Shown piece after piece: positions 1 through 64,000 of a stretch of DNA of 64,000 bases (its first letter is position 1; each line of letters begins with the position of its first letter). The stretch covers positions 1-64,000 of the forward strand of contig SVPX01000001.1 in NCBI GenBank assembly GCA_015065665.1, written 5' to 3'. The position numbers and the translations under genes were made by a program. This DNA comes from Oscillospiraceae bacterium. Its GTDB lineage: Bacteria > Bacillota > Clostridia > Oscillospirales > Acutalibacteraceae. The notes below the pieces were generated by a model. The model saw only the letters and a program-made list of their open reading frames with translations. It was not told the DNA's origin and made no database searches.

Positions 1-1
1 C

Positions 2-793
2 CTTGAGCATCTTGATAAAGTTATCAATATTGACCAGAGTCCCATCGGCAGGACTCCCCGCAGTAACCCTGCCACATATACAGGAATGTTTACCGATATC
101 CGTGACCTTTTTGCAAAGACTCAGGAGGCTAAACTGCGAGGTTTCAGCTCAGGTCGTTTCTCCTTTAATGTCAAGGGTGGTCGTTGTGAGGCTTGTGAGG
201 GCGGCGGTATCGTCAAGATTGAGATGCACTTTCTGCCCGATGTTTATGTGCCTTGTGATGTGTGCAAGGGCAGACGATATAACAGAGAAACCCTTGAGGT
301 CAAGTATAAAGGCAAGTCTATCTACGATGTGCTTGAGATGACGGTTGAAGAGGGTCTTGAATTCTTCCAGAGTATCCCCAAGATTCACCGCAGACTCCAG
401 ACTCTCTACGAAGTTGGTCTGGGATATATCAAGATAGGACAGGCGGCAACTACCCTTTCAGGCGGTGAGGCTCAGAGAGTAAAGCTTGCCACAGAACTTT
501 CTCGCCGCAGTACAGGTAAGACAGTATACATCCTTGACGAACCTACAACAGGTCTTCATTCTGCAGATGTGCATCGCCTTATCGATGTGCTTCAGCGTCT
601 TGTGGATAAGGGCAACAGCGTTATTGTTATCGAGCATAACCTTGATCTTATCAAGACTGCTGACTATGTAATTGATTTAGGTCCCGAGGGTGGAGACGGT
701 GGCGGAGAGATTGTTGCACAAGGTACTCCCGAGGAGATTGCTCAGTGTGAAAAATCCTACACAGGTCACTTCCTGAGAAAAATTCTCAAATAA
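2..793 (+). CDS. uvrA: Excinuclease ABC subunit A (UvrA), C-terminal part, 5' end outside window
   Basis: Frame 2 is open from the window edge: [46 protein letters not shown] zinc motif; [15 protein letters not shown] signature; [11 protein letters not shown] Walker B. Confidence 0.97.
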
Positions 794-806
794 ATATTTT
801 ATTTTT

Positions 807-843
807 AAGAGAAATTGCATTCTTTTATGCAATTTCTCTTTAT
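807..843 (+). terminator. Rho-independent terminator after uvrA
   Basis: aagagaaattgcat-tctttt-atgcaatttctctt stem followed by tattttt. Confidence 0.75.
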
Positions 844-873
844 TTTTGCCCACCAGTCGGAGGTGTAATTATT

Positions 874-2307
874 ATGATTACTATTCTGAATGGAAAACTT
901 ACCATTCCCGAGTCTGAGCGATTTATCGGTTTTGCAGGGGATAACCTCAGACGAACTGTAAACTTTTTAATCAGTGGTGCCTCTGAGGCAGACCACATCT
1001 ACCGTCTCTACCTTACCTTTGATGACGGTACAGTCAATTATTTTACTCTGCCTTCAACTGTTACAGACGAGGGTGTTGTGCTTACCTGGAATGTACTTAT
1101 AGAGCATATCTTTATGAGTGGTTCGGTTAAGGTACAAATCAAGGCTTTTTCTCACAAAGGCGTGGTATATCATACCACTACCGACAGATTCTTTGTGGGG
1201 GATAGTGCTGAATTTTCCGATTATTTCAGAAAACAGAATTCAGAGTTTCTTGAATATGAGAAGAAACTTAATAATCTCAGAGAGTCTGTGTCTGATATCT
1301 GTGTGCTGATGCCTTTTGTTGGTGACAACGGTAACTGGTATATATATGATGCGGATTCGGGAGAATACAAGGACAGCGGTAAGCCCTCTGTAGGTCTTGT
1401 TGATAACCTGTATGTTAAAACAGATATGATTGAAGATAGTGCCGTAACAGGTGACAAGATTGCATCTGATTCAGTTGATTATAATCATCTGAAAGATATG
1501 TCAGTAACACCTGAAAAGTTAGACAGGGAGTATGTCAGATTGCATCAATCAGGTGTCGGAAGTGCAATTCGTTCTGAATCACAATTTCATAATTATCTTG
1601 TTACCGGTACAGCAAATGAAATTGATGAGTTAGAGAAATTCAGAAAAATCTGTATGTTTTCTGTGGGAGCAACAGATGGTGTTCTTTCTGTTATTGGTAC
1701 GGGCAGGTTTTATGGTTTCTATATTTCAAAATCAGCTTTTACTTTTACAAGATTAGGTGTTAATCCTCAAACATTCCTTGCGCTGTGGAACGCTGAAAAA
1801 ATTACTTCAATTGAACTTGTTGGAGACAACGCTGTTGCAGACCAGAGTTATATCCCCACAAGCGAGAACGCGCAGAGCGGTATTGCAGTTAATGAGGCTT
1901 TTGAGATTTTCAAGGAACAGTATCAGCAAATCAAAAATGTAACTCTTCAGGAAATTTCATATATGGCTCTTTTGGAACAATTAAAAACTTTCGGTGCTAT
2001 AAGATTTAACACAGGGGGCCAGGACTTTACAGGTTCGTCAACAGATTTAAACCTGCCGAGGGGCGAATATTTGGCTTTCTATAATGGGGCAAGTTCTTAC
2101 TGTTTAGAACTTACTTCGGCTATTGCGTATAGATTCAGTGGACATGACTTGTTCGATACAGGAGAATACACTTTTAGTGTGAGCAGTCCTCTTTGGGAAA
2201 CACAGACGAACCTTTCTAAGCTTTTTCGTTCTCTTGGTGATATTGACACCGCCCTTGATAACATCATAGCAACTCAAGAAAGTTATATCGGAGGTGTTTC
2301 TGAATGA
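874..2307 (+). CDS. Phage baseplate upper protein-like (BppU N-terminal-like) structural protein
   Basis: N-terminus MITILNGKLTIPESERFIGFAGDNLRRTVNFLISG..YRLYLTFDDGTVNYF resembles BppU-type N-terminal domains; followed by tail and lysis genes. Confidence 0.65.
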   Translation: MITILNGKLTIPESERFIGFAGDNLRRTVNFLISGASEADHIYRLYLTFDDGTVNYFTLPSTVTDEGVVLTWNVLIEHIFMSGSVKVQIKAFSHKGVVYHTTTDRFFVGDSAEFSDYFRKQNSEFLEYEKKLNNLRESVSDICVLMPFVGDNGNWYIYDADSGEYKDSGKPSVGLVDNLYVKTDMIEDSAVTGDKIASDSVDYNHLKDMSVTPEKLDREYVRLHQSGVGSAIRSESQFHNYLVTGTANEIDELEKFRKICMFSVGATDGVLSVIGTGRFYGFYISKSAFTFTRLGVNPQTFLALWNAEKITSIELVGDNAVADQSYIPTSENAQSGIAVNEAFEIFKEQYQQIKNVTLQEISYMALLEQLKTFGAIRFNTGGQDFTGSSTDLNLPRGEYLAFYNGASSYCLELTSAIAYRFSGHDLFDTGEYTFSVSSPLWETQTNLSKLFRSLGDIDTALDNIIATQESYIGGVSE

Positions 2308-2993
2308 GTACAGCCGATAAACTTGTAACTGTTGCAGAGAATGTAGATAAAGTCTATAACGCAGGCTATGAAGCTGGCAAGGCTGAGGGCGATGGTTTGC
2401 CTGCTGAATTTGAGTGGGCGAAACATACCATTAACAAACCCTTGTTCAACGATGATAGTTGGGCAACAGAAAACACTGTGATATATATGCCTAATGTCAG
2501 CAATATATCTGAGATTTTCTATAACAAGAACCTCACAAAGATTAAAACATTAACCGTCAAAACAGATGTTCCTGTTACTAATGCGAATTACTTTTTAAAA
2601 GCGCAAAACAATGTGAGCTACGCTTTCCTTGAAAAGCTCATTCTCGAATGTGATTTCTCACAATGTGATAATTTTAGTCAGTTCTTACAGTTTCAGAGAA
2701 AACTTGTATCAATCGAGGGACAGCCACTTAATCTATCAAGTGCTGTTTCTTTCAACTTTAGTTATTTGGAGGCTTTAGAAAGTTTTCGTGTGGAGAGAGA
2801 AACGATAAAAGTTGATTTTTATGTTGCTGCGTCATCTAATCTTGATAGTGAAACTATACAAAGCATTGTTGACGGTTTGGCAGATTTGACAGGCGGAGAT
2901 GCGAAAACTTTAATACTTCACTCAACTGTTAAAGGAAAACTTACAGAAACACAACTTGCCACAATCACAGGCAAGAATTGGACTGTAGCGTAA
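2304..2993 (+). CDS. Phage tail-associated hypothetical protein
   Basis: Overlaps the upstream stop (ATGA); C-terminus DGLADLTGGDAKTLILHSTVKGKLTETQLATITGKNWTVA is typical of clostridial phage tail proteins. Confidence 0.6.
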   Translation: MSTADKLVTVAENVDKVYNAGYEAGKAEGDGLPAEFEWAKHTINKPLFNDDSWATENTVIYMPNVSNISEIFYNKNLTKIKTLTVKTDVPVTNANYFLKAQNNVSYAFLEKLILECDFSQCDNFSQFLQFQRKLVSIEGQPLNLSSAVSFNFSYLEALESFRVERETIKVDFYVAASSNLDSETIQSIVDGLADLTGGDAKTLILHSTVKGKLTETQLATITGKNWTVA

Positions 2994-3004
2994 GGGGGCT
3001 TTTT

Positions 3005-3265
3005 ATGAAGATCGAAATCATAAACGGAATAAGAGTTATCACCCCTGATGCAGGAATGTTCCTGTATAAAACGGCTGACCGAATAATCAGCGATAAAGTC
3101 TTTCTTGGTGTAGGTGACACGGAATCAGGTTGGGCTGAAATCACAGAGGAAAGAAAAGCGGAGCTTGAAACTTTGTGGGAATCAGAAAATAACCCTGAAA
3201 ATGTGGCAACTGATGCTGATTATATTAACGCTCTTGAAAGTCTGGGGGTGCAGTTCAATGAATAA
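3005..3265 (+). CDS. Small phage-type hypothetical protein
   Basis: ATG at 3005 after an aaggggg RBS; 86 aa; lies within the tail/lysis cassette. Confidence 0.6.
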   Translation: MKIEIINGIRVITPDAGMFLYKTADRIISDKVFLGVGDTESGWAEITEERKAELETLWESENNPENVATDADYINALESLGVQFNE

Positions 3266-3437
3266 ATCTGCATTGAATGAGGCTGTAAACCTCTGCAAAG
3301 AAACAACAAGAGAGGCTTTGCAAACGGTGTACGACTCTCTTAATCAAGGTCAGCAGAAAAAGCTGATTAAAGACGAAAAAGTAAAAGCATTATTTGATTT
3401 GTTTGAAGTGAATTACGATGCTCAGAAAAAAGGCTAA
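3258..3437 (+). CDS. Small hypothetical protein of the phage cassette
   Basis: ATG at 3258 overlaps the upstream gene end; MNKSALNEAVNLCKETTREALQTVYDSLNQGQQKKLIKDEKVKALFDLFEVNYDAQKKG (59 aa). Confidence 0.55.
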   Translation: MNKSALNEAVNLCKETTREALQTVYDSLNQGQQKKLIKDEKVKALFDLFEVNYDAQKKG

Positions 3438-3457
3438 ACGATAGGAGAAATTATAAT

Positions 3458-4396
3458 ATGGCAAATATAAAATGTGTTGATGTTTCTGAGTGGCAGGGAA
3501 ATATAGACTGGAAAAAGGTGTACAAGGCAGGGTATACCTGTGCTATCCTCAGAGCAGGTTTCGGACGTTATGCATCTCAGAAGGATAAGTGTTTTGACGC
3601 AAACTATAAGAACGCAAAGGCGGCAGGTGTCAGACTGGGTGCATACTGGTACTCCTATGCAGTTGATAAAGCGGATGCTATTAAAGAGGCGAAAGCCTGT
3701 ATCTCAATCCTTAAGGGTAAGTCTTTTGAGTTGCCTGTATTCTTTGATATGGAAGAGAATTCTATGAAGAAACTTGGTAAGAAGACACTTACTGAAATGG
3801 CAAAAGCGTTCTGTGATACTCTTAAAAGTGCAGGATATAGGGCAGGTGTATACAGTAATCTGGATTGGTTTACAAACTATCTTGATTATAATTCCTTAAA
3901 GAAACTTTATCCCATCTGGTATGCACAGTATTACAAGGAAGCACAGATGGATTGTGATATCTGGCAGTATTCAAGCACAGGTAAAGTCAGTGGTATAAGC
4001 GGCAATGTTGATATGAATATTATTTATAATTCCTCTGTGATAAAGTCTGAAGAAGCAAAAACTACTCAGACAGAGAAGAAAGAGGAAACACCTCTCCTCG
4101 AAACTGCTGCTTTACAGGTTTTGCTCAGAATTGCGTTGGATTTAAAGGTAGTCAAGACTAATGTTACCCCTGTTAACAACATAAAAGGCAGACTTACAAA
4201 TGCCGCTATAATCGAAGCAAGAGAGTTTATGGGATACAAGAATCCTACATCCGATGTTGATATGGATTTTATCTGCAGTCTTGATAAGGCTCTCAGAGAA
4301 AAACTGGCTCTTCTTGCATCGGGTGATGTAAACGGTGATGGTAAGGTTGATATCAAGGATGCCACACAGATTCAGAGAAAGGTGGCAGGATTTTAA
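3458..4396 (+). CDS. GH25 lysozyme (endolysin-like) with C-terminal single dockerin-type repeat
   Basis: KCVDVSEWQGNIDWKKVYKAGYTCAILRAGFGRY; FFDMEEN; YRAGVYSNLDWF; DIWQYSSTG; C-terminus GDVNGDGKVDIKDATQIQRKVAGF. Confidence 0.9.
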   Translation: MANIKCVDVSEWQGNIDWKKVYKAGYTCAILRAGFGRYASQKDKCFDANYKNAKAAGVRLGAYWYSYAVDKADAIKEAKACISILKGKSFELPVFFDMEENSMKKLGKKTLTEMAKAFCDTLKSAGYRAGVYSNLDWFTNYLDYNSLKKLYPIWYAQYYKEAQMDCDIWQYSSTGKVSGISGNVDMNIIYNSSVIKSEEAKTTQTEKKEETPLLETAALQVLLRIALDLKVVKTNVTPVNNIKGRLTNAAIIEAREFMGYKNPTSDVDMDFICSLDKALREKLALLASGDVNGDGKVDIKDATQIQRKVAGF

Positions 4397-4397
4397 G

Positions 4398-4865
4398 ATG
4401 TTATCAAAGTTGTTTGTTTCGTTTCTCAGCGGTCTTTCTCTTCAGAAAATTACCTTTGCCTCAGTAATTGCAGGTGTAGGCGGTTTTGCAGCTTGGTTTC
4501 TTGGGGGCTGGGATACTCTGATTATCTGTTACATAACTCTCATGGTGATTGACTATCTCACAGGGGTTGCAAAGGCAATCTATCAGAAAAAACTTTCAAG
4601 CAAAACAGGTTTCAGAGGAATACTCAAGAAACTCCTTGCAATCTGTGTGATAGGTCTTTCGGTTTCTTTGCAGAATATTTTGCCTGAGGCTGTGCCTCTC
4701 AGAGAAGTCACCGTGCTTTTCTTTATTGCAAACGAAGGCTTTTCTATTCTTGAAAACGCAGACGGACTTATTCCTTTGCCCGAGAAACTCCGCAGTGTAC
4801 TGTATCAGATTCAGGATAAAGCACAGAACGAGGAAAATAAAAAGGATAATTCAGACGCAGACTAA
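4398..4865 (+). CDS. Phage holin family protein
   Basis: ATG at 4398; ITLMVIDYLTGVAKAIYQKKLSSKTGFRGILKK holin signature; follows the lysin. Confidence 0.88.
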   Translation: MLSKLFVSFLSGLSLQKITFASVIAGVGGFAAWFLGGWDTLIICYITLMVIDYLTGVAKAIYQKKLSSKTGFRGILKKLLAICVIGLSVSLQNILPEAVPLREVTVLFFIANEGFSILENADGLIPLPEKLRSVLYQIQDKAQNEENKKDNSDAD

Positions 4866-4889
4866 AATCAGATTTATATAAGACAAAAA

Positions 4890-4929
4890 CAAAGGCGGAA
4901 GTATGATGAAACATACCTCTGCCTTTTGT
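4890..4929. terminator. Terminator-like hairpin between holin and thyX
   Basis: caaaggcggaagtatg-atgaaa-catacctctgccttttg palindrome. Confidence 0.55.
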
Positions 4930-5030
4930 TGATTTTTGTATTTCATTGTGTTATAATATATCAGTATAATGCTATAATTGTGACTAATTGCAGATTTACT
5001 GCAAATCTATCAATAAAGGAGAGGGATACA

Positions 5031-5837
5031 ATGGCTATTAAAGTGACACTTCTTGCACATACTCCAAGTCCCGAGGAGATTGTTGCCGCAGCGGCAAAAC
5101 TCTGTTATTCACCTTCCTCAATAGAGAATATCCGTGAAGGTCTTACCGAGGAGAAAACAGCATCTTTTGTTAAGATGCTCAGCGATATGGGCCACGCAAG
5201 TCCCACCGAACACGCATCATTTACCTTTGGTATAGAGGGTATATCCCGCGCTTGTTCACATCAGCTTGTTCGTCATCGTATTGCCTCTTACAGTCAGCAG
5301 TCCCAGCGATATGTTGATGGCAACAGCTTTGAGTTTGTAACTCCTCCTGAGATTATGGATGACGAGCATTGCCTTGATGTTTACAATCAGGTTATAGATA
5401 TGCAGATGAAGGCATATTCTGATATCCGCGATGCCCTTGCTGTTAAGTATATCCGTGAGTTTTCAGATAAGGAATACACAGGCACAGATGCAGACATCAT
5501 AGAGGCTTTCAAGGCTCAAAACAAAGCACAATGCTCTGTGTTTATCAAGAAAGCTAACGAGGATGCCCGTTACATCCTGCCCAATGCCTGTACAACAAAG
5601 ATTGTTTGCACATTCAATGCAAGAAGCCTTGAGAACTTCTTTGCTCACCGTTGTTGCAACCGCGCACAGTGGGAGATAAGAGAAGTTGCCCAGCAGATGC
5701 TTCTTATCTGCAAAGAGGTTGCTCCCAATATCTTTGCTAAGAGCGGTCCCTCTTGTATGAGAGGTGCTTGTCCCGAGGGTGGTATGACCTGCGGTAAAAT
5801 TAAGGAAGTAAGAGAAAAATACGGATATGGAAAATAA
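5031..5837 (+). CDS. thyX: FAD-dependent thymidylate synthase ThyX
   Basis: RHRIASYSQQSQRYV matches the ThyX motif RHRxxSxxxxSxR; ATG at 5031 after an aaaggagagg RBS. Confidence 0.96.
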   Translation: MAIKVTLLAHTPSPEEIVAAAAKLCYSPSSIENIREGLTEEKTASFVKMLSDMGHASPTEHASFTFGIEGISRACSHQLVRHRIASYSQQSQRYVDGNSFEFVTPPEIMDDEHCLDVYNQVIDMQMKAYSDIRDALAVKYIREFSDKEYTGTDADIIEAFKAQNKAQCSVFIKKANEDARYILPNACTTKIVCTFNARSLENFFAHRCCNRAQWEIREVAQQMLLICKEVAPNIFAKSGPSCMRGACPEGGMTCGKIKEVREKYGYGK

Positions 5838-6513
5838 TCAGAGCAAAAAAGGACGCATAATAGTTATAGAGGGGCTTGATGGCTCAGGCAAGGGAACTCA
5901 GTCTAAAATTCTTATGGAGAAATTATCTCAGCAATATAAGGTGAGAAAAATCTCTTTTCCCGATTATGACAGCCCTGCATCTCAGCCTGTGCAGATGTAT
6001 CTGAATGGTGAATTCGGCAGCAATGCTTCCTGTGTAAACTCCTTTGCGGCGGCATCATTCTATGCTGTAGACAGAGTTGCAAGTTACCTTAAGGATTGGA
6101 AGCAGGATTACGAGTCAGGTACAGTTTTTGTGCTGGACAGATATGTAACCTCAAATATGATTTATATGCCTGCAAAACTCCCAAAGAATGAGTGGGATTC
6201 TTTTCTTTCATGGCTTTCGGATTTTGAGTATGATAAACTTGGTCTTCCCAGACCGGATGGTGTTATCTATCTTGATATGCCCACCGAGATTTCTCAGAAA
6301 CTTATGTCAGGCAGATATAATAATGACGAGTCTAAAAAAGACCTTCACGAAAAGGATGTAGCCTTCCTCAACGCCTGTCGCGAAAGCGCACTATACGCGG
6401 CAGATAATCAGGGATGGATGGTTATTGCATGTAATGAGGGGGATGCTCCCCGCACTATTGAGGATATTGCCTCAGAGGTTTATAAAACCGCCTGTGCTTT
6501 CCTCGAAGACTAA
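5827..6513 (+). CDS. tmk: Thymidylate kinase
   Basis: IIVIEGLDGSGKGTQSKIL P-loop; VLDRYVTSNMIYMPAK DR(Y/H) motif; overlaps thyX. Confidence 0.92.
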   Translation: MENNQSKKGRIIVIEGLDGSGKGTQSKILMEKLSQQYKVRKISFPDYDSPASQPVQMYLNGEFGSNASCVNSFAAASFYAVDRVASYLKDWKQDYESGTVFVLDRYVTSNMIYMPAKLPKNEWDSFLSWLSDFEYDKLGLPRPDGVIYLDMPTEISQKLMSGRYNNDESKKDLHEKDVAFLNACRESALYAADNQGWMVIACNEGDAPRTIEDIASEVYKTACAFLED

Positions 6514-6537
6514 ACTGTATAATATTGGAGGACAGAT

Positions 6538-7089
6538 ATGTTCTATTGTTTTTTAGCAGATGGATTTGAAGAGATAGAGGCTATCACAACTGTTGATATG
6601 CTCCGCAGAGCAGGTGTTGATATGAAGACGGTTGCTGTAAACGATGACAACAATCATACAGTCAGAGGTGCTCACAATATCCCTGTTGTTGCAGATATGC
6701 ATATATGCGATACAGATACAACAAATATTCAGGGTGTATTTCTGCCCGGTGGTATGCCCGGCACAACAAACCTTGACGAGAGTGCTGATGTGAGAAAACT
6801 CATAAGCTATTGTGCAGATAATGATAAGTACATCTTTGCTATCTGTGCCGCTCCTTCTGTGCTTGGACATATGGGACTCCTTAATGGTAAAAAAGCAACC
6901 TGTTATCCCGGATTTGAGGGTGAACTGACAGGTGCTGTATATTGCGATGAACCTGCTGTGCAGGACAAAAAAATCATCACAGGCAAAGGTCCTGGTGCAA
7001 CTATTGACTTTGCAAAACTCATTGTAACAGAACTTATATCAGAGGAAGCTGCAATCTCTCTTTGTGCAGCAATGCAGTGCAGTGAGTAA
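6538..7089 (+). CDS. DJ-1/PfpI family protein
   Basis: FLADGFEEIEAITTVDMLRRAGVDV-like N-terminus; GVFLPGGMPGTTNL; FAICAAPSVLGHMGLLNGKKATCYPGFE. Confidence 0.93.
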   Translation: MFYCFLADGFEEIEAITTVDMLRRAGVDMKTVAVNDDNNHTVRGAHNIPVVADMHICDTDTTNIQGVFLPGGMPGTTNLDESADVRKLISYCADNDKYIFAICAAPSVLGHMGLLNGKKATCYPGFEGELTGAVYCDEPAVQDKKIITGKGPGATIDFAKLIVTELISEEAAISLCAAMQCSE

Positions 7090-7666
7090 GGCAAGGGATG
7101 AAAAGGTAAAGCTTCGTCAGCATTACCGCTCAATGAGAGATAAAATGACGCCCGAGTACAAGCATACACTTGATGTTGAGATAGCAAGTCGTCTGCTGTG
7201 TACCCGCGAATATATGAACTCAAAAACCATACTTACCTATGTTTCAAAGAAGGGTGAGGTTGACACTATAGGTATCATTCACGCTGCTTTCGTAAACAAA
7301 AAGCAGGTGGCAGTGCCTTACTTCAAAGGTGAGGGAGAGATGAGTTTTTATCTTATTACCTCTATGGATGACCTTGTAAAAGGTAAGTTTGGATTAATGG
7401 AGCCTGACACAAAAAAATGCAGACTTCTTGAGGACTTTACAGACTCTATGTGTATTGTGCCTGCTTTCACCTTTGACCCTCAGGGGCACAGGTTGGGATA
7501 TGGGGGAGGTTACTATGACCGCTTCCTCAGTACATATACGGGTGTCAGCGCAGGACTCTGCTACGGCACTTTCCTTAAGTGGGATTTACCCTGCGAGCCT
7601 CATGATATTCCTGTGGAACTTTTAGTTACAGAAAGATATGCACGGCATACAGCCGATAAGATATAA
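7082..7666 (+). CDS. 5-formyltetrahydrofolate cyclo-ligase
   Basis: KVKLRQHYRSMRDKM; VPAFTFDPQGHRLGYGGGYYDRFL signature; probable GTG start overlapping the upstream gene. Confidence 0.93.
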   Translation: MSKARDEKVKLRQHYRSMRDKMTPEYKHTLDVEIASRLLCTREYMNSKTILTYVSKKGEVDTIGIIHAAFVNKKQVAVPYFKGEGEMSFYLITSMDDLVKGKFGLMEPDTKKCRLLEDFTDSMCIVPAFTFDPQGHRLGYGGGYYDRFLSTYTGVSAGLCYGTFLKWDLPCEPHDIPVELLVTERYARHTADKI

Positions 7667-7690
7667 ACAAAAACCTTTGGAGGTGTTTGT

Positions 7691-9061
7691 ATGAGCGAAA
7701 ACAAAGATAACCGCGATAATCAGAATCAGGAGGAAATACGCATTTATCGTCAGCGCAGAGTTGACCAGTTCAGAATGCGTATTGAAGAAGATGAACCTGC
7801 TGTTTCCGAATCGGTTTCCGGCTCTGATTATTCTGACGAGATTTCTTCTTTCAGCGATGAGACCACCCGCGCACAGATTGAGCGTGACTCAAAGCGTGAA
7901 CTCAGACGACAGAGAAGAGAAGAAAAGAAAATCCGAAAAGTCAAAGCGGGACAGAATAAGAAGGTATATCGCATAAGCTGGATTGCTATTGTTATTATAC
8001 TTTCCATTGTTGTTTCTCAGTTTCTGATAATTGGCAGTAACGATTTCCTTGCTATCAACAGACAGGATGAAGCCCCTGCTACAATTATCATTGAAGCTGA
8101 CGATTCTGTACCTGATATTGCAAAGAAACTGGAGCAGAAAGGTGTTATCAATTCCAAAGGCTTCTTTACTCTTTTTGCTAACCTGACAGGTAAAGCAGAT
8201 GCAGTAGAGCCCGGTGTGTATCAGATTCCTATGAACAAGGACTATCTTGCAATTCTCAATCATCTTGAGTATACAGGCAATCGTCAGACAACAATTACCC
8301 TGCAGATTACCGAGGGTACAAATGTCCGCGACCTTGCACACCTTTTGTATGAATCTGGTGTGACTTATGATATGGACGAATTCCTCCGCCTTTGTAACAG
8401 CAATGAATTTGACGAGGATTATGCTTTCATCGGAGATATCGAGGATAACCCCAATCGTATATATAAGCTGGAAGGTTATCTTTTCCCCGATACCTACGAA
8501 TTCTATGTGGATGAGGACCCCAAACTTACAATCAGCCGCTTCCTTGATAACTTTGAGGCAAGAGTTTATGAGAATAAATTTGAGGTAAAGGGTTACAGCG
8601 AACCTGTATCTATTATCGAACTTATCAATGCAAAACACGATTATACACTTGATCAGATTGTAAATATAGCCGCTATTGTTCAGGGTGAATCTGCAAACTC
8701 AGAGGAAATGTTCAAGGTTTCATCTGTAATCCATAACCGTCTTGACTATGGTTCTCAGTATGATATTCATACTCTGGGTATGGATTCCACCGCATACTAT
8801 CCCTATAAGAATGCAGATTCTGTTCCCAAGGAGGAACTTGAAAATTTTGTAAGCACCTATGGTACTTACGAGAAAGCAGGTCTGCCTCCCGGAGCAATCA
8901 ATTCTCCTTGCGCAGATGCTCTTATTGCGGCAATCGCACCCTCTGAGACAGACTACCTCTACTTCTGTCATGGTGTTGAGTCTGATGGCACAGTAACATC
9001 TTACTTTGCATCTGATTACAGCACACATATGTCAAATCTATCCAAAGCAGGTCTTAACTGA
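7691..9061 (+). CDS. mltG: Endolytic transglycosylase MltG
   Basis: YrrL/MltG pattern: single TM, DSVPDIAKKLEQKGVI, NIAAIVQGES..VSSVIHNRL, YGTYEKAGLPPGAINSP. Confidence 0.95.
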   Translation: MSENKDNRDNQNQEEIRIYRQRRVDQFRMRIEEDEPAVSESVSGSDYSDEISSFSDETTRAQIERDSKRELRRQRREEKKIRKVKAGQNKKVYRISWIAIVIILSIVVSQFLIIGSNDFLAINRQDEAPATIIIEADDSVPDIAKKLEQKGVINSKGFFTLFANLTGKADAVEPGVYQIPMNKDYLAILNHLEYTGNRQTTITLQITEGTNVRDLAHLLYESGVTYDMDEFLRLCNSNEFDEDYAFIGDIEDNPNRIYKLEGYLFPDTYEFYVDEDPKLTISRFLDNFEARVYENKFEVKGYSEPVSIIELINAKHDYTLDQIVNIAAIVQGESANSEEMFKVSSVIHNRLDYGSQYDIHTLGMDSTAYYPYKNADSVPKEELENFVSTYGTYEKAGLPPGAINSPCADALIAAIAPSETDYLYFCHGVESDGTVTSYFASDYSTHMSNLSKAGLN

Positions 9062-9063
9062 TA

Positions 9064-10296
9064 ATGAACGATTTAATTATAAAACCCGAGATACTTGCTC
9101 CTGCAGGAGACGAAGAAGCCTTACAGGCGGCTCTGCGCTTTGGTGCTGATGCAGTTTATGTAGGCGCACAGCAGTTTGGTATGAGAACCTCGCCCAAGAA
9201 CTTTGACGAGGAATCATTACCCAGAGCAGTAAAACTTGCTCACAGCATGGGTAAGAAACTTTACCTTGTCTGCAATGTTCTTCCTCGAGAGCCTCAGATT
9301 CATCTGCTCCCCGATTTTCTCTCCTTTGCAGAAGAAAGTGGGGTGGATGCCCTGATTATTGCCGATTTAGGTGTTTTTGAACTTGCAAAGAAATATGCTC
9401 CCAAAACCCCCAGACACGTCAGCACACAGGCAGGCATCGTCAATAGTGAAACCGCAAAAGCCTTCTACAATATGGGGGCAGACAGAGTTGTTCTTGCAAG
9501 AGAACTCAGCTTTGAAGAGATTGCTCAGATTCGTAGCAATATCCCTGCTGACCTTGAGATTGAGTGCTTTGTACATGGTGCTATGTGCGTAAGTTTTTCT
9601 GGCAGATGCCTTATCTCAGAATATCTTACTGGCAGAGATCCCAATAGGGGAGATTGTTCTCAGCCCTGCAGATGGAAGTACCATCTCTACGAAGAAAACC
9701 GAGAGGGACAGTTCTTTCCTCTGGAAGAAATCGACCATGGCACATTCCTCTATAACTCCAAGGATATGTGTATGATTGATTATATCCCTCAGCTTGTAAA
9801 AGCAGGTATCAGCAGTTTCAAGATTGAGGGCAGAGCCAAGACCGCCTACTATAGTGCAGTTGCAACCAATGCCTACCGACAGGCTGTGGATGCTTACTTT
9901 GACTCTGGCTTTGATGCTTCTTTCAAAACTCCCCAGAATATCAGAGAAGAGCTTGAGAAGATAAGCCATCGCGAGTACAGCACAGGCTTCTATCTCGGCA
10001 CAACTCCCGGTCAGAATACATCCTCTGGCGGATATATCCGTCACTATGACCTGGTTGCCTTGTGTGAAGAAGAAACCGACTTCGGCGGAATCATCACCCA
10101 GCGTAACAAGTTCTATCTTGGTGATGAGGTGGACGTGCTTCCCCCAAGCGGTATTCCTTTCACAGTTGTTGCAAATAAACTTGTGAATGAATATGGGGAA
10201 GAGGTGGATTCCACACCCCATCCTATGCAGAGGCTTGAGCTTCATTGTGACAAAAAAATCCCTGCAGGCTCCTTCCTCCGAGTAAAGCGTAAATAA
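9064..10296 (+). CDS. U32 family peptidase / YegQ-like
   Basis: PEILAPAGDEEALQAALRFGADAVYVG; IECFVHGAMCVSFSGRCLIS; RGDCSQPCRWKY U32 signature. Confidence 0.95.
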   Translation: MNDLIIKPEILAPAGDEEALQAALRFGADAVYVGAQQFGMRTSPKNFDEESLPRAVKLAHSMGKKLYLVCNVLPREPQIHLLPDFLSFAEESGVDALIIADLGVFELAKKYAPKTPRHVSTQAGIVNSETAKAFYNMGADRVVLARELSFEEIAQIRSNIPADLEIECFVHGAMCVSFSGRCLISEYLTGRDPNRGDCSQPCRWKYHLYEENREGQFFPLEEIDHGTFLYNSKDMCMIDYIPQLVKAGISSFKIEGRAKTAYYSAVATNAYRQAVDAYFDSGFDASFKTPQNIREELEKISHREYSTGFYLGTTPGQNTSSGGYIRHYDLVALCEEETDFGGIITQRNKFYLGDEVDVLPPSGIPFTVVANKLVNEYGEEVDSTPHPMQRLELHCDKKIPAGSFLRVKRK

Positions 10297-10309
10297 AATA
10301 AACGATAAA

Positions 10310-10338
10310 ACAGGCACCCATCTTCTGATGAGTGCCTG
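10310..10338. terminator. Terminator-like hairpin between convergent genes
   Basis: caggcac...gtgcctg inverted repeat between a + strand and a - strand gene. Confidence 0.6.
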
Positions 10339-10356
10339 TGATTGTTTGATTACAAA

Positions 10357-10986
10357 TTATTTAAGATTTGCAAGTTTCTTTTGAATAAAGGTTGCATCCT
10401 TTATATTGATTTCTTCATCCATATTTGAATCCATAATTATTTTTCTGTATTCTTCGCAAACCAGCTCAGTGTCCATATCTGCAAGGTGTTTCTGAATTGC
10501 AGTTGCATCTTTGATATTAAGCTGATGATTGCCGTCTGCATCTCCGATGGGATATACGGAGCGTCCCTGGAACCCGTCAAATTCCACAGTGGGAGAGAGG
10601 TCTGTGATTATCCCTTTGTTATAAGCTGTTTCCAAATCGTAAATCACACCGTCTTTTTGCACCAGAAGTGCAAGTCCGTTCGGCTTTTCAATTGAGTTGT
10701 TGTGATAAAACCAATCACCAATTATTATATGTATTCCTGCAGTAAGTGTTAAGTGCCAGGAATGTGCAGCAAAAAACACAACTCCGTCAGATTCTACAAC
10801 TTTATCTATTCCGGGAGCACCAACCCAAGGAGCAGGTTCATATTTGCTGTTGTATGTGGTTTCCATATATTCTATATAGTCCTGAAGCAGTTTTTCTTCA
10901 TCAACTTGTGCTGATGCTGTGATGAGTGAAGAAGATAATAAAATAAGCGCAAGGATAAGTGCAATTATTCTTTTCATATTTGTCAC
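10357..10986 (-). CDS. Secreted protein with C-terminal type I dockerin
   Basis: Signal peptide MTNMKRIIALILALILLSSSLITASA; GDADGNHQLNIKDATAIQKHLADM and SNMDEEINIKDATFIQKKLANLK duplicated dockerin repeats. Confidence 0.85.
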   Translation of the reverse strand: MTNMKRIIALILALILLSSSLITASAQVDEEKLLQDYIEYMETTYNSKYEPAPWVGAPGIDKVVESDGVVFFAAHSWHLTLTAGIHIIIGDWFYHNNSIEKPNGLALLVQKDGVIYDLETAYNKGIITDLSPTVEFDGFQGRSVYPIGDADGNHQLNIKDATAIQKHLADMDTELVCEEYRKIIMDSNMDEEINIKDATFIQKKLANLK

Positions 10987-11153
10987 TCCTTAATAAATAT
11001 AATGAGGTTTTCCTCTGTTATTATATTAAAATATAAAGTATCTTATTGTCAATAAAAAATTTTATGTTCGATATACTTTCGTTTTTTATGCAAGTGATAG
11101 TGTGGTGGCTTGTATAATTTAACAATCAATGTATGTTGCTTGTTTCTTGACTC

Positions 11154-11182
11154 TTGACAATCCCTTTAGTAAAAGATATAAT
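11154..11182 (+). promoter_or_regulatory. Sigma-A type promoter for alaS leader
   Basis: TTGACA (11154-11159), 17-bp spacer, TATAAT (11177-11182). Confidence 0.85.
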
Positions 11183-11189
11183 ATCAATA

Positions 11190-11430
11190 GATATTGCAAA
11201 AAGTGTTGACGGGACGAGATACCCTGTGTAAACTTTTCTTCAGAGACAGCACCCAAGGCTGCAAGGTGCTGAGAGTTTTCGGTATCAGCCACCCCTGAGC
11301 TGCGTACGATGAGTACGACGTAAATCTGCGTTAAAGATGTTGAGTGGGCGTGTATTCTTTTATACGTCAATCAGGGTGGTACCGCAGGATTTTATAACTC
11401 TTGTCCCTACTTTGGGGCAGGAGTTTTTTT
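11190..11430 (+). promoter_or_regulatory. T-box riboswitch (alanine) upstream of alaS
   Basis: Canonical T-box AGGGTGGTACCGC at 11373-11385 followed by a terminator stem and T-run; precedes alaS; possible GCC specifier at 11288-11290. Confidence 0.93.
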
Positions 11431-11495
11431 ATTTTATCTGCTGTCTTTGTGACAGTATTCATTTGTTCAGTTAATTATTGGAAAGGATGATTTAT

Positions 11496-14126
11496 ATGAA
11501 GTGGACAGGTCTTAACGAACTCAGAGAGAAGTTCCTTTCATTTATGGAGAGCAAAGGTTGCCTCCGACTTGAGAGTTTTCCTCTGATTCCCAAGGACGAT
11601 AACAGCCTTCTGCTTATCAACAGCGGTATGGCTCCTATGAAAAAGTATTTTACAGGTGAAGTTACACCTCCCAGAACAAGAGTAACAACCTGTCAGAAGT
11701 GTATCCGTACTCCCGATATCGAGCGAGTTGGTATCACAGCTCGTCACGGCACATACTTTGAGATGCTGGGTAACTTCTCTTTCGGCGACTACTTTAAGAT
11801 TGAGGCTACAGCCTGGGCTTGGGAGTTCTTTACAGAAGTTCTTGAGATGCCCAAGGAGCTTCTCTATGTTTCTGTTTACGAGGAGGATGACGAGGCATTC
11901 GATATCTGGACTCAGCGCGTAGGTGTTGATCCCTCTCATATGTGCAGAATGGGCAAAGAGGACAACTTCTGGGAGCATGGTTCAGGTCCCTGCGGTCCTT
12001 GTTCCGAGATTTATTTTGACAGAGGTGTAGAGAAGGGTTGCGGCTCTCCCGACTGTAAAGTTGGTTGCGAGTGCGACCGCTTTGTTGAGGTATGGAACCT
12101 GGTATTTACTCAGTTTGAGAGCGATGGCAAGGGTAACTATACACCCCTTGAGCATCCCAATATTGATACAGGTATGGGACTTGAGCGTCTTGCTTGTGTA
12201 ATGCAGGGTGTTGACAACCTGTTCCTTGTTGATACAGTTCAGAATATTATGAAGCACATCTCTTCTGTTGTAGGTGTTGAGTACGGCAGAGACGATAAGA
12301 GCGATATTTCTCTGCGAGTTATCACAGACCATATCCGTTCCACAACCTTTATGATTGGTGACGGTGTAATGCCCTCCAACGAAGGCAGAGGTTATGTTCT
12401 GCGCAGACTTCTCCGCCGCGCTGCCCGTCACGGCAGACTCTTAGGTTACAACAAACCCTTCCTCTATGAAATCTGCTCTACAGTTATCAAGGAGAACGAG
12501 TCTGCATATCCCGAACTTAAGGAGAAAGAAGAGTTCATCACAAAGCTCATCCGCGTTGAGGAGGAAAACTTTGCAAAGACTATCGAGCAGGGTTTTGCTA
12601 TGCTTGATGCTATCATCAACAAGGGTGATATTAAGGTGCTCTCTGGTGAGGACACATTCAAACTCAATGATACCTTCGGTTTCCCTGTTGACCTTACCCG
12701 CGAGATTCTTGCAGAAAAAGGCATTGATGTTGATACAGACCGCTTCTATGAACTTCTTGCAGAGCAGAAAAAGCGTTCCAGAGATGCTCGTAAGAACGCA
12801 GGTGCAGATGCCTGGATTTCTGACAGCGTAGACCTCTCTGATGTATCTGCAACAGAGTTTGTCGGCTACACAGATTATTCCTGCGATGCAAAGATTAAGG
12901 CTATCATCGTTAACGGTGAGCGTGAGGTTGCTGCATCCGAGGGCGATAAGGTAGTAGTTGTACTTGACAAAACTCCTTTCTATGCAGAGAGCGGCGGTCA
13001 GGTAGGTGACACAGGTGTTATCACAATCGGCAACACAGAGGTTGAGATTACAAACACTACAAAAGACCACGCTGGTATCTTTATGCACGCAGGTGTTGTT
13101 AAGAAGGGCAGTTTCGCAGTTGATGACTGTGCAGTTGCTTCTATTGATGCAGACCGCCGTCAGGCTATTATGCGTAACCATACTGCAGCTCACCTCCTGC
13201 AGGCAGCACTGAGAAGCGTTCTCGGCAATCATGTTGAGCAGGCTGGTCAGCTTGTAAACGATGTTGCTGTTCGTTTTGACTTCACACATTTCTCTGCTCT
13301 TACAGCAGCAGAACTTGCCGATGTTGAGGCACTTGTAAATAAATATATCTTTGACGCTATCCCTGTAATCACCCGTGAAATGCCTATTGCAGAGGCTAAG
13401 GAAATGGGTGCAATGGCTCTCTTCGGTGAGAAATACGGTGATGTAGTCCGCGTTGTTAATGCAGAGGGTTGTTCTGTTGAACTTTGCGGCGGTACTCACG
13501 TTGATAATACAGCCAAACTTGGTCTTTTCAAGATTCGTTCTGAGGGTTCAGTTGCCGCAGGTGTTCGCCGTATTGAGGCTCGTACAGGTGACGGCGTACT
13601 CGAAATGATCAACAATATGCTTTCTGTTATTGCTACCTGCTCTGCAACTCTTAAGGTAAGCAATATTAAGGATCTGCCCGCAGGTTGCGAGAAGATTATG
13701 GAAGAGATGAAAGCAAAGGATAAGAGAATCGCAGAGCTGGAGAATCAGATTGCTGCAGGCAAGATTGCAAGTCTTGTTGACACTGCAGTTGAAATTGACG
13801 GCATCAGAGTTCTTACTGAGAAACTTCAGGATGCTGATGCTGATATGCTCCGTAATATGTGCTCAATGGTAACAGATAAGTTTGCAAACGCTGTTATACT
13901 CATTGCAGGTATCAATGGTGAGAAACTTACACTCTGTTGCGGTTGTGGCAAAGAGGCAATTGCAAAGGGCATCAAAGCAGGTAATGTAGTTAAGGCTGCT
14001 GCAGTTGTTACAGGCGGTAACGGTGGCGGTAAGCCTGATATGGCTATGGCTGGCGGCAAGGATATCTCTAAGGTAGACGAGGCACTTGCATCTGTAATTG
14101 ATACAGTTAAGTCAACTCTCGGCTGA
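11496..14126 (+). CDS. alaS: Alanine--tRNA ligase
   Basis: LREKFLSFMESKGCLRLESFPLIPKDDNSLLLINSGMAPMKKYF; NHTAAHLLQAAL; CGGTHVDNTAKLG; ATG at 11496 after a ggaaagga RBS. Confidence 0.98.
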   Translation: MKWTGLNELREKFLSFMESKGCLRLESFPLIPKDDNSLLLINSGMAPMKKYFTGEVTPPRTRVTTCQKCIRTPDIERVGITARHGTYFEMLGNFSFGDYFKIEATAWAWEFFTEVLEMPKELLYVSVYEEDDEAFDIWTQRVGVDPSHMCRMGKEDNFWEHGSGPCGPCSEIYFDRGVEKGCGSPDCKVGCECDRFVEVWNLVFTQFESDGKGNYTPLEHPNIDTGMGLERLACVMQGVDNLFLVDTVQNIMKHISSVVGVEYGRDDKSDISLRVITDHIRSTTFMIGDGVMPSNEGRGYVLRRLLRRAARHGRLLGYNKPFLYEICSTVIKENESAYPELKEKEEFITKLIRVEEENFAKTIEQGFAMLDAIINKGDIKVLSGEDTFKLNDTFGFPVDLTREILAEKGIDVDTDRFYELLAEQKKRSRDARKNAGADAWISDSVDLSDVSATEFVGYTDYSCDAKIKAIIVNGEREVAASEGDKVVVVLDKTPFYAESGGQVGDTGVITIGNTEVEITNTTKDHAGIFMHAGVVKKGSFAVDDCAVASIDADRRQAIMRNHTAAHLLQAALRSVLGNHVEQAGQLVNDVAVRFDFTHFSALTAAELADVEALVNKYIFDAIPVITREMPIAEAKEMGAMALFGEKYGDVVRVVNAEGCSVELCGGTHVDNTAKLGLFKIRSEGSVAAGVRRIEARTGDGVLEMINNMLSVIATCSATLKVSNIKDLPAGCEKIMEEMKAKDKRIAELENQIAAGKIASLVDTAVEIDGIRVLTEKLQDADADMLRNMCSMVTDKFANAVILIAGINGEKLTLCCGCGKEAIAKGIKAGNVVKAAAVVTGGNGGGKPDMAMAGGKDISKVDEALASVIDTVKSTLG

Positions 14127-14155
14127 TAAACAGTCCTCTATATTTATAGATGTAA

Positions 14156-14192
14156 AAGGTTCCGATCTTCAAATAAGACTCGGAACCTTTTT
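14156..14192 (+). terminator. Rho-independent terminator after alaS
   Basis: aaaggttccgatcttcaaataagactcggaacctttttt. Confidence 0.85.
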
Positions 14193-14314
14193 TGTATCTG
14201 CATTATCTTGTTATTTTCAACAATAACCATAAACTCTTTTTGTTGTGATTGTTAATTGAATTTATAGTTGAATATGATAAAATAAAATTGTAAGAAATAA
14301 CCTAAAAAGGAGGC

Positions 14315-15628
14315 TTGTTTATGACCAAAAAACTTATAAGCACAATGTTAGTGGCATTAATGGTGCTGTCGTTATGCACTATGTCTTTTGGTACTGTTTC
14401 CGCTGATATCGGTGAACTTCCCCAGGTGACAGAGGGTTGCAACCGATATTTCTTTTATTTGCCAAAGATTTGGGAAAACGAGCTATCTCAGACAGCAGGT
14501 ATATACTGGTGGGAGAACACAGGCGCTATGGATGAGTGGCCCGGTGTGGAGGCTCATAAAGCTGATGCAGAGGGGCTTTTCTACTACGATGTGCCAAAGG
14601 ATGTATGGACTGTAATCTGGAATAATATGGTTACTTATGATGTCAGACAGGATGGTTGGCAGGATTCTCTTGAATATCAATTAGCAAGACAGACTATTAA
14701 TATCAATGTAGAATACTATGAACCCGGCGAGAGCCCATTATATCCCGATGGACTTGAGAGTTTCAATAATATGGTCTGGGTTGTTGACTATGAAAATTGC
14801 AACTGTATGGAGTGGGATGTCAAGGGAATGAACGGTGATTGGTATTACTACTATGGAAATGGGGAATACGGTACAACTCCTGAACCCTCGGATGTGGTAT
14901 ATACAGACCGTTCAATTGGTGAATACTGTTCTCATCAAAAGCCTGAAACCGATGATTTCGGACTTCCTCAGGTGGCAGAAGGTTGCAATCGACACTACTT
15001 CCTTGCACCCGATGACTGGTTCAATGAGTATTCAGATTCTGTTGGAATCTATTGGTGGGAGGGTACAGGTGCTGCATCTTCCTGGCCGGGATACAAGGCT
15101 TACAAAGCAGATGCAGAGAATGTATATTATTACGATGTACCCAAGGATGTAAAGTACCTTATCTGGAACAATTACGTTAGTTTGTTCTTGGATGAATTCA
15201 ATGAAGGTCAGTGGGCAAACAAGCAGACAGGTTACAAAGAGTGGGAGGAGAACAAGGTGCCTCTCAACGATTGTAATGGTAAGATCTATGTAATCAACCC
15301 CGCAAAAACCGAGACTAATCCTTTTTCAGGCAAGATGACATATTTTGGCGATTGGTTTTATTACTATGGTAATGGTGAATATGGCATAACTCCAGAAAAA
15401 GAAACACCTGCTGAAAATATCTTAGGCGATGCAGATTTCAACAGCCTTCTCACAATATCTGACGCAACTGCAATCCAGAAATACACAGCAGGAATCGTAT
15501 CTGAGACTTTCAGTGTTACATTAGCTGATGTAAACGGCGATAAGGATATTAACATCAAGGATGCTACCGAGGTTCAGAAGCATCTTGCTCAGCTTCATTG
15601 TGACTATCCTATAGGCGACAAAGTATAA
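14315..15628 (+). CDS. Secreted protein with two starch-binding-like modules and a C-terminal dockerin
   Basis: Signal peptide; two similar blocks IYWWENTGAMDEWPGVEAHKADAEGLFYYDVPKDV and IYWWEGTGAASSWPGYKAYKADAENVYYYDVPKDV; GDADFNSLLTISDATAIQKYTAG...ADVNGDKDINIKDATEVQKHLAQL dockerin. Confidence 0.82.
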   Translation: MFMTKKLISTMLVALMVLSLCTMSFGTVSADIGELPQVTEGCNRYFFYLPKIWENELSQTAGIYWWENTGAMDEWPGVEAHKADAEGLFYYDVPKDVWTVIWNNMVTYDVRQDGWQDSLEYQLARQTININVEYYEPGESPLYPDGLESFNNMVWVVDYENCNCMEWDVKGMNGDWYYYYGNGEYGTTPEPSDVVYTDRSIGEYCSHQKPETDDFGLPQVAEGCNRHYFLAPDDWFNEYSDSVGIYWWEGTGAASSWPGYKAYKADAENVYYYDVPKDVKYLIWNNYVSLFLDEFNEGQWANKQTGYKEWEENKVPLNDCNGKIYVINPAKTETNPFSGKMTYFGDWFYYYGNGEYGITPEKETPAENILGDADFNSLLTISDATAIQKYTAGIVSETFSVTLADVNGDKDINIKDATEVQKHLAQLHCDYPIGDKV

Positions 15629-15653
15629 TATAAACTTAATCATAACAATAAAA

Positions 15654-15682
15654 CCGCTTTCTGTGAATAGAAAGCGGTTTTG
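15654..15682. terminator. Terminator between convergent genes
   Basis: aaccgctttctgtgaatagaaagcggttttgtttt. Confidence 0.8.
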
Positions 15683-15691
15683 TTTTGCCTG

Positions 15692-16240
15692 TCAGATTTT
15701 AACTCTTTTCAGTACATTTTTAAAGAAGAACACAAGCACAGTTTCTATAGGAAGTGCAATCAGGCATTTAATAGCCCTTGTACCTGCCATAACCCAGAAC
15801 GCCTTGTCAAATTGTATATACAGCCACAATGAGCCTAAGGGCACCTCTACACCGAAGTTAATGATTATTTCGCAGATAATAAGTCTTAAGAGTATTTTGC
15901 TGTCTGCTTTGTAAAGGAATAATCCGTACAGCAGTCCTACCAGTATGCCATTGAGTGTCCATCCAAAGAAGTATCCACCCATAGGAACTAAAAGAAAACT
16001 CAGCACATCCCCAAGTCCGCCTACAATCATAGCACCCACAGGGCCAAAGAGCATACCTGTGATTGCAATGGGCAGAAATGCAAATCCAACCTTGGCATTT
16101 GGTGTGATTGCAAGGCTGAAATTGGCAAAGTATCCTACTACTACCCGCAGAGCCAACAGCATTGCACATAGGGATATACCTTTTACATTTGAAAGTTCCT
16201 GAGCAGAACTTCTGAATTTAGCGACCAAAGAGTTGTTCAT
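15692..16240 (-). CDS. folT: ECF transporter S component, FolT-like (folate)
   Basis: Small hydrophobic S component (GFAFLPIAITGMLFGPVGAMIVGGLGDVLSFLLVPMGGYFFGWTLNGILVGLLYG); folate assignment rests on the upstream THF riboswitch. Confidence 0.85.
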   Translation of the reverse strand: MNNSLVAKFRSSAQELSNVKGISLCAMLLALRVVVGYFANFSLAITPNAKVGFAFLPIAITGMLFGPVGAMIVGGLGDVLSFLLVPMGGYFFGWTLNGILVGLLYGLFLYKADSKILLRLIICEIIINFGVEVPLGSLWLYIQFDKAFWVMAGTRAIKCLIALPIETVLVFFFKNVLKRVKI

Positions 16241-16287
16241 TATAAAAAGACCTCACTTTTTAGGCGCCGTTTAGATAAAGAAAAAAA

Positions 16288-16312
16288 GGACAGCACAAAA
16301 GTAGCACTGTCC
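16288..16312 (-). terminator. Intrinsic terminator of the THF riboswitch
   Basis: On - strand GGACAGTGC-tactttt-GTGCTGTCC (9-bp stem with wobbles) then a T-run. Confidence 0.85.
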
Positions 16313-16329
16313 CGTAAATTCTTTACAAA

Positions 16330-16428
16330 CAGCGGGATGCGAAAGCTGTACCGCAGATTTTTATAAAATCCTTCGTCTTGTGGGCAACTCCCCGTCCCAC
16401 AGGCACTTTACGCACAGCTTCTACTCTG
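16330..16428 (-). promoter_or_regulatory. THF (tetrahydrofolate) riboswitch aptamer
   Basis: - strand CAGAGTAGAAGCTGTGCGTAAAGTG..GGACGGGGAGTTGCCCACAAGACGAAG..GCGGTACAGCTTTCGCATCCCGCTG matches the AGAGUAGA / GCGUUAAGUG / ACGAAG / GCGGU / GCAUCCCGCU consensus. Confidence 0.9.
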
Positions 16429-16462
16429 TAATGTATTTATTATATCATTTTGTGTGAATTTG

Positions 16463-17089
16463 TCAATTAAGTCCCTTGATGAGTACGCTTAAGGGTTTGT
16501 AGATGAAAATGGTAATAACTGATACCACAATAGCCTTGATAATATTAAAGGGAAGAACGCACACAAGGCAGAACTTAAACATATTGTCAACAAAGGGGAA
16601 AATAGCAGAACCCATCTTAATAATTGAATCAACAGGCAGATTGAACGCTGTACTGTACAGAGGAATCATTACAAATGCGTTGAGTACAGCTGCAAGTACA
16701 GACATAAGCAGACCGCCGACAACAAGGGAAATAACAGCTCTGCCTTTTGTTTTGTTGCTTCTGTAGATAAGAGCCGCAGGTACAACATAGATGCAACCCA
16801 GCACAAAGTTTGAGAGTTCGCCGATACCCATAGTGGGGTTTGCAGGGTTTACGATGAGCATTGCAAGGCTCTTGATGAATTCAATAACAACACCTGCTAC
16901 AGGGCCCATTGCAAAACCACCGATAAGTGCAGGCAGGTCAGATATGTTGAATCTGTAAAAACTCGGTGCAATGAATGTAGGAAACTCAAGGTATGTGAGT
17001 ATGATTGCACAGGCAGACAGCATAGCACAACTGACTATGTTTCTGGTTGAAAAGATTTTTTTGCTTTTGTTGTTTGTTGTTTCACTCAT
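16463..17089 (-). CDS. ribU: ECF transporter S component, riboflavin-type RibU
   Basis: ALIGGFAMGPVAGVVIEFIKSLAMLIVNPANPTMGIGELSNFVLGCIYV; preceded by an FMN riboswitch. Confidence 0.93.
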   Translation of the reverse strand: MSETTNNKSKKIFSTRNIVSCAMLSACAIILTYLEFPTFIAPSFYRFNISDLPALIGGFAMGPVAGVVIEFIKSLAMLIVNPANPTMGIGELSNFVLGCIYVVPAALIYRSNKTKGRAVISLVVGGLLMSVLAAVLNAFVMIPLYSTAFNLPVDSIIKMGSAIFPFVDNMFKFCLVCVLPFNIIKAIVVSVITIFIYKPLSVLIKGLN

Positions 17090-17115
17090 AACACAAGTGC
17101 CTCCCTAATAAAAAA

Positions 17116-17136
17116 TCCCTGCGAAATCCGCAGGGA
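17116..17136 (-). terminator. Intrinsic terminator of the FMN riboswitch
   Basis: - strand TCCCTGCGGATTTCGCAGGGATTTTTT. Confidence 0.85.
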
Positions 17137-17203
17137 CTGAGTTTAAAAGATAAGGTGCAAGATTTTGTATGATTCAGTATAAAAATCTTGCCTTTCATCT
17201 TTT

Positions 17204-17308
17204 ACTATCCGGACTATACCGTCGGCACAGGAATCAAACCTGTTCGGCACCGAGAATTTCGGTGTTTGTGGGCTGTACCACCGGTGGGGATTTTCGCCCC
17301 GCCTCAAA
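17204..17308 (-). promoter_or_regulatory. FMN riboswitch (RFN element)
   Basis: - strand GGGGCGAAAATCCCCACCGGTGGTA..AGCCCACAAACACCG..GCCGAACAGGTTTGATTCCTGTGCCGACGGTATAGTCCGGATAG. Confidence 0.96.
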
Positions 17309-17425
17309 GACTTCTAATATATATTATTACTTAAAAGAAATTTTGTCAATAGTTTTTTATAAATACAGGCTCCCTTGCCTAAAGGGGGCCTTCTTAGGAA
17401 TTTGCACAGTAAAAAAAGCCCTGCA

Positions 17426-18283
17426 TCATCTGCAAGGCTTGTGAAGTTCAAGTTCTATTATATCGTGGTGGGGGATTCTGTCTTCTTCAGGAGGCAGTTC
17501 CATATAATCACCGAATGGAATTTTCAGATACTCGTCATAGTTTTTCATAGCAAGGAAGTTCCTGCCCTCAAACTGGAGTTCTGTGGTGCCTTCTTCGTAT
17601 ATATAACGAGGATAAACCTTCTTCATAAAGTAGAATCCTGCACAAAGCTCCGCCACATTATTGCTCTCATAAAAATTATAGCGCGTCATACGCTTTTCTG
17701 CATATCGCCAGATTTTATATCTTGTCTTGTGCTTTCTGAATAAACCTAAGAGAATCCTGCTTCCTGCGGCAAGTAAGCCCCCTTGATTCTTCGGCACTAT
17801 CTGAGAGCGGAAGAGAGAGTAAACCATTGTCCAGAAGTATTGGGTGTATCTTGCAAGTTTGCCATCAGCCAGACCATCAATAGGGAAGATGTCAAGAGGC
17901 AGACCATGTGGCATATTAAGGTCCTTCTGATATTCTTTTATGAGTGTGTGGTCAGTGTCGCTGATAACTGCAAAGATGTTGCCTGAGTAACTGTTTATAT
18001 CAGTATCATCCACAAGTACAAATCTGTCGTTTGTATTTTCTCTTCGGTAAAGTTCAAGGAACTTTTCATAGTCGGGACGGGGCATAAGCACATCTGCATC
18101 ATCATCCCAAGGTATGAAGCCCTTGTGTCTCAATGCACCGATAAGACAGCCGCCACAAAGATAATATGTAAGCCCGTGTTTGCGGCAGAATTCATCAAAG
18201 TGAATCAGTCCGTCAAGTTCGCAAAGCTGAAGCTCACGAAGCTTCTCAGGTGTAAGTTGTAACATACCTGCCATAGTTATCAC
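17426..18283 (-). CDS. LicD family phosphotransferase
   Basis: LDGLIHFDEFCRKHGLTYYLCGGCLIGALRHKGFIPWDDDADVLMPRPDYEKF LicD motif. Confidence 0.93.
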   Translation of the reverse strand: MITMAGMLQLTPEKLRELQLCELDGLIHFDEFCRKHGLTYYLCGGCLIGALRHKGFIPWDDDADVLMPRPDYEKFLELYRRENTNDRFVLVDDTDINSYSGNIFAVISDTDHTLIKEYQKDLNMPHGLPLDIFPIDGLADGKLARYTQYFWTMVYSLFRSQIVPKNQGGLLAAGSRILLGLFRKHKTRYKIWRYAEKRMTRYNFYESNNVAELCAGFYFMKKVYPRYIYEEGTTELQFEGRNFLAMKNYDEYLKIPFGDYMELPPEEDRIPHHDIIELELHKPCR

Positions 18284-19368
18284 CCGATGTTCTTGTCAGC
18301 TTCATCAGGCTTTCTACGGTTCTTAATCATAGTCTGACGAACTTCTTCAATTCGGTCATAAGGAGCAGTACCCAGTTTCATTTTCCAGAAAGGCATCTTG
18401 ATAAGACCAACAACTGTACCGATACCATATGAAATATGTAGTACGGGAAAGAGTAAAGGAAGCAGGAAGAACTGAGGTTTTACCTTCTTTGTCAGGAAGC
18501 ATCCTACTGTGTTTGTAAAGTCAAACATGCCGTAAGCAAGGCAAAGAAACATAAGGGGATACAGGTATCCGAAAGCAGCAATAGCAGAGAAAAGAATCAG
18601 TACCATAAGGAAAGCAAAGGGTACAAAGTGGAAGTAGGAAAGACAACCTCTGCAAACACCGAATGTAAGACCAATCCAATATCCATTGCCATATTTCTGC
18701 TTAATCATATTGCGAAGAGTATTTCTTGTGTGCTGGAATGAGATAATGTCGGGGCAACTGCACATCTTGTAACCAGCTTCGCGGATTCTGTAGTGAAGTT
18801 CGTTGTCCTCGGTTCTACCCAGACTTTCGTTAAAACCGCCTACTTTCTCAAAGACTTCTCGTCTGTATGCAGCGTGGAAAAGAGAGTCGTGATACTCCTT
18901 CTTTTCTGTGGGGCGTCTGTACTCTGCAATAGAACTGCCGAACAAAGACTCCTCTGCGGCTAAGAGTGTAAGCTTCCATGGGGTTTCGTTATCAACAATA
19001 TTAGGTCTGCCACCGCCGACAATATCCTCGCCCTCTTCAAGATTATCAACACATCTTCTGATGAAATCTCTGGGAATCTGAGCGTGGGCGTCAATGCGGA
19101 TAATAACATCACCTGTTGCTTCACACAGAGCGCAGTTCCATGCACTTGCCTGTCTGAGCTTGTCGTTCTGAACAATGGCAACACGGCTGAATTTGTAGTC
19201 AGTGTTCTTGAAATCCTCCATCATTGAGCGGGTGCTGTCAGTAGAGTTGCTGTCAACAAGCACAACCTCAATGTCCTGGTGGGGATAGGTCTGGTCGGCA
19301 ATATTGCGGAATAAACCGTTAAGAACTTTTTCTTCATTGTATGCAATTACACAAAGTGAAACTAACAT
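18280..19368 (-). CDS. Family 2 glycosyltransferase
   Basis: VSLCVIAYNEEKVLNGLFRNIADQTYPHQDIEVVLVDSNSTDST; IIRIDAHAQIP; C-terminal TM segments. Confidence 0.92.
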   Translation of the reverse strand: MLVSLCVIAYNEEKVLNGLFRNIADQTYPHQDIEVVLVDSNSTDSTRSMMEDFKNTDYKFSRVAIVQNDKLRQASAWNCALCEATGDVIIRIDAHAQIPRDFIRRCVDNLEEGEDIVGGGRPNIVDNETPWKLTLLAAEESLFGSSIAEYRRPTEKKEYHDSLFHAAYRREVFEKVGGFNESLGRTEDNELHYRIREAGYKMCSCPDIISFQHTRNTLRNMIKQKYGNGYWIGLTFGVCRGCLSYFHFVPFAFLMVLILFSAIAAFGYLYPLMFLCLAYGMFDFTNTVGCFLTKKVKPQFFLLPLLFPVLHISYGIGTVVGLIKMPFWKMKLGTAPYDRIEEVRQTMIKNRRKPDEADKNIG

Positions 19369-19371
19369 AAA

Positions 19372-20178
19372 TTACTCATCCTCATTCTTTTTCTGATGAT
19401 TAAGGGCAATTATCCATTTTGCTGATGTGGAAAGTGTAGTGAATACATAGGGAATTACAAATAAACAGGGGAAAATCAGTATACAACTGATAATCCAGGG
19501 GAAAAGAAATGTTATGAGTTTCATAACATTTTTTTCGAATCTGTCCATATATCTGCATGATATATCACAAAGGTCACGAGGGCTTATTGTCTCATCCTCA
19601 AAGTAAAGGAAGAAACTCAGAAAGTATCTGACTGTGAGCCTTAAGAAGATATACAGGTGTACAAATATAAGGGCGTAAACTACAAGATACCACAAATGAT
19701 CAGAAAAAGCAAGTTTCTCTTTCTCTGCAGTAAAATATGTGAGCAGAGTAAGTTCAAGGTAAGAGGGCAGGAAACAAATTGCAATCTGCCACAGACATCT
19801 GAGTGCAATTCGGAAGAATACACCCAGCGCTGTGCCGTATCTCTTGCTGATGTAGTAGAAAACTTCAGAAAAAGCAACATTTTTTTCTTTTGCTATTTTG
19901 TAGAAGAATCTCATCACACCCATCACAAGGGGAACAAGAAGAATAAGGCAAGGAATAATAAGCAGAGCAGACAGAGTGCCTTGTACAAATAACTCACTGC
20001 CTAAGTATTCGTTAAGGGGTTCAAGCACAGCGGCAAGTAATGAGTCAATGCCTGTAACAAGATAGAACACAGCAATAAAGACGGCAAAAATAATAAACAC
20101 CGCAGATACAGCCGTAACCTGGTTTCCCTCATTAAGAGCATTCTTTGCCTGTAGTTTTATTTTCTTTTCAGGATTCAT
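19372..20178 (-). CDS. Hypothetical integral membrane protein
   Basis: Internal ATG at 20178 (MNPEKKIKLQAKNALNEGNQVTAVSAVFIIFAVFIAVFYLV); several hydrophobic segments. Confidence 0.7.
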   Translation of the reverse strand: MNPEKKIKLQAKNALNEGNQVTAVSAVFIIFAVFIAVFYLVTGIDSLLAAVLEPLNEYLGSELFVQGTLSALLIIPCLILLVPLVMGVMRFFYKIAKEKNVAFSEVFYYISKRYGTALGVFFRIALRCLWQIAICFLPSYLELTLLTYFTAEKEKLAFSDHLWYLVVYALIFVHLYIFLRLTVRYFLSFFLYFEDETISPRDLCDISCRYMDRFEKNVMKLITFLFPWIISCILIFPCLFVIPYVFTTLSTSAKWIIALNHQKKNEDE

Positions 20179-20203
20179 ATTGGGACACTCCTTTGTGTCG
20201 GGA

Positions 20204-21565
20204 TTATTCTGCTGTGTACATTCTGTACATAGCTTCAAGGCAAATCTGAGCGTGTTTCCAGAAACTCTCCTCGTTGATGCCTTCGTTTGAGTTGTGAAGT
20301 CTTGCATCCTCACCGGGGAATACAGGACCAAAAGCGACACCGTTGCCGCCTAACTTTCTTGCGTAGGTACCGCCGCCTGTGGAATACATCAGAGGTTCCT
20401 CACCCATAACTTCTTTGTAAGCATCCTTAAGAATGCCGATAACAGGCTTTGTGTCATCAAGACAAAGGGGCAGGGTGTGAGAGAGAATCTTAACATCTAC
20501 ATTCTCATATTCAGCGGCTTTCTTAACTCGTCTGATAAGTTCTTTACCACCAAAGGTAACAGGATATCTGATGTCGATTGTAGCCTTTGCCTCAGTTTCA
20601 TTGATGTTGATTGTAGACAGACAGGCAGTAAGTTCACCTGACTGTGAGTCACGCATCTTCATGCCAAGGGATGTGCCGTCATGCTCAAGTTTGATATGAG
20701 TTGAGATAAAGGAGCAGATATCACCAAGAGTCTCAAGAGAGAAATTTGAAGCAAGTAAGTCCACAAGTTCAAGAATAGCGTTAAGTCCAAGGTGAGGCTC
20801 ACAGGCGTGAGCAGCCTTACCGCGGCTGATAATCATCAGACCGTCAATAGTATAGCGGAATTCAAAGTCGCCATCTTTTGCATCTGCAAGACGCATAAGC
20901 TGATGGTCATCGTTTTCGTTGCAATAGAGCATACAGTAGGCGTTGTCAGGTACAGCGTTTGTTGCTGTGCCACCCTTCATTTCTGTGAGCAGAGATGCGT
21001 TGTGATTCTTTGCGCTGATTTCAAGCTGGAGAATACCCTTTTCGGCTGCACATATACCGTAACCCGAATCGGGAGTAAAAGACATATCGGGCATAGGCTC
21101 TTTTGCAAAGTATGCAATAACATCTGTCATACCTACTTCTTCATCTGTGCCGAAGATCGCGCGGAGTGTGTTGTTGCCAACAACACCTTCATCTTTGAGA
21201 ATCTTCAGACAGTACAGAGTCAGCAGAGCGGCACCTTTGTCATCAGCCACACCTCGACCAAGGAGTTTGCCGTCTTTGATTGTAAGGGCAAAAGGCTCAC
21301 ACTCCCAGTGTTCACCTGCAGGTACAACATCAAGGTGGGTGAGTGTAGCACAGAGTTTACCACCCTCACCAAGCTGCGCATGGCCTGCTTTGTTGTCTAT
21401 GTTCTTTGTTACAAGACCGAAACTTTCGGCTTTTGCGAGCATCCATTCAAGTGCCTCCTTGCACTTTGCAGGACTTTCGGAATATACAGAGCGGATGCTG
21501 AGGAGTTCAGCAAGATCTCTGAGAATATCATCTTTGTATTCAAGTATTTTTGCACCGAAATTCAT
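20204..21565 (-). CDS. Sapep family Mn2+-dependent dipeptidase (PepV-like, M20)
   Basis: [63 protein letters not shown]. Confidence 0.94.
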
Positions 21566-21690
21566 ATTACGCCTCCGAAAAAAATAAGTGTAAATCTCTT
21601 TACCTGGTAGCTTATATAGTATATAATAATATAGTATAACACATATGATTGCAAATTGCACCATTTATTTTATTATTAAGAGGTAAAAAT

Positions 21691-22269
21691 ATGAGTAATT
21701 TTTTTGCGATGCTCTCCAGAATGAGATATATCAACCGCTGGGGACTGATGAATAATACAAGAGAAGAGAATATTAGTGAGCATAGCCTTGAGGTTGCAAT
21801 GCTATCTCATGCCCTTGTTACCATAGCAAATGAGCGATTCGGTGCAAACCTGAGTGCCGACAGAGCGGCTGTGATGGGTATCTTCCATGATGCAGGAGAG
21901 ATAATTACAGGAGATATGCCCACACCCATCAAGTACTACAACGATGATATCCGCAAGGCTTATCAGCAGATAGAAGTTGTGTCCGAGCAGAGCCTTCTTT
22001 CAATGCTTCCTGAGTATTTAAGAGACACATACGAGCCTCTTGTAGATTCCTCAAAAGCAGATATGGACCTTGTGCCTTATGTAAAGGCGGCAGACAAGCT
22101 CTCTGCACTTATCAAGTGTATCTGCGAAATCCGTATGGGCAATGCTGAATTTCAGAAGGCAGAGCGGACAATCCGTGAATCTCTTATGAATACAGAACTT
22201 TCTGCACTATCTGTTTTTATGGAAGAGTTTCTACCCGCGTATGAACTTACTCTTGACGAACTCGATTAA
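21691..22269 (+). CDS. HD-domain 5'-deoxynucleotidase (YfbR-like)
   Basis: MRYINRWGLMNNTREENISEHSLEVAMLSHAL; MGIFHDAGEIITGDMPTPIKYY. Confidence 0.92.
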   Translation: MSNFFAMLSRMRYINRWGLMNNTREENISEHSLEVAMLSHALVTIANERFGANLSADRAAVMGIFHDAGEIITGDMPTPIKYYNDDIRKAYQQIEVVSEQSLLSMLPEYLRDTYEPLVDSSKADMDLVPYVKAADKLSALIKCICEIRMGNAEFQKAERTIRESLMNTELSALSVFMEEFLPAYELTLDELD

Positions 22270-22497
22270 TTACCTGTGAAGGCTTACTGTGGATTTTCCG
22301 TTTCTACGCCGAAAACTCTGTGATTTATCTGCTTATTCCTTATATTTCATGGATTTAGTTCTGTAGAGGAACAATAAATATTCTCATAAGTTGTATAATA
22401 ATATGAAGTTTTGTTACTTCAATAGTTTGTGCAGGGATTTTATGTTTTTCCCTGCTTCCATCAATATGCTTTGTTTTGTTTATCTGGAGGTTTTGGA

Positions 22498-23754
22498 TTG
22501 GCAGACGATTACAGACGTAACAATTACGATGACTACGGAGATAATTACGGCTCATCTTCCCGCAGAAGGAGAGAGTATGGCTCAGACGAGGAATACCCCG
22601 TAACTTCTCGTTATGCGCCATACTTCAATAATTACGGTGATTCTTCAGAGAGTGAAGATGCAATGGAATACGAAGAAATTTATTCTGACAGCCATCATCC
22701 CCGAAACAGAACCCATAGTGACTCTCACAGAAATCGTGAGGAGTCACACAGCAGAAAACGCAGAAAGAAGAAAGGTTGCTTCGGTCGATTCCTTACAGCT
22801 TTGCTTCTGGTTTTCGTTCTTGTGACAGGTGTTGTCTTTGCAGCTCTTTATATTGTTCTAGAGCCTGTAAACTATGCTCCCATTGATAATTCCGATGACT
22901 TCCTTTTTTGGGGAAGTGAGGAGTGTGTGGATGAGCTTTATAGCAGCAACAGAGTCATCAACATAATGCTCTTTGGAGTTGATGAGGATACCTCAGAGTA
23001 TGGCAGAAGCGACACAATGCTACTGCTTTCTATTGATAAAAAGCATAAAAAACTGAAGATGACTTCCTTTCAGAGAGACACATTTGTTTATGTGCCGGAC
23101 CCGGAGGGGGATTATCATACAAAACTTACAAACGCCTTCAGTTATGGAGGTGTGCCACTTGCAATCAATACCATCGAGGCAAACTATGGTGTAAAGATTG
23201 ACCACTATGCCACCGTTAACTTTGAGACTTTCAAGAGAATCGTTGATGTCTTGGGCGGTGTTCAGCTTGAACTTACTGACAGAGAGATTCTGTATATCAA
23301 CTGTCAGATTGCTCAGAATAATCAGACCGAGTACCTTGATGCAGAGGAGGGGCTTGTTACTCTGAATGGTCAACAGGCTCTCTGGTATGCAAGAAACCGC
23401 GGTGGCGATATCATCAACGGCGTTGAGTTCTACGAGGGTACAGACTGGGACAGAACCGAGCGTCAACGCAAGTTTCTTACAGCAGTTATCGATGATGTAA
23501 AGAATGCAAACGCAGGGGAACTTTATGCTATTGTCAATGAGGTTGCACCCTATATTTCTACGGATTTCACCAAATCCGAACTTATGTTACTTATAGTAAA
23601 TTCTCTCAGATATCTTAGCTTTGACATTGAGCAATGCTCAATGCCATCTGATGGTAACTGGGGTTACGAGGAGAATTTTGCAGGTAGTGTTATCTATGTC
23701 TATGACTGGGAAACAACCCGCAGTGACCTTAATAGTTTTATCTATGAAAAATGA
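22498..23754 (+). CDS. LytR-CpsA-Psr (LCP) family protein
   Basis: TTG start after tggagg; Arg/Asp-rich N-terminus then one TM; NIMLFGVDEDTSEYGRSDTMLLLSIDKKHKKLKMTSFQRDTFV; GQQALWYARNR. Confidence 0.93.
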   Translation: MADDYRRNNYDDYGDNYGSSSRRRREYGSDEEYPVTSRYAPYFNNYGDSSESEDAMEYEEIYSDSHHPRNRTHSDSHRNREESHSRKRRKKKGCFGRFLTALLLVFVLVTGVVFAALYIVLEPVNYAPIDNSDDFLFWGSEECVDELYSSNRVINIMLFGVDEDTSEYGRSDTMLLLSIDKKHKKLKMTSFQRDTFVYVPDPEGDYHTKLTNAFSYGGVPLAINTIEANYGVKIDHYATVNFETFKRIVDVLGGVQLELTDREILYINCQIAQNNQTEYLDAEEGLVTLNGQQALWYARNRGGDIINGVEFYEGTDWDRTERQRKFLTAVIDDVKNANAGELYAIVNEVAPYISTDFTKSELMLLIVNSLRYLSFDIEQCSMPSDGNWGYEENFAGSVIYVYDWETTRSDLNSFIYEK

Positions 23755-23799
23755 TGTAATATCAGACCTTGAAGCCTTTAATGAGAAGGAGTGTTGTAT

Positions 23800-24948
23800 A
23801 TGAATAATAACGATAACAAAGATTTTGTAGACATCAACAGCCGCGGTGCTTCCGGTGCAGGTCGTGACAAAAGCCCTGTAACAAGCCGTACTGAATTAAG
23901 AAATCAGAAGAAGCAGAAACAGAAAGTTCTGACAATCAGAATTATCTCCTCTGTACTTGCTCTTCTTTTCGTTCTGGCTGGTAGTTTGTGTCTTTACGGC
24001 TACAATACCCTTAACTCTTTTAATTACGAGGAGTTGCCTGATAATACAGGTGTAACGGGTAACAATGTTGTTGATGGTACAGGTTCAACTCAGGATTTAC
24101 AGTTTGATAATGAAACATCCGGTACTCTTCTCAATGACCCTTATGTACTGAATATTATGCTTTTCGGTGCAGACAGATACGGCGATGCAGGTCTTAGTGA
24201 TACTATGATTCTTCTGTCTATCGACAATCGTCATCAGAAGATTAAAATGACTTCTTTTTTGAGAGATACTTACATCTCAATCCCCGGTGTATGCTCACAC
24301 AAACTCAACTACGCTTACGCAGTAGGCAGTGCAGCACTTTCTATCCAGACTATCGAGTCTAACTTTGGTGTTCAGATTGACAGATACGCAACAGTTAACT
24401 TCTCAACTTTCAAAGAGATTGTAGATATTATGGGTGGCGTTGAACTCTACGTTACAGGTGAAGAAATCGATTACATCAACGCTCAGATTGCTCACAATGG
24501 TCAGTCCGAGTATCTGTATGCTTCCGAGGGTATGGTAACACTCAATGGTCAGCAGGCTCTCTGGTATGCCAGAAACCGTGGCGGTTACTACAGCGGTATG
24601 TCTTTCTCAGGTGATGACTGGGACAGAACCGATCGTCAGCGTAAATTTATCGAGGCTGTAATCACAAACCTCAAGGAAGAAGCAAGTCTTTCTGAGATTG
24701 TTCAGATTGTTAATAAAGTTGGTCCTATGGTAACAACTAACCTTAAAAAGACCGAGATTCAGTCCCTTGTTGCTAACGCCATGACATACCTTACCTACGA
24801 TATTGAGCAGTGTTCAATGCCTACAGACGGCAACTGGAGTTACGGCTACAACGAGGCTGGCTCAGTTATTCTTGTTGATAACTGGTATCAGGTCCGTCAC
24901 GACCTTGCAACATTTATCTACGAAGAACTTGTTACTACAAGCAGATAA
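23800..24948 (+). CDS. LytR-CpsA-Psr (LCP) family protein, tandem paralog
   Basis: NIMLFGADRYGDAGLSDTMILLSIDNRHQKIKMTSFLRDTYI; GQQALWYARNRGG; ATG at 23800. Confidence 0.93.
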   Translation: MNNNDNKDFVDINSRGASGAGRDKSPVTSRTELRNQKKQKQKVLTIRIISSVLALLFVLAGSLCLYGYNTLNSFNYEELPDNTGVTGNNVVDGTGSTQDLQFDNETSGTLLNDPYVLNIMLFGADRYGDAGLSDTMILLSIDNRHQKIKMTSFLRDTYISIPGVCSHKLNYAYAVGSAALSIQTIESNFGVQIDRYATVNFSTFKEIVDIMGGVELYVTGEEIDYINAQIAHNGQSEYLYASEGMVTLNGQQALWYARNRGGYYSGMSFSGDDWDRTDRQRKFIEAVITNLKEEASLSEIVQIVNKVGPMVTTNLKKTEIQSLVANAMTYLTYDIEQCSMPTDGNWSYGYNEAGSVILVDNWYQVRHDLATFIYEELVTTSR

Positions 24949-24970
24949 GACTTCATAACATAATAAGAAG

Positions 24971-25012
24971 CCGACAGCAATTAAGTTTAATGCTGTCGGC
25001 TTTTTTTGTTTT
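24971..25012. terminator. Terminator between convergent genes
   Basis: agccgacagcaattaagtttaatgctgtcggcttttttt. Confidence 0.85.
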
Positions 25013-25019
25013 ATAACTT

Positions 25020-25439
25020 TTATTCCACAAGGGCGTAAACTGCGCAGGTGTCGTCCCTCAGTTTGAATCGGGGATGCTCATTGCAAAGGGGATCTTTATC
25101 CTGCTGTGCAAAGAGAATATCACAGATTTCTTTGAGTGATTTATTGCTCATTTCGTTGTGGAGGATTTCAGAATTCTCATATATTCCAAACACCTCATAA
25201 ACCTGTGCGAATCCGTCAGAAAAAACTGATACTGATTCTACTTTTTCAAGGGGTACTCTGAACTTGACTGCGTGGTCTATGCCAACGTGATTGTCAAGCA
25301 TACTGAGACGTTGCAGATGCTTGAAGAAAACATGGTTTCTGAATTTCTGGCGGTACCCGTTGATTAGGTCTGTTTCCTTTGTGCGGTCAAAACTTCTTCT
25401 TGCCACATTGCTGAGAAATACAGAAAGCCGCAAAAGCAA
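25020..25439 (-). CDS. Short protein resembling the C-terminal part of a PP2C-type phosphatase (possibly truncated)
   Basis: VESVSVFSDGFAQVYEVF and RFKLRDDTCAVYALVE resemble the late PP2C motifs (SDG.., DD-T-). Confidence 0.45.
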   Translation of the reverse strand: MLLRLSVFLSNVARRSFDRTKETDLINGYRQKFRNHVFFKHLQRLSMLDNHVGIDHAVKFRVPLEKVESVSVFSDGFAQVYEVFGIYENSEILHNEMSNKSLKEICDILFAQQDKDPLCNEHPRFKLRDDTCAVYALVE

Positions 25440-25454
25440 CCTTTTCTTCTTCCT

Positions 25455-26468
25455 CTAAATGAGAGTGAATTCCAGGTGTGCAGGTACAGCATCAATTGTG
25501 ATTTTTTCTGTATCAATCTGCTTGATTGTGCCGTAGATTTTTCCGAATATAATGAACTTGTTGCCGCATTTCTGACTCATAAGTTTTCCGCCTTTTATCT
25601 CAGGTCGGAAGATAATTTCCATAGCGTTACTGCCTGCTGTAAACTTCCAGGGTTTATCGGGCCTTTCTTCGTTTCCTTCTGCTTTTACAGAGGCGAACTT
25701 ATGAATGATTCCATCAAGGAAATAGCAGTTTTCCGTTACCTGACTGTGGTCTCCGATGCCACCTGCAAGACAAAGCGCAAACTGTCTTGAGTCAATCTCT
25801 GCATCAGCATACAGAGCGTGATAATATGCCTTGTCCTTGGTGGAAAGTCTCTGCCAGTCTAGGAATGCGTGTGTGTTTTCGGGAGAAAGATTATACTCGG
25901 CACCGCCGCAACGGACAACTCCCGAGGCTCTCATAGAAGGCATAAATCTTTTCAGCAGGAAGCTTCGTCTGTTGTGTTTTGCAGGGATAAGTGTATTAAG
26001 ACTCTCGTCAATTCCTTCTTCAAGCATAATGTTGATGTACAGATTTTTGTCTTTGCAGAAGTTTACAAACTCGCAACGAATGTATCTTTTAAGTGCTGTA
26101 TTTGAGAAGTTCATACCCACTCTTGCGTTGTTGAAGGTAACATCGCCGTTTTTGCTGGAAGAGGGCATATCAACCAGTCCGAAAGACATATATTTCTTTA
26201 GTGTACGGGCATCAATTGTGCCTCTTTCGTGGTCTGCAATAACAGCGGTGACTTCGGATGTAAGACCTTTCTGAGTAACAGAAAGATAGATTGAAACCTG
26301 CTCATTTGCAATCAGATAACTGTCTCTTTCATAGAGGGAAAACCTGTTTCTGCACAGGGATTTATCAAAAGTAAAAAGAGGAAGTCTGCTCCAACCGGGA
26401 TTCTTTGTGTAACCCTCCTGAGTCAGAACGTCAGATTCAGTTTTAATCTCATTCTGCACATGCCTCAC
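25455..26468 (-). CDS. DUF2804-like protein
   Basis: KPWKFTAGSNAMEIIFRPEIKG and overall layout resemble DUF2804 proteins. Confidence 0.6.
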   Translation of the reverse strand: MRHVQNEIKTESDVLTQEGYTKNPGWSRLPLFTFDKSLCRNRFSLYERDSYLIANEQVSIYLSVTQKGLTSEVTAVIADHERGTIDARTLKKYMSFGLVDMPSSSKNGDVTFNNARVGMNFSNTALKRYIRCEFVNFCKDKNLYINIMLEEGIDESLNTLIPAKHNRRSFLLKRFMPSMRASGVVRCGGAEYNLSPENTHAFLDWQRLSTKDKAYYHALYADAEIDSRQFALCLAGGIGDHSQVTENCYFLDGIIHKFASVKAEGNEERPDKPWKFTAGSNAMEIIFRPEIKGGKLMSQKCGNKFIIFGKIYGTIKQIDTEKITIDAVPAHLEFTLI

Positions 26469-26585
26469 TCCTTACTGTGTCGTTGTTGTTTTACAGGCTA
26501 TTCTATAAAAACTTATAATAACCCATTCTTATTCTTAATTATACATTATTTGTCCGTTAATTCAATACTTTTTATGAGGTGTTTT

Positions 26586-26960
26586 ATGAAAAAATCTATA
26601 TTTATCCTATTTACAATTGTTTTGTGTCTTGTGTTTTGTGGTTGCAGACGGGTGATAGAGAACAGTGCTGATGAACTTACAACAAGAAACTGGCACACAG
26701 AAACCTTGTCGGGTATGACAGGTGAGTTGATATTTTCAGGCAATGAAGCAACACTTGTGATTACTTCCTCTGAGGATGAAGTATCCCTGTCGGGTGTGTA
26801 CAGCATCGATTCCAAAAACGTTTATATCACCGATGTGAATCTTTCCCATACCTATGTTTTCTCCTATAACGTTTATCATAATCGTGCAGATATTGCATAT
26901 GGGGGAGATGCCATTACTTTTTATCCGGAGCTGCCTTCTGTCACCTCTATGACGGAATAA
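26586..26960 (+). CDS. Small putative lipoprotein
   Basis: MKKSIFILFTIVLCLVFCGCRRVIENSAD lipobox-like (FCGC) signal. Confidence 0.6.
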   Translation: MKKSIFILFTIVLCLVFCGCRRVIENSADELTTRNWHTETLSGMTGELIFSGNEATLVITSSEDEVSLSGVYSIDSKNVYITDVNLSHTYVFSYNVYHNRADIAYGGDAITFYPELPSVTSMTE

Positions 26961-27061
26961 CACAAAAACCTCATAAACACTGGGTTTCTTTCTGTTTTGC
27001 TATCTTAAGAATCTTCTGTGATTTACGACTTTTTAATTCCTTAAATCTTTTGCAAAAAACA

Positions 27062-27090
27062 TTGTCAAACTTGCATTTATATGTTATAAT
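27062..27090 (+). promoter_or_regulatory. Sigma-A type promoter upstream of ruvC
   Basis: TTGTCA, 17-bp spacer, TATAAT. Confidence 0.7.
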
Positions 27091-27143
27091 GATTCATTAG
27101 TAAAAATATACTCGGATAGTATGTCAAAAAGGAGGTAAACAGT

Positions 27144-27653
27144 TTGGTAGTTCTTGGAATAGACCCGGGTTATGCCATAGTGGGTTACGGCGTAATTTCA
27201 TATCAGGGCAGCAGTTACAGAGCCCTTGGTTGCGGTGCAATAACTACCGATGCTGATACTCCTTTCGCAGACCGACTCAGGATTATTTTTGATAATATGA
27301 ATGACCTGATTGAGAAGACAAAACCCGATGCTCTCTCTATCGAGTCCCTGTATTTTCAGAACAACCAGAAAACAGGTATTATGGTTGCAGAGGCAAGGGG
27401 AGTAATACTTCTCTGTGCAAACCTTGCAGGTGTTCCTGTTTATGAGTACACACCTCTGCAGGTTAAAACCGCAGTAACAGGCTATGGCAAAGCTAAGAAG
27501 CCTCAGGTTATGGAGATGACAAAACGCCTGTTGCATCTTGCAAAGATGCCACGCTATGATGATACCTGCGATGCTCTTGCGGTGGCTATCTGTCATGTTC
27601 ACGCGGCAGGTACAGGTGTCAGACACAGTCTGCGTACACAGGGAATTAAATAA
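27144..27653 (+). CDS. ruvC: Crossover junction endodeoxyribonuclease RuvC
   Basis: VVLGIDPGYAIVGYGVI; IESLYFQNNQKTGIMVAEARGVI; YDDTCDALAVAICH; TTG start after aggagg. Confidence 0.97.
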   Translation: MVVLGIDPGYAIVGYGVISYQGSSYRALGCGAITTDADTPFADRLRIIFDNMNDLIEKTKPDALSIESLYFQNNQKTGIMVAEARGVILLCANLAGVPVYEYTPLQVKTAVTGYGKAKKPQVMEMTKRLLHLAKMPRYDDTCDALAVAICHVHAAGTGVRHSLRTQGIK

Positions 27654-27699
27654 TCACACACTTTGATTTTGCAAAGTCTTTTAAACAACGAGGTAGTTT

Positions 27700-28293
27700 A
27701 TGATTTATTCTGTCAGAGGCACATTGATTCATATGGAGCCTGGATTTGCAGTTGTGGATTGTTCAGGAGTGGGTATGAGATGTCAGACCACAATGAACAC
27801 CCAACGGAATATAAAACTTAATTCAGAGGTAACGCTTTACACTCACCTGAATGTCCGCGAGGATGCTATGGAGCTCTTCGGCTTTTACAGTCAGACAGAA
27901 CTTGCCACATTCCGCACACTTATCGGTGTTTCAGGAGTTGGCCCCAAGATGGCGCTATCAATCCTCAGCGAACTTTCATCTGAGCAGGTGGCTATGGCAG
28001 TTGCTTCCTCTGATGTAAAGTCTCTCACCAGAGCATCCGGTGTAGGTCCCAAACTTGCACAGAGAATAATTCTTGAACTAAAGGACAAACTCAAAGGGTT
28101 TGCCACCTCTGAGATTTCTGTGGACACAAAGGGTACTGTTATTGCAGATACAGGCAATATCCCCAAGGCTGTTGCGGCACTTGCTGTGCTTGGTTATTCA
28201 TCAGCAGATGTAACCCCTGTACTCAGCACCCTTGATCCCACATTGACAGTAGAACAGCTTATTGCTCAGACTTTAAGGAGGATGGGTAGATAA
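27700..28293 (+). CDS. ruvA: Holliday junction branch migration protein RuvA
   Basis: [49 protein letters not shown]. Confidence 0.97.
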
Positions 28294-28295
28294 TT

Positions 28296-29372
28296 ATGAG
28301 TGCAAATGTATTTTCAGATGATTTTGATTTTGAAAACAGAATAGTTGACACAGCAGAGATTCCTGCTGATGCCTTTGAGGGAGATAACCCACTAAGACCT
28401 AAAACTTTCGATGATTACATCGGACAGCAGAAGGTAAAGGAGAATCTCAGAGTTTACATCGAAGCCGCAAAACTGAGAGGGGAGCCTCTTGACCATGTGC
28501 TTTTGTATGGCCCTCCCGGACTTGGTAAGACTACACTCTCAAATATCATTGCCAATGAGTTAGGTGTGAATATCCGCATCACCTCAGGCCCTGCTATTGA
28601 GAAGCCTGGTGATTTAGCCGCCCTGCTTACAAATCTCAACCCCGGTGATGTGCTTTTTATCGATGAGATTCATCGTATGAGCCGTGCAGTTGAAGAGATA
28701 CTCTATCCCTCTATGGAGGACTTTGCCATTGATATCATCACAGGTAAAGGACAGATGGCTGCATCCTATCATCTGCCTCTGCCAAAGTTCACCCTTGTAG
28801 GTGCTACCACAAGAGCAGGTCAGCTTTCAGCACCTCTGCGTGACAGATTCGGTGTAGTTCTTCGACTTGAACTTTACAAGCCCGAGGAACTGGCAGAGAT
28901 TATTACCCGCTCCGCAGGAATTCTTGGTATCGGTATCGACAAAGGCGGTGCTATGGAACTTGCCTCACGCTCCCGAGGTACACCACGAATCGCAAACCGA
29001 CTTTTAAAAAGAGTCCGCGACTTTGCTCAGGTTATGTCTGACGGAACAATCACCTACGAAATTGCAAAGACCGCCCTTGACAGACTGGAGATTGATTCTC
29101 TCGGTCTTGACAGCTCCGACAGAAGAATGCTCACCGCAATGATACGCAACTACGGCGGAGGTCCTGTGGGACTTGACACCATAGCCGCCGCAATCGGCGA
29201 AGAGGCTGTCACCATTGAGGATGTGTACGAGCCTTATCTTATGCAGATTGGTTTTATCAGCCGTACACCCCGAGGCAGATGCGTTACATCTCTTGCCTAC
29301 GAGCATCTTGGAATCAGTACAGAGGGAACAAGTTGTGCTACCTGTCAACCCACACTTTTTGACGAAACTTAA
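28296..29372 (+). CDS. ruvB: Holliday junction branch migration DNA helicase RuvB
   Basis: [57 protein letters not shown]. Confidence 0.98.
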
Positions 29373-29465
29373 GATTTACACACCAGAAAACATAAAAAGT
29401 TCCCTTGCTACTAAAGGGATTAACCTAAAAAACAACATCAAATTTACATAAATCGGAGGATTATT

Positions 29466-30815
29466 ATGGGAAGATTATTCGGAACAGACGGTGCCAGAGG
29501 CATCGCTAATACAGAACTTACATGTGAACTTGCAATGAACATCGGCAGAGCTGCTGCTATGGTTCTTACAAGTGATGCTGTTGCGCATCCTACTTTTGTT
29601 ATCGGCAAGGATACAAGACTCTCAGGTGATATGCTTGAGGGCGCACTTATAGCAGGTCTTTGTTCAGTTGGTGCAAATGTTAAGATTCTCGGTGTTGTAC
29701 CTACTCCTGCAGTTGCATACCTTGTTTCCAAGTATAAGGCTGATGCAGGTATTATGATTTCTGCATCCCATAACCCCTACGAGTTCAACGGCATTAAACT
29801 CTTCAACGATGAGGGATTCAAACTTCCTGATGAACTGGAAGAGCAGATTGAGTCCATCGTTCTTGATAACACAATTCCTTACAACCTTGTTTCCCGTGAT
29901 GAACTGGGCAGAGTTGAGTATGTAACATCTGCTGCTGATGAATACATCGACCACGTTGCAAGTACCGTTGACTATGACCTGAGCGGTATGCGAATTGCAC
30001 TCGATTGCTCCAACGGTTCTTCAAGCACAACAGCAAAGAAACTCTTCGAGAAACTTGGTGCAGAGTGCCATATGCTCTTTGACCATCCCGATGGTATCAA
30101 TATCAACGAGAACTGCGGTTCAACCCACACAGATACCCTGATGCGTTTTGTCCGTGACAACAACCTTGATGCAGGTCTTGCTTTTGATGGTGACGCTGAC
30201 AGATGTCTTGCTGTTGATGATAAGGGTGAACTTGTAGACGGTGACTTTATCATCGCAATCATTGCCGCTGACTTCAAGAGCCGAGGTATGCTCAAGCGTG
30301 ATACAGTTGTTGGTACAGTTATGACAAATATGGGATTCCAGAAATTCTGCGAAATTAACGGTATGAACTTTGTTTCCACAAAGGTTGGCGACAGATATGT
30401 TCTTGAGGCTATGCGACTTGAGGGCTACAATGTTGGTGGTGAGCAGTCAGGCCACGTTATCTGTCTTGATTATTCCACAACAGGTGACGGTCAGCTTACA
30501 GGCGCACAGCTTTTAAGCCTTATCAACCGCCGTCAGGCTCGTCTTTCTTCCATTGCCACACTTATGGAGCGTTATCCCCAGATTCTCATTAACGTAAAGG
30601 TTTCCAATGAGAACAAGAATAAGTTCTACACAGATAAGGATATCAAGGAAGAAATCAAGAGAGTTGAGGATATCCTTGAGGGCAGAGGCAGAATTCTTGT
30701 CCGTCTCTCAGGCACAGAGCCTATTATCCGAGTTATGCTGGAGGGTGAGGATTACGCAGAAATCTCCCGTCTTGCAAACGAGACAGCAGCAGTTATCAAG
30801 GAGAGACTTACCTGA
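29466..30815 (+). CDS. glmM: Phosphoglucosamine mutase
   Basis: GRLFGTDGARGIANTELT; GIMISASHNPYEFNGIK; FDGDADRCLAVD; NVGGEQSGHVI. Confidence 0.97.
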   Translation: MGRLFGTDGARGIANTELTCELAMNIGRAAAMVLTSDAVAHPTFVIGKDTRLSGDMLEGALIAGLCSVGANVKILGVVPTPAVAYLVSKYKADAGIMISASHNPYEFNGIKLFNDEGFKLPDELEEQIESIVLDNTIPYNLVSRDELGRVEYVTSAADEYIDHVASTVDYDLSGMRIALDCSNGSSSTTAKKLFEKLGAECHMLFDHPDGININENCGSTHTDTLMRFVRDNNLDAGLAFDGDADRCLAVDDKGELVDGDFIIAIIAADFKSRGMLKRDTVVGTVMTNMGFQKFCEINGMNFVSTKVGDRYVLEAMRLEGYNVGGEQSGHVICLDYSTTGDGQLTGAQLLSLINRRQARLSSIATLMERYPQILINVKVSNENKNKFYTDKDIKEEIKRVEDILEGRGRILVRLSGTEPIIRVMLEGEDYAEISRLANETAAVIKERLT

Positions 30816-31681
30816 TGAGAGTTGCAGACAGATTCAAAGACTACGAACTTCTTGATACATCAGGGGGAGAGCGACTTGAACGATGGGGAGATATAATCCT
30901 CATCAGACCGGACCCTCAGATTATCTGGAATACAGAGAAAAAAGACAAGCGTTGGTTTAACGCCCACGCAAGATATATCCGCTCACAAAAAGGCGGCGGT
31001 AACTGGGAGGTATACAAGAATCTCCCCGACAGATGGAATATCAAATACGATAACCTTTCTTTCAATGTGCGTACAATGGGTTTCAAACACACGGGTATCT
31101 TCCCTGAGCAGGCTGTTAACTGGGATTTTGCCACAGATATTATCCGCAAGTCAGACAGAGAACTGAGTGTGATAAACCTTTTCGGATACACAGGTTGTGC
31201 AACTCTGGCTTGTCTGGAGGCAGGTGCAAGGGTATGCCACGTTGACGCGTCAAAGGGAATGGTTCAGTGGGCAAGAGATAATGCAACTGAAAGCGGACTT
31301 TCCGATAAGCCTGTCCGCTGGCTTGTGGATGATTGCATCAAGTTTGTAAAAAGAGAACTCAGACGCGGCAATAAGTATGACGGCATTATCATGGACCCTC
31401 CTTCTTATGGCAGAGGCCCCGGCGGTGAGGTCTGGAAACTTGAGGAAGAGATTTATTCTTTCATAGAATTAAGCGCTCAGCTTCTCTCTGACGATGCAAA
31501 GTTCTTTATCCTCAATTCTTACACAGCAGGACTTTCACCCTCTGTAATGCACTATATCCTCTCAAGTGTTATTGTCCCCCGTATGGGTGGCAGGGTTACC
31601 TGTGATGAGATTGGTCTTCCTGTTTCATCTTCAGGGCTTGTGCTTCCCTGTGGAAGTACAGCAATATGGCAGAAAGATTAA
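30815..31681 (+). CDS. Class I SAM-dependent (RlmI-like) methyltransferase
   Basis: VINLFGYTGCATLACLEAGARVCHVDASKGMVQWARDN; YDGIIMDPPSYGRGPGGEVWKL. Confidence 0.9.
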   Translation: MRVADRFKDYELLDTSGGERLERWGDIILIRPDPQIIWNTEKKDKRWFNAHARYIRSQKGGGNWEVYKNLPDRWNIKYDNLSFNVRTMGFKHTGIFPEQAVNWDFATDIIRKSDRELSVINLFGYTGCATLACLEAGARVCHVDASKGMVQWARDNATESGLSDKPVRWLVDDCIKFVKRELRRGNKYDGIIMDPPSYGRGPGGEVWKLEEEIYSFIELSAQLLSDDAKFFILNSYTAGLSPSVMHYILSSVIVPRMGGRVTCDEIGLPVSSSGLVLPCGSTAIWQKD

Positions 31682-31764
31682 GATTTCTGCGTAGTCGGTA
31701 TTTACAGCCGACAGAATAATTTGGATTTATGTATATGAAATAGATAAATTACAGGAGCGTTCAA

Positions 31765-32613
31765 ATGAATTTTATAGAAGCAGAACACCTGTCGTTTTAT
31801 TACGAGCAGGAGGATGAACAACAGAATACTCAGAAACTGGTCCTCCGTGATGTTTCCTTGTCTGTAAAGAAGGGAGAGTTTCTTGCGGTAATCGGCCATA
31901 ACGGTTCAGGCAAGTCCACTCTCTCCAAGCATATGAATGCTATTCTGCTTCCCACAGGGGGTAGAATGTATGTGGATGGTATCGATACCTCTGACGAGGA
32001 AAGAATATATGAAGTCAGACGCAAAGTAGGTCTTGTACTTCAGAATCCCGACAATCAGCTTGTTGCAAGTATTGTTGAGGAGGATGTGGCTTTCGGTCCC
32101 GAGAATCTGGGTGTAGAGCCTGAGGAAATCCGCCGCCGCGTGGACAAGTCTTTGAAGGCTGTGGATATGTACGAGTACAGACTCCACGCACCTCACAAAC
32201 TTTCAGGCGGACAGAAGCAGAGAATTGCAATTGCAGGTATCCTTGCTATGGAGCCTGATTGCATCGTTCTTGACGAGCCTACCGCTATGCTTGACCCTAA
32301 GGGCAGGGAAGAGGTTATCTCGGCTGTAACAAAACTCAACAAGGAGCAGGGAATTACTGTTGTTATTATTACCCATAATATGGAAGAAACAGTAAACTGC
32401 GACAGAGTTGTTGTTATGGATAAGGGTAAAATCCTCACCCAGGGTACCCCAAGAGAAGTTTTCTCTCAGGTACAGCTTATCAGAAGCCATCAGCTTGATG
32501 TGCCTCAGGCTACAGAACTTTGTTCAATGCTTGTTTCTGTGGGACTTTCACTTGTGCAGTTACCTCTTGATACTCAGGAGTGTATTGATGCTCTTTCGGA
32601 GGTGCTGTTATGA
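31765..32613 (+). CDS. ecfA1: ECF transporter ATPase EcfA1
   Basis: [58 protein letters not shown]; adjacent to ecfA2 and ecfT. Confidence 0.95.
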
Positions 32614-33479
32614 GTAAACCTATCCTTAGAACAGAAGATTTATGCCTTGTTTACGGCAAGGGTACTCCCTTTGAAAAACAGGCTGTTAAAAATGTAAATA
32701 TAGAGATTAACCGTGGCGAAGTTATCGGTGTTATTGGTCACACAGGTTCAGGTAAGTCCACATTGATGCAGATGCTCAACGGTCTTATCAAACCCACATC
32801 AGGTAAGGTTTACCTTGATGGCACAGATATCCACGCAGATAAAAAGAAACTCAGAGATGTCCGTTTCCGCGTAGGACTTGTTTTTCAGTATCCGGAGAAT
32901 CAGCTATTTGAAGAAACTGTCAGACAGGACATTGCATTCGGTCCCCGCAATATGGGACTTCCCGATGAGTCAATTCAGAAGAGAGTTATGAGAGCGGCAG
33001 CTTTCTCAGGTCTTAAGGAAGAACTCCTTGACCGTTCTCCCTTTGATCTTTCCGGCGGTGAGAAGCGTCGTGCAGCCATTGCAGGTGTTATTGCAATGGA
33101 TCCCGAAATTCTCATTCTGGACGAGCCTACTGCAGGTCTTGACCCTATGGGCAGAGATGTGCTGCTCTCTCAGATTGAGGCATACCACAAAAGCCGTAAC
33201 AATACAGTACTTCTTGTATCCCACAGTATGGAGGATATAGCAGGTATTGCAGACAAAGTCCTTGTTATGAATCACGGCGTGTGTGAGATGTTTGATACAA
33301 CCCGCAATGTTTTCTCCCGTTCAGAGGAACTTGAGACAATGGGACTGCGTGTTCCTCAGATTACCAAGATTACAACTGAACTCCGCAAGAAGGGTGTTCC
33401 TCTCTCTGAGGGTATACTTACAGTTGAGGATGCCTTCAAAGAGATTTCTGCTATCCTTAAGAAAGGGGGCAGAATTTAA
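32610..33479 (+). CDS. ecfA2: ECF transporter ATPase EcfA2
   Basis: [54 protein letters not shown]. Confidence 0.95.
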
Positions 33480-34276
33480 TGCGTGATATAACACTCGGTC
33501 AGTATTATCCTTCAAACGGAATACTCCACCGACTTGACCCCAGAATAAAGGTGCTTCTCCTTATAGGTGTAATTGTTCTTATATTCTGCACCTTCAACTT
33601 TTTTGCACTTGGCGTTGCAGCACTTTTGGTTGCAACATCAGTTATACTCAGCAAGGTTCCTATAAAACTCTACCTTAAGAGTATGAAAGCCATTATCATT
33701 GTTATCCTGATAACATCCCTTCTCAACCTGTTTTATGGCACGGGAGAACCTCTGTGGAGTTTCTGGATATTCAAGATAACAAAAGACGGCATAGAGAATT
33801 CAATCTATGTTACCGTCCGTATTATTTCTCTTGTAATGGTCAGCTCATCCCTGACTTTTACAACTTCTCCTACAGACCTGACAGATGCTCTTGAGAGACT
33901 TATGAAGCCTCTCAGCTTCTTTAAAGTCAAAACTCACGAGATTGCAATGATGATGACTATTGCTCTGCGTTTTGTTCCTACTCTTCTGGAAGAAACAGAC
34001 AAGATTATGTCTGCTCAGAAGGCAAGGGGTGCTGATATGGAGAGCGGTAATCTTATTAAACGTATCAAAGCTCTCATCCCCATTCTGATACCCCTGTTTG
34101 TTTCTGCATTCCGCAGAGCATACGAACTTGCAATGGCTATGGAGTGCCGTTGTTATCAGGGCGGAGAGGGCAGAACAAGAATGAAGCAGCTGCACCTGAG
34201 TGCAAGAGATTTTGTTGCTCTGTTTGTATTTGTGGTAGCAGTAGCAGGAGTGGTACTATGCAACATCTTCCTGTAA
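33479..34276 (+). CDS. ecfT: ECF transporter transmembrane component EcfT
   Basis: ITLGQYYPSNGILHRLDPRIKVLLLIGVIVLIF; MSAQKARGADMESG and AMAMECRCYQGGEGRT coupling motifs. Confidence 0.95.
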   Translation: MRDITLGQYYPSNGILHRLDPRIKVLLLIGVIVLIFCTFNFFALGVAALLVATSVILSKVPIKLYLKSMKAIIIVILITSLLNLFYGTGEPLWSFWIFKITKDGIENSIYVTVRIISLVMVSSSLTFTTSPTDLTDALERLMKPLSFFKVKTHEIAMMMTIALRFVPTLLEETDKIMSAQKARGADMESGNLIKRIKALIPILIPLFVSAFRRAYELAMAMECRCYQGGEGRTRMKQLHLSARDFVALFVFVVAVAGVVLCNIFL

Positions 34277-35043
34277 TTCCCGATATAGCCCAGAGTGAAC
34301 GGAACCTGCTTTTTACTTTAAAGTTTGACGGCAGTGTGTTTCACGGATGGCAGATTCAGAATAATGCGCTTACTGTACAGCAGGTGTTTCAGGAGGCTGT
34401 AGCAAAGATTATCGGCAAATGCCCCGATATCAAAGGTTGCAGCCGTACAGACTCGGGCGTCCATGCTAATATGTTCTGCATCAGTATGCGAGTGCATCAT
34501 CCTATACCCTGTGAGCGTTTTCGCTCGGCGGTGAATGCACATCTGCCTGAGGAGGTTGTGGTGACAAATGTTATTGAAGTACCCCTTGATTTCCACGCTA
34601 GATACAGCGCTCTGGGTAAAAGATATATCTACAAAGTCCACAACTCTCAGGTGAGAGATCCCTTTTTAAGGGGCAGAGTCCTCCATTATCGCAGGCCTAT
34701 TAATGCGGAACTTCTCAATGAAGCCTCAAAGGCTTTTATGGGTGCTCACGATTTCACATCTTTCTGCACTCTCGATAAGCGTGAGGTAGGGGATTTTGTC
34801 CGCAATGTTACTGATTTCTCTGTATGGAGAGAGGGAGATATGGTTTACTTCTCAGTCAGTGCTGACGGATTTCTTTACAATATGGTGCGTATTATGGTGG
34901 GTACCCTTCTTTATATCAACGAGGGCGGTACAACTGCAGATGCAATACCACATATTATTGAGGCGAAGAATCGCTCTCAGGCCGGACCTACAGCACCTGC
35001 CTGCGGACTTTATCTTGACGAGGTTTTCTACGACCTGTCTTAA
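34258..35043 (+). CDS. truA: tRNA pseudouridine(38-40) synthase TruA
   Basis: FDGSVFHGWQIQNNALTVQQVFQEA; GCSRTDSGVHANMF; FLYNMVRIMVGTLL; ATG at 34258. Confidence 0.96.
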   Translation: MQHLPVIPDIAQSERNLLFTLKFDGSVFHGWQIQNNALTVQQVFQEAVAKIIGKCPDIKGCSRTDSGVHANMFCISMRVHHPIPCERFRSAVNAHLPEEVVVTNVIEVPLDFHARYSALGKRYIYKVHNSQVRDPFLRGRVLHYRRPINAELLNEASKAFMGAHDFTSFCTLDKREVGDFVRNVTDFSVWREGDMVYFSVSADGFLYNMVRIMVGTLLYINEGGTTADAIPHIIEAKNRSQAGPTAPACGLYLDEVFYDLS

Positions 35044-35122
35044 AAAAGTTTTTAAGTATTTACAATTTATCCATACATTTTCTTTCAGATAATGTATTAT
35101 TGTAGAAAGGGGGATTGTCCTT

Positions 35123-36352
35123 ATGGGTTTGTTCAGAAAAAAGCCTAATCACTATGCCAAGAAGAGAAAAGACGACCGCAAGGTAATGAGTTACGAAGAT
35201 TTACCTTTGGAAGAATATGAAAAACAGAACGACTCAGGCATAAAACTTGATAAGAAGAAAATTTTTATTGCTGTTCTTATTCTTTTAGTTTTAGTTTTGT
35301 GCGTTGTAGTTTATTTTACCCGTGGCTCTATATCTTCTTGTGTCAGCAATATTGGTAAGGACGATAGTTTTACAACTCTTTTGTCAGGCTCAAAAGCAGA
35401 TGCAGGGAATTTCCGAAACTTCTCTCAGGGTATAGCATACACTTCCGATACAGGCTTTATCTGCCTTGACAGTAATGGGCAGGAAGTTTTCTCTGCTCAG
35501 CACGGATTTGCAAGACCTGTTATGAAGACTACTGATGATATTGCTCTTGTATATGACCTGGGTTCAACAGGTTTTATGATTGCAAATGATGAGGAAGTCA
35601 TACATACTTCTGATGGGGAATATAATATATATCTTGCAGATATAGCATCAAACGGCAGTTACGCCTTTGTTACTGATGAAAACGGATATAACTCCCGTTT
35701 TGCAGTTTATACTGATGACCATAAAATCCGCTATTCATATTCATTCACAGAGTGCTATATTACCTCAATGGCTCTGAATTCTGATGCAACAGGCGCGGTT
35801 ATTTGCGGTATCTCTGCAGATAATGGCAGCAGTTTGAGTATAATATATGTTGTGGACTTCTCAGAGGAAAAACCTGTTGCGAAACATACAATAGAGGGAG
35901 AGACAATCTTTGATTGTAATTATCTCAGCCGTCACAGCGTGTGCGCCATAGGCACAGATGCTTCCTATGTTATTAATGGTAGCAAGTTTTCAGGTATGAA
36001 CAAGATTTCATATAGCCAGATGACACTTACAGCATACGATATCAATACTGATGTGGGTGTGGTTGCACTTTCTCTGTCCCGTAGCGGTGACGGCAGAAAT
36101 TGTAGTGTGGAGTATGTAAACGCATCAGGCAAAATTGAAAAGACCGTTGAAACCGACAAGGCGGTTATGTCTGTCAGCACATATAAGGACAGACTTGCTG
36201 TGTGTGACGGACAGGGAGTTTATCTTTACCGTAATAACGGAGAATTTATCTCAGGTCAGAGTGTAAACTCCGATTGTAAGCAGATTCGCCTTGCATCAAC
36301 AAACTATGTGTATGTATTAGGACTTTCCCATATAAACGGAATGTCTTTCTGA
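35123..36352 (+). CDS. Membrane-anchored DUF5711-like protein
   Basis: N-terminal basic region plus one TM then a beta-propeller-like extracellular domain; next to cvpA/pgsA. Confidence 0.6.
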   Translation: MGLFRKKPNHYAKKRKDDRKVMSYEDLPLEEYEKQNDSGIKLDKKKIFIAVLILLVLVLCVVVYFTRGSISSCVSNIGKDDSFTTLLSGSKADAGNFRNFSQGIAYTSDTGFICLDSNGQEVFSAQHGFARPVMKTTDDIALVYDLGSTGFMIANDEEVIHTSDGEYNIYLADIASNGSYAFVTDENGYNSRFAVYTDDHKIRYSYSFTECYITSMALNSDATGAVICGISADNGSSLSIIYVVDFSEEKPVAKHTIEGETIFDCNYLSRHSVCAIGTDASYVINGSKFSGMNKISYSQMTLTAYDINTDVGVVALSLSRSGDGRNCSVEYVNASGKIEKTVETDKAVMSVSTYKDRLAVCDGQGVYLYRNNGEFISGQSVNSDCKQIRLASTNYVYVLGLSHINGMSF

Positions 36353-36364
36353 TTTGGAGGCTAT

Positions 36365-37102
36365 ATGATTTACGATATAGTTATATTGATTATCCTTCTT
36401 GTATTTCTGATTATCGGTTTGAGCAAGGGTGCAGCAAAAACTCTGCTTTCTCTTATGGCGGTAGTACTTGCAGGTGTAGTCAGTATCTTAATGGCAAAAT
36501 TTCTTTCTCAGTTTATCTTTGATGCTTTTATCCGCGCTTCTCTTGAGAGCAAGATATCAGATGTGCTTACAAATTCCCCAATGGGTTCTGTAGCGCAGAC
36601 AACAGCAGATGTTTTGTCAGTAATTCCCTCTTTCATTGTGTCTGTAATGGCTTTCTTCGGTGTATCACAGACATCGTTCGAGTCTTATTGCTCAGATACA
36701 ATTGCTGAAAAAGGAAATCTTGCTGCAGAGTCTATCACTGAAGCAATTATGCCCACAATCACAGGGCTTATCGGCATTGTACTTTGCGTTATACTTTTTG
36801 TGCTTCTCTGTTTCCTGCTCAAGAAAATAGCAAAGGTTATCTCAAAGATTTTCCGTTTGCCATTAATCCGCGTGGTGGATTCAATCCTTGGTGGTGTTCT
36901 TGGCCTTGCAGAGGGTTTTGTGGTTGTTACACTTTTGGTGGTACTCTGGAATCTTTTGATTCCTCTTTTTCCTGCAGACTGGACTTTTGTCAGTCAGGAG
37001 TACATAGATACCTCCCATCTCTTCGGATTTATAAGTAATGGTGGTATCGTAGATTTAGTTCGTAATTTTACATATTCTACAGATAAGATTATTAATTTGT
37101 AA
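36365..37102 (+). CDS. CvpA family membrane protein
   Basis: IYDIVILIILLVFLIIGLSKGAAKTLLSLMAVVLAGVVSILMAKFLSQF. Confidence 0.8.
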   Translation: MIYDIVILIILLVFLIIGLSKGAAKTLLSLMAVVLAGVVSILMAKFLSQFIFDAFIRASLESKISDVLTNSPMGSVAQTTADVLSVIPSFIVSVMAFFGVSQTSFESYCSDTIAEKGNLAAESITEAIMPTITGLIGIVLCVILFVLLCFLLKKIAKVISKIFRLPLIRVVDSILGGVLGLAEGFVVVTLLVVLWNLLIPLFPADWTFVSQEYIDTSHLFGFISNGGIVDLVRNFTYSTDKIINL

Positions 37103-37120
37103 GGTATAGGAGTCTTTTTA

Positions 37121-37723
37121 ATGGAGTGGAATAAAGATAAAAAGGTGGATTTCAGGTATATTTTTACTGTACCTAATATTCTTAGTTATTTCAGAATTAT
37201 CCTTATCGTACCCTTTGTTATTCTTTTTCTGAAAGATAAATATATTCCGGCGGCTGTGTGTCTGTTGCTGTCGGGACTTACTGATTGTGTTGACGGCTTT
37301 TTAGCAAGAAAACTCAATCAGATAACAGAACTTGGCAAGATGCTTGACCCTGTTGCTGATAAACTCACATTACTTTCTGTTGGTGTTTGCGTTATGATTG
37401 CAGAGCCTATGGTAGTTCCTGTTGTTATCATTCTTATGATCAAGGATCTTCTGATGCTTATCGGCGCTTCTGTATTGCTCAGAAAAAAAGTTCAGCCTTG
37501 TGCCTCAGAGTGGTATGGCAAAGTGGGAACAATCTGTTTCTATGTTTCAGTAGTAGCAATAGTTGTTTTTGATATTGTACTGAAGATTGAAAAATTCAAT
37601 ATCGTTTCACTTATTATGCTGTCAGTTACAGCCTGCGTTATGATATATTCCCTCATCAGATACTATCAGATTTTCAGAGAAATGATGAAGAAAGTTAAAG
37701 AAGAATCAGAGGCAAAGAATTAA
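37121..37723 (+). CDS. pgsA: CDP-alcohol phosphatidyltransferase, PgsA-like
   Basis: VPNILSYFRIILIVPFVILF; SGLTDCVDGFLARKLNQITELGKMLDPVADKLTLL matches D-G-x2-A-R-x8-G-x3-D-x3-D. Confidence 0.93.
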   Translation: MEWNKDKKVDFRYIFTVPNILSYFRIILIVPFVILFLKDKYIPAAVCLLLSGLTDCVDGFLARKLNQITELGKMLDPVADKLTLLSVGVCVMIAEPMVVPVVIILMIKDLLMLIGASVLLRKKVQPCASEWYGKVGTICFYVSVVAIVVFDIVLKIEKFNIVSLIMLSVTACVMIYSLIRYYQIFREMMKKVKEESEAKN

Positions 37724-37764
37724 TATAATCCTTTAACCTCTGACTTTATATAAAGGAGAATGTT

Positions 37765-40107
37765 ATGTTATGTTCAAGATGCGGTAAACGCACCGCAGTA
37801 GTTTTTGTTTCAAACAATACAAACGATTCCAACACTGTAGGCTATTGCCTTACCTGTGCAAGGGAATTAGGTATAAAGCCTGTTGATGACCTGATGAAGA
37901 AAATGGGTATTTCCGATGAGGATTTACAGGCTATGGAAGAGCAGATGGGCCCCATGATGGAAAGTCTTGCTGATGGGGGTGACCTTTCTGAGATGATGCA
38001 GGGAATGAACCCTGAGGAAATGGGTGTAGAAGAAGCAGAAAGTGCAGATGGCGAGGATTTTACTCCCGGCGGTGCACCTGCGTTCCCCAGTTTTTTCAAT
38101 AACTTTTTCGGCAACCAGAATGGCGGCAGTCAGGGTTCGGGTACTCCGAATCCCGAACAGGGCAAATCCAGAAAGCAGGAAAAGAAAGAGAAGAAAGAGA
38201 GAAAGTTCCTCTCTATGTATTGTGAGGATTTAACCCGCAAAGCCCGAGAAGGAAAGATTGACCGTGTTATTGGCAGAGATAAAGAAATCGAGCGTGTAAT
38301 CCAGATTCTCTCCAGACGTACAAAGAACAACCCCTGTCTTATTGGTGAGCCCGGTGTAGGTAAGACCGCAATTGCCGAGGGACTTGCACTGAGAATTGCT
38401 ACAGGTGATGTACCTGCAAGACTTAAGAATAAAGAAATTCACCTGCTGGATTTAACAGCACTTGTTGCAGGCACTCAGTTCAGAGGCCAGTTTGAAAGCC
38501 GTATCAAAGGACTTACTCAGGAAGTAAAGAACCTTGGTAATATCATCCTCTTTATCGATGAGGTGCATAACCTTGTAGGTACAGGTGATGCCGAGGGCAC
38601 AATGAATGCGGCAAACATCCTCAAACCTGCTTTATCCCGCGGCGAGATTCAGGTTGTAGGTGCTACAACTTTCAATGAATATAGAAAGTATATCGAGAAG
38701 GACTCTGCTTTAGAGCGCCGTTTCCAGCCTGTAAAGGTTGCAGAACCCTCTATTTCCGAGGCTATTGAAGTGCTTGAGGGTATCAAGGATTACTATGCAA
38801 TGCACCACAATGTAACTGTGGGGGAGGATATTATCCGCAAGGCGGTAATTTTCTCTGAGAGATACATTACAGACCGTTTTCTGCCCGATAAAGCTATCGA
38901 CCTTCTTGACGAGGCTTGTGCCTGTGCATCTCTTCGCAATAAAGAGCGTGAGCGCTACGATAAACTTACAGACGAGAAAAAGAAGCTTCAGCTTCAGCAG
39001 GAAAAACTCAAGACAGCAGAGCAGATTGACTACGAGCAGATTGCAACTGTAAAGAGTGAACTTGCAAGAGTTGACCAGCAACTTGCAGATATCCCCGAAG
39101 AAGCACTGCAGACTGCAGTTACTGAAGAGGATTTGGCAAAGGTAATCGAACTTTGGACAGGTATTCCTTCAACACATGTGCGAGAAAACGAACTTGCAAA
39201 ACTTGCTAACATCGAAATGCAGATGAAGGAGAAAATCATCGGTCAGGACGAGGCAGTAAAGGTACTTGCAAATGCAATCAAGCGTAGCCGAGTTCAGATT
39301 TCTCCACGCCGCAGACCTGCATCCTTTATCTTTGTAGGTCCCACCGGTGTAGGTAAAACCGAGCTTGTAAAAGTGCTCTCCGAACTTCTTTTTGATACAC
39401 CCGAGACTCTCATCCGCCTCGATATGTCTGAGTTTATGGAGAAACACTCTGTGTCCAAAATCATCGGTTCACCTCCCGGATATGTTGGTTATGACGAGGC
39501 AGGACAGGTAACAGAAAAAGTCCGCCGCCGTCCATATTCCGTTCTCCTCTTTGATGAGATTGAGAAGGCACATCCCGATGTGCTTAATATCCTTCTGCAG
39601 ATTCTTGATGAGGGTAAACTTACCGATGCTCACGGCAGAGTTGTCAACTTTGAAAATACTGTTATTGTTATGACAAGTAACGCAGGCTCCGATAAGAAAG
39701 AGAATGCAATGGGCTTTGCAAAGAGCGAGGCTGACGCAACCCGCGAAAAGGTTATGAAGGCTCTCTCTGAGTTCCTTCGTCCCGAGTTTATTGCCCGTGT
39801 TGACGAGATTCTTGTGTTCCGTCATCTTGATAAGGATGACCTTACAAAGATTGCATCCCTTATGCTCTCAGAGTATGTCGACACTCTTAAGGAAAAGGGA
39901 ATCCAGTTCACTTATAATGAGGAAGTGTGTGCTTATCTTTCTCAGAAGATTGTTGACGGCAGAAGCGGTGCCCGTGACCTTCGCAACATAATCCGCAAAG
40001 AGGTGGAAGAACTTATTGCTGAGGAGATGATTGTCCGCGGTGAGGGCGGAATCATCGGCATCAACCTGACCGTTTCTGAGGGTAGCATCAGATTGGAAGT
40101 TCTGTAA
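37765..40107 (+). CDS. clpC: ClpC-type AAA+ ATPase with N-terminal CxxC...CxxC zinc-binding-like region
   Basis: Two AAA modules GEPGVGKTAIAEGLA and GPTGVGKTELVKVLS; MLCSRCGKR...YCLTCARELG at the N-terminus. Confidence 0.93.
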   Translation: MLCSRCGKRTAVVFVSNNTNDSNTVGYCLTCARELGIKPVDDLMKKMGISDEDLQAMEEQMGPMMESLADGGDLSEMMQGMNPEEMGVEEAESADGEDFTPGGAPAFPSFFNNFFGNQNGGSQGSGTPNPEQGKSRKQEKKEKKERKFLSMYCEDLTRKAREGKIDRVIGRDKEIERVIQILSRRTKNNPCLIGEPGVGKTAIAEGLALRIATGDVPARLKNKEIHLLDLTALVAGTQFRGQFESRIKGLTQEVKNLGNIILFIDEVHNLVGTGDAEGTMNAANILKPALSRGEIQVVGATTFNEYRKYIEKDSALERRFQPVKVAEPSISEAIEVLEGIKDYYAMHHNVTVGEDIIRKAVIFSERYITDRFLPDKAIDLLDEACACASLRNKERERYDKLTDEKKKLQLQQEKLKTAEQIDYEQIATVKSELARVDQQLADIPEEALQTAVTEEDLAKVIELWTGIPSTHVRENELAKLANIEMQMKEKIIGQDEAVKVLANAIKRSRVQISPRRRPASFIFVGPTGVGKTELVKVLSELLFDTPETLIRLDMSEFMEKHSVSKIIGSPPGYVGYDEAGQVTEKVRRRPYSVLLFDEIEKAHPDVLNILLQILDEGKLTDAHGRVVNFENTVIVMTSNAGSDKKENAMGFAKSEADATREKVMKALSEFLRPEFIARVDEILVFRHLDKDDLTKIASLMLSEYVDTLKEKGIQFTYNEEVCAYLSQKIVDGRSGARDLRNIIRKEVEELIAEEMIVRGEGGIIGINLTVSEGSIRLEVL

Positions 40108-40126
40108 CATAAAATGTATATAGTAT

Positions 40127-40161
40127 AAAAGACCGCTGATTATTCAGCGGCCTTTTTGTTA
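40127..40161. terminator. Terminator between convergent genes
   Basis: aaaagaccgctgattattcagcggcctttttgtt. Confidence 0.8.
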
Positions 40162-41063
40162 TCAGATGTGGTTTTTTGATTGACTCCCCATACTCCTGCT
40201 ATAATCAGTACACAGCAGATAAGTTGAGAAACAGATAATTTTTCTCCCAGAATAAAGATTCCTGCCAATACGGACACAACAGTAATAAGATTAGAGAAAG
40301 ATGCTGAGCGTACAGGAGTTAGTATGGTTGTGGAGTAGTTATAAAGCATAAATGCCACAATAGATGAAGCAACCGAAAGATACAGTATTGCACCAATGAA
40401 TTCAAAAGATGTAAATGCAGAGGTAATCTCAGTTATGTATCTGCCTCTGAGTCCTATGGTTGCAATTACATTGAATCCAACAGTACCCACAAGGAACATT
40501 ATGTATGTCCGCTCAAAGGGGGAGTAATGCTCAGATTCAGTACGGCTGAGAATATTGAACACAGCAGCACACAAAGCAGCACCAAGCAAAAGTATTATAC
40601 CAAGAAGTTTATTCTTTGCTCCGTTGTCAGCAAGAATACTAATAACTGAGATAGATATAAGTGACAGCAACGAGAACAATACCTGCCTGAGTGTAGGTTT
40701 TTCTCTTAAGAATACCACAGACAATACAATAACAATAACAGGTACAAGAGAAATGATTACTCCGGATATTGCACTTGATGTGTTTTCAATTCCGTATAAT
40801 TCAAGGATGAAATACAGCAAAGGCTGGGCTATAGACATCATCAGTATTCTTTTCTTGGGTTTGCCTTTGAATTTAAGTTTTACTATACCTGTAAGCCATA
40901 GCAGATTCATCACAGCAAAGGCTATAGTGAATCTGGATGCCAGTATAACAAGAGGATGTGCGTATTTCAGAGAAACCTTTGAAAAAAGAAAACTGAATCC
41001 AAAAATCAGATTTACAATCAGCGCCGCTAAAGAACCCTTTAACTGATTAGTTTTGTCGGGCAT
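40140..41063 (-). CDS. EamA/DMT family transporter
   Basis: About ten hydrophobic segments; SAISGVIISLVPVIVIVLSVVFLREKPTLRQ and LGEKLSVSQLICCVLIIAGVW. Confidence 0.9.
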   Translation of the reverse strand: MPDKTNQLKGSLAALIVNLIFGFSFLFSKVSLKYAHPLVILASRFTIAFAVMNLLWLTGIVKLKFKGKPKKRILMMSIAQPLLYFILELYGIENTSSAISGVIISLVPVIVIVLSVVFLREKPTLRQVLFSLLSLISISVISILADNGAKNKLLGIILLLGAALCAAVFNILSRTESEHYSPFERTYIMFLVGTVGFNVIATIGLRGRYITEITSAFTSFEFIGAILYLSVASSIVAFMLYNYSTTILTPVRSASFSNLITVVSVLAGIFILGEKLSVSQLICCVLIIAGVWGVNQKTTSDNKKAAE

Positions 41064-41093
41064 ATAAACACCTTCAGTATATGTGAAATGTTA

Positions 41094-42650
41094 TCAGAAA
41101 ATTTTTGTGGTCCATTTGGTGCAGTCCCAAACCTCATCAACTACATCAAGATAGAATTCAGGTTCGTGACAGATAAGCAGAATACTGCCTCTGTATTCTC
41201 TCAGAGCCCGTTTAAGTTCTTCCTTAGCATCAACGTCAAGGTGGTTTGTAGGCTCGTCAAGAAGGAGAATGTTTGTATCCTTGTTGATGAGTTTGCAAAG
41301 TCTCACCTTTGCCTGTTCGCCACCGCTTAAAACTCTCACCTGACTCTCAATGTGCTTTGTGGTAAGTCCGCATTTTGCAAGGGCGGCTCTGACTTCATGC
41401 TGATTAAGAGAGGGGAATTCCTTCCATATTTCTTCAATACAGGTAACAGTCATATCGCCTGTGAATTCCTGCTCAAAGTAGCCAATCATCAGGTTGTCAC
41501 CCAGCTCAACCTTGCCTGAAAGGGGAGGGGTGATTCCAAGAATACTTTTAAGAAGTGTACTCTTACCGATACCATTTGCACCAACCAGGGCAATCTTCTG
41601 ACCTCTCTCCATGTGGATTGTAAGAGGCTTTGAAAGTGGCTCGTCATATCCGATAACAAGTTCCTCTGTCTCAAAGATGAACTTGCCGGGTGCTCTGCCA
41701 ACTCTGAAGTTGAACTCAGGTTTTGGCTTCTCCTGTGCCAGTTCAATAACATCCATTTTATCAAGGAGCTTCTGTCTGGACATTGCCATATTTCTGGTTG
41801 ATACTCTTGCTTTGTTTCGTGCAACAAAGTCTTTAAGTTCGCTGATTTCCTGCTGCTGACGCTTGTAGGCTGCCTCAAGCTGAGCCTTCTTCATAGCGTG
41901 TACTTCTTCAAAGTGGTGATAGTCACCAACATATCTCTCAAGTTTCTGATTCTCCATGTGATAGATAATGTTGATAACCTCGTTGAGGAAGGGGATATCG
42001 TGAGAAATAAGAATAAATGCGTTTTCGTAGTCAATAAGATATCTTTTGAGCCAGTTGATATGTTCCTCGTCAAGATAGTTTGTAGGCTCGTCAAGAAGGA
42101 GAATGTCGGGCTTTTCAAGGAGAAGTTTTGCAAGGAGGACCTTTGTCCTCTGTCCACCGCTTAAGTCTGTTACATCTCTCTCAAGTCCCAGGTCTGCAAG
42201 TCCCAAAGCTCGTGCAACTTCTTCAACCTTTGCATCAATAACATAGAAGTCGTGGAGTGTGAGTGCATCCTGAATTGTGCCTAATTCCTCAAGCATTTCA
42301 GCCATCTCATCTTCGTCTGCATCTCCCAGTTTGTCACAGATTTCGTTCATCTTTTCTTCCATTTCAAAGAGGTAGGAAAAAGCAGATTTCAGCACTTCCT
42401 CAATAGTCATACCTGCTTTCAGCACAGTGTGCTGGTCAAGGTATCCTACTCTGACATTCTTTGACCATTCAACCTTGCCTTCGTCAGGCATAAGCTTACC
42501 TGTAACAATATTCATAAATGTGGACTTACCTTCGCCGTTTGCACCGATAAGTCCGATATGCTCACCTTTCAGAAGGCGGAAAGATACATCATCAAATATA
42601 GCCCTGTCACCGAATCCGTGAGTCAGATGCTCAACATTAAGTATACTCAT
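41094..42650 (-). CDS. ABC-F family ATPase
   Basis: Two ATPase cassettes GANGEGKSTFMNIV and GANGIGKSTLLKSIL, LSGGQRTKV, LSGGEQAKV, no TM segments. Confidence 0.94.
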   Translation of the reverse strand: MSILNVEHLTHGFGDRAIFDDVSFRLLKGEHIGLIGANGEGKSTFMNIVTGKLMPDEGKVEWSKNVRVGYLDQHTVLKAGMTIEEVLKSAFSYLFEMEEKMNEICDKLGDADEDEMAEMLEELGTIQDALTLHDFYVIDAKVEEVARALGLADLGLERDVTDLSGGQRTKVLLAKLLLEKPDILLLDEPTNYLDEEHINWLKRYLIDYENAFILISHDIPFLNEVINIIYHMENQKLERYVGDYHHFEEVHAMKKAQLEAAYKRQQQEISELKDFVARNKARVSTRNMAMSRQKLLDKMDVIELAQEKPKPEFNFRVGRAPGKFIFETEELVIGYDEPLSKPLTIHMERGQKIALVGANGIGKSTLLKSILGITPPLSGKVELGDNLMIGYFEQEFTGDMTVTCIEEIWKEFPSLNQHEVRAALAKCGLTTKHIESQVRVLSGGEQAKVRLCKLINKDTNILLLDEPTNHLDVDAKEELKRALREYRGSILLICHEPEFYLDVVDEVWDCTKWTTKIF

Positions 42651-42732
42651 AATAAACTCCTTAGTTTATAATAAACATCCTGAAAATTATATCATACATA
42701 GATTTTTTTGACAACTTGCGAATATAACAAAA

Positions 42733-42776
42733 AACAGCAGATGTACTCGTTTACATCTGCTGTTTCTGTGTAGAAA
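42733..42776 (-). terminator. Terminator
   Basis: aaaacagcagatgtactcgtttacatctgctgttt stem downstream of the DUF3021 gene. Confidence 0.65.
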
Positions 42777-42782
42777 TGTGTA

Positions 42783-43175
42783 TTATTTGTTCTGGAGGGT
42801 TTCGTTGATTTTCTTAGCCTCTGCTCTTGCAGTCAGAAGTGTTACTGTATAGATTGCAGCATATATGACAGCAAAAACAGGCAGTATATAAAGAACAAAC
42901 TGTAATATGTTCTCTGTGTAGTTCAGAATTGCACAGGCGCCGCAAGTGATTAAGATGCATCCCAGACAATGAATTACTGTAATAAGGGGGAGAGAAAGTT
43001 TCTGAATGTTAAAAAGATTTGTGAGCAATCCAAAGAGTGCTGAAGCAATCAGCCACACAAGAAACTCTTTTATAACAGCATTCCAACCACCGAATAAGGC
43101 CATACAAATAATTGTAACGGGCATTCCGATGCCGATACCTGTCAGACAGGTTCCAATAATATTTTTAAGTTTCAT
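42783..43175 (-). CDS. DUF3021-like membrane protein
   Basis: Four hydrophobic segments; paired with a LytTR regulator. Confidence 0.75.
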   Translation of the reverse strand: MKLKNIIGTCLTGIGIGMPVTIICMALFGGWNAVIKEFLVWLIASALFGLLTNLFNIQKLSLPLITVIHCLGCILITCGACAILNYTENILQFVLYILPVFAVIYAAIYTVTLLTARAEAKKINETLQNK

Positions 43176-43187
43176 AGCAATACCTCC

Positions 43188-43625
43188 TCAGATTTTACTC
43201 TTGAATTCTTTGAAATACTTTCTTGATATAGTCAGAGTTTCTTTTCTGTCCTTAAGTCTCAGAGTATAATTTCCGCTGAATTCAGCAGAAACGGATTTCA
43301 CAAAGTCGATGTTTACAATAGTGCCTTTGTTAATCTGAGCAAATGGCAGGGATGACAGGAAATCCTTCAGTTCATAGAGTTTCTGTTTTGCTGTGTAGAT
43401 TCCGTCTTTTGATGTAACGGTGATTTTACCTTCGTCTGCTTCAAGATATACAACATCTTTTGCGTCAACAAGGAACTGCTCATCTTCTCTGAATAGTATC
43501 AGTTTGCCTTTGCTGTTTCCTGCATTTATGTAGTTTATCAGGGCGATAACTTCTTCGCTTGATATATCGCCTCTGACTATGATTTCGGTTTCACCTGTGC
43601 TGACAGGTTCAAGTGTGAGTTTCAT
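43188..43625 (-). CDS. LytTR-domain DNA-binding regulator
   Basis: DAKDVVYLEADEGKITVTSKDGIYTAKQKLYELKDFL..FAQINKGTIVNIDFVKSVSAEFSGNYTLRLKDRKETLTISRKYFKEFK. Confidence 0.93.
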   Translation of the reverse strand: MKLTLEPVSTGETEIIVRGDISSEEVIALINYINAGNSKGKLILFREDEQFLVDAKDVVYLEADEGKITVTSKDGIYTAKQKLYELKDFLSSLPFAQINKGTIVNIDFVKSVSAEFSGNYTLRLKDRKETLTISRKYFKEFKSKI

Positions 43626-43692
43626 TTTTATACCCTCTTTTTTAATATATGAGAATATTATACACTATTTCTTGCTGTTTGTCATAAGTTTT

Positions 43693-43881
43693 TTATTTGT
43701 TATTTTCTGCTTCGTCTCTAATGAGACTTGCAAGACTTGCACAAGCAAGACCGATTGCAAGAAGCAGAACAGCGTTGCCAAGTGTGATTGATTCCATAAT
43801 AAGCAGGGCTGTTACCGCTACGCCCATTGCCAGACTTACTGCCTTAGTGATAAGTTTTACAAAGTTTTTGAAGTTTTTCAT
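43693..43881 (-). CDS. Small membrane protein
   Basis: ATG at 43881; MKNFKNFVKLITKAVSLAMGVAVTALLIMESITLGNAVLLLAIGLACASLASLIRDEAENNK. Confidence 0.6.
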   Translation of the reverse strand: MKNFKNFVKLITKAVSLAMGVAVTALLIMESITLGNAVLLLAIGLACASLASLIRDEAENNK

Positions 43882-43918
43882 AATTATTTCTCCTTTGAAA
43901 TAGAATTGTGTTTTTTGA

Positions 43919-44965
43919 TTAGTTGATTTTAAAACTATGAGCATTGTCAAAGTTTCTGTCATAATAAAATTCCAGAGTCTTTGCATCAAGGTTATATACA
44001 ATGCTCCATTGTGTGATGTTCTGATAAGAGACGTTTTTCATTGTATTCATCATATCTGATGTGTTTTTTATGCCTTTCTCCATAGTGAGCAGAGCGTCAA
44101 ATCTCTGGTGTGACATATCATTGCCAATTCCGTATTTTTCTCCTTGAGAAAGATAGTGGTTGGTAACAGCCTTGGTTTCAGTAACAACCATCTTGTTATC
44201 AATATATTCAACTACTACAGACTTGCCTTGCGCATCGCTGATTGCAAAGTGATGTGATGTTCCGATTGATGAGTGCATATCATATTTTTCAAGGAGTTTT
44301 ACAGCTTCGTCTACATCAGAAGCGTTATCAAGCATAAGCCTGATTGCGCTTGTTGTTGTGAGATCGGTTTTCTCAGTCTGCTGATTTGTTGTTACCTCAT
44401 CACCTGCCAGCAGGTCAGCAACGCACAGCCCCTTTTCGTTAATACCATCAAGAGGTACATAGGTTGCGGCGGTTGCCATATATTTGTCAGCAAAACTCTC
44501 AGGTGTGAAGCCCTCTCCGAATCCCAGAAAGTTCAGCCAGGTTGTAGAGTAGGATTCGTAGCCCTTGTCAGGGATGGTGTGGATTATCATTACATTTCCT
44601 GTTTCACCCTCCCAGTCAAAGTTTCTGCCCATTATAGTTCCTTCAGTTGTATCTTTTGTCAGAGCACTGCATCCGAAGTCAAGTGATACATCCTCCGTCT
44701 CAGGCTTCCACATTCCCTTTGACATAAAGGTGATAAGGTAGTCTGCAAGTTCATCTTCACTTTCAGCACCGCCCTGTGCAAGGAATTCCTCAAATCCGTA
44801 GTCGCCTTTGTATTCCATATAATACAATCCGTCTTCCAGTTTCTTTATTGAGGACGCTCCGTTTATTAAATCAGCAAAGGTGATATATCCCATAGCACCA
44901 ACGGAAATAATCAGAACGAGCAGAATTGAAATAATTATCAGTAATGTCCTCTTTAGTTTCTTCAT
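43919..44965 (-). CDS. C45-type / linear amide C-N hydrolase (Ntn hydrolase-like)
   Basis: DFGCSALTKDTTEGTIMGRNFDWEG; GINEKGLCVADLLAG; TTTSAIRLMLDNASDVDEAVKLLEKYDMHSSIGTSHHFAISDAQGKSVVVEY. Confidence 0.82.
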   Translation of the reverse strand: MKKLKRTLLIIISILLVLIISVGAMGYITFADLINGASSIKKLEDGLYYMEYKGDYGFEEFLAQGGAESEDELADYLITFMSKGMWKPETEDVSLDFGCSALTKDTTEGTIMGRNFDWEGETGNVMIIHTIPDKGYESYSTTWLNFLGFGEGFTPESFADKYMATAATYVPLDGINEKGLCVADLLAGDEVTTNQQTEKTDLTTTSAIRLMLDNASDVDEAVKLLEKYDMHSSIGTSHHFAISDAQGKSVVVEYIDNKMVVTETKAVTNHYLSQGEKYGIGNDMSHQRFDALLTMEKGIKNTSDMMNTMKNVSYQNITQWSIVYNLDAKTLEFYYDRNFDNAHSFKIN

Positions 44966-45109
44966 AACATTTAACCTCGTGTTTCAGTATTGTCTTTCGA
45001 CTGTCTGTATTATATATCAAGGCGGTCAATATGTGTTCAAAAAATCCCTGAGTGGTAAAAAATGCCCCTTAAGTTGCAAAAAAACAGGTGTGAAATACAT
45101 ACTATCACA

Positions 45110-45138
45110 TTGAATTGTATTGGCTTTTATGCTATAAT
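45110..45138 (+). promoter_or_regulatory. Sigma-A type promoter upstream of the TIR gene
   Basis: TTGAAT, 17-bp spacer, TATAAT. Confidence 0.65.
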
Positions 45139-45159
45139 GCGTAAAAAGAGGGTGAGATA

Positions 45160-46026
45160 ATGGCAGTTTCAGTATTTATCAGTTATCGCCGTGACGGCGG
45201 AGATATAATGGCGCAGTTGCTTTATGAGCATCTGAAAATGCATGACCTTAATGTTTTTTATGATATTCATAGTCTGGGTACCTGCGAGTTCAATGTGAAA
45301 ATCAGTAACGCTATCCGTTCAGCCGATTGTATGGTGGTGTTGCTTTCAAAGGGGTGTCTTGACAGATGTTGTGATAATCCCAACGACTGGGTGCGTCAGG
45401 AGATTGCCTTGGCTTTTTCACTTGGCAAAGATGTTATCCCTGTGTTTATGAAGGATTTCAGATTTCCTGATAACCTGCCTGAGGATATTAAGAGAATCGT
45501 TCATTGTAATGGTATAATCATAGACAATATGACTCTCTTTGATGCTCGTGTAGAACATCTTGCAAAAATGTGTCGGGAGTCTGCCATCAAGCATGTTGAT
45601 AATAACGACTATACATATAAAACAGATGATGCCGCTTTAGAACTATTGGAGGAACGCAAGTTTCTGCTGGACAAAACCCGCTCGTGGCCTGTTATTGCAA
45701 CTCTGAGTTTTTTGCATTTTTTCTCTCTTTTTCTGTTAATGTATTCAATTGGTGCCGGTGATGCAGTAACCTTGGTCATATCCATAGCAGGCTCAATAGG
45801 TCTGATTATTCCTTTGTTCTTAAAGACAAAGAAATATATGGTCAAGTCAGGATTCCTTGCTTTCCTATTATCCTCATTATTATCCGCTGTTTGTTTTGTG
45901 GTTTCTTTGTTTATAATGTTCTTCACAACTTCAAAACGACACGCTGAACAAAAAGAGTACAAAAGAATCTGTATGGAAATCAAGGCTAAAAAGAAAGAGA
46001 TAAAAACAAAAAATAAGAAGAAATAA
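45160..46026 (+). CDS. TIR-domain protein with C-terminal transmembrane segments
   Basis: VSVFISYRRDGGDIMAQLLYEHLKMHDLNVFYDIHSLGTCEFNVKISNAIRSADCMVVLLSKG...WVRQEIALAFSLGKDVIPVFM; hydrophobic segments then a Lys-rich tail. Confidence 0.88.
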   Translation: MAVSVFISYRRDGGDIMAQLLYEHLKMHDLNVFYDIHSLGTCEFNVKISNAIRSADCMVVLLSKGCLDRCCDNPNDWVRQEIALAFSLGKDVIPVFMKDFRFPDNLPEDIKRIVHCNGIIIDNMTLFDARVEHLAKMCRESAIKHVDNNDYTYKTDDAALELLEERKFLLDKTRSWPVIATLSFLHFFSLFLLMYSIGAGDAVTLVISIAGSIGLIIPLFLKTKKYMVKSGFLAFLLSSLLSAVCFVVSLFIMFFTTSKRHAEQKEYKRICMEIKAKKKEIKTKNKKK

Positions 46027-46420
46027 AAAAAGCACTCGTAAAGAGTGCTTTTTTATATGGAGCGGATGATGTGCCGAAGATGGAGAAGTTAACATCATCT
46101 CGTCATATGGGGCGTGTGATGAATCCGAAGTATCATCATCGCCACGGGCTAAAAATGCTCCACAGGAGCATTTTCTTAACGCCCTTTCATTCCCATCATT
46201 AAAATAAAAAAAGCACTCGTAAAGAGTGCTTTTTTATATGGAGCGGATGATGTGCCGAAGATGGAGAAGTTGGCATCATCTCGTCATATGGGATGTGAGG
46301 TGAATCCGAAGTATCATCATCGCCACGGGCTAAAAATGCTCCACAGGAGCATTTTCTTAACGCCCTTTCGATTCCCATCATTAAAATAAAAAAGCACCTC
46401 CGATGAGGTGCTTCTTGTTT
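46026..46420. repeat. 181-bp tandem repeat (two full copies plus a third start leading into tRNA-Gly)
   Basis: Terminator stem plus tggagcggatgatg recurs with agcac starts at 46031, 46212 and 46393 (181-bp spacing). Confidence 0.9.
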
Positions 46421-46493
46421 GGAGCGGATGATGGGAATCGAACCCACACGATCAGCTTGGAAGGCTGAAGTTCTACCACTAAACTACATCCGC
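46420..46493 (-). tRNA. tRNA-Gly (TCC anticodon)
   Basis: - strand GCGGATGTAGTTTAGTGGTAGAACTTCAGCCTTCCAAGCTGATCGTGTGGGTTCGATTCCCATCATCCGCTCCA. Confidence 0.95.
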
Positions 46494-46562
46494 ATATTTG
46501 CAACGGTAGATATTATATCATACCTACCATTGCTTTGTCAATTGTAAAATCAAAAATAGTTC

Positions 46563-46967
46563 TTACTGAGGCTTTTTGCCTTCAATACGATAAATATCCT
46601 GATCGTCAATATTGATGTTGGGCAGGATAATAGGTTTGATACCTGCGTTTGCGGTGATAGTAGTTACCAGAGCACGGGCGTGGGGATAGAGGAGCTTGAA
46701 GCTCTCTGTATGTATCAGCTCACGCTTTGCAGCAGGGTCATAGGCAAAAATACCAACAAGCACAACTTTTACATTCAGTTTGCTGTTGTCGCCTGTGTCA
46801 CCAACTTCAACTTCAAGTTCACCTCTGCAAACAGTGGTGCTGCTGTCATTGGGATACTTTACATTGTAGGAAAACTTATTTCCGATTTTAATCTGAACAT
46901 TAGGATCAAGTCTGTTTACAAATGTAATGTCAGATACAGTATATGCTTTAAGTTCACAACATGCCAT
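46563..46967 (-). CDS. SecB-like chaperone-fold protein
   Basis: ESFKLLYPHARALVTTITANAGIKPIILPNINIDD resembles the SecB C-terminal region (LFPYAR..VS....GGFPPL.LPP.NFD). Confidence 0.65.
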   Translation of the reverse strand: MACCELKAYTVSDITFVNRLDPNVQIKIGNKFSYNVKYPNDSSTTVCRGELEVEVGDTGDNSKLNVKVVLVGIFAYDPAAKRELIHTESFKLLYPHARALVTTITANAGIKPIILPNINIDDQDIYRIEGKKPQ

Positions 46968-47161
46968 AATTAAAACTCCTTATACTATGTATATGTAGAT
47001 ACTATGAATTATACCACAATCTTCTGAAAAAGCAAGTTGACAATATAAAGTGGAAAAATTTTATTTTATTGCAAAAAATTATGAAATAAATCTTGATTTA
47101 TGTTATCTTATAGTTTATAATAAAAAAATGTAGCGCAAAGCTGCTAAATTTAATATAGGAG

Positions 47162-48340
47162 ATGATACTAATGAGAACAGAACTCCGCAAAATCCTTGCA
47201 GTAGTTATGGTCCTCGCACTGGCAGTATCTATGTTTGCTATGAGCGTAAGCGCAACAACAAACGATCTTACTGCTGGCGACTTCATCGTTGCAACTCCCG
47301 ACGAGACAACACCTGATGAAGTAACAACACCCGACGAGCCCGTTGCAACACCTGATGTACTTATCTATGGTGATGTAAACCTCAACGGCGAAGTAACAAT
47401 CAGCGACGCAACAGAAATCCAGAAGGCAGTTGCAGCTCTTATTGAGCTTTCTGATCTTCAGGCTATGCTTGCAGATGTAGATGCTGACAGCGAAGTTACA
47501 ATCAAGGACGCAACAGAGATCCAGAAGTACATTGCACTTCTTCCTGTTGATGGTCTTACAGGCGTAATTGTTGGCAACGAGCCCACAGTAGACGAGAAGC
47601 CTGTTGTAACACCTGACGAGCCCGTTGTAACACCCGATGAGCCTGTAGTTACACCTGACGAGCCTGTTGTAACACCCGATGAGCCCGTTGTAACACCTGA
47701 CGAGCCTGTTGTTACACCTGACGAGCCCGTTGTTGTAGAGAAGGTTCTTATCACTTTCTACACAGCTAAGACTGGCTGGGTTAAGGATGCTGACGCATAC
47801 GTTCTTCTTATTGACACAGACACAAACGAAGTTTATGAGACAATCTTTGATGGTGAGAACTCCTGGACAGCAGAGGTTCCCGAGACAGTTGTAAACATTC
47901 GTTTTGACAGATGCGACCCCAATACTGGTGATGTTTGGAACTCCTGGACAGCTGCAGATCGTGGCGAGGCTAAAACATTCCAGACAGATGGCGACTTCGG
48001 CGTATGGAACGATGAGATCGCTGAGACATCTGAGGTTACAATCTACTTCGATAACTCTGTTACAAAGTGGGATTATGTTGCTTTCTATCAGTGGAGCGAC
48101 AGCTCTTTCGCACAGTACACAGTTATGACTCAGATTGAGGATACAGATATCTGGACACTCACAATTAACTCCAACATCACAACTGGTCTCTTCAAGGGTT
48201 CAGAGGTTGGAAAATGGGAGCCTATTCTCCAGACAGCTAACATCACAGTTGATACAGCTGCTAACGGCAACAACATTCTCTTCACAGTATTTGCTGGTGC
48301 AGAGATGTGGGAGACAACAGCTGCTCCTTACGAGGGTTAA
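47162..48340 (+). CDS. Secreted dockerin protein with PDEPVVT repeat linker and C-terminal starch-binding-like module
   Basis: Signal peptide; GDVNLNGEVTISDATEIQKAVAALIELSDLQAMLADVDADSEVTIKDATEIQKYIALLP; (PDEPVVT)n; VLITFYTAKTGWVKDADAYVLLIDTD. Confidence 0.8.
   Translation: MILMRTELRKILAVVMVLALAVSMFAMSVSATTNDLTAGDFIVATPDETTPDEVTTPDEPVATPDVLIYGDVNLNGEVTISDATEIQKAVAALIELSDLQAMLADVDADSEVTIKDATEIQKYIALLPVDGLTGVIVGNEPTVDEKPVVTPDEPVVTPDEPVVTPDEPVVTPDEPVVTPDEPVVTPDEPVVVEKVLITFYTAKTGWVKDADAYVLLIDTDTNEVYETIFDGENSWTAEVPETVVNIRFDRCDPNTGDVWNSWTAADRGEAKTFQTDGDFGVWNDEIAETSEVTIYFDNSVTKWDYVAFYQWSDSSFAQYTVMTQIEDTDIWTLTINSNITTGLFKGSEVGKWEPILQTANITVDTAANGNNILFTVFAGAEMWETTAAPYEG
47607..47730 (+). repeat. Coding tandem repeat, 21-bp unit encoding TPDEPVV
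   Basis: Repeated cctgacgagcc(c/t)gttgtaacacc units in frame. Confidence 0.9.
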
Positions 48341-48467
48341 TTTGATTTAAATTAATCTACATAATTACAGCCGAAGAGTTTTATTTATTCTTCGGCTGTT
48401 TTTATATTTAAGGTTGCATTTTTGTTTTTGTTGTGGTAAAATACAAAGGCTGTACAAAACATAATAT

Positions 48468-48543
48468 TGGGCTGTAGCCAAGCGGTAAGGCAACGGACTT
48501 TGACTCCGTCATCCCGTGGGTTCGAATCCCGCCAGCCCAGCCA
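48468..48543 (+). tRNA. tRNA-Gln (TTG anticodon)
   Basis: TGGGCTGTAGCCAAGCGGTAAGGCAACGGACTTTGACTCCGTCATCCCGTGGGTTCGAATCCCGCCAGCCCAGCCA. Confidence 0.96.
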
Positions 48544-48575
48544 AAAATCGACAGGTTTCGACCTGTCGATTTTTT
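48544..48575 (+). terminator. Terminator after tRNA-Gln
   Basis: aaaatcgacaggtttcgacctgtcgatttttt. Confidence 0.85.
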
Positions 48576-48577
48576 AT

Positions 48578-48748
48578 CCATTGCGAAAGCAATGGTATAT
48601 CATCGCCGTAAGGCGCATATCATCACGCGTAGCGTGTATCTCATCAGCCATAGGCTGTATTGCTTTTGCAATGATGATATACAATTCCTACGGAATTGAT
48701 GATATGCAAGACTCCGTCTTGATGATATACACGGCTTCGCCGTGATTG
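48578..48748. repeat. Array of eight short palindromes separated by ATATCATC / GATGATAT spacers
   Basis: CCATTGCgaaaGCAATGG, GCCgtaaGGC, CACGCgtaGCGTG, AGCCataGGCT, ATTGCttttGCAAT, CAATTCCtacGGAATTG, CAAGACtccGTCTTG, CACGGCttcGCCGTG. Confidence 0.9.
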
Positions 48749-48848
48749 GTTTCAAATTCATACGCAAAAGGCAATTATATCCTTATGTAGCTTATAGCCG
48801 GAAGTCGGCAAGTTTCCTGAGAAACTTGTCGATTTTGTTTGTCAAACG

Positions 48849-49523
48849 AAAACCCCCGATTGTATCGGGGGTTCAAAAAAGCTTTAGCGGTAAATAAAAA
48901 TAGCTCCTTCTGATATAATGAAAGTGCGGTCTGGCAACTGCACAACAAAAAACAGAAGGAGGTCATCAAATGAATGACAATAACAGTTTAGCACACACCA
49001 GTTGGAATTGCAAATATCACATAGTTTTTGCACCCAAGTATAGAAGGAAAGTGTTTTACGGACAGAATAGGGCGGAGATAGGAAAAATACTAAGAGAACT
49101 ATGCGACTGGAAAGGTGTACATATAGTAGAGGCAGAGGTGTGTCCTGATCATATACACATGTTAGTAGAGATACCACCTAAGATGAGTGTGTCAGGGTTT
49201 ATGGGGTTTCTCAAAGGAAAGAGTAGTATAATAATACATCAAAGGCATGGAAACTTAAAATATAGATATGGAAACAGGTCGTTTTGGTGCAGAGGATATT
49301 ATGTAGATACGGCAGGTAAAAACACAAAAAGAATAGCCGAATACATAAAGAATCAGCTTAAAGAAGACCAACTCCACGACCAAATGACAATCGGAGGTTG
49401 GGAAGACCCGTTCACGGGTAGTAAGTAACAATCGCAAGTGTCAGACCGAAAAATGCGCCTTGGGGCGCTGCTTATAACAGAGCCTTTCAGGCGCATCTGA
49501 AATACCACCGGCTTAGCCGGTGG
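48849..49523 (+). mobile_element. IS200/IS605-group insertion sequence (tnpA only)
   Basis: LE hairpin aacccccgattgtatcgggggtt (48851-48873), Y1 transposase, RE hairpins gcgccttggggcgc (49455-49468) and ccaccggcttagccggtgg (49505-49523); no TIRs. Confidence 0.85.
48970..49428 (+). CDS. tnpA: IS200/IS605 family transposase TnpA
   Basis: KYHIVFAPKYRRKVFYGQNRAEIGKILRELC..EAEVCPDHIHMLVEIPPKMSVSGFMGFLKGKSS; HIH motif and catalytic Tyr region YIKNQL. Confidence 0.97.
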   Translation: MNDNNSLAHTSWNCKYHIVFAPKYRRKVFYGQNRAEIGKILRELCDWKGVHIVEAEVCPDHIHMLVEIPPKMSVSGFMGFLKGKSSIIIHQRHGNLKYRYGNRSFWCRGYYVDTAGKNTKRIAEYIKNQLKEDQLHDQMTIGGWEDPFTGSK

Positions 49524-49637
49524 ATTTTTATTGTGTATAGACAGAAACTTATGTGTGTGATATTATATATTTTGAGATTTTGGTGGCAAGGAGTCAGATT
49601 GTGCAGGTTTCCTTGCTATAAAAAAGAGATGGTTTAT

Positions 49638-50228
49638 ATGAAGATACTATATTGCGATGATAATCTTATAGTGTGCGAAAAACCTGTGGGGGCAGATAGC
49701 GAAAAGCAGTTCCCGCAGATGATAAAAGATGAAACAGGCAAAGAGCCGTATACAGTACACAGACTTGATATGAATGTAGGCGGAGTTATGGTGTATGCCC
49801 TGAATAAACGGACAGCGGCGGAACTTTCAAAAGCTATAGAGCAGGGAACAATGATTAAAGAATATATTGCCTGTGTCCACGGACTGGTGCCTGAGAGCGG
49901 AGTTCTTGAGGATTACCTGTTCAAAGATTCGCGAAAGAACAAAGTTTTTGTGGTGAAAAAATTACGTAAAGGTGTTAAAGCGGCAAAACTTGAGTATACA
50001 AGGCTTAATGATGCCGATCCGTCCTTTGTTCGCATAAGACTACATACAGGAAGAAGCCATCAGATAAGAGTTCAGTTTTCCAGCCGCGGGTATCCTCTTG
50101 TGGGGGACCATAAGTACGGTTCTCGGAGTGAGCTGGAGAATCCCTTGCTTTATTCCTGCAAACTCACATTTCCGTATAAGGGAGAGGTCTGTTCTTTCGA
50201 GGCTTTTCCCCTTTGGTTGAGTCTTTAG
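49638..50228 (+). CDS. RluA-family pseudouridine synthase
   Basis: KILYCDDNLIVCEKPVGADSE; YTVHRLDMNVGGVMVYA; RLHTGRSHQIRVQFSSRGYPLVGDHKYG. Confidence 0.94.
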   Translation: MKILYCDDNLIVCEKPVGADSEKQFPQMIKDETGKEPYTVHRLDMNVGGVMVYALNKRTAAELSKAIEQGTMIKEYIACVHGLVPESGVLEDYLFKDSRKNKVFVVKKLRKGVKAAKLEYTRLNDADPSFVRIRLHTGRSHQIRVQFSSRGYPLVGDHKYGSRSELENPLLYSCKLTFPYKGEVCSFEAFPLWLSL

Positions 50229-50352
50229 TTTTTATAAAACATAATCCTTCGAAGAGTTTATCTGTTTTATATTTGTGTGGGATTTGGTTGATGCTATAGA
50301 GCCTGATTTGTCAGAAAATGGCTTGTGTATGAGGTTTCTAAGGATTGCTTCG

Positions 50353-50381
50353 TTGACAGTTTTGTGCTTGTATGATATAAT
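50353..50381 (+). promoter_or_regulatory. Consensus sigma-A promoter upstream of the stand-alone PqqD gene
   Basis: TTGACA, 17-bp spacer, TATAAT. Confidence 0.85.
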
Positions 50382-50441
50382 TCATAAATATATTTTGCTC
50401 AAGCTGTTTGAGGTTCTTCGCTATAAAGAGAGGTCAGAGTT

Positions 50442-50702
50442 ATGATTATAAAAAAACAACTTATAAAACGTCAGGTTGCAGGTGATTTTTTTCTGGTCCC
50501 TGTGGGTAAGACTGTGTATGATAACAATGGTATTTTTGTTCTTACAACTGTAGGGGCGTTTATCTGGGATTTACTGCCCGAAGCAGAAGATGAAGAGTAT
50601 ATTCTTGATAGAATCACACAGGAATACGATGTGGATAGAGAAACTGCAAAAAGAGACCTGGATAACTTTCTGCAGAAACTACGAGATATGGATATAATTT
50701 GA
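50442..50702 (+). CDS. PqqD-like (RRE-type) protein, stand-alone
   Basis: IKRQVAGDFFLVPVGKTVYDNNGIFVLTTVGAFIWDLLPEAEDEEYILDRITQEYDVDRETAKRDLDNFLQKLRDMDII, PqqD layout. Confidence 0.85.
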   Translation: MIIKKQLIKRQVAGDFFLVPVGKTVYDNNGIFVLTTVGAFIWDLLPEAEDEEYILDRITQEYDVDRETAKRDLDNFLQKLRDMDII

Positions 50703-50731
50703 ATAAATAAAACTATAACTATAAATAAAAA

Positions 50732-50770
50732 AAGCTGATGTTCTGGATTTTACAGAACATCAGCTTTTGC
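50732..50770. terminator. Terminator between convergent genes
   Basis: aaagctgatgttctggattttacagaacatcagctttt. Confidence 0.85.
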
Positions 50771-50806
50771 TTTTGCGTAAAACGTGGTTTGTTGTTACAC
50801 TATGGC

Positions 50807-52297
50807 TCAGTTTACTGTGAAGATGTAGAACTCATAGGGGTTGTATGTTTTGCCTTCAAGCTCACTGAAAGACATATCCTTGTCCTCAAAGTCAAAGTTT
50901 GTGCCATCATAGTGAATAACGCATTTTGCACCATCAATTCCAAGGTCAAAGGTTACATCGGATACTGCTTCGTACATAAGGTTTGCAGCATAGATAACCT
51001 TTTCGCCACCGTTTTCTCTTGTGAATACAAGGAAGTGGGGGTCGCTTGTCTCGATGAAATTAACCTCGCGGTTAGAGGTTAAAAGAGCTTTGTTTGTTGT
51101 TTTGAGTGTGGCAAGTTCTGTGATGAGTTCTTCATATTTAAGCTCAGACTCCCACTTAACAGGGTCTTTCTCAAAGAACTCGATTTCGTGGTTGTAGCCC
51201 TGCTCGTTACCTGTGTAAACAAGGGGGAAACCGGGAGTAAGGAAAGATAGTGCAAAGAGCGGCTCATAGGATGTGCCGAAACGATCATAATAAGTACCCT
51301 CCCAGGAGTTCTTATCGTGATTGTCTGTGTAGTTCATAGGGAAACTGCCCTGTGCATATCGGGTTGAAAGCTCCATGCTCTTCTGCAGAGGAGCCACAAA
51401 TATACCGCCCAGAATCATGCGGGACTGGTTGTACAGGTCATCGTTGTAGCAGCAGTCAAAAGCATAGGTGGTAAGGGCCTCTGAAGCGGCACACTCAGCA
51501 AGCATCATAATCTCGCTGTTAATGGATTTGAGTTTGTATACAGCCGCATTCCAGAATGTTGTGGGAACACCCTGTGCGTGGTCGCATCTGAAACCATCAA
51601 TGCCGATTTCCTCAACCCAGTACTGCATAGCTTTGATCATCTCTGCGCGCATTTCGTAGTTTTCGTAGTTAAGTTCTGCTGTATCAGACCAGTCGTAAGA
51701 GAAGATGATCTCGCCATCATCGTCACACTCGTACCAGTCTTTGTGCTCTGTAACCCACTTGTGGTCCCAGCCTGTGTGGTTTGCAACCCAGTCAAGAATA
51801 ACCTTGAAGCCCATATCGTGAGCTGTATCTACAAGGTGAATGAAATCTTCTTTAGTGCCGAATTCGGGATTTACTGCAGTATAGTCGTCAACAGCGTAGT
51901 AAGAGCCCAGAGTACCCTTTTTCTCGGTTTCGCTGATAGGGTGAATAGGCATAAACCACAGTGTATTAACGCCCATAGCTTTAAGTCTGTCAAGGTGACC
52001 TTCAAAAGCCTTGAATGTACCCTCTTCTGTGTACTGTCTTACATTTACTTCGTAGAGTACGCAGGTGTCAAGCCAGGAAGCAGTGTTCTTTGTGAGTACA
52101 TCGTCAGCAGCAGAAAGATCGGTCATAACGCCGTCTACAATACTGCCTTCCGGTACGTCATCAGAAAGAACATAGTCTACCTTCTGTGCTTCTGTTGCAG
52201 GAACAGTTGTTGTCTCTGTGTTGTCACCGTTTCCGTTGCAGGCAACAAGAGAAAAAGCCATAACTGCAACAAGTAAGAATGCTAAAAACTTTTTCAT
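50807..52297 (-). CDS. GH13 alpha-amylase family lipoprotein
   Basis: Lipobox FSLVACNGN; VNTLWFMPIHPIS; DWVANHTGWDH; GIDGFRCDHA; MLAECA; NYTDNHD. Confidence 0.93.
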   Translation of the reverse strand: MKKFLAFLLVAVMAFSLVACNGNGDNTETTTVPATEAQKVDYVLSDDVPEGSIVDGVMTDLSAADDVLTKNTASWLDTCVLYEVNVRQYTEEGTFKAFEGHLDRLKAMGVNTLWFMPIHPISETEKKGTLGSYYAVDDYTAVNPEFGTKEDFIHLVDTAHDMGFKVILDWVANHTGWDHKWVTEHKDWYECDDDGEIIFSYDWSDTAELNYENYEMRAEMIKAMQYWVEEIGIDGFRCDHAQGVPTTFWNAAVYKLKSINSEIMMLAECAASEALTTYAFDCCYNDDLYNQSRMILGGIFVAPLQKSMELSTRYAQGSFPMNYTDNHDKNSWEGTYYDRFGTSYEPLFALSFLTPGFPLVYTGNEQGYNHEIEFFEKDPVKWESELKYEELITELATLKTTNKALLTSNREVNFIETSDPHFLVFTRENGGEKVIYAANLMYEAVSDVTFDLGIDGAKCVIHYDGTNFDFEDKDMSFSELEGKTYNPYEFYIFTVN

Positions 52298-52495
52298 AAA
52301 AATACTCCTTCGTTTATAGGAATTATTCGTTGGTGCCGAACCGAAAAACGGTATCAGACCTGTGAGTTAATTATAAAGTTTGGGGGAGTGTTTGTCAATT
52401 AACAGAATAAACGGATAGGGGACATAAAATGCACCGCTTTTTTTATGCAAATGATAATTTTACGAGAAAATATGCAGGATGGGATAAAAAATGTC

Positions 52496-52524
52496 TTGCA
52501 ATTATTCCAAACAGGATATATAAT
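52496..52524 (+). promoter_or_regulatory. Sigma-A type promoter for the small-peptide/PqqD/nucleotidyltransferase locus
   Basis: TTGCAA, 17-bp spacer, TATAAT. Confidence 0.7.
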
Positions 52525-52650
52525 AAACTTGGAATATTGGCACGAGGGTGCCTCTTCAATAAACTTTATAATTACAGAATCTTTTAATATCCGCAGTTTC
52601 TCATTTGTGTGAGGTGAACTGTAATTTCAGATTAAAGGAGATATAGACTT

Positions 52651-52800
52651 ATGAAAAAAGAAGTTTACGAGCGCGCAGAAATTCTTGTTTCTGTTTTCAG
52701 AAAAGAAGATGTTGTTACAGCCAGTGTTGTAACAGATGACCCTTTTGGTCCCGATTTCAGCAAGGACGAGGATGATCTGGAGATTCTTCCTTTCGGTTAA
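52651..52800 (+). CDS. Small peptide (49 aa), candidate RiPP-like precursor
   Basis: RBS aaaggag at about 52634; MKKEVYERAEILVSVFRKEDVVTASVVTDDPFGPDFSKDEDDLEILPFG; directly upstream of a PqqD gene; below the ORF-track length cutoff. Confidence 0.7.
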   Translation: MKKEVYERAEILVSVFRKEDVVTASVVTDDPFGPDFSKDEDDLEILPFG

Positions 52801-52850
52801 TAGTCGCTTTGCGTTTTGATTGAGCGTTGAATTTTAATATGAGAACTAAC

Positions 52851-52877
52851 AGGGGATTTCCATATCGGAAGTCCCCT
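52851..52877 (+). promoter_or_regulatory. 11-bp perfect hairpin between peptide gene and PqqD gene
   Basis: aggggatttcc-atatc-ggaagtcccct; no T-run follows. Confidence 0.8.
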
Positions 52878-52902
52878 TGTGCATATAAACAGGGAGGTAA
52901 GT

Positions 52903-53163
52903 ATGAAACTCAAGGACTCTTTCGTTACCCGTCAGTTTCAGGATACTTATGTTATGGCAGGGACAGAGAATACGGAATTCAGAGGTATTGTCAACGGCAA
53001 TTCCACAACCGCGTTTATTATCGAGTGCCTTAAAACACAAACCACAAGAGAAGAAATAATAGAGAAAATGCTTCTTAAGTACGATGCACCCAAGGAGATT
53101 ATTACTGAGGATGTAGATAAAGTCCTTGAGGTATTGAAGGGTATAGGAGCAATCGAAGAATAA
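52903..53163 (+). CDS. PqqD-like (RRE-type) protein
   Basis: MKLKDSFVTRQFQDTYVMAGTENTEFRGIVNGNSTTAFIIECLKTQTTREEIIEKMLLKYDAPKEIITEDVDKVLEVLKGIGAIEE. Confidence 0.85.
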   Translation: MKLKDSFVTRQFQDTYVMAGTENTEFRGIVNGNSTTAFIIECLKTQTTREEIIEKMLLKYDAPKEIITEDVDKVLEVLKGIGAIEE

Positions 53164-53193
53164 TTCATATTATTTTACAAGGAGGGGATAAAG

Positions 53194-54318
53194 TTGAATA
53201 CAGAAAAACTTGTGCTGTATCTTTGCCTTTGTGCAATCAACAACACCTCTCCCTCTGAGGATATAATGAAAGATGCCGATATAAAGGAGATTTACAGGTA
53301 CGGTATAACACATAAGGTAATAGCTCTTGTGTGCTATGCTCTTGAAAAGATTATGCAGGTGCCTGTACCCTTCGTGGAGGCAAAGACAAAGGCTATCCGC
53401 AAGGATATGCTGATGGATGCAGAATTTCAGAAGATTTCTGCGTTTATGGAGGATAAGGGTATATTTTATATGCCGCTTAAGGGTGCTTTGCTCAAAGAAC
53501 TATATCCAAAAGCAGGAATGCGTCAGATGTCCGATGTGGATATATTCTATGACTCCGATTTCCGAGAAGAAGTCAAAGAGTATATGCTGAGTTTATCCTA
53601 TGAATGTACAGCCTGTACAGACAGTCAGGATGCCTATAAACGACAGCCTGTGTATAACTTTGAGTTCCATCATCTGTTGTTTTCACAGGTGGAATCAAAG
53701 GCTCTTTATGAGTACTACAAAGATATTGAGAGCAGAATTGTAAAGGATAAAGAGAATTCTTTCAGATACGATATGACCGAGGAGGATTTTTATATCTATC
53801 TGATTGCTCACGAATACAAGCATTTTTCACAGTTCGGTACAGGAATCCGCTCTCTCCTTGATGTGATAGTTTTTCTGAGACGATATGAGGAAACTCTTGA
53901 TATGGATTATATCTGCAGTGAACTTGAAAAATTAAACATCTCGGAATTTGAAGAAAAGCAGAGAGAACTATGTAAAAAATTGGATTCTGACAATTTTTAT
54001 CGTAATCTTTCAGTGAATGAGGAAGAACTGCTTTCTTGCTTTCTTTGTGGTGGAGTATACGGAGATTACCGCACCGGCATTGTAAACAGAATGGCAGGAA
54101 AGACAGGAGAAAAGAACAGGGAAGTTACAAAGGGTAAGAAGATTAAGTATATCTTTAATAGAATTTTTCCGCCTATAGAATACTATCGGGCAGCATACCC
54201 TTTCTTCTACAAACACAGACTCCTCATCCCTTTCTGTGTTGTTTACCGTGTTTTTCTTGCTTTGTTTAAACGAAATGATTTTGTTAAATCAGAACTTGAT
54301 GCCCTAAAGAAAAACTGA
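53194..54318 (+). CDS. Nucleotidyltransferase-like protein (NTP_transf_5-like)
   Basis: FYMPLKGALLKELYPKAGMRQMSDVDIFYD matches the KG..L...YP....R.MSDVDI motif; TTG start after ggagggg. Confidence 0.85.
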   Translation: MNTEKLVLYLCLCAINNTSPSEDIMKDADIKEIYRYGITHKVIALVCYALEKIMQVPVPFVEAKTKAIRKDMLMDAEFQKISAFMEDKGIFYMPLKGALLKELYPKAGMRQMSDVDIFYDSDFREEVKEYMLSLSYECTACTDSQDAYKRQPVYNFEFHHLLFSQVESKALYEYYKDIESRIVKDKENSFRYDMTEEDFYIYLIAHEYKHFSQFGTGIRSLLDVIVFLRRYEETLDMDYICSELEKLNISEFEEKQRELCKKLDSDNFYRNLSVNEEELLSCFLCGGVYGDYRTGIVNRMAGKTGEKNREVTKGKKIKYIFNRIFPPIEYYRAAYPFFYKHRLLIPFCVVYRVFLALFKRNDFVKSELDALKKN

Positions 54319-54379
54319 TATTTTGTATGAAATAACCCCTAGGAGTGCGGGGATCTAACCTTCGGAGGTATGAAGAATA

Positions 54380-55801
54380 ATGAGAAAGTTTGATACAAAA
54401 GTACAGCACTTAAAGTACAAGGTACTTCGTGAGGTTGCCCGTCAGGCATGGAATGACAGTCTCCTTGAGAATGTTTTTGATATTCCCAAGACAATCGTGC
54501 CGGGTAAAACTCCTACAATGCGTTGCTGTGTATATAAGGAAAGAGCCATTCTCTCTGAGCGTGTGCGTATTGCTATGGGTGGCGACAAGGCTAACCCCAA
54601 TGTTATCGAGGTAATTGACATTGCCTGTGACGAGTGTCCTGCTGCAGGATACGAGGTTACAGACTCCTGTCGTGGTTGCCTTGCTCACCGTTGTGAAGAT
54701 GTTTGTAAAAAGGGTGCAATCTCTTTTGACCACAATCACGTGGCACATATTGATAAATCCAAGTGTATCGAGTGCGGTCAGTGTGCAAAGGTTTGTCCAT
54801 ATTCCGCTATTGTAAACCGTAAGCGTCCTTGTCAGATTGCCTGTAAGGTAAAGGCTATTTCTATCAATGACGATAACGCGGCGGCTATTGATAACGGCAA
54901 GTGCATCCAGTGCGGTGCTTGTGTTTATCAGTGTCCCTTTGGTGCTATTTCCGACAAATCCTTTATCCTTGATGCAATCGACTTTATCAGGAAGAGCCAG
55001 GGTAACACAGCATACAAGGTATACGCGTTGGTTGCTCCTTCTATCTCCAGCCAGTTTAAGTACGCAAAACTTGGTCAGGTTATCTCAGGTCTTAAGGAAC
55101 TTGGTTTCTATACAGTAGTTGAGGCGGCTCTGGGTGCTGATATGGTTGCACAGGCAGAGTCCAGAGAACTTGCAGAAAAGGGCTTCCTCACAAGCTCCTG
55201 CTGTCCTGCTTTTGTTCAGTATATTGACAGCGCCTTCCCTCAGCTGAAAGGTTATGTATCCCACAATCTTTCACCTATGGCTACTCTTGCAAAGTATATC
55301 AAAGAAACCGATTCCACCTCAAAGATAGTTTTCATCGGTCCCTGTACTGCAAAGAAAGCAGAGGCACAGCTTGAGTCCGTAAAGCCTTATGTTGATGCTG
55401 TACTCACATTTGAGGAACTTCAGGCTCTCTTTGACAGCCGTGATATTGATATTACAACTCTTCCTGAGGATGTTCTTGATAACGCATCCTACTTCGGCAG
55501 AATCTTTGCCCGCAGCGGCGGTCTTTCCGATGCTGTCAAGCAGGGACTTGCGGAGCAGGGAATCGAGTTTGAGCTGAAGGCTCTGCCCTGTGATGGCATC
55601 GAGGCTTGTCGTACTGCACTTCTCAAAAAGAGCAAGAATGTACTTGATGCAAACTTCATCGAGGGTATGGCTTGTGTCGGCGGTTGTATTGGCGGTGCAG
55701 GATGCCTTACTCATGGCGAAAAGAACAAAGCTCAGGTTGATGAATATGGTAAAGAAGCAACGGAAAAGACAATTTCCGGGGCTGTTTCTGCTCTCAGGTA
55801 A
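54380..55801 (+). CDS. [FeFe] hydrogenase, group B-like, with ferredoxin-type 4Fe-4S clusters
   Basis: H-cluster motifs TSSCCPAFVQYI, FIGPCTAKKAEAQ, EGMACVGGCIGGAGCL; CIECGQCAKVCP and CIQCGACVYQCP. Confidence 0.93.
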   Translation: MRKFDTKVQHLKYKVLREVARQAWNDSLLENVFDIPKTIVPGKTPTMRCCVYKERAILSERVRIAMGGDKANPNVIEVIDIACDECPAAGYEVTDSCRGCLAHRCEDVCKKGAISFDHNHVAHIDKSKCIECGQCAKVCPYSAIVNRKRPCQIACKVKAISINDDNAAAIDNGKCIQCGACVYQCPFGAISDKSFILDAIDFIRKSQGNTAYKVYALVAPSISSQFKYAKLGQVISGLKELGFYTVVEAALGADMVAQAESRELAEKGFLTSSCCPAFVQYIDSAFPQLKGYVSHNLSPMATLAKYIKETDSTSKIVFIGPCTAKKAEAQLESVKPYVDAVLTFEELQALFDSRDIDITTLPEDVLDNASYFGRIFARSGGLSDAVKQGLAEQGIEFELKALPCDGIEACRTALLKKSKNVLDANFIEGMACVGGCIGGAGCLTHGEKNKAQVDEYGKEATEKTISGAVSALR

Positions 55802-55847
55802 TATGATACTTGTATAAATATAATATAAAGTAATAAGAAGTAATAAG

Positions 55848-55873
55848 GGCCGCAGTGGTAAACTGCGGCCTTT
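55848..55873 (+). terminator. Terminator after the hydrogenase gene
   Basis: ggccgcagtggtaaactgcggcctttttg. Confidence 0.85.
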
Positions 55874-56063
55874 TTGTTTTGTGGAACTATACTGTCGGAG
55901 ATATCAGTTGGTTGTGTGTGAAAAATTCTGATATATTATTGTGAAAAATTGTTGTATAGGTATTGAAAAACAGATTAATATTGTATAAAATATACTAAAG
56001 TATGTGAATCGGACCATACATGAAGAATGTATGATTTTCAAAATCATTCAAGGAGGAATTCCG

Positions 56064-58175
56064 ATGAAAAGAAAGATATCGTTGTTTTTGGCAATTCTGA
56101 TGTTGGTGAGCCTTATGTGTACTGCACCTGTAACTGTAGGCGCAGAGGATACTGAAGCACAGGAAATCTCCGTGTATTTTGAGAATAACTGGCTGTGGGC
56201 TGATGTTTTCTATCATTCCTGGGGCAGTTCTCTTGATACAAATACAAACTGGGGCAGCGGCCAGGTTGAGAAGGTCGGTACCTCTGTAAACGGTTATGAG
56301 GTTTACAGGGCTGTGGTGGGTTCTGATGCTATGGGCGTGATTTTCGCAGGTATCAAAAATGATGGAACAGGACAGGAAGACCAGACTCCCAATATTGAGG
56401 AAGCTGATATTTTTGACGGTGCATGCTACTCTATGGTATGGGACGACGGTAATGCAACCGTTGTGAGTAATATCAATGATATATGTCCCGATATGGGTGA
56501 TGCTCCCGTAACCGACCCTGAGGAGGAAACAACCGTTGCAGAAACAGAAACAGTTGAAACCGACCCTACAGAGGCTCCTTTGACAGAGACTATCACAATT
56601 TATTTTGAGAATAACTGGCTGTGGGAAGTACCCATGATTTATTGGTACGGAAACGAAACCGGCGACCAGCCTCAGTGGCCCGGCATTGAAATGACTGCTG
56701 CAGGTAAAACCGATAACGGATATGACAGATATGCTGCGGAGGTTCCCGTTGATGTTCTGGGAATTGTGTTCAGCGGTAACGAAGAACAGTCAGAAGACGT
56801 TCTGGCAGGTTGGTTCGACGGAGTCTGCTATTATATGCTGTGGGATGAAGAAAGCCAGAGTAAATTTGCAGTTGCGTATGACAACGGATTTGTAGACCCT
56901 GAGGAGACAGTTCCCGAGGAGACAACAGAGCCTACGGAGGAAACAGAAATCCCCGAGGAAACCGAGGACAGCACAGAGGGAGAACTTCCCTCCGAGACAT
57001 ACACAGTATATTACGTGGACTCGGGTAACTTCTTTATGCCCTATGCTTATGCCTGGTCAGACGGCAAACGTCCCAATGGGGATTGGCCGGGAGAGCCAAT
57101 GGTGCTGACTGACATAGTGTCTCCCGATGGTTCTCCTGTATATTCCTACACAACACACACTTTGTATGAATACATTGTTTTCTCTGACGGCAGTGACCTT
57201 CAGACAGAAGACCTGCAGTTTATGCCTGACAAGTATCTCTGGTGGTCAGATGAGGTCTGGTATGATAACGTAAACGATATCCAGGTTGACGATGACGGTC
57301 CGGGTGCGGATGATATCCCCTGGGGTACAGCAGTGCTTGAGGGTTATACAATCAGTCTCGGCGGTAATATTGCAATCAATTATTTCTATACTCTTGCTGT
57401 GGATGTGGCCGAGTCGCCTGATACAAGGGTAGTGTTCACAGTTCCCGATTCGGGCTCTTATTATACTCTTGAGGTTCCTGTTTCACAGGCAAGATATGAC
57501 GGCACTTATTATATTTTCACCTGCAACGTTGACGCGAAGGAGATGACCTCCGTTGTGAAGTCTCAGCTTGTTTCCTCTGTTACAACAACACAGGTGGATG
57601 AGTATACAATCAAGGAATACGCTGTGACGATGCTCAGTGACCCCATTGCCTTTGAGGCTGAGCAGAGTGTTGTGAAGGCTATGCTCAACTATGGCGCAGC
57701 TGCTCAGATTTACTTTGATTATAATACGGATAATCTTGCAAACGATACAGAGTATATGACGGACGCAGATAAAGAGATCACAGAGCGGGATTTAACCGCT
57801 TATGAGGTGAGTGTAACAGGCAATACCGACAGCGACTATTTCTATGGTGCAACCCTTTGCCTTGAGTCGGAAACCTCGCTGAAACTTTACTTTGCACTTG
57901 CCGATGCACAGGATGAAGAAAGCGTAGAGATGCTGGTAGACGGAAGTCTTGTCAATGCAGTAAAGAATGGGAACGTCTATGAACTTGTTATAGAGAACAT
58001 TCCTGCTCATCTGCTTGGGGAGGCTTACGTTGTACAGACAGGAGACATCAGAGTGGAAATCAGCGCATTCAGTTACATCTGTCTTGCACAGCAGGATGGA
58101 AACTTAGCGCTTCGCAACGTATCAAACGCTCTGGCAGAGTACTCTGTGTGTGCAAATGCTTACGGTGCATATTGA
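56064..58175 (+). CDS. Secreted multi-module protein with starch-binding-like modules
   Basis: Signal peptide MKRKISLFLAILMLVSLMCTAPVTVGA; ISVYFENNWLWADVFYHSWG, ITIYFENNWLWEVPMIYWYGNETGDQPQWPGIEM, YTVYYVDSGNFFMPYAYAWSDGKRPNGDWPGEPM; Thr/Glu linkers. Confidence 0.8.
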   Translation: MKRKISLFLAILMLVSLMCTAPVTVGAEDTEAQEISVYFENNWLWADVFYHSWGSSLDTNTNWGSGQVEKVGTSVNGYEVYRAVVGSDAMGVIFAGIKNDGTGQEDQTPNIEEADIFDGACYSMVWDDGNATVVSNINDICPDMGDAPVTDPEEETTVAETETVETDPTEAPLTETITIYFENNWLWEVPMIYWYGNETGDQPQWPGIEMTAAGKTDNGYDRYAAEVPVDVLGIVFSGNEEQSEDVLAGWFDGVCYYMLWDEESQSKFAVAYDNGFVDPEETVPEETTEPTEETEIPEETEDSTEGELPSETYTVYYVDSGNFFMPYAYAWSDGKRPNGDWPGEPMVLTDIVSPDGSPVYSYTTHTLYEYIVFSDGSDLQTEDLQFMPDKYLWWSDEVWYDNVNDIQVDDDGPGADDIPWGTAVLEGYTISLGGNIAINYFYTLAVDVAESPDTRVVFTVPDSGSYYTLEVPVSQARYDGTYYIFTCNVDAKEMTSVVKSQLVSSVTTTQVDEYTIKEYAVTMLSDPIAFEAEQSVVKAMLNYGAAAQIYFDYNTDNLANDTEYMTDADKEITERDLTAYEVSVTGNTDSDYFYGATLCLESETSLKLYFALADAQDEESVEMLVDGSLVNAVKNGNVYELVIENIPAHLLGEAYVVQTGDIRVEISAFSYICLAQQDGNLALRNVSNALAEYSVCANAYGAY

Positions 58176-58212
58176 TTATGTGTGCATAGTACAGTTGAAT
58201 AAATAACAATCT

Positions 58213-58246
58213 AAAGGAACTTTCTTTCGGGAGAGTTCCTTTTTTG
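58213..58246 (+). terminator. Terminator
   Basis: aaaggaactttctttcgggagagttccttttttg. Confidence 0.75.
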
Positions 58247-58463
58247 TTGTGTTTGTTAAATACAGGTGACGTAAGTTGTTGATTGTGACAAATTTATTGT
58301 TAGTTGTTACTATATGACAGGATAAAAATTTGGTAGTATTGCACCTATTATTATGTAGGTTATAATGGTATAATTTAATGTGTATAGATGTTTATGGAAG
58401 ATGTGTTACTTCTGTAGATTATTCTGAACCAATGTGAAAATTCCAACGAAAGGATCTGATGAG

Positions 58464-61400
58464 ATGAAGAAGAGATTTGTTGCTATGACGCTTTGTCTTG
58501 TAATGCTGTTCTCCTGTGTTCTCACAGCAGTACCCGCACTCAGGGCTGAAGCAGCAACTACATACGAACAAAGTCTGCTTAATGCAGGTTTCCCGCAGAG
58601 CTACGTAACCAAGCTTTCTGCTCTGCATGACAGACATCCTAACTGGAAGTTTGAGCCTCTGCTTGTTACAAAGCAGAAGCCTGCTTACACATGGAGCTAC
58701 GTTATCGGAAAGGAGACAGAGAATGACCAGAGAAATCTGATTTATCATTCCTATTCTTCCAAGGCATACGCTCTTGATTCCACTCTTGTTGAGTCAGGAT
58801 TGTGGTACAAGTGTAACAAGGCAACTGTTGAGTTCTTTATGGACCCCAGAAACTTCCTTGATGAACAGCGCATTTTCCAGTTCGAAGCACTTCAGTTTAC
58901 AGGCAATTACACCGCAAAGGATGTTGCAAACAGCATCAAGGGTACTTTTATGGACGGTGTAACCCTTGAAAACGGAAAGACCTATGCTCAGAACTTCTAC
59001 GATATTGGTAAAGCCGTAAACGTCAGCCCTTTCCACCTTGCAGCCCGTGTCAAGCAGGAGCAGGGACTGGGACAGAGTCCCCTGATTTCAGGTAACTGCG
59101 GTACAACTCTCCGTCAGTGCTACGTTAACAAGACAAACGGTGCACCTGCTACAGGCTACGATAACTGCGATTTCAACCAGTATAACGGACTTTACAACTA
59201 CTTCAACATCGGTGCCTTCGGCACAGGTTATTTCAATATCTGGCTCAATGGTATGACCGAGGCTCAGACAGGTGGTTGGAATACCAGATACAAGGCTATC
59301 CAGGGCGGTGCACAGAAGGTTCACGATATGTACGTAGGCGTACATCAGAACACTCTGTATCTCCAGAAATTCAACGTTCATCCTTCTTCTTCCAAGAACT
59401 TCTGGGGTCAGTATATGCAGAACGTTTCTGCAGCATGGAGCGAGTCCCTTACAATCCATAATGCATACAAGAACAACGGACTTCTTGATACAGCGTTTAC
59501 ATTCATCATTCCTGTTTACGACGGAATGCCCACATCCTGTCCCGATCCCGGCGGCGCTTTCAAGGCAAATACTCCCGAGCCTGCGGTTTCTATTCCTTCT
59601 TCATTGAAGAGCCAGGTGTTTGACCCTGAGTATTATCGCAATGCTCACGCAGACCTTAAGAACGCATTCGGTTCTGATGAAGGAAAGCTTTATCAGCATT
59701 TCCTTGAGTTCGGTATCAAAGAAGGCCGTCAGGCACATCCTGCCTTTGATGTCAAGTATTACCTCAGTGCAAACAAGGACCTAGCGGCTGCTTTTGGCAC
59801 AGACTACGAAAAAGGTATGAACCATTTTGTCAAGAATGGTTACAAGGAAGGCAGAACTACTGCTAAACCTGCAAACCTTGGTGACAGCTTCTACGCAAAG
59901 ATTACCTCTGTAAAAGCCGACAAGAACGTAAGTATGATTGATGGCAACGTTCTTATTTACAATGACTCTACTGCTCCGGCACAGGTGTGGAAGTTTGAGC
60001 GTCAGTCAAACGGCAGTTACAAGATTATCAATATGAAGGACGGCAAGAGCGTTCTTCACGTTAATAACCGAAGCAGTGCCTCAGGAACAAATGTGTGCAT
60101 TGCAGAGGATAAGGGATACACATCCCAGCGTTGGTATGTGTATAAGAACGGTAACTCTTATATTCTGAAGCCCGGTTGCGCAAGTCTATGTGCACTTGAT
60201 GTTCAGAATGGTGAAACAGCCAACAAGACAAATGTACAGATTTACACGGTTGATGGTACACCTGCACAGAACTTTGTGATTTCAAAGACAAATGCTCCCA
60301 GTGAACCAGAAACAACAACCGTTACATATAAGGTAACATCGCCCTATAACACACAGAGCATCGGAACATATACCTCTCTGAGTTCTGCAAAGGCAGTTGC
60401 CAACCAGAAGGTTCAGTTGGGCTATGTTGTTTACGATTCCACAGGTAAACTTGCATATACACCTGCCACATCTCTCAACGCTTCCAAGATTCTTTGGGAG
60501 GCAAAGATTGTTGCAGATTATCAGAGGGATAACGCGTTTGTATACGGAAATGCCACTAAGAATCCCTACTTTGACAAGTCTCAGAAGGTTGTTTCCTGTG
60601 ATAGATTTGTTGGTTGGGTTCTGGGTAACGCAGGTTATGTAAACGGTCAGCCCACAGCCTACGGTCTTAACCTTTACGGCTCCAACCATGATCTGGGTTA
60701 CGGAAGCCTGGAGTACTTCCTCAAGCAGCACGGATTTACAAAGATTACAGATATCAGTCAGGTTAAAGCAGGCGATATCGTCTTTGTAGGTTATTCACAC
60801 GCTCATACAGTTCTCAGTGCTGAAATGCGCGAATATCCCCAGCATGTATATATCGCAGCAAGTAACTACGGATCAAACGGTCAGTCCTACAGATATGATG
60901 CAGGCAGCCTTGCAAGAATCCGCTCTACACAGCCCTCTTATGAGCCTGTAAGCTATACATCAAACGTATTCAGATTTGCATTCAGAGCCCCCTCTACAGG
61001 TAACGTTGTATCTTCCGGTTCTTCAACAACAACTACTCCCGAGGGTACAACAGGTGCAAGCGGTGTAACACTCACAGCGTTCCAGAAGAAGCTTGTGTTC
61101 GACTCAACCTATTATACAAACAAATATCCCGACCTTAAGAATGCTTTTGGCTCAGATTCAACCAAGCTCTACGACCACTTCCTTAACTTTGGTATCAAGG
61201 AAGGTCGTCAGGCTCATCCCGTATTTAACGTTAAGTATTATCTCAGCCAGCATAAAGACTTGCAGGATGTATTCGGCGATGATTATGCAAGAGCGCTGAA
61301 TCATTATGTTAATATCGGTTATAAAGAAAACAGAAAGACAGCGGAGCTTGTTGATCTGGGTGAAAACTTCTATGCTAACATTACACCCGCAGCAGTCAGC

Positions 61401-64000
61401 AATATGGCAGTTACACTGTATTCTACAAAGTACGTTGTAATTTCCGACGCAAATGATGCTGCAGCACAGGTGTGGAATTTTATCCGTCAGTCAGATGGCA
61501 GTTACAAGATTGTCAATATGAAGACAGGCACAAAGATTCTGACAGCAAGTGATAATGCAAACCAGTACATCACAATTGCGGATAACAACGACAGCAAGGA
61601 GCAGCGTTGGTTTATCTATGAGAAAAACGGCACATATGTGTTAAAGTGTGCCGATTCTCAGTACTCTGTTCTTGACCTTAACGGCAACAAGACAGCAGAC
61701 AACACCTCTCTTGTTTACAGCGAGGTTGACGGCGCCAAGACTCAGAGATGGAGAATTACAAAGACATCCGCTCCTGTTAAGGAAGAGCCCTCTGCTCCCA
61801 AGGTAACTTACAGTGTTGTATCTCCCTACAACACAAAGAGCATTGGCACATATACAAGCCTTGAGTCTGCCAAGTCAGCGGCAAATTCCAGAGTTCACAT
61901 GGGATACGTTGTATATGACTCCACAGGCAAGTTTGTGTATACTCCTGCAACATCTCTCAATGCTTCCAAGATTCTCTGGGAGGCAAAGATTGTTGCAGAC
62001 TATCAGAGAGATAACGGATGGACGTACGGTAATGCCAGCAAGAACCCCTACTACGACAAGTCTCAGAAGATTGTTTCCTGTGACCGTTACGTAGGTTGGG
62101 TAATGGGTAATGCCGGATATATCAGCGGTCAGCCTGCTACTTCCGGACTTAATCTGTACGGTCATAAAGCAGATATGGGTGAGGGATGTCTTGAGACCTT
62201 CCTCAAACAGCACGGTTTTACAAAGATTACTGACATCAATCAGGTTCAGGCAGGCGACGTGGTGTTTGTCGGTTATTCAACTGCTCATACATCTCTCAGC
62301 CAAGAAATGCGTCAGTATCCCCAGCACGTGTTTATTGCAGCCAGCGGGTACCTTGCAGGCGGCGGACAGACATACAGATACGACGCAGGCAGCAACAACC
62401 GCATCCGTTCCAACCAGCCCTCTTATGAGCCTCTGAGTTATTCAGCTAATCCCTTCAGATTTGCATACAGAGCTCCCGCAACAGGTAACACAACACAGGC
62501 AGGTTCTTCTGTAACTACCAACTCAAATGGTACAACAGGTGAGAGTGGAGTTACACTCTCAGCATTCCAGAAGAAACTTGTATTTGATCCTACATATTAC
62601 AGCAACAAATATCCCGACCTCAAGGCTGCTTTTGGCTCTGATGCCACAAAACTGTATACTCACTTTATGAACTTCGGCATCAAGGAAGGCCGTCAGGCCC
62701 ATCCTCTGTTTGACGTAAAGTATTATCTCACCGAGAACAGTGACCTTAAGGCTGCATTTGGTAAGGATTATGCCAAGGGTATTAACCACTATGTAACTAC
62801 CGGTTACGAAGAAGGCAGAAAGACTGCTGCTCCTGTTGACCTTGGTACAAACTTCTATGCTAAGATTCAGTGTGCAAAGAAGACAGGTATGGTTCTGGGT
62901 GTCAGCGGAACAAATGTAAATATTTACGAAAGTTCCTCCGCAGGTTCTCAGGTCTGGAAGTTTGTTCGTCAATCAAACGGCAGTTACAAGATTATCAATA
63001 TGGGTGACGGCAAGTCTGTTCTGGATGCATCTGCAACTGCAATGAAGCTGGCAACAAGCAACACCTCTACAAAGCAGAACTTCTATTTCTACGAGAAGAA
63101 CGGCACTTATGTAATTATGCCTGCTTTTGCTAAATACGAGGTTCTTGACCTTGCAAGCTCAAGCCTTGCAGCAGGTTCAAACGTAATCCGTGACGTTACT
63201 GACGGTGCAGCAACCCAGAGATTCAGAATCGAAAAAACATCTGCACCCACAAACGGTACTGTAAAACCCACAGCAGTAACATACAGAGTAACATCTCCCT
63301 ACAACACAAGTTGTATCGGTACCTTCACAAGCCTTGCAGCAGCAAAGTCTGTAGCAAGCAGTAAGGTTCAGCTTGGTTACGTTGTATACGATTCCACAGG
63401 TAAACTTGTTTTTACTCCTGCAACATCCCTCAATGCTTCCAAGATTCTCTGGGAGGCAAAGCTTGTTGCAGATTATCAGAAGGCTAATAACTGGGTTTAC
63501 GGTGATGCATCTGTTAATCCCTTCTATGACAAGAGCCAGAGAGTAGTATCCTGTGACAGATTCGTCGGCTGGGTTCTGGGTAATGCGGGATTTGTAAACG
63601 GTCAGCCTGCAACAAGAGGTTTGCCGCTTCCCGGTCATAACCTGGATTTACAGTATAACTCTCTTGAGAGTTTCCTCAAGCTTCACGGCTTTACCAAGAT
63701 TACAAATATGGCAGATGTCAAAGCGGGTGACGTTGTGTTTGTAGGCTATTGCTACAATCATACCTATCTGGCACCTCAGTATCGCTCATATCCTCAGCAT
63801 GTATTTATTGCTGCAAGTAACTACAATTCCAGCGGTCAGACCTACAGATATGATGACGGCAGCCTTACAAGAATCCGTTCAACACAGCCGTTCTATGAGC
63901 CTCTGAATTATTCCTCGAATCCCTTCAGATTTGCTTACAGACCACCTTCAGGCGGTACAGCATCAGCTGCAACATCTTCAACAAAGGTAAGCATCAGCAG
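58464..64000 (+). CDS. Giant secreted cell-wall hydrolase: glucosaminidase-like domain plus three tandem modules (wall-binding-like repeats, ricin-type lectin-like, Cys/His peptidase-like); 3' end outside window
   Basis: MKKRFVAMTLCLVMLFSCVLTAVPALRAEAA signal peptide; LAARVKQEQGLGQSPLISGNCG..YNYFNIGAFGTG; VSCDRFVGWVLGNAGY repeated three times; same frame checked at 59613, 61092 and 62577. Confidence 0.9.
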   Translation, partial: MKKRFVAMTLCLVMLFSCVLTAVPALRAEAATTYEQSLLNAGFPQSYVTKLSALHDRHPNWKFEPLLVTKQKPAYTWSYVIGKETENDQRNLIYHSYSSKAYALDSTLVESGLWYKCNKATVEFFMDPRNFLDEQRIFQFEALQFTGNYTAKDVANSIKGTFMDGVTLENGKTYAQNFYDIGKAVNVSPFHLAARVKQEQGLGQSPLISGNCGTTLRQCYVNKTNGAPATGYDNCDFNQYNGLYNYFNIGAFGTGYFNIWLNGMTEAQTGGWNTRYKAIQGGAQKVHDMYVGVHQNTLYLQKFNVHPSSSKNFWGQYMQNVSAAWSESLTIHNAYKNNGLLDTAFTFIIPVYDGMPTSCPDPGGAFKANTPEPAVSIPSSLKSQVFDPEYYRNAHADLKNAFGSDEGKLYQHFLEFGIKEGRQAHPAFDVKYYLSANKDLAAAFGTDYEKGMNHFVKNGYKEGRTTAKPANLGDSFYAKITSVKADKNVSMIDGNVLIYNDSTAPAQVWKFERQSNGSYKIINMKDGKSVLHVNNRSSASGTNVCIAEDKGYTSQRWYVYKNGNSYILKPGCASLCALDVQNGETANKTNVQIYTVDGTPAQNFVISKTNAPSEPETTTVTYKVTSPYNTQSIGTYTSLSSAKAVANQKVQLGYVVYDSTGKLAYTPATSLNASKILWEAKIVADYQRDNAFVYGNATKNPYFDKSQKVVSCDRFVGWVLGNAGYVNGQPTAYGLNLYGSNHDLGYGSLEYFLKQHGFTKITDISQVKAGDIVFVGYSHAHTVLSAEMREYPQHVYIAASNYGSNGQSYRYDAGSLARIRSTQPSYEPVSYTSNVFRFAFRAPSTGNVVSSGSSTTTTPEGTTGASGVTLTAFQKKLVFDSTYYTNKYPDLKNAFGSDSTKLYDHFLNFGIKEGRQAHPVFNVKYYLSQHKDLQDVFGDDYARALNHYVNIGYKENRKTAELVDLGENFYANITPAAVSNMAVTLYSTKYVVISDANDAAAQVWNFIRQSDGSYKIVNMKTGTKILTASDNANQYITIADNNDSKEQRWFIYEKNGTYVLKCADSQYSVLDLNGNKTADNTSLVYSEVDGAKTQRWRITKTSAPVKEEPSAPKVTYSVVSPYNTKSIGTYTSLESAKSAANSRVHMGYVVYDSTGKFVYTPATSLNASKILWEAKIVADYQRDNGWTYGNASKNPYYDKSQKIVSCDRYVGWVMGNAGYISGQPATSGLNLYGHKADMGEGCLETFLKQHGFTKITDINQVQAGDVVFVGYSTAHTSLSQEMRQYPQHVFIAASGYLAGGGQTYRYDAGSNNRIRSNQPSYEPLSYSANPFRFAYRAPATGNTTQAGSSVTTNSNGTTGESGVTLSAFQKKLVFDPTYYSNKYPDLKAAFGSDATKLYTHFMNFGIKEGRQAHPLFDVKYYLTENSDLKAAFGKDYAKGINHYVTTGYEEGRKTAAPVDLGTNFYAKIQCAKKTGMVLGVSGTNVNIYESSSAGSQVWKFVRQSNGSYKIINMGDGKSVLDASATAMKLATSNTSTKQNFYFYEKNGTYVIMPAFAKYEVLDLASSSLAAGSNVIRDVTDGAATQRFRIEKTSAPTNGTVKPTAVTYRVTSPYNTSCIGTFTSLAAAKSVASSKVQLGYVVYDSTGKLVFTPATSLNASKILWEAKLVADYQKANNWVYGDASVNPFYDKSQRVVSCDRFVGWVLGNAGFVNGQPATRGLPLPGHNLDLQYNSLESFLKLHGFTKITNMADVKAGDVVFVGYCYNHTYLAPQYRSYPQHVFIAASNYNSSGQTYRYDDGSLTRIRSTQPFYEPLNYSSNPFRFAYRPPSGGTASAATSSTKVSIS
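59613..64000 (+). repeat. Three in-frame ~1.48-kb tandem modules inside the giant hydrolase
   Basis: Equivalent positions 59613, 61092, 62577 (spacing 1479 and 1485 bp): QVFDPEYYRNAHADLKNAFGSD / LVFDSTYYTNKYPDLKNAFGSD / LVFDPTYYSNKYPDLKAAFGSD. Confidence 0.93.

Follow-up and report, generated by a model that had tools for sequence, protein, structure and literature searches.

Normal dockerins consist of two F-hand-like calcium-binding repeats packed with two-fold symmetry, and in the lysis cassettes of PBSX-like cryptic prophages a tail fibre, an XhlA-like protein, a lysin and a holin follow one another in this order. The group-2 dockerins of R. flavefaciens have a single repeat at the C-terminus (PMC2930009), and these short (half) dockerins bind the cohesins of ScaE and ScaH with a Ka of 1e6-1e7 per M as determined by ITC (PMC5301203; the precedent also draws on PMC5934362). 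The parents of the tested half-dockerins were an LRR protein and an unknown protein, and the group-4 dockerins of R. flavefaciens are characterized by a Gly-Arg recognition pair (PMC5301203). Dockerin-bearing lysozymes of ruminococcal cellulosomes, the “lyticome” of R. champanellensis, are cited in PMC6403190. A search of 5.39 million open-access papers brought up no description of a phage endolysin that bears a dockerin. While half-dockerins and host dockerin lysozymes are both known, their host-matched and conserved combination on phage lysins appears to be new.

Here, we describe a GH25 endolysin with a C-terminal half-dockerin that is encoded, together with a holin, between uvrA and thyX in the window, i.e., the whole stretch of 64,000 nucleotides that was analysed (Table 1).

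Table 1. Features of the lysin locus, with positions in the window
Feature	Positions	Strand	Basis
3' end of uvrA, upstream flank	86..793	+	named from ORF sequence; Pfam ABC_tran; flank conserved in other species
Tail-fibre-like protein, N-terminus conserved, C-terminus variable	874..2307	+	PHROG 25888, tail-fibre PHROG 892
Second cassette gene, varies among species	2304..2993	+	ORF
Small cassette ORF, no family match	3005..3265	+	ORF
Small cassette ORF, no family match	3258..3437	+	ORF
GH25 endolysin with C-terminal half-dockerin, 312 aa	3458..4396	+	ORF; PHROG 291; Pfam GH25; 17 full-length homologues
GH25 catalytic domain, residues 7-180, D97 and E99 (DxE) invariant	3476..3997	+	Pfam; AlphaFold/Foldseek
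Helical middle domain, residues 212-285, divergent PG_binding_1-like	4091..4312	+	model helices; homologues; G016 amidase
Half-dockerin, one F-hand calcium-binding repeat, GDVNGDGKVDIKDATQIQRKVAGF	4322..4393	+	Pfam; invariant ligands in 18 lysins
Phage holin (Phage_holin_4_1)	4398..4865	+	Pfam 4.1e-34; PHROG 199
thyX, downstream flank	4926..5837	+	Pfam Thy1 4.1e-72

The lysin belongs to the PHROG 291 endolysins (E 3.4e-58) and contains a complete GH25 domain (Pfam 3.8e-34, 1-180/180) in which both catalytic acids are invariant. Its N-terminus, MANIKCVDVSEWQG, leads directly into this domain without a signal peptide, and the holin starts 1 bp past the lysin stop. With a whole GH25 domain, a surrounding lysis cassette and no signal peptide, the protein is a GH25 phage endolysin. 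A host cellulosomal lysozyme was rejected as an identity, for which a signal peptide and a full dockerin would be expected, and both are absent from the lysin. The GH25 part of the AlphaFold model matched phage and autolysin GH25 structures in Foldseek, and the matches of this structure search were confined to that part. The middle domain is modelled with helices at residues 213-228, 248-257 and 269-289, and its likeness to PG_binding_1 is drawn from homologues and from a phage-type amidase of another genus (G016, discussed below), in which Pfam calls this domain.

The lysin ends in SGDVNGDGKVDIKDATQIQRKVAGF, the last 24 residues of which (289-312) form the terminal repeat with a complete calcium loop, D-x-N-x-D-G-x-V-x3-D; an equivalent loop arose in 3 of 20,000 composition-preserving shuffles of the protein. 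Pfam Dockerin_1 (PF00404) aligns to the repeat at profile positions 2-22 of 57 only, scoring 21.2 bits with the protein (hmmscan) and 23.7 bits in the genome scan at a cut-off of 22.9. The AlphaFold model places a helix at residues 299-311 with low confidence (pLDDT about 48-69 over the repeat). The canonical calcium loop and the helix of type I dockerins (PF00404) are present, and no second repeat, not even a decayed one, was found downstream of the first in any frame. Because this defining second repeat is absent, we classify the sequence not as a dockerin but as a half-dockerin-like repeat carried by a GH25 endolysin. It shares the single C-terminal repeat with the R. flavefaciens group-2 type and lacks the latter's kinship to the Gly-Arg group-4 dockerins, having Ile-Lys at the place of Gly-Arg, as do the dockerins of its own host. 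An earlier note on this DNA had described one F-hand repeat, half a dockerin, within positions 4318-4396 at the end of a phage-type lysin, which agrees with the GH25/PHROG 291 assignment, the one repeat and the adjoining holin. The special likeness to the second repeats of the dockerins at 10.4, 15.5 and 47.5 kb that it also claimed disappears on comparison, since first and second repeats match equally: over 23 residues, the lysin repeat shares 11, 10 and 14 identities with the respective first repeats and 12 with each of the second, and it scores 57.8 bits on the profile of host first repeats and 58.3 bits on that of second repeats.

Homologues of the lysin were sought by family and by protein in 161 genomes of the genus. 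Sixteen further loci in 13 genomes align to it over essentially its whole length at 52-70% identity, and an IMG/VR phage contig (L112) encodes a full-length homologue with 54% identity. Exactly one terminal repeat is present in all 17 homologues as in the window, i.e., in 18 of 18 lysins, although the IMG/VR copy hardly differs from one of the copies in G360 and does not count as independent of it. This recurrence rules out a one-off fusion or an assembly artefact. A further match over residues 1-312 in G109 combines a signal-like N-terminus, a full dockerin and GH25; it is probably a host enzyme and was left out of the counts. Conservation, expressed as the share of the majority residue among the 18 lysins, reaches 0.76 in GH25 and 0.75 in the half-dockerin as against 0.57 in the middle domain. 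For GH25, middle domain and half-dockerin, dN/dS in close pairs is 0.148, 0.174 and 0.115, respectively, the last value coming from 96 codon comparisons in four pairs, three of which are not independent. The half-dockerin is conserved as well as the catalytic domain and is under purifying selection.

Within the repeat, D1, N3, D5, G6, D12, Q17 and A21 do not vary among the 18 lysins. With calcium ligands among the most conserved positions, and with an EF-hand-like calcium site controlling another lysin, LysGH15 (PMC4022735), the repeat might merely be a structural calcium site that stabilises or cation-gates the middle domain and has no partner. We regard this as distinctly improbable, as the repeat remains constant while the middle domain of the homologues comes in two types, with both of which it is kept, and as a related middle domain occurs without it (L329). 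Moreover, Q17 and A21 are helix positions beyond the ligands and agree with those of the host dockerins. The lysin of G322, encoded at the same chromosomal site, has a quite different C-terminus with KWLP-type repeats (L325), and the C-terminal end therefore behaves as a swappable targeting module. On contig C69 of the window's own genome, a decayed second module of middle domain and half-dockerin (L069, positions 3194-3505, minus strand) ends in GDYNGDGEVNIKDATAIQKHIAGLE; the frames upstream of it are broken.

Single terminal repeats are also found on other lysins. A phage-type amidase with PG_binding_1 in G016, a genome of genus g17, ends in one repeat and has a holin-like ORF upstream. Calcium-loop pattern scans of IMG/VR returned at least the following viral matches (a scan queried with the lysin itself returned none): among the matches listed, a single terminal repeat is carried by the GH25 lysins L122, L156, L196 and L213, by the GH25+CHAP lysins L138 and L202, the C-termini of which are nearly the same and not independent, and by L211, a protein with a coiled coil, and in each of these viral records the half-dockerin is the sole dockerin match. 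Full dockerins are found, again among the matches listed, on the viral lysins L129, L154, L163, L186 and L200, and two amidases of genus g70 (L083, L085) have a full dockerin after a PG_binding_1-like domain. L195 was left out of the half-dockerin set because its repeat is followed by an in-frame TAG and then by a complete second repeat. This TAG-interrupted, lysin-type dockerin (positions 4123-4293 of a viral record of 178,943 bp) possibly reflects TAG recoding in a large phage. Two amidases from other genera of the family (L105, L111) have a signal-like N-terminus and full N-terminal dockerins and are host-type wall hydrolases. A gene similar to Tad2 (Thoeris anti-defence 2) lies directly beside a half-dockerin lysin in L347 (positions 547-1074, Pfam PF11195, 4.9e-23), and Tad2-similar ORFs adjoin the lysin in the phage-like loci L346 and L112 as well.

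Two observations would fit a functionless chance relic, left behind when the cassette recombined with a host dockerin gene: the DNA of the lysin repeat reaches 82% similarity to host dockerin repeats over 56 bp, and dockerins are abundant in the genome, with about 50 matches in a metagenome-assembled genome (MAG) that is 76.7% complete. Nevertheless, a repeat that is fixed in 18 lysins with a dN/dS of about 0.12, survives domain swaps and also sits on unrelated lysins is most improbably such a relic. The earlier note had suggested that the phage cassette recombined with host genes. Taken as a recent local event, this part of its interpretation, in contrast to the half-dockerin on a phage-type lysin, does not stand, because the same repeat is fixed under purifying selection in the lysins of 13 other genomes and a phage. 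The lysins probably acquired the repeat from host dockerins at an early date.

To which host's dockerins the repeats conform was assessed with two profiles, one built from 26 dockerins in the window's genome and the other from 28 in G016, which told the host repeats apart in 108 of 108 cases, each repeat being left out of its own profile. In the window's genus, 17 distinct lysin repeats and the decayed copy on C69 were compared, and 16 of these 18 half-dockerins score higher on the own-genus profile; the repeat of the G016 amidase reaches 62.9 bits on the profile of its own genus versus 34.3 bits on that of the window's genus. The genera differ at loop and helix positions, which read I-K-D-A-T-x-I in the window's genus and M-E-D-V-T-x-L in that of G016. 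The IMG/VR lysin on L112 very probably has its host in the window's genus, since a near-identical copy is present in G360 of that genus. This host match is informative on the origin of the repeat and on the features it retains, but does not demonstrate binding.

Candidate cohesin partners exist: the window's MAG, for which the lack of any cohesin had been named as fatal to a targeting role, encodes one, the only Pfam cohesin found there, in a lipoprotein of 243 residues (L001 on contig C96; 36.1 bits, lipobox). This lipoprotein also has a Thr/Glu-rich linker. Cohesins occur in 38 of 40 genus genomes, and several of those inspected in a sample sit on small proteins that have a signal peptide and, at the C-terminus, a membrane segment. 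Given the cohesin in the genome and in 38 of 40 relatives, the host signature of the repeat and the cohesin binding of R. flavefaciens half-dockerins, we favour cohesin targeting and consider it moderately likely that the repeat serves the lysin as a calcium-dependent targeting element directed at cohesins. The conserved, host-matched half-dockerin suggests that phages borrowed the docking system of their hosts, which would hold the lysin at the cell surface. Judged from the sequences, cohesin-targeted wall hydrolysis is the better of the two readings that had been offered for the fusion.

In the proposed mechanism, the holin would pass the lysin through the membrane, after which the half-dockerin with calcium would attach to a cohesin at the surface of the host cell, in this genome the single-cohesin lipoprotein and in relatives also the single cohesins with a C-terminal membrane segment. 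The muramidase would thus be concentrated at the wall and kept on the debris of its own species, as has been proposed for other cell-wall-binding domains, and the cellulosome/amylosome docking system of the host would serve the phage as a cell-wall-binding domain. Several points speak against cohesin targeting. The Gly-Arg pair of the R. flavefaciens group-4 dockerins is missing from the repeat, a single repeat provides half of the fold that dockerins usually have and is modelled with low confidence, only a single cohesin is found in the 76.7% complete MAG, and the lysin works from inside the cell, where surface cohesins may be unreachable before the wall opens.

Since a normal dockerin pairs two repeats symmetrically, a repeat that stands alone leaves the face for its partner exposed. 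Two lysin chains could accordingly pair their single repeats in a calcium-dependent manner into one complete, two-repeat dockerin-like fold, yielding a bivalent lysin that needs no cohesin. The lysin repeat opens like the first host repeats (G in 26 of 26 of these) and closes like the second (AG in 19 of 26), as a symmetric unit would, and the low AlphaFold confidence for the repeat in a single chain points the same way. Multimeric lysins have a precedent in the GH25 endolysin CTP1L, which, according to the title of PDB 5a6s, is regulated by a secondary translation product. Dimerisation alone, however, predicts neither residues specific to the host genus nor full dockerins at the same place in other lysins, and this main rival to cohesin targeting is rather unlikely. 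Dimerisation and cohesin binding are mutually compatible, and the former could be the way in which a half-dockerin makes a whole one.

The cassette (874-4865 in the window) comprises the tail-fibre-like protein, the lysin, the holin and, between fibre and lysin, two to three genes that are small or variable (three in the window). An intact prophage was rejected as its identity, with no integrase, terminase or capsid gene around the lysin between uvrA and thyX; the situation is similar in other species. Another 12 species of the genus share this arrangement (13 with the window), 10 of them with both flanks on one contig, while G391 and G378 are cut by contig ends. In G339, the site is empty, with about 170 bp from uvrA to thyX, and a similar mini-cassette with a related lysin is present on contig C58. 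The fibre N-terminus occurs in 94 of 161 genus genomes, and among the 30 best fibre matches, 22 immediately follow uvrA; one of these is in G074, whose thyX lies at another place. Pairwise distances computed for the lysin GH25 domain and for the fibre N-terminus track the thyX distances (Mantel r = 0.76 and 0.88, respectively, both p = 0.0005; thyX versus uvrA, for comparison, 0.78). As both follow thyX, the cassette is inherited mainly vertically and is best called domesticated: the window lysin is no longer part of a prophage and its cassette is held at one chromosomal site by vertical descent. Related lysins outside the uvrA site have phage-like surroundings in G360 (C18, C19) and G375 (C10). 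A zinc carboxypeptidase domain is found among the variable fibre C-termini and second genes (G339, L348), and the second-gene position in G323 and G333 is occupied by an endonuclease/exonuclease/phosphatase-family protein. With a tailocin in mind, tail genes were sought elsewhere; Pfam Sipho_tail was found in 0 of 21 genomes, which is a weak test because G322 gave no match either despite its phage-tail-like genes, including one for a protein of 1261 residues.

A broader scenario is possible, though we hold it only tentatively: phages of dockerin-rich gut bacteria may repeatedly use the cohesin-dockerin code of their hosts as the wall-binding domain of their endolysins, with a half-dockerin, perhaps completed by dimerisation, that would make capture on cohesins anchored to the membrane or wall both host-specific and calcium-dependent, and hosts may in turn have domesticated the fibre/lysin/holin cassette that follows uvrA. 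Should the repeat indeed bind cohesins of the host, the docking system of fibre and starch digestion would also serve phage lysis. This would add a new class of endolysin targeting domain, give the puzzling half-dockerins a role and provide a lead to narrow-range lysins against keystone gut bacteria. The vertically kept cassette raises the second question of why the host retains it.

Compared with the known systems, the lysin repeat resembles the group-2 half-dockerins of R. flavefaciens FD-1 in being one C-terminal calcium-binding repeat related to the full dockerins of the same organism. The tested parents of those half-dockerins are host LRR or unknown proteins instead of lysins, the half-dockerins derive from group-4 (type III) dockerins whereas the lysin repeat is type-I-like with the signature of another genus, and their binding to ScaE (a surface cohesin) and ScaH has been shown while the lysin repeat is known from sequence. 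Like the lyticome lysozymes, the lysin ties a cell-wall hydrolase to the cohesin-dockerin system; those enzymes are reported as components of host cellulosomes, whereas ours are phage endolysins with no signal peptide, an adjoining holin and a half-dockerin. The gene order of the window cassette resembles that of the PBSX-like cassettes, from which it differs in comprising the fibre and lysis end alone, at one site after uvrA and vertically inherited in 13 species. With the modular GH25 endolysins of PHROG 291, such as CTP1L, phiSM101 and Cpl-1, the lysin shares the N-terminal muramidase, the holin next door and a swapped, host-adapted C-terminal targeting domain (PMC9371310), but its terminal element is a half-dockerin, present besides a PG_binding-like domain.
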